Source of the DNA: SAR116 cluster bacterium
GTDB lineage: Bacteria > Pseudomonadota > Alphaproteobacteria > Puniceispirillales > Puniceispirillaceae
Reading direction: 5' to 3'
DNA: 12,183 nt
NCBI GenBank assembly: GCA_002722385.1
Contig: PBLR01000004.1
Location: 1-12,183, forward strand
The notes under the pieces were generated by a model that did no database searches, had not been told where the DNA came from, and saw nothing but the letters and a program-made list of their open reading frames with translations. Positions 1 through 12,183 of this stretch are shown piece after piece; positions within the stretch are counted from its first letter, which is position 1, and the number at the start of each line of letters is the position of its first letter. The translations under genes were made by a program, and so were the position numbers.

Positions 1-1
1 A

Positions 2-853
2 GACAGCTATATCGCTTATGCCTGGCCGGGCCCGCTTGCCGGATTGTTCCGCCGCAATGGGCTGGTGCTGGGGTTTGTGCTGGTGCTGGGTCTGGCGCTG
101 GTCACCGGGGTGATGCTGGCGCTGATATCGCCGCATCTGTTCTGGGAGGTTCATCTGGGTGAAGGCGCATTTTATGTGTTGATGCCGCATTATGTGATGG
201 CCGGTATCCCCGGCTTCATCACTGCTTTTTCGGTGCTGGCGATGATTATGGGCTGGCGGCGCTACTGGCGGCATACCGGGGCCAGATGGGGCGGGCTGAG
301 CGCCTTACGCGGCGCGATATCAGCCCTGGCCAGCCTGCGCCATCTGGGCGGGGAGCATACCGGCAAGGGTGAGGGTTGTCCCGGCCCTGATGAAACCAAC
401 AGCCGGGCAAGGCAATATTATCATCATGCGACATTTTATGGCTTTATGATGTGTTTTGCCTCTACCTCTCTGGCCACGGCCTATCATTATCTGCTGGGCA
501 GAGAAGCCCCTTATGGCTATCTTGAGCCGCCGGTTCTGCTGGGCACGATTGGTGGGCTTATCTTATGTATCGGCACAGCCGGGCTGTTTTATGAAAAACA
601 GCGGATGGCCGCAGAAGTTAAATCCGTCCGTAACTATGGTATGGATTATGCCTTTATCGCGATTTTGTTTGCGGTCAGCTTTACCGGCCTTGTTCTTCTG
701 GCGGTCAGGGAAACCAGCTTTATGGGGCTGACGCTGGCGATCCATCTTGGCGCGGTATACGCGTTTTTCCTGATCATGCCCTATTCAAAATTTGTTCATG
801 GGCTGTACCGCTTTGCCGCCTTGCTGGCAGATGAGGGCGAAAGAAAGCGCTAA
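2..853 (+). CDS. tcuB: TcuB/CitB-like membrane electron-transfer protein, 5' truncated by window edge
   Basis: The frame is open from base 2 with no start before the window edge. The first in-frame start-like codon (TTG at 44) lies inside conserved sequence, so the true start is upstream. About 283 residues are visible. They form the C-terminal membrane part of the TcuB/CitB family, whose usual N-terminal 4Fe-4S region would lie outside the window. Seen directly: about six hydrophobic segments, a GEGC...PDE motif in the cytoplasmic loop, a YYHHATFYGFMMCF stretch, and AYHYLL. Histidines at visible residues 63, 141/142, 162, 248 and 266 are candidate haem or quinone-site residues. In the known tricarballylate system TcuB re-oxidises FADH2 of the TcuA dehydrogenase and passes electrons to the quinone pool; a tcuA partner would be expected just upstream. 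The actual substrate may not be tricarballylate. The family call is fairly secure, the substrate is not. Confidence 0.82.
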   Translation, partial: DSYIAYAWPGPLAGLFRRNGLVLGFVLVLGLALVTGVMLALISPHLFWEVHLGEGAFYVLMPHYVMAGIPGFITAFSVLAMIMGWRRYWRHTGARWGGLSALRGAISALASLRHLGGEHTGKGEGCPGPDETNSRARQYYHHATFYGFMMCFASTSLATAYHYLLGREAPYGYLEPPVLLGTIGGLILCIGTAGLFYEKQRMAAEVKSVRNYGMDYAFIAILFAVSFTGLVLLAVRETSFMGLTLAIHLGAVYAFFLIMPYSKFVHGLYRFAALLADEGERKR

Positions 854-926
854 CCCATCGCTTTACAGCCTGAGCAAATTCGGGCAGGTTATCGCCTGTC
901 TGGGGGAATGAGATGCGGGGGTCATT

Positions 927-2552
927 GTGACAGAAACCTATGATTATATCGTCGTGGGCGCAGGGTCAGCAGGATGTGTTCTGGCCAGCAGGCTGTCTGA
1001 GGATAAAGCGGTGCGGGTGTTGCTGCTGGAAGCAGGCGGGCCGGACACTAACCCCTGGATTCATATTCCGGTCGGCTATTTCAAAACCCTGCATAACCCG
1101 AAAACAGACTGGTGTTATAAAACCGAACCTGAGGCTGAGCTGAAGAACAGAAAGCTGGACTGGCCGCGGGGCAAGGGTCTGGGCGGTTCATCGTCAATCA
1201 ACGGGCTGTTATATGTGCGCGGTCAGGCCGAAGATTATGATAATTGGGCACAGGCCGGCAATACCGGCTGGGGATATGATGATGTGCTGCCCTTGTTCAA
1301 ACGATCTGAATCTTATGAGCCCGGGGAAAATGCGCATCATGGTGCAGATGGCGGGCTGGCAGTTTCCAAAATCAGGGCCAAAAGCCAGATCTCAGAAGCC
1401 TTTATTGATGCTGCTGTGCAGATGGGCGTGCCGCGCACAGATGATTATAACGGTCCGGTGCAAGAAGGGGTCGCCTATTTCGACCAGACCGCCAAGAAGG
1501 GCCTGCGCTGTTCGTCTGCGAAAGCGTTCCTGACGCCGATAAAGGGCCGTCAAAACCTGACGATCGCGACCTTTGCCCAGACCAGCGGTTTGGTGTTTGC
1601 AGAAAATAATCCGAAACAGGTCACAGGTGTTGCCTATCGCCAGCAAGGGGCCGCCCGTACCGCCCAGCTTGCCCCGGGTGGTGAGGTGATCTTGAGCGCA
1701 GGGGCGATTGGCAGCCCGCAATTGCTGGAGCTGTCCGGAATTGGCCAGCCAGAGGTGTTAAAAGCTGCTGGTGTGACGCTGCGTCATGAGCTGGCCGGTG
1801 TTGGCGAGGCGTTGCAGGATCATCTGCAGATCAGGCTGGTGTTTGAAACCAATGTGCCGACGCTGAATGATATGATCAACAGCCCGCTGGGAAAGATGAA
1901 AATCGGCCTGCAATATGCGCTTGGCCGGTCCGGGCCAATGAGCCTGGGGGCCAGCCAGGTGGCGATTTTTGCCAAATCCATGCCGGGTCTGGCCACACCC
2001 GATATTCAGTTCCATTTCCAGCCTTTGAGCGCGGATAAGCCGGGGCTGGTGATGCATCCGTTTTCCGGCTTTACCTCATCAGTTTGCCAGCTGCGCCCGG
2101 AAAGCCGCGGTCATATCCATATCAGCTCTCCTGACGCAGATGTGTATCCGCGCATTGTGCCAAACTATCTCAGCGCAACCTCAGACCAGCTTTGTGCGAT
2201 ACGCGCGGTGCGCTTTGCCCGGGCGATGGCCGAACAGCCTGCGTTAAAGCCGTTTGTGGTGCGTGAACATACCGTCATCAATGATATGTCAACAGATGAC
2301 GATCATCTGGAGGTGGCCCGCCAATTTGCGCAGACCATCTATCATCCGACCAGTACCTGCCGGATGGGCACAGATAACCGGGCTGTGGTTGACCCGCGGC
2401 TGAAGGTCTATGGGATTGAAAATCTGCGGATTGCTGATGCGTCTATCATGCCGTCAATCGTATCCGGCAATACCAATGCCCCGGCGATTATGATTGGCGA
2501 GAAAGCCGCAGACTTACTTCGTGAAAACAGAACAGCCAGACGATCAGCATAA
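927..2552 (+). CDS. GMC-family FAD-dependent oxidoreductase (choline/alcohol dehydrogenase-like)
   Basis: A complete 541-residue protein, the usual size for bacterial GMC oxidoreductases such as BetA and alcohol dehydrogenases. The N-terminus carries the Rossmann FAD motif GAGSAG (residues 11-16) with the ribose-binding acid E35 in LLLEAGG. GMC signature 1 lies around residues 81-99 (RGKGLGGSSSINGLLYVRG) and signature 2 at 259-273 (GAIGSPQLLELSGIG). The C-terminal catalytic pair is H473 (in YHPTSTCRMG) and N517 (in GNTNAP). It should oxidise an alcohol or polyol-type substrate to an aldehyde or acid with FAD, in the cytoplasm; no signal peptide is seen. The start is GTG at 927, preceded by a G-rich stretch (915-921) as a modest ribosome-binding site; no ATG in this frame lies between it and the previous gene. 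It follows the TcuB-like gene by 73 bp on the same strand and may be cotranscribed. Substrate is unknown; choline specificity should not be assumed from family resemblance. Confidence 0.93.
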   Translation: MTETYDYIVVGAGSAGCVLASRLSEDKAVRVLLLEAGGPDTNPWIHIPVGYFKTLHNPKTDWCYKTEPEAELKNRKLDWPRGKGLGGSSSINGLLYVRGQAEDYDNWAQAGNTGWGYDDVLPLFKRSESYEPGENAHHGADGGLAVSKIRAKSQISEAFIDAAVQMGVPRTDDYNGPVQEGVAYFDQTAKKGLRCSSAKAFLTPIKGRQNLTIATFAQTSGLVFAENNPKQVTGVAYRQQGAARTAQLAPGGEVILSAGAIGSPQLLELSGIGQPEVLKAAGVTLRHELAGVGEALQDHLQIRLVFETNVPTLNDMINSPLGKMKIGLQYALGRSGPMSLGASQVAIFAKSMPGLATPDIQFHFQPLSADKPGLVMHPFSGFTSSVCQLRPESRGHIHISSPDADVYPRIVPNYLSATSDQLCAIRAVRFARAMAEQPALKPFVVREHTVINDMSTDDDHLEVARQFAQTIYHPTSTCRMGTDNRAVVDPRLKVYGIENLRIADASIMPSIVSGNTNAPAIMIGEKAADLLRENRTARRSA

Positions 2553-2593
2553 ATCCCTGCCTGATCAGACCGGCTCGCCTCTGGCGGCTTTTT
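2542..2593 (+). terminator. Weak candidate terminator structures at the GMC/hyuB convergent junction
   Basis: The two genes converge with 12 bp between stop codons. An inverted repeat GATCAG (2542-2547) / CTGATC (2561-2566) spans both stops with a 13-nt loop. Just inside the 3' end of hyuB, CGCC-TCT-GGCG (2576-2586) is followed two bases later by TTTTT (2589-2593), which on the plus strand looks like a short intrinsic terminator for the GMC transcript. Both stems are short (4-6 bp), so this is only suggestive. Confidence 0.3.
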
Positions 2594-4271
2594 GCCTGAC
2601 ATCATCAATCTCTGCGTCATCCAGCCCATAAACAGACGCTGCGGTTGCCGCCGTGATATAGCCGCCCGCCAGATCCCGCCGCACATCAGCCTTGTCCCGT
2701 TTTTTAGGATCGCCGTAACCGCCGCCACCGGGAAAGGCCATCTGCACAGTCCGGCCCGGGCCGACAAATTGTTTGCCCTTGCCTTTCATCGCTGTGCCGT
2801 CATCACGGGCAATGGTTGTCGGTGCGCCGGCCTGGCCGCCGCGCCGCCCGCGGGCCGGATGTTTCACCCGGTCAAACATGGCCTGCAGATCAAATTCATA
2901 ACCTGCTTGCGCGCCCACCTCCATAAACTGGCCAAGGCCGCCGCGATACTGGCCCGCCCCGCCGCTGTCCGAACGCAGCTCTTTGCGCCAGATAATCACC
3001 GGGCCAACCTGTTCGGTCGCCTCAACCGGCATCGTCATCACCCCAGAGGGAAAGGCGGTCGCGTTCATCCCGTCAAGGCCGGGGCGCGCACCGGACCCGC
3101 CTGAATTAAAGGTCAGAACCTCTGCCCGTACCGCCTCAGCCGGGGCGCTGTCATCTGTGCGTGGCCGCAGGCTGACCTGAAAATTACATAAACAGCCCGC
3201 CCCTTCAGCAGGAACCAGATCAGGCAACAGCTTGTCCAGCGCATCATACACCGTATCAGGAACAAAATGGCCGATCACATGACGCAAAGCCACCGGGGCC
3301 GGATGCACAGCATGCACAATCGAATTTTCAGGTGCGGTAATTTCAAACGGGGCCAGCGACGCCGCGTTGTTCGGAATATCCGGGGCAATCGCACATTTCA
3401 GCGCATAACAGGCATAAGCCTTGGTATAGACCAGAGGCACATTAATGCCTTTTTTATCCACCCCGGAAGTGCCGGCCCAGTCACAGATAATCCGGTCCTG
3501 TTCAATCGACAGGCTGACCCGCAGATCAACCGGCGCAGAATAGCCGTCTATGCGCATATGGCCTGAGGCCTTGCCCGGGGGCAGCGCGTTAATCCGGTCC
3601 AGTGTCGCCTGGCGGGAGCGGGTCAGGATAAAGTCTGAGACAGACGAAAGATCGGCAAGGGAAAATTCAGCCATCATATCCATCAGCCGTCTGTGACCAA
3701 TTTCATTACAGGTGGCTAGCGCATAGATATCGCCAATCAGCTGGTCAGGTTCACGCACATTCGCCCTGATGATCGCCAGCAAGGTCTGATCAAATGCGCC
3801 TTTATACGCCAGCTTCATGATCGGGATATATAAGCCTTCTTCATAAACAGAATTAGCATCTGCCCCAAAGCCGCGCCCGCCAATGTCCACAATATGCGCT
3901 GTACAGGCAAAAAACCCGACCAGACGGCCATCCAAAAAAGACGGGGTGACAAGGGTGATATCATGCAGATGGCCGGTCCCCTGCCAGGGATCATTGGTGA
4001 TATAAATATCGCCTTGTTCCATATTGGCACGGCCGATTGTGGTGATGAAATGCCCGACCGCATCCGCCATCGCATTGACATGACCAGGTGTGCCGGTAAC
4101 CGCCTGGGCCAGCATCTGGCCGGCTTCGTTATAGACACCGGCAGACAAATCGCCTGCTTCCCGCACCGAGGTTGAAAAGGCGGTCCTGACCAGAGCCTGG
4201 GCCTGTTCTTCCACCACAGAGATCAGCCTGTTCCACATCACCTGAAAAGCAACCTGAGAGACTTTTGTCAT
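2565..4271 (-). CDS. hyuB: Hydantoinase/oxoprolinase family B subunit (HyuB-like)
   Basis: A complete 568-residue member of the hydantoinase B/oxoprolinase family. Hallmarks seen: NDPWQGTGHLHD (residues 93-104), AHIVDIGG (125-132), EEGLYIP (144-150), and the C-terminal GGGGYGDP (515-522). In this family the B subunit pairs with an ATP-using A subunit. Characterised members are N-methylhydantoinase, 5-oxoprolinase, acetone and acetophenone carboxylases, and caprolactamase. The ATG at 4271 overlaps the hyuA stop by 4 bp (ATGA), and an AGGGAG-type ribosome-binding site lies about 8 nt upstream inside hyuA, so the two are translationally coupled and presumably form one enzyme. No gamma subunit gene like that of acetone carboxylase is present nearby, which argues mildly for a two-subunit hydrolase. 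The true substrate (cyclic amide, hydantoin, oxoproline, ketone) cannot be told from sequence. Confidence 0.92.
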   Translation of the reverse strand: MTKVSQVAFQVMWNRLISVVEEQAQALVRTAFSTSVREAGDLSAGVYNEAGQMLAQAVTGTPGHVNAMADAVGHFITTIGRANMEQGDIYITNDPWQGTGHLHDITLVTPSFLDGRLVGFFACTAHIVDIGGRGFGADANSVYEEGLYIPIMKLAYKGAFDQTLLAIIRANVREPDQLIGDIYALATCNEIGHRRLMDMMAEFSLADLSSVSDFILTRSRQATLDRINALPPGKASGHMRIDGYSAPVDLRVSLSIEQDRIICDWAGTSGVDKKGINVPLVYTKAYACYALKCAIAPDIPNNAASLAPFEITAPENSIVHAVHPAPVALRHVIGHFVPDTVYDALDKLLPDLVPAEGAGCLCNFQVSLRPRTDDSAPAEAVRAEVLTFNSGGSGARPGLDGMNATAFPSGVMTMPVEATEQVGPVIIWRKELRSDSGGAGQYRGGLGQFMEVGAQAGYEFDLQAMFDRVKHPARGRRGGQAGAPTTIARDDGTAMKGKGKQFVGPGRTVQMAFPGGGGYGDPKKRDKADVRRDLAGGYITAATAASVYGLDDAEIDDVRQKAARGEPV

Positions 4272-6358
4272 GATACAGCTCCCTGTTTTCTGCAGACATC
4301 AATTGTCCCGTCAGCATAGGCCACAGCATCCCGGCTGGAGGGGATGATGATTGTGGTTTCGTCTTCAGTGATGAGGGCCGGACCGGAAAGATGGGCGCCC
4401 GGGCGCATATCGACACGACTGGCCACAGCAGCGGTGACAAAGGCAGATACAGACGGGTCAAACAGCTGGCGGCTGGCCGCAATTGTTACATCAGCCTGCC
4501 GGGCAGCCGGGCTGACCGCCTGTGGAGCCGGCCGATCAGTAAAGGCATTGACAGACCAAACCGTGATTTCAATTTCCATGCCCGCAACGGTTCTGGCAAA
4601 CAGCTGTTCATATTCACGTTCAAAACAGGCGGTAAAGACAGCCGCGTCCGGCTGGCTGACCTGTTCTGCGGTCAGCGGGACAGGGATTTCCCAGCCCTGA
4701 CCGGCATAACGCATATAAATCTTATGTTCTGTATTGATCTCAGCTGTGGCATCACAACTGCGCACAAAGGAGGCGGCTTCGTCTTGCATGCCGGCAAACA
4801 GCTGTTTCACCTTGTCCGGATCAAAAGCCGACAGCCGCATAAAGACAGAGGAATTCGCCTCAAAGCTGAACGGGGCGCGCAGGAACCCAATGGCTGAACC
4901 CACCCCTGCGCCCTGCGGGATAAGACAGCGGGCCACACCCAGCTTCTCGCACAGGCGGGCCGCATGAAGCGGGGCCGCCCCGCCAAAAGCGATCATGGTG
5001 TAGTCTGCTAAATCTTCGCCATTTTCAACCGCATGCACACGTGCTGCATTGGCCATATTTTCATCGACCATTTCGGCCACCCCCCAGGCGGCCTCAGTCG
5101 CCTGCATATCCAGATGCTCAGCGATATGATGGGTCAGGGCCTGTTCTGAGCGGTCAGGATAAAGCGGGATGGTTCCGCCCGCAAAGGCCGCCGGATCAAG
5201 CTTGCCCAGCAGCAAATCAGCATCTGTGACAGCCGGGGCTGTTCCCCCGCGCCCGTAACAGGCTGGCCCGGGCTCAGAACCTGCACTTTCCGGGCCTACC
5301 TTGATCTGGCTTAAGGCATCAACCTGGGCCAACGAGCCGCCCCCTGCCCCAATTTCCACCATATCAATGACCGGAATGGAAATCGGCATTCCAGAGCCTT
5401 TTTTGAACCGGTAGGTGCGCGCAACTTCAAATGTGCGGGCGGTTTTCGGGGTCTGGTTTTTGACCAGACAAATCTTGGCCGTTGTGCCTCCCATATCAAA
5501 AGACAACACCTTATCAAGGCCATGCGCGGCCGCAATATGGGCCGCAAACACAGCCCCGCCTGCCGGACCGGATTCAACAAGGCGGACCGGAAAATCAGCC
5601 GCATGTTCAAGGCTGATAATACCACCACCTGAATGCATCAGAAAAACAGGACAATCTGCCCCTTCGGCGGCCAGCCGGCCTTTCAGACGCCCTAAATAGC
5701 TTTTCATCAGCGGTTTGATATAGGCATTGGCAATCGTGGTGTTGAACCGTTCATATTCACGCATCTGCGGCGAAACCTCCGAGGAGAGCGAGATCATCAG
5801 ATCCGGCAGGCGCGCGGCCAGAACCTCTTTTATCCTTTTTTCATGCACATCATTGGCATAGGCATGCAGCAGGCCGACAGCCACACTTTCATAACTGGCC
5901 GCCGCCAGCCGGTCCGCTAGATGGTCAATTTCTGCCTGTTGTAGCGGGATCAGGATATTGCCTTTGGCATCTACCCGTTCTTCAAGCACATAACGCTGGT
6001 TACGGGCCAGAAGCGGATCAGGCAGGGCCAGATTCAGATCATATTGTTCAAACCGGCTTTCGGTGCGCATTTCGATCACATCACGAAAACCCTTGGTGGT
6101 GATGAGAGCTGTCTTTGCCCCGCGCCGTTCAATCAGCGCATTGGTGGCCAGAGTGGTGCCATGGATAATCTGGCTGATCTGATCCAGCCGGATGGCGGCC
6201 TTGGCGCACACGTCATGCAGGCCTGTTACAATCGCCTCTTCCGGTGCCTCATAGGTGGTCAGCACCTTGGTTGATGCCGCTGTGCCGTTGCGGCCTTCCA
6301 GAACAACATCTGTAAAGGTCCCGCCAATATCCACACCCAAACGATAAAGCTCTGCCAC
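4268..6358 (-). CDS. hyuA: Hydantoinase/oxoprolinase family A subunit (HyuA-like), ATP-dependent
   Basis: A 696-residue protein, the normal length for HyuA. The open frame runs further upstream to 6523, but those extra 55 residues overlap the preceding gene and are unlike the family. The family N-terminus (xxELYRLGVDIGGTFTD) begins right after the GTG at 6358, which has AGGAG about 7 nt upstream and sits one base after the previous gene's TAA. I therefore choose 6358. Motifs: DIGGTFTD (10-17) and HGTTLATNALIERRG (66-80) of the N-terminal domain; MHSGGG (241-246), ESGPAGG (262-268) and DMGGTTAK (288-295) of the actin-like ATPase core; then EIGAGGGS and a GPESAGSEPGPACYGRGG segment typical of the family. 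The protein should use ATP to activate the amide or carbonyl group of the substrate, acting with HyuB. An ATG overlapping the TAA (6360) is in a different frame and is not the start. Confidence 0.93.
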   Translation of the reverse strand: MAELYRLGVDIGGTFTDVVLEGRNGTAASTKVLTTYEAPEEAIVTGLHDVCAKAAIRLDQISQIIHGTTLATNALIERRGAKTALITTKGFRDVIEMRTESRFEQYDLNLALPDPLLARNQRYVLEERVDAKGNILIPLQQAEIDHLADRLAAASYESVAVGLLHAYANDVHEKRIKEVLAARLPDLMISLSSEVSPQMREYERFNTTIANAYIKPLMKSYLGRLKGRLAAEGADCPVFLMHSGGGIISLEHAADFPVRLVESGPAGGAVFAAHIAAAHGLDKVLSFDMGGTTAKICLVKNQTPKTARTFEVARTYRFKKGSGMPISIPVIDMVEIGAGGGSLAQVDALSQIKVGPESAGSEPGPACYGRGGTAPAVTDADLLLGKLDPAAFAGGTIPLYPDRSEQALTHHIAEHLDMQATEAAWGVAEMVDENMANAARVHAVENGEDLADYTMIAFGGAAPLHAARLCEKLGVARCLIPQGAGVGSAIGFLRAPFSFEANSSVFMRLSAFDPDKVKQLFAGMQDEAASFVRSCDATAEINTEHKIYMRYAGQGWEIPVPLTAEQVSQPDAAVFTACFEREYEQLFARTVAGMEIEITVWSVNAFTDRPAPQAVSPAARQADVTIAASRQLFDPSVSAFVTAAVASRVDMRPGAHLSGPALITEDETTIIIPSSRDAVAYADGTIDVCRKQGAVS

Positions 6359-6359
6359 A

Positions 6360-7073
6360 TTATGCTCCTGAATTGCCAGAACGATCTGAAGGGGCGGCCA
6401 GAGCGGCCAGATCCGGCAACAGCTGTTCAACATTGAGGGTTTCTTTGATATCCCGGCGGATACCAATCCAGCGCAGGTGAAGCGAATTGCGCATAATCTC
6501 TTCATCCAGCGCTTTGAATTCATCTGTCACCGGAGCCCATTTCATAAAGGCTTCTGCACTGGAAGCAAACGCCAGCGCGGTTGTGGCCGCTTCTTCCCAG
6601 GCCATCACTTCTGCCCGCTGGCGGGTGCGGTGTACAATATCAACAAAGGCAGAGGGGTCGATGTCATCCTGTTGGTGGTTCAGCAGCACGCTTTCAGCAA
6701 TATGAACCGCCAGTCGGACAGCCTGATCAGCAGACAGCCGCGCGCCGGTAAACATACGGGCAGCGATAAATATAGATAAATCCGCCACACAAGCGGCAAA
6801 AAAATGTGACCGGGCTGTGCGCAGGGAAATCAGATAGGTGTCATCTTCAAATAATTTAGGCCAGCTGGTCCCGGCCCGTGTCTTGATATAACCAAACAGA
6901 GTGACCTGGCTGACATAAGCTGATTGTTTTTCGGTAAAATCAATAAGCACAGGTACCGAATTCAGAACCGGACGCGGGGCCAGCCCCAGCTTGTTTCTCA
7001 AAGTCAGAAAGAAGTCTTTAATCACGTCTTGCCCCAGTTTTATTATTTTTTGACTAATACAGTTTTTCATCAT
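6360..7073 (-). CDS. Uncharacterised protein, first gene of the hyu operon
   Basis: I do not recognise this family. From the ATG at 7073 it is 237 residues, probably soluble and mostly alpha-helical, with no signal peptide. A basic N-terminal region is followed by RPVLNSVPVLIDFTEKQSAY and a mixed aromatic/charged stretch, then alanine-rich helices (ARSHFFAACVADLSIFIAA; WEEAATTALAFASSAEAF). The aromatic and hydrophobic spacing looks like a real protein, and the frame has no interrupting stops. A TTG at 7085 would add four residues; ATGs at 7073 and 7070 are equally poor in ribosome-binding signal (upstream is C-rich), so the start is uncertain. The stop TAA lies 1 bp before the hyuA GTG, and hyuA's Shine-Dalgarno sequence is inside this gene, so it is cotranscribed and probably coupled with hyuAB. 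It is divergent from the symporter operon. It may be an accessory or regulatory partner of the enzyme; no function is claimed. Confidence 0.75.
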   Translation of the reverse strand: MMKNCISQKIIKLGQDVIKDFFLTLRNKLGLAPRPVLNSVPVLIDFTEKQSAYVSQVTLFGYIKTRAGTSWPKLFEDDTYLISLRTARSHFFAACVADLSIFIAARMFTGARLSADQAVRLAVHIAESVLLNHQQDDIDPSAFVDIVHRTRQRAEVMAWEEAATTALAFASSAEAFMKWAPVTDEFKALDEEIMRNSLHLRWIGIRRDIKETLNVEQLLPDLAALAAPSDRSGNSGA

Positions 7074-7204
7074 ATGATAACGCAACGTCTTTAGGGGGGA
7101 AATTGTAAAGACGCAAGGACAGCATCAGCCAGATATGGTTTGGTGCGTCTATTGTATTACATGCCCTCTTTAGATTTGTCGCAACAAGTTTTTGAGGGGG
7201 AATT
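7074..7204. promoter_or_regulatory. Divergent promoter/operator region between hyu operon and symporter operon
   Basis: This 131-bp gap must hold promoters for both directions. Seen directly: an exact 8-bp inverted repeat CGTCTTTA (7086-7093) / TAAAGACG (7106-7113) with a 12-bp spacer; a further TCTTTAG copy at 7167-7173 matching 7088-7094; and AGACGCA (7109-7115) / TGCGTCT (7144-7150) as a 7-bp inverted repeat. On the minus strand two TACAAT hexamers (7156-7151 and 7107-7102) could be -10 elements for the hyu operon, but no good -35 lies 16-18 bp upstream of either. No convincing sigma-70 pair is seen for the symporter direction. The layout suits a shared regulator acting on both operons; the regulator is not identified. 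Confidence 0.5.
7194..7200 (+). promoter_or_regulatory. Ribosome-binding site of the DUF4212 gene
   Basis: GAGGGGG ends 4 nt before the ATG at 7205. It fixes the start of the small symporter subunit and is a strong purine-rich site. Confidence 0.7.
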
Positions 7205-7447
7205 ATGTCTTCAAAAAAAGATGAGCATTGGGCAAAGACCAAATCGCTTACGTTTACCACATTGGTAATCTGGGCGATTGTGGCATTTGTCATCCATTGG
7301 TTCGGGGAAGGTCTGAATTCAGATGCCTTTCCGGGGGCCTACTTCATGGCGGGCATGGGCTCACAGATAGCCTTTGCTGTATTGGTGTTTTGGTTTTCCA
7401 GCCGTCAGAACCAAATCGATGAAGAATTTGGCTTCGGCGAAGACTAG
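7205..7447 (+). CDS. DUF4212 protein, small subunit of sodium/substrate symporter
   Basis: An 80-residue protein matching the DUF4212 / sodium-solute symporter small subunit family in length, topology and position. Two membrane segments are visible (about residues 16-34 and 46-65), linked by a short loop with FPGAYFMAGMGSQ, a conserved-looking segment of the family. The N-terminus is charged (KKDEHWAKTK) and the C-terminus acidic (IDEEFGFGED). These small proteins are encoded directly before VC_2705-type symporters and are thought to be partners of the large subunit in the inner membrane. Here the stop overlaps the Shine-Dalgarno sequence of the large subunit gene (9 bp between genes), strongly suggesting paired synthesis. 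The start ATG follows a strong GAGGGGG site. An overlapping minus-strand frame (7054-7293) is a shadow. Confidence 0.93.
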   Translation: MSSKKDEHWAKTKSLTFTTLVIWAIVAFVIHWFGEGLNSDAFPGAYFMAGMGSQIAFAVLVFWFSSRQNQIDEEFGFGED

Positions 7448-7451
7448 GAGG
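7446..7451 (+). promoter_or_regulatory. Consensus Shine-Dalgarno of the symporter large subunit
   Basis: A perfect AGGAGG, 5 nt before the ATG at 7457. Its first two bases are part of the TAG stop of the preceding gene (7445-7447). This arrangement favours translational coupling and high expression. Confidence 0.8.
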
Positions 7452-7456
7452 CATAA

Positions 7457-9283
7457 ATGTTAAAACTAGATGGTGGTTTTATCCAAAATCTGGGCCGGGT
7501 GTACGGCTTGTACACGCTGGGCTTCCTGGGTTTTGTAATTCTGATGGCCATTCTTGAAGCAGCCGGTGTGTCAAACACAGTTATCGGCTGGCTTTTTGTG
7601 GCCTTCACCGTAGGTATCTATGCCATGATCGGGGTGTTGTCCCGGACCATGGAATCCAGCCAGTATTATGTTGCTGGCCGAGAAGTACCTGCTGTTTATA
7701 ATGGTATGGCAACAGCCGCTGACTGGATGTCAGGCGCGTCATTTATTGCGATGGCCGGGGGGATTTACCTCAAAGGTTATCCATATATGGCCTTCCTGGT
7801 CGGCTGGACAGGCGGTTATGTGCTGGTGGCGTCTCTGATTGCGCCTTACCTGCGCAAATTCGGCTGTTACACTGTGCCTGACTTCATCGGTACACGTTAT
7901 GGCGGCAACCTTGCCCGTTTGTGTGCGGTGATCATTCTGGTGGTGGCCTCATTCACTTATGTGACCGCACAGATTAACGGTACAGGTACAGTAGCGGCAC
8001 GTGCCCTGCAAATCCCGTTTGAATTGGGCGTTTGGATCGGTCTTGCCGGTATCCTGTTCTGTTCAATGCTGGGCGGTATGCGGGCGGTGACCTGGACTCA
8101 GGTGGCGCAGTATATCGTGCTGATCATTGCTTATCTGATCCCAGTGTTCTGGATGTCAAACAAGCTTGGCTATGGCCTGATCCCACATTTCGCCCAGTTC
8201 GGTGCTGTAGAGCGCGTTCAGGAACTGGAAGGTCTGCTGGGTGTCGGCACATTGCTGCCAACTGGTGAAGCTCAGGCTGAAGCTGGCAAGCTGGCCGCGC
8301 TGAAAGTTGGCATTAATGACGCCAGTGATTCGCTGATGGCGAAGTGGAAGTTCTTCACACTTGTGCTGTGTATGATGGCGGGTACCGCGTCTCTGCCACA
8401 CGTGCTGATGCGGTACTTCACCACATCTTCAGTAAAGGCTGCGCGTCAGTCTGTTGGCTATTCACTGTTGTTCATCTGCTTGCTGTATCTGACCGCCCCT
8501 GCGCTGGCCACATTCACCAAGCTGTCTCTGCTGGACCCGACTGTTGCCACAAGCATCATCGGCAAGTCTGTTGCTGAGGTAAGCAGCCTGGAATGGATTC
8601 AGCAGTGGAGCAATGTTGGCTTCCTGAAGGTTGTTGACGGAAACGGAGACGGCATTGTCCAGATCAATGAATTCTTCATGCGCGGCGATATCGTTGTGCT
8701 GGCAACACCGGAAATGGCCGGTCTGCCTTATGTGATTTCAGGTCTGGTTGCTGCCGGTGGTCTGGCCGCAGCGATGTCAACTGCTGATGGTCTGTTGCTG
8801 GCGATTGCGAACGCCCTGTCACATGATCTGTACTACAAGATCATTGACCCGAAAGCAGATACAAAGACACGTCTGATCGTGGCCCGCGTTCTGTTGCTGG
8901 TCATCGGTGCAGCAGGTGCCTTCGTGGCCTCTATGAAGCTGACAGGAATTCTGGGCGCGGTTGCCTGGGCGTTCTGTTTTGCCAATTCCGGTCTGTTCTT
9001 CCCGCTGGTCCTTGGTGTCTGGTGGAAACGGGCAAACCGTGCTGGTGCTGTTGCCGGTATGGTTGGTGGCTTCGCCGCAGGTGCATGGTATCTGTATATG
9101 GTTCAGTTTGCTGGCATGGCCCCATGGGCCGGTATTGACGGTCTGCGCTTCGGCATGATCGGTATGCCTGTCAGCTTGATTCTGATGGTTGTTGTCAGCC
9201 TGATGACTGAAGAGCCTGATGCAGAAACCCAGAAGATGGTCGAAGAAATCCGCGTTCCAAGCGGTAAGACTGTCGTACAGTAA
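7457..9283 (+). CDS. VC_2705/ActP-type sodium/solute symporter, large subunit
   Basis: A 608-residue inner-membrane transporter of the solute:sodium symporter (SSF) superfamily, close in style to VC_2705 and ActP acetate/monocarboxylate permeases. Seen: a YYVAGREVPAVYNGMATAAD segment and DWMSGASFIAMAGGIY (from residue 70), PDFIGTRYGG (141-150), a GTASLPHVLMRYFTT stretch, and STADGLLLAIANALSHDLYY, all typical of the SSF core. There are about 12-13 hydrophobic segments. It should import a small carboxylate with Na+; the substrate is not determinable. A hydrophilic loop near residues 240-290 and a loop holding an EF-hand-like sequence (394-405) are notable. Codons favour GGT, GTT and CTG more than in the flanking genes, as often seen in highly expressed genes. 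It follows DUF4212 by 9 bp and ends before a strong terminator. Divergence from the hyu operon suggests, but does not prove, a shared pathway. Confidence 0.93.
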   Translation: MLKLDGGFIQNLGRVYGLYTLGFLGFVILMAILEAAGVSNTVIGWLFVAFTVGIYAMIGVLSRTMESSQYYVAGREVPAVYNGMATAADWMSGASFIAMAGGIYLKGYPYMAFLVGWTGGYVLVASLIAPYLRKFGCYTVPDFIGTRYGGNLARLCAVIILVVASFTYVTAQINGTGTVAARALQIPFELGVWIGLAGILFCSMLGGMRAVTWTQVAQYIVLIIAYLIPVFWMSNKLGYGLIPHFAQFGAVERVQELEGLLGVGTLLPTGEAQAEAGKLAALKVGINDASDSLMAKWKFFTLVLCMMAGTASLPHVLMRYFTTSSVKAARQSVGYSLLFICLLYLTAPALATFTKLSLLDPTVATSIIGKSVAEVSSLEWIQQWSNVGFLKVVDGNGDGIVQINEFFMRGDIVVLATPEMAGLPYVISGLVAAGGLAAAMSTADGLLLAIANALSHDLYYKIIDPKADTKTRLIVARVLLLVIGAAGAFVASMKLTGILGAVAWAFCFANSGLFFPLVLGVWWKRANRAGAVAGMVGGFAAGAWYLYMVQFAGMAPWAGIDGLRFGMIGMPVSLILMVVVSLMTEEPDAETQKMVEEIRVPSGKTVVQ

Positions 9284-9299
9284 ACAGGCCTGAAGATCT

Positions 9300-9334
9300 G
9301 TCCGGCCCGGGGGCTGAAAACACAGCTTCCGGAC
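9300..9334 (+). other. Bulged hairpin in the 3' UTR of the symporter operon
   Basis: GTCCGG (9300-9305) pairs with CCGGAC (9329-9334), and inside it GCTG (9313-9316) pairs with CAGC (9323-9326) around an AAAACA loop, with a 5-nt one-sided bulge. No T-run follows, so it is not itself a terminator; it may protect the mRNA end. This is structure by inspection only. Confidence 0.35.
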
Positions 9335-9351
9335 CGGCGATAAAAGCCTTT

Positions 9352-9383
9352 ACGGAGCGGGAAATTTCCCGCTCCGTTTTCTT
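9352..9383 (+). terminator. Intrinsic terminator of the symporter operon
   Basis: A perfect 26-bp palindrome (9352-9377), with arms ACGGAGCGGGAAA and TTTCCCGCTCCGT, followed immediately by TTTTCTT. In RNA this gives about 10 bp of GC-rich stem with an AAAUUU loop and a U-tract, the classic Rho-independent form. It lies 68 bp past the symporter stop. Confidence 0.88.
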
Positions 9384-9408
9384 GACAAAACAAACAAAGC
9401 TTTATTCA
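9382..9408 (+). promoter_or_regulatory. Candidate sigma-70 promoter for the small membrane protein gene
   Basis: A perfect TTGACA (9382-9387) begins in the T-tract of the preceding terminator. TATTCA (9403-9408) lies 15 bp downstream as a possible -10; the spacing is short, so the call is tentative. The position, between a terminator and the start at 9449, is what one expects for a promoter. Confidence 0.4.
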
Positions 9409-9448
9409 CTTTACCCTGATCCTTCACACTTCTATCGGATAAGCTGAC

Positions 9449-9814
9449 ATGAGCGCCCAGTTCCCGTTATTCATCATTATCATTGATTATCTGCTGGGCA
9501 TGATTATGTGGACGCTGATCGGCCGGTTCGGCATGTCTATTTTCATGCATGAAACATCCGATTTCTTTTTCATGAAAGTGTTTGTGAAATTCACCAATCC
9601 GGTGATTTTCCTGTTCAGGCCGGTGACGCCCGGCTTTTTGCTGGACAAGCTGCACCCGCTTTATGTGGCCTGGTTTTTTTATATGATCAGATTTTATGTT
9701 GTGCCGTTGCTGATGGGCTACAGCGTGATGGGGGTCCTGTCGTTTCCGCTTGAATCTGAAATATCGCTGGCGATTTATGAGATTGGCAATTTCCTGCTGA
9801 CCAAAAAGGAATAG
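9449..9814 (+). CDS. Small integral membrane protein of unknown function (distantly YggT-like)
   Basis: A 121-residue protein with one hydrophobic segment near the N-terminus (about residues 5-24) and one or two in the second half (about 69-98). Between them lies a distinctive NPVIFLFRPVTPGFL (50-64). The pattern 'membrane segment - NP...RPVTP - membrane segment' recalls YggT-family proteins (NP...P-R-P), but I cannot confirm membership. The tail ends in a charged LLTKKE. The ATG at 9449 has only a weak GGATAA-like ribosome-binding site. The gene stands alone between the symporter terminator and a convergent photolyase gene; its TAG stop lies inside the hairpin shared with that gene. No function is claimed. 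Confidence 0.75.
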   Translation: MSAQFPLFIIIIDYLLGMIMWTLIGRFGMSIFMHETSDFFFMKVFVKFTNPVIFLFRPVTPGFLLDKLHPLYVAWFFYMIRFYVVPLLMGYSVMGVLSFPLESEISLAIYEIGNFLLTKKE

Positions 9815-9828
9815 GCTTTCCTATTCCT
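9803..9828 (-). terminator. Intrinsic terminator for the photolyase/cryptochrome gene, overlapping both convergent stops
   Basis: A 9-bp perfect stem AGGAATAGG (9807-9815) / CCTATTCCT (9820-9828) with a 4-nt loop. Reading the minus strand, the stem runs into TTTTT (plus-strand AAAAA, 9803-9807), the mark of a Rho-independent terminator in that direction. Reading plus, no T-run follows. Both stop codons (plus TAG 9812-9814; minus TAG 9823-9821) sit within the stem. Confidence 0.75.
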
Positions 9829-11386
9829 CAAACAAAGACAATTGAGTTTTCGCGGGCCGGGTACGGCGTTGCGGCGGCCGGTGGCGGCTGCCCAAGCGGC
9901 GAAAGACCTGGCGGGCCATATCAGCAAATCCGTCTGTCTTGCGGGCTTCTGCCATACGGGTGCGGGCCTGTTTCATCGCCGTTTCATTCTCGACCAGAGG
10001 AAAAGGGTAATCCTGGCCCACCCGGCAGGAGGTGTGATGATGCAGATCAGAAGACAGTTTCCACGGTTCGTGAACCCATTGCGGGCTGAGGCCGGCCAGT
10101 TCAGGTACCCATTTGCGGATAAACCGGCCTTCAGGGTCCTGATCATAAGATTGTTTGACCGGATTATAAATCCGCAGCGTGTTGATACCGGTCACACCTG
10201 ACTGCATCTGCAGCTGGCTGTAATGAATGCCGGGTTCATAATCTGTGAACTGGCGGGCCAGATGCGGGCCGAACCGGCGCCAGTCAAGCCACAGATGATA
10301 GGCCGCAAAGCTGACCAGCATCGCGCGCATACGAAAATTCAACCAGCCAGTCTGCACAAGTGAGCGCATACAGGCATCAATAAACGGATAGCCGGTCTGC
10401 CCCGCACACCAGGCGGTAAAAAACGCTTCATTATGATGCGGCTCGCGCAGACCTTCAAAAGCCTGATGCATGCAGTGCTGATCCAGATCAGGCTGGTCTT
10501 CCAGCTTCTGCATGAAATGACACCGCCAGACCAACCGAGAGGAAAAGCTGGACAAGCTGCGTTTAAACATCTGATCCTGCGGGCCAAGCTGGGCACGCCG
10601 CTGGCTGACAGCCTGTTCTATCTCTCGCGGCGAGAAGGTGCCCCAGCTGAGGTGAGGCGACAGGCGGGAGCAGACCTGTGCAGCAGTCAGAGGAGAGGAC
10701 ATGCCGCGCTGATAGGTGCGGGCCCGCTGAACAAGAAAGCTGTCCAGCAGCACAAGACCTGCCTGACGGCCGCCTGGCTGGACAGACCCGGGCAGTGGCG
10801 GGCCGAACAGCCTGTCTGTTTTTGCCGGAATCGGCCCTGCCTCAACCCCGTGAACAGGCCGCAAACCCGCCGGCGGCGGCAGTACAGGCCGGGTCATCCG
10901 CTGGCTGCGTATCCCGGACCATTTATCCCGATTGGATAAGCCCCTGACAATGCCGTTGAAGGGATAGTCAACCAGCTCAATCTGACGGGCCCGGCACCAG
11001 CCGGCCACCGCCCTGTCCCGTGCATAGGTCCAGCTGTTGCCGGTTTCCTGATGAGTATGAATGGCGGTGATGACGAGCTGTTCTGCCAGGCCAGCGATTA
11101 TATCTGTTACCGCGCCTGTGCGCACGACAAGCGGCTGGCCAAGACGGGCGGTCTGGTCACGCAATTCCTGCAGACAGTCATGGATAAACCCCCATTGACG
11201 GCGAGAGGCAAAAGGCTGGACCCAGTAATCAGGTTCAACAACATAGAGTGGCAGCACAGCACAGCCAGAGGCGGCGGCCGCGCGCAACGGGGCATGATCT
11301 TCTGCCCGCAAATCCCGTTTAAACCAGACCAGATGAACAGGGCCTTGCTGTGTTGTTATCATCTTATCCGCACCTGAATGCCGCAT
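9821..11386 (-). CDS. Cryptochrome/photolyase-family flavoprotein with C-terminal clamp-type motif
   Basis: A complete 521-residue FAD protein of the photolyase/cryptochrome family. The N-terminal alpha/beta antenna domain starts VHLVWFKRDLR (17-27). The FAD-binding helical domain contains RLSPHLSWGTFSPREI (241-256), VWRCHFMQKLEDQP (286-299), TGYPFIDACMRSL (331-343), RIYNPVKQ (405-412) and FIRKWVPEL (422-430). It probably repairs UV-induced pyrimidine dimers with blue light, or acts as a light sensor. Compared from memory with E. coli PhrB, W287, W326 and W369 are kept (W277, W306, W359), but the WQW segment (W382/W384) reads LQM (392-394), so dimer-repair activity should not be assumed. The C-terminus has a basic proline-rich tail (about 496-513) ending in QLSLFEE, matching the bacterial sliding-clamp-binding consensus. 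ATG 11386 is used; ATG 11362 is a good alternative (MITTQQGPVHLVWF). No Fe-S cysteine cluster of the FeS-BCP type is evident. Confidence 0.9.
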   Translation of the reverse strand: MRHSGADKMITTQQGPVHLVWFKRDLRAEDHAPLRAAAASGCAVLPLYVVEPDYWVQPFASRRQWGFIHDCLQELRDQTARLGQPLVVRTGAVTDIIAGLAEQLVITAIHTHQETGNSWTYARDRAVAGWCRARQIELVDYPFNGIVRGLSNRDKWSGIRSQRMTRPVLPPPAGLRPVHGVEAGPIPAKTDRLFGPPLPGSVQPGGRQAGLVLLDSFLVQRARTYQRGMSSPLTAAQVCSRLSPHLSWGTFSPREIEQAVSQRRAQLGPQDQMFKRSLSSFSSRLVWRCHFMQKLEDQPDLDQHCMHQAFEGLREPHHNEAFFTAWCAGQTGYPFIDACMRSLVQTGWLNFRMRAMLVSFAAYHLWLDWRRFGPHLARQFTDYEPGIHYSQLQMQSGVTGINTLRIYNPVKQSYDQDPEGRFIRKWVPELAGLSPQWVHEPWKLSSDLHHHTSCRVGQDYPFPLVENETAMKQARTRMAEARKTDGFADMARQVFRRLGSRHRPPQRRTRPAKTQLSLFEE

Positions 11387-11628
11387 GTCTTTACTGAGAT
11401 AATCTGATTCTGTGTAAAGTCACCTGACGGGGGGCAGCGAATTTAAATTGACCTGGCCCCGGCAAACAGGAAAACTGAGGCCAGACCTGCTGGACTGTTC
11501 ATTCATATCTGGCAGGCTGTTTTGATGACCCCAGTGAAGAGTATAAATCCATTTCCAAGCCGCAACGCCCATGGGCAGATCAGATAAGCCAGCCGACCCG
11601 TTCTGATAATCTCAGGGGGCTGATTTAT
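11387..11628. promoter_or_regulatory. Divergent intergenic region between the photolyase-family gene and the EamA transporter
   Basis: 242 bp with no supported gene. It must carry promoters for both directions. Seen: a 10-bp palindrome AATTTAAATT (11440-11449), a short dyad GTCA-CC-TGAC (11419-11428), and on the minus strand a weak pair GTGACT (11423-11418) and TATCTC (11401-11396) with a 16-bp spacer as a possible photolyase promoter. On plus, TTGACC (11448-11453) lacks a good -10 partner. An in-frame stretch just before the EamA start looks coding-like. Small ORFs at 11525 and 11571 end within about 60 bp. Confidence 0.35.
11614..11619 (+). promoter_or_regulatory. Ribosome-binding site supporting the EamA start at 11629
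   Basis: AGGGGG lies 9 nt before the ATG at 11629, the first ATG, GTG or TTG in the frame after the stop at 11476. The spacing is slightly long but workable. Confidence 0.45.
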
Positions 11629-12183
11629 ATGGCGGTGGGAATGTTTTTATTCTCAGCTGTGGACACGCTGGCAAAATTTCTGACTGATACTCTTCACCCC
11701 TTGCAGATTGTCTGGATCCGCCAGCTGGGTCTGGTCGCCGGCACAATCTTGTTAATGGGGATTTATGGGGTCAGGATTTTTATAACCGCCCATCCGGTTC
11801 TGCAGCTGGCAAGAGGGGTTCTGGCGGCCGGGTCTGCCACCTTATTTATCATCGCTATAAGCTATGTGGCGCTGGCTGATGCGATTGCCGTGACCTTTAT
11901 CGCGCCGCTGATTGTAACGGTGCTGAGCGCGGTGCTGCTGGCCGAAAAGGTCGGGCTGCACAGATGGAGTGCGATCATTGCCGGTTTTTTCGGCACGCTT
12001 GTTGTGATCCGCCCGGGTTTTGAGAGCTTTCATCCTGCTTTGTTATTGGTTCTGTTTGCCGCCACCTTATTTGCCGGCCGGCAGATTATCTCCCGCCTGC
12101 TCAGCGGCAGTGACAATGCCTATACCACAGTGGCCTATACCGCGCTGGCCAGCTCTCTGGTGTTGTCTGTACCGGCGTTTTAT
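11629..12183 (+). CDS. EamA/DMT-family membrane transporter, 3' truncated by window edge
   Basis: The frame stays open to the last base, giving 185 residues of a drug/metabolite transporter (EamA, RhaT-like). Seen: an N-terminal segment MAVGMFLFSAVDTLAKFL, then QIVWIRQLG (the usual 'Q-x-x-W-x-R' junction), a third helix with ALADAIAVTFIAPLIVTVLS, and LAEKVGLHRWSAIIAGFFG followed by LVVIRPGF, the typical end of the first EamA repeat. The second repeat begins before the edge. It would export or import small metabolites in the inner membrane; the substrate is unknown. The ATG at 11629 cuts into what looks like helix 1: the in-frame codons just upstream (SDNLRGLIY) look like genuine protein but have no start codon. 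A start at ATG 11571 would require a one-base frameshift near 11601. The start is therefore uncertain. Confidence 0.85.
   Translation, partial: MAVGMFLFSAVDTLAKFLTDTLHPLQIVWIRQLGLVAGTILLMGIYGVRIFITAHPVLQLARGVLAAGSATLFIIAISYVALADAIAVTFIAPLIVTVLSAVLLAEKVGLHRWSAIIAGFFGTLVVIRPGFESFHPALLLVLFAATLFAGRQIISRLLSGSDNAYTTVAYTALASSLVLSVPAFY

Follow-up and report, generated by a model that had tools for sequence, protein, structure and literature searches.

The stretch of SAR116 cluster bacterium DNA that we analyzed, 12,183 nucleotides long and hereafter called the window, encodes a photolyase/cryptochrome-family protein that ends in a putative sliding-clamp-binding motif. Judged from the sequences compared below, the tail motif of this family usually matches the clamp of the host, being of the DnaN type in bacteria and of the PIP type in haloarchaea. 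The superfamily and the motif are each known; what appears to be new is their combination, the switch of the motif between domains of life, and the active site. We consider it very probable that the protein is a photolyase-superfamily enzyme whose tail would dock in the DnaN pocket and which would act on lesions at the replisome when lit. We infer actual binding of the QLSLF tail to DnaN and, with less confidence, an activity in light-driven DNA repair.

The coordinates of the gene and its parts are given in Table 1. The C-terminus of the translated open reading frame is ...RHRPPQRRTRPAKTQLSLFEE, and the same end of the 521-residue protein, QLSLF included, is also given as RRTRPAKTQLSLFEE. The last residues are KTQLSLFEE, with F519 encoded at 9830-9832, Q515 at 9842-9844 and the stop codon at 9821-9823; the motif is therefore exactly where the initial annotation had read it. 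A 99%-identical protein (P0001) has 513 residues, and so the more likely start is Met9, at position 11362, which would give a protein of 513 amino acids.

Table 1. Photolyase-superfamily gene of the window and its predicted parts (residues are those of the 521-residue translation)
Feature	Positions	Strand	Residues	Basis or remark
Photolyase/cryptochrome-family gene	9821..11386	minus	521 as listed	open reading frame
DNA_photolyase domain PF00875, N-terminal	10967..11332	minus	19-140	Pfam
FAD_binding_7 domain PF03441	9950..10546	minus	281-479	Pfam; holds the family-specific active-site residues
Variable basic linker	9845..9883	minus	502-514	alignment; low model confidence
Putative sliding-clamp-binding motif QLSLF	9830..9844	minus	515-519	followed by EE and the stop codon

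Both PF00875 and PF03441 score above the Pfam cut-offs, and Pfam detected no domain beyond these two in the window protein. Its AlphaFold model has a mean pLDDT of 92 and, when compared with the PDB, shows the photolyase fold, with TM scores of about 0.8 to several photolyases; the closest matches are 4u63, 6kii and 1np7, at 24-26% identity. The order of PF00875 before PF03441 and the predicted photolyase fold place the protein in the photolyase/cryptochrome superfamily. The last 23 residues have pLDDT values of about 43-54, a low-confidence tail in keeping with disorder, and the linker is basic, both of which agree with the flexible basic linker proposed beforehand. Among the genome loci compared (best 80 of 115), the closest relatives, at about 74% identity, are mostly from SAR116-cluster alphaproteobacteria. 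On the other side of its stop codon, the gene is convergent with a gene for a small protein (9449-9814) that has a YggT match below threshold, and within the SAR116-like group a relative of this small protein adjoins the family gene at five loci. Further along, positions 7205-9283 encode a sodium/solute symporter of the VC_2705 family, accompanied by a small subunit.

The bacterial clamp-binding motif has been defined as QΦx[LM][FL] or QΦx[LM]x[FL] (PMC11139829, available text; see also PMC13254535), and QLxLF is given among its highest-affinity forms (PMC11139829). The QLSLF of the window protein fits this definition and lies in the low-pLDDT tail. We then scored the tails of relatives, using the best 120 of 8,000 homologues, 80 of 115 genome loci and the window protein; 198 of these 201 sequences were usable, L047 (short) and L049 and L054 (cut by a contig end) being left out of the counts, and they were reduced to 131 representatives at <80% identity. 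Within the last 15 residues, the published pattern was found in 56 of the 131 representatives (shuffled mean 0.4, maximum 4). An extended pattern, in which position 2 may also be Met and a wider choice of hydrophobic residues is admitted at the end positions, was found in 101 (shuffled mean 0.8, maximum 5), and the loosest pattern, any Qxx[LMIF](x)[FLIM], in 122 (shuffled mean 3.9, maximum 10). In these comparisons the sequences are related, and hence not independent, and the shuffles control composition alone. Of the 101 extended matches, 55 are pentapeptides and 46 hexapeptides, and 53 of the 101 stop at the last residue of the protein; Leu occupies position 2 in 79 of them, and Ser occupies position 3 in 50.

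Short motifs do arise randomly, and shuffling the last 30 residues of the window protein itself gave a published-type motif in the last 15 positions in 360 of 100,000 cases. That the tail is a chance match or an unused relic is nevertheless exceedingly improbable: 101 of 131 (extended) and 56 of 131 (published) stand against shuffled means of 0.8 and 0.4, and the haloarchaeal relatives described below stand at 70 of 72 against 0.2. For a less selected sample, 241 genomes were drawn from the taxonomic class to which a Roseobacter genome belongs, and a family member (E <= 1e-60) is present in 30 of them. In the last 25 residues of these 30 proteins, the loosest, extended and published patterns occur in 24, 19 and 12, respectively, with shuffled means of 1.3, 0.26 and 0.13.

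An alignment was made of 66 chosen rows, of which seven are haloarchaeal. Beyond Y452-P453 its sole invariant column is the tail Q, and the 13 columns that precede this Q (494-506) have entropies of 1.6-3.5 bits. The initial annotation had advised aligning the C-termini of homologues, and had named an unchanged core with random C-terminal residues as the finding that would speak against it. The comparison did not go against the annotation: in the 131 representatives and in this alignment, the motif is kept beyond the variable linker, and some relatives are without it. Even the loosest form is absent from the last 15 residues of nine representatives; of these, P0111 misses the pattern narrowly, and in L041 and L056 a motif lies further in. 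One of the six alphaproteobacterial members of the less selected sample that do not match the loosest pattern ends in QFALDV. In the other five (L132-L136, from genomes of about 1.4 Mb), linker and motif are both absent, and the protein stops at a KHGSRK-like block or shortly beyond it. Four of these five lie near the Vibrio, Salinivibrio and Persicobacter members and L080 in the tree described below, where the deeper support is low; the plasmid members from Vibrio, Salinivibrio and Persicobacter and the Bacteroidetes member L080 also have no bacterial motif. The tail therefore acts like a module that may be absent.

As a control, we inspected the C-termini of E. coli-type photolyases. No form of the motif occurs within the last 15 residues of the 120 listed (best 120 of 7,999), a narrow set whose named entries are almost all Enterobacterales and which comprises 13 representatives at 80%. 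Likewise, no bacterial motif is present in six full-length paralogues (L081-L086) from genomes that also hold family members. One SAR116 genome was scanned for Q[LF]x[LF]F close to a stop codon; this gave 111 places, and 25 in-frame cases picked from the 100 listed were examined. Among these 25, the only long open reading frames were the two photolyase copies, the next longest having 89 codons, and the scan therefore shows that such ends are rare and does not reveal fellow clients. At 10 loci with Y-family polymerases, for which the longest open reading frame was taken as extracted, one polymerase (L292) ends in QLVLFE, in a genome whose family member ends in QISLFE; the other nine have no such end.

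The archaeal clamp is PCNA, and partners of PCNA carry PIP boxes. We therefore scored the last 20 residues of haloarchaeal relatives (best 120 of 2,848 for query L300, giving 72 representatives). The PIP-type pattern Qxx[LMI]xx[FYWH] was found at the tail in 70 of the 72 (shuffled mean 0.2, maximum 3), and the extended bacterial motif in none of the 72. Of the remaining two, P0230 has QSSFSTF and P0229 has nothing similar. Conversely, the PIP pattern is present in one of the 131 representatives of the first set. Outside the haloarchaea, the tree rows that match a loose PIP pattern are L083 (QRTLARY) and L308 (QRLLQKH), which we read as probable chance matches. In Haloferax, PolB1, PolD, RFC-B, Fen1 and RNase H2 have a PIP box of the form QxxLxxFx (PMC7776575, available text). 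Two plasmid-borne haloarchaeal RFC large subunits end in QSGLSDFM and QTGLGQF, and thus resemble the photolyase tails (e.g., QTGLGDFG).

Four Euryarchaeota metagenome-assembled genomes, which by inference belong to Marine Group II (MGII), have family members that end in QQKLF, QKKLF or QKTLF; three of these were included in the tree and fall inside the bacterial clade. In one of the marine Euryarchaeota genomes (G008), we examined the 46 places that could encode QxxLF followed by TRR. The long open reading frames with this end were those of the photolyase, a 519-residue RFC large subunit (QMKLF) and a 218-residue RNase HII (QQTLF); two unassigned frames of 89 and 82 codons were also obtained. 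The RFC large subunit and RNase HII are PCNA clients. In a second genome (G252), where 15 chosen places of 76 were examined, the photolyase and the RFC large subunit end in QKTLF and RNase HII in QQTLF, the last two proteins being recognized by their similarity to those of G008. For Sulfolobus, a client of PCNA has been described that carries QLTLF, resembling the bacterial motif (PMC3504372, available text).

These archaeal tails bear on whether the C-terminus is conserved for another reason, as a self-docking segment, a protease tag or a site for a partner other than the clamp. A hydrophobic C-terminus could in principle do any of these, and the linker is basic in bacteria; yet none of them predicts a PIP-type motif at the same place in haloarchaeal relatives, or marine Euryarchaeota tails that match their own RFC large subunit and RNase HII. 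Moreover, the AlphaFold model has no confident docked state of the tail (pLDDT of about 43-54) and gives intramolecular docking no support. We regard these explanations as very unlikely. The statistics of the family, the match to the type of clamp, the E. coli-type control and the low-confidence tail together make a sliding-clamp-binding motif, as first proposed for QLSLF, well supported at the level of sequence and model.

A tree of 119 rows was constructed from the window protein, the locus representatives, 15 randomly drawn listed homologues, 15 randomly drawn haloarchaeal relatives, and a selection of paralogues and of members from alphaproteobacteria and plasmids. Support was 1.0 for the haloarchaeal clade, 0.764 for the bacterial/MGII clade and 0.996 for the two joined. 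Outside the joined clade lie E. coli Phr with its allies, L102 (unclassified), L100 (class II) and three further paralogues, among them L105 and L106 of the PF04244 type.

E274, N341, M345, W384 and the Trp triad (E. coli Phr numbering) are residues that we take to have roles in the reaction of class I CPD photolyase, and N378 is presumably the neighbour of flavin N5. In all 75 bacterial/MGII members of the tree, the positions of E274, N341, N378 and W384 are occupied by R, F, H and M, and that of M345 by A, S or G; the window protein has R, F, A and M at the E274, N341, M345 and W384 positions. Of the triad, W306 and W382 are replaced and W359 is kept in all 75. The equivalents of W277, R342 and R344 are also retained in all 75. 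With those of D372, R344 and W359 kept, but with His in place of N378, the protein is a candidate for binding FAD and being photoactive. The 15 haloarchaeal members sampled all have R, F and A, all keep Asn378, and have W382 in 11 cases. Because key active-site residues are replaced by a family-specific set, the mechanism of class I CPD photolyases cannot be assumed, and any light-driven repair would probably act on a lesion or DNA form other than that of the class I CPD reaction. Of the photolyase label in the initial annotation, the superfamily domains and fold thus stand, and "photolyase" is to be read as a family name only.

Assignment to known classes was also attempted, and no NCBIfam model reached its cut-off with the window protein. 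For class I CPD photolyase, from which the active site differs, PRK10674 gave 178.6 bits against a cut-off of 506, and for cryptochrome DASH, TIGR02765 gave 164.5 bits against 317. The FeS-BCP (6-4) photolyases, of which we take the N-terminal domain PF04244 to be the mark, were rejected since the window protein has no match to it. The NewPHL/SPL proteins are likewise bacterial, the four named examples being from Dinoroseobacter, Methylobacterium, Erythrobacter and Rhodospirillum, but they have an inverted domain topology (PMC13274461, available text); the window protein has PF00875 and PF03441 in the ordinary order and is set apart from them by this description.

Relatives of the family are joined to a uracil-DNA glycosylase on seven Deinococcus plasmids, which were all that matched (L297, L307 and L314-L318), and this suggests a role of the family in DNA repair. 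Pfam confirmed both domains in two of the seven, and for the other five the fusion is based on annotation and the glycosylase active-site motif in the same open reading frame; in L314 the annotated start falls inside the photolyase part. QPxLF is present at the junction in six of the seven, and it may belong to the glycosylase, as a stand-alone Deinococcus UNG begins with MSETQAGLFD. When the neighbours at 80 loci were clustered, no cluster besides the family itself occurred in more than 13 loci, and none was identified as a replication gene.

The fusions and the active site bear in opposite directions on the possibility that repair has been lost and that the protein is a clamp-bound light sensor or replication brake, in which a light-set state of the flavin would alter occupancy of the pocket in competition with polymerases. 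The replacement of E274, N341, M345, W384, W306 and W382 in 75 of 75 members would fit such a sensor, and a comparable archaeal competitor for the clamp, TIP, is discussed in the available text of PMC4929162. The joining to a glycosylase suggests repair instead, the equivalents of W277, R342 and R344 are kept in 75 of 75, and the window protein has no further Pfam domain. We consider the sensor unlikely, although less so than the other uses of the tail mentioned above.

In the repair reading that we prefer, the QLSLF tail would occupy one clamp pocket, of the kind also used by polymerases, MutS and Hda, and so anchor the enzyme. Clamps remaining at forks, gaps and Okazaki junctions would in this way retain the enzyme, and the flexible linker would let the catalytic body scan nearby DNA. 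Light would drive the reaction or switch the state of the enzyme, and lesions in or behind the replisome would be acted on. In known clamp motifs the flanks are mostly acidic and the surround of the pocket is basic, and in bacterial clamp clients with a C-terminal motif the flanks or the free carboxylate often add negative charge (PMC11139829, available text). The motif of the window protein has EE downstream, whereas its upstream linker is basic, and this linker could therefore serve DNA binding. We give even odds to a broader proposal, namely that the cross-domain clade is a general clamp client in which the docking peptide has been swapped between a DnaN motif and a PIP box, and which, by means of its differing active site, would carry out light-driven replisome repair of a non-class-I lesion or DNA form.

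In the usual picture, photolyases reach lesions by diffusion. If true, the tethering of a clade to clamps would bring repair or sensing that depends on light to replication forks and gaps, clamp-dependent photoreactivation would be directly testable, and the clients of DnaN and PCNA would include a new class. Because the motif would change with the host clamp, the family would also illustrate, cleanly and in nature, how a short linear motif is rewritten across domains of life.

With the E. coli-type class I CPD photolyase PhrB (1dnp), the window family shares the N-terminal DNA_photolyase and C-terminal FAD domains; the 120 listed PhrB relatives have no tail with the clamp motif, and the bacterial/MGII members have other residues at the positions of E274, N341, M345, N378, W382 and W384. 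Pol II, Pol IV and Pol III alpha also have a clamp motif in a C-terminal tail, but they are polymerases, whereas the putative motif of the window protein is on a photolyase-superfamily member. The tails of the archaeal relatives are like those of the RFC large subunit and RNase HII, which together with NucS and NreA are archaeal PCNA clients; no photolyase is named as one in the available text of PMC4929162, PMC7776575 and PMC3504372. In agreement with the earlier remark that no well-described photolyase is known to be recruited in this way, our search of titles and listed abstracts, mainly of papers outside subscription, found no photolyase linked to DnaN or PCNA, and the papers examined that mention both topics, including PMC6759347, PMC9534484 and PMC7776575, make no such link in their available text.

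Other photolyase-superfamily genes were encountered beside those of the family. In three genomes, a second such gene is located about 2 kb from the family gene (L105 in G001, L103 in G005 and L097 in G006), and that of G001 is of the PF04244 type. The class II-type photolyase L100 (positions 466-2055), for which TIGR00591 gave 354 bits, below its cut-off of 550, comes from a marine Euryarchaeota genome that also holds a family member. It has SQQTLFKNAK about 20 residues from its end, in which QQTLF is identical to the end of the RNase HII of its genome.
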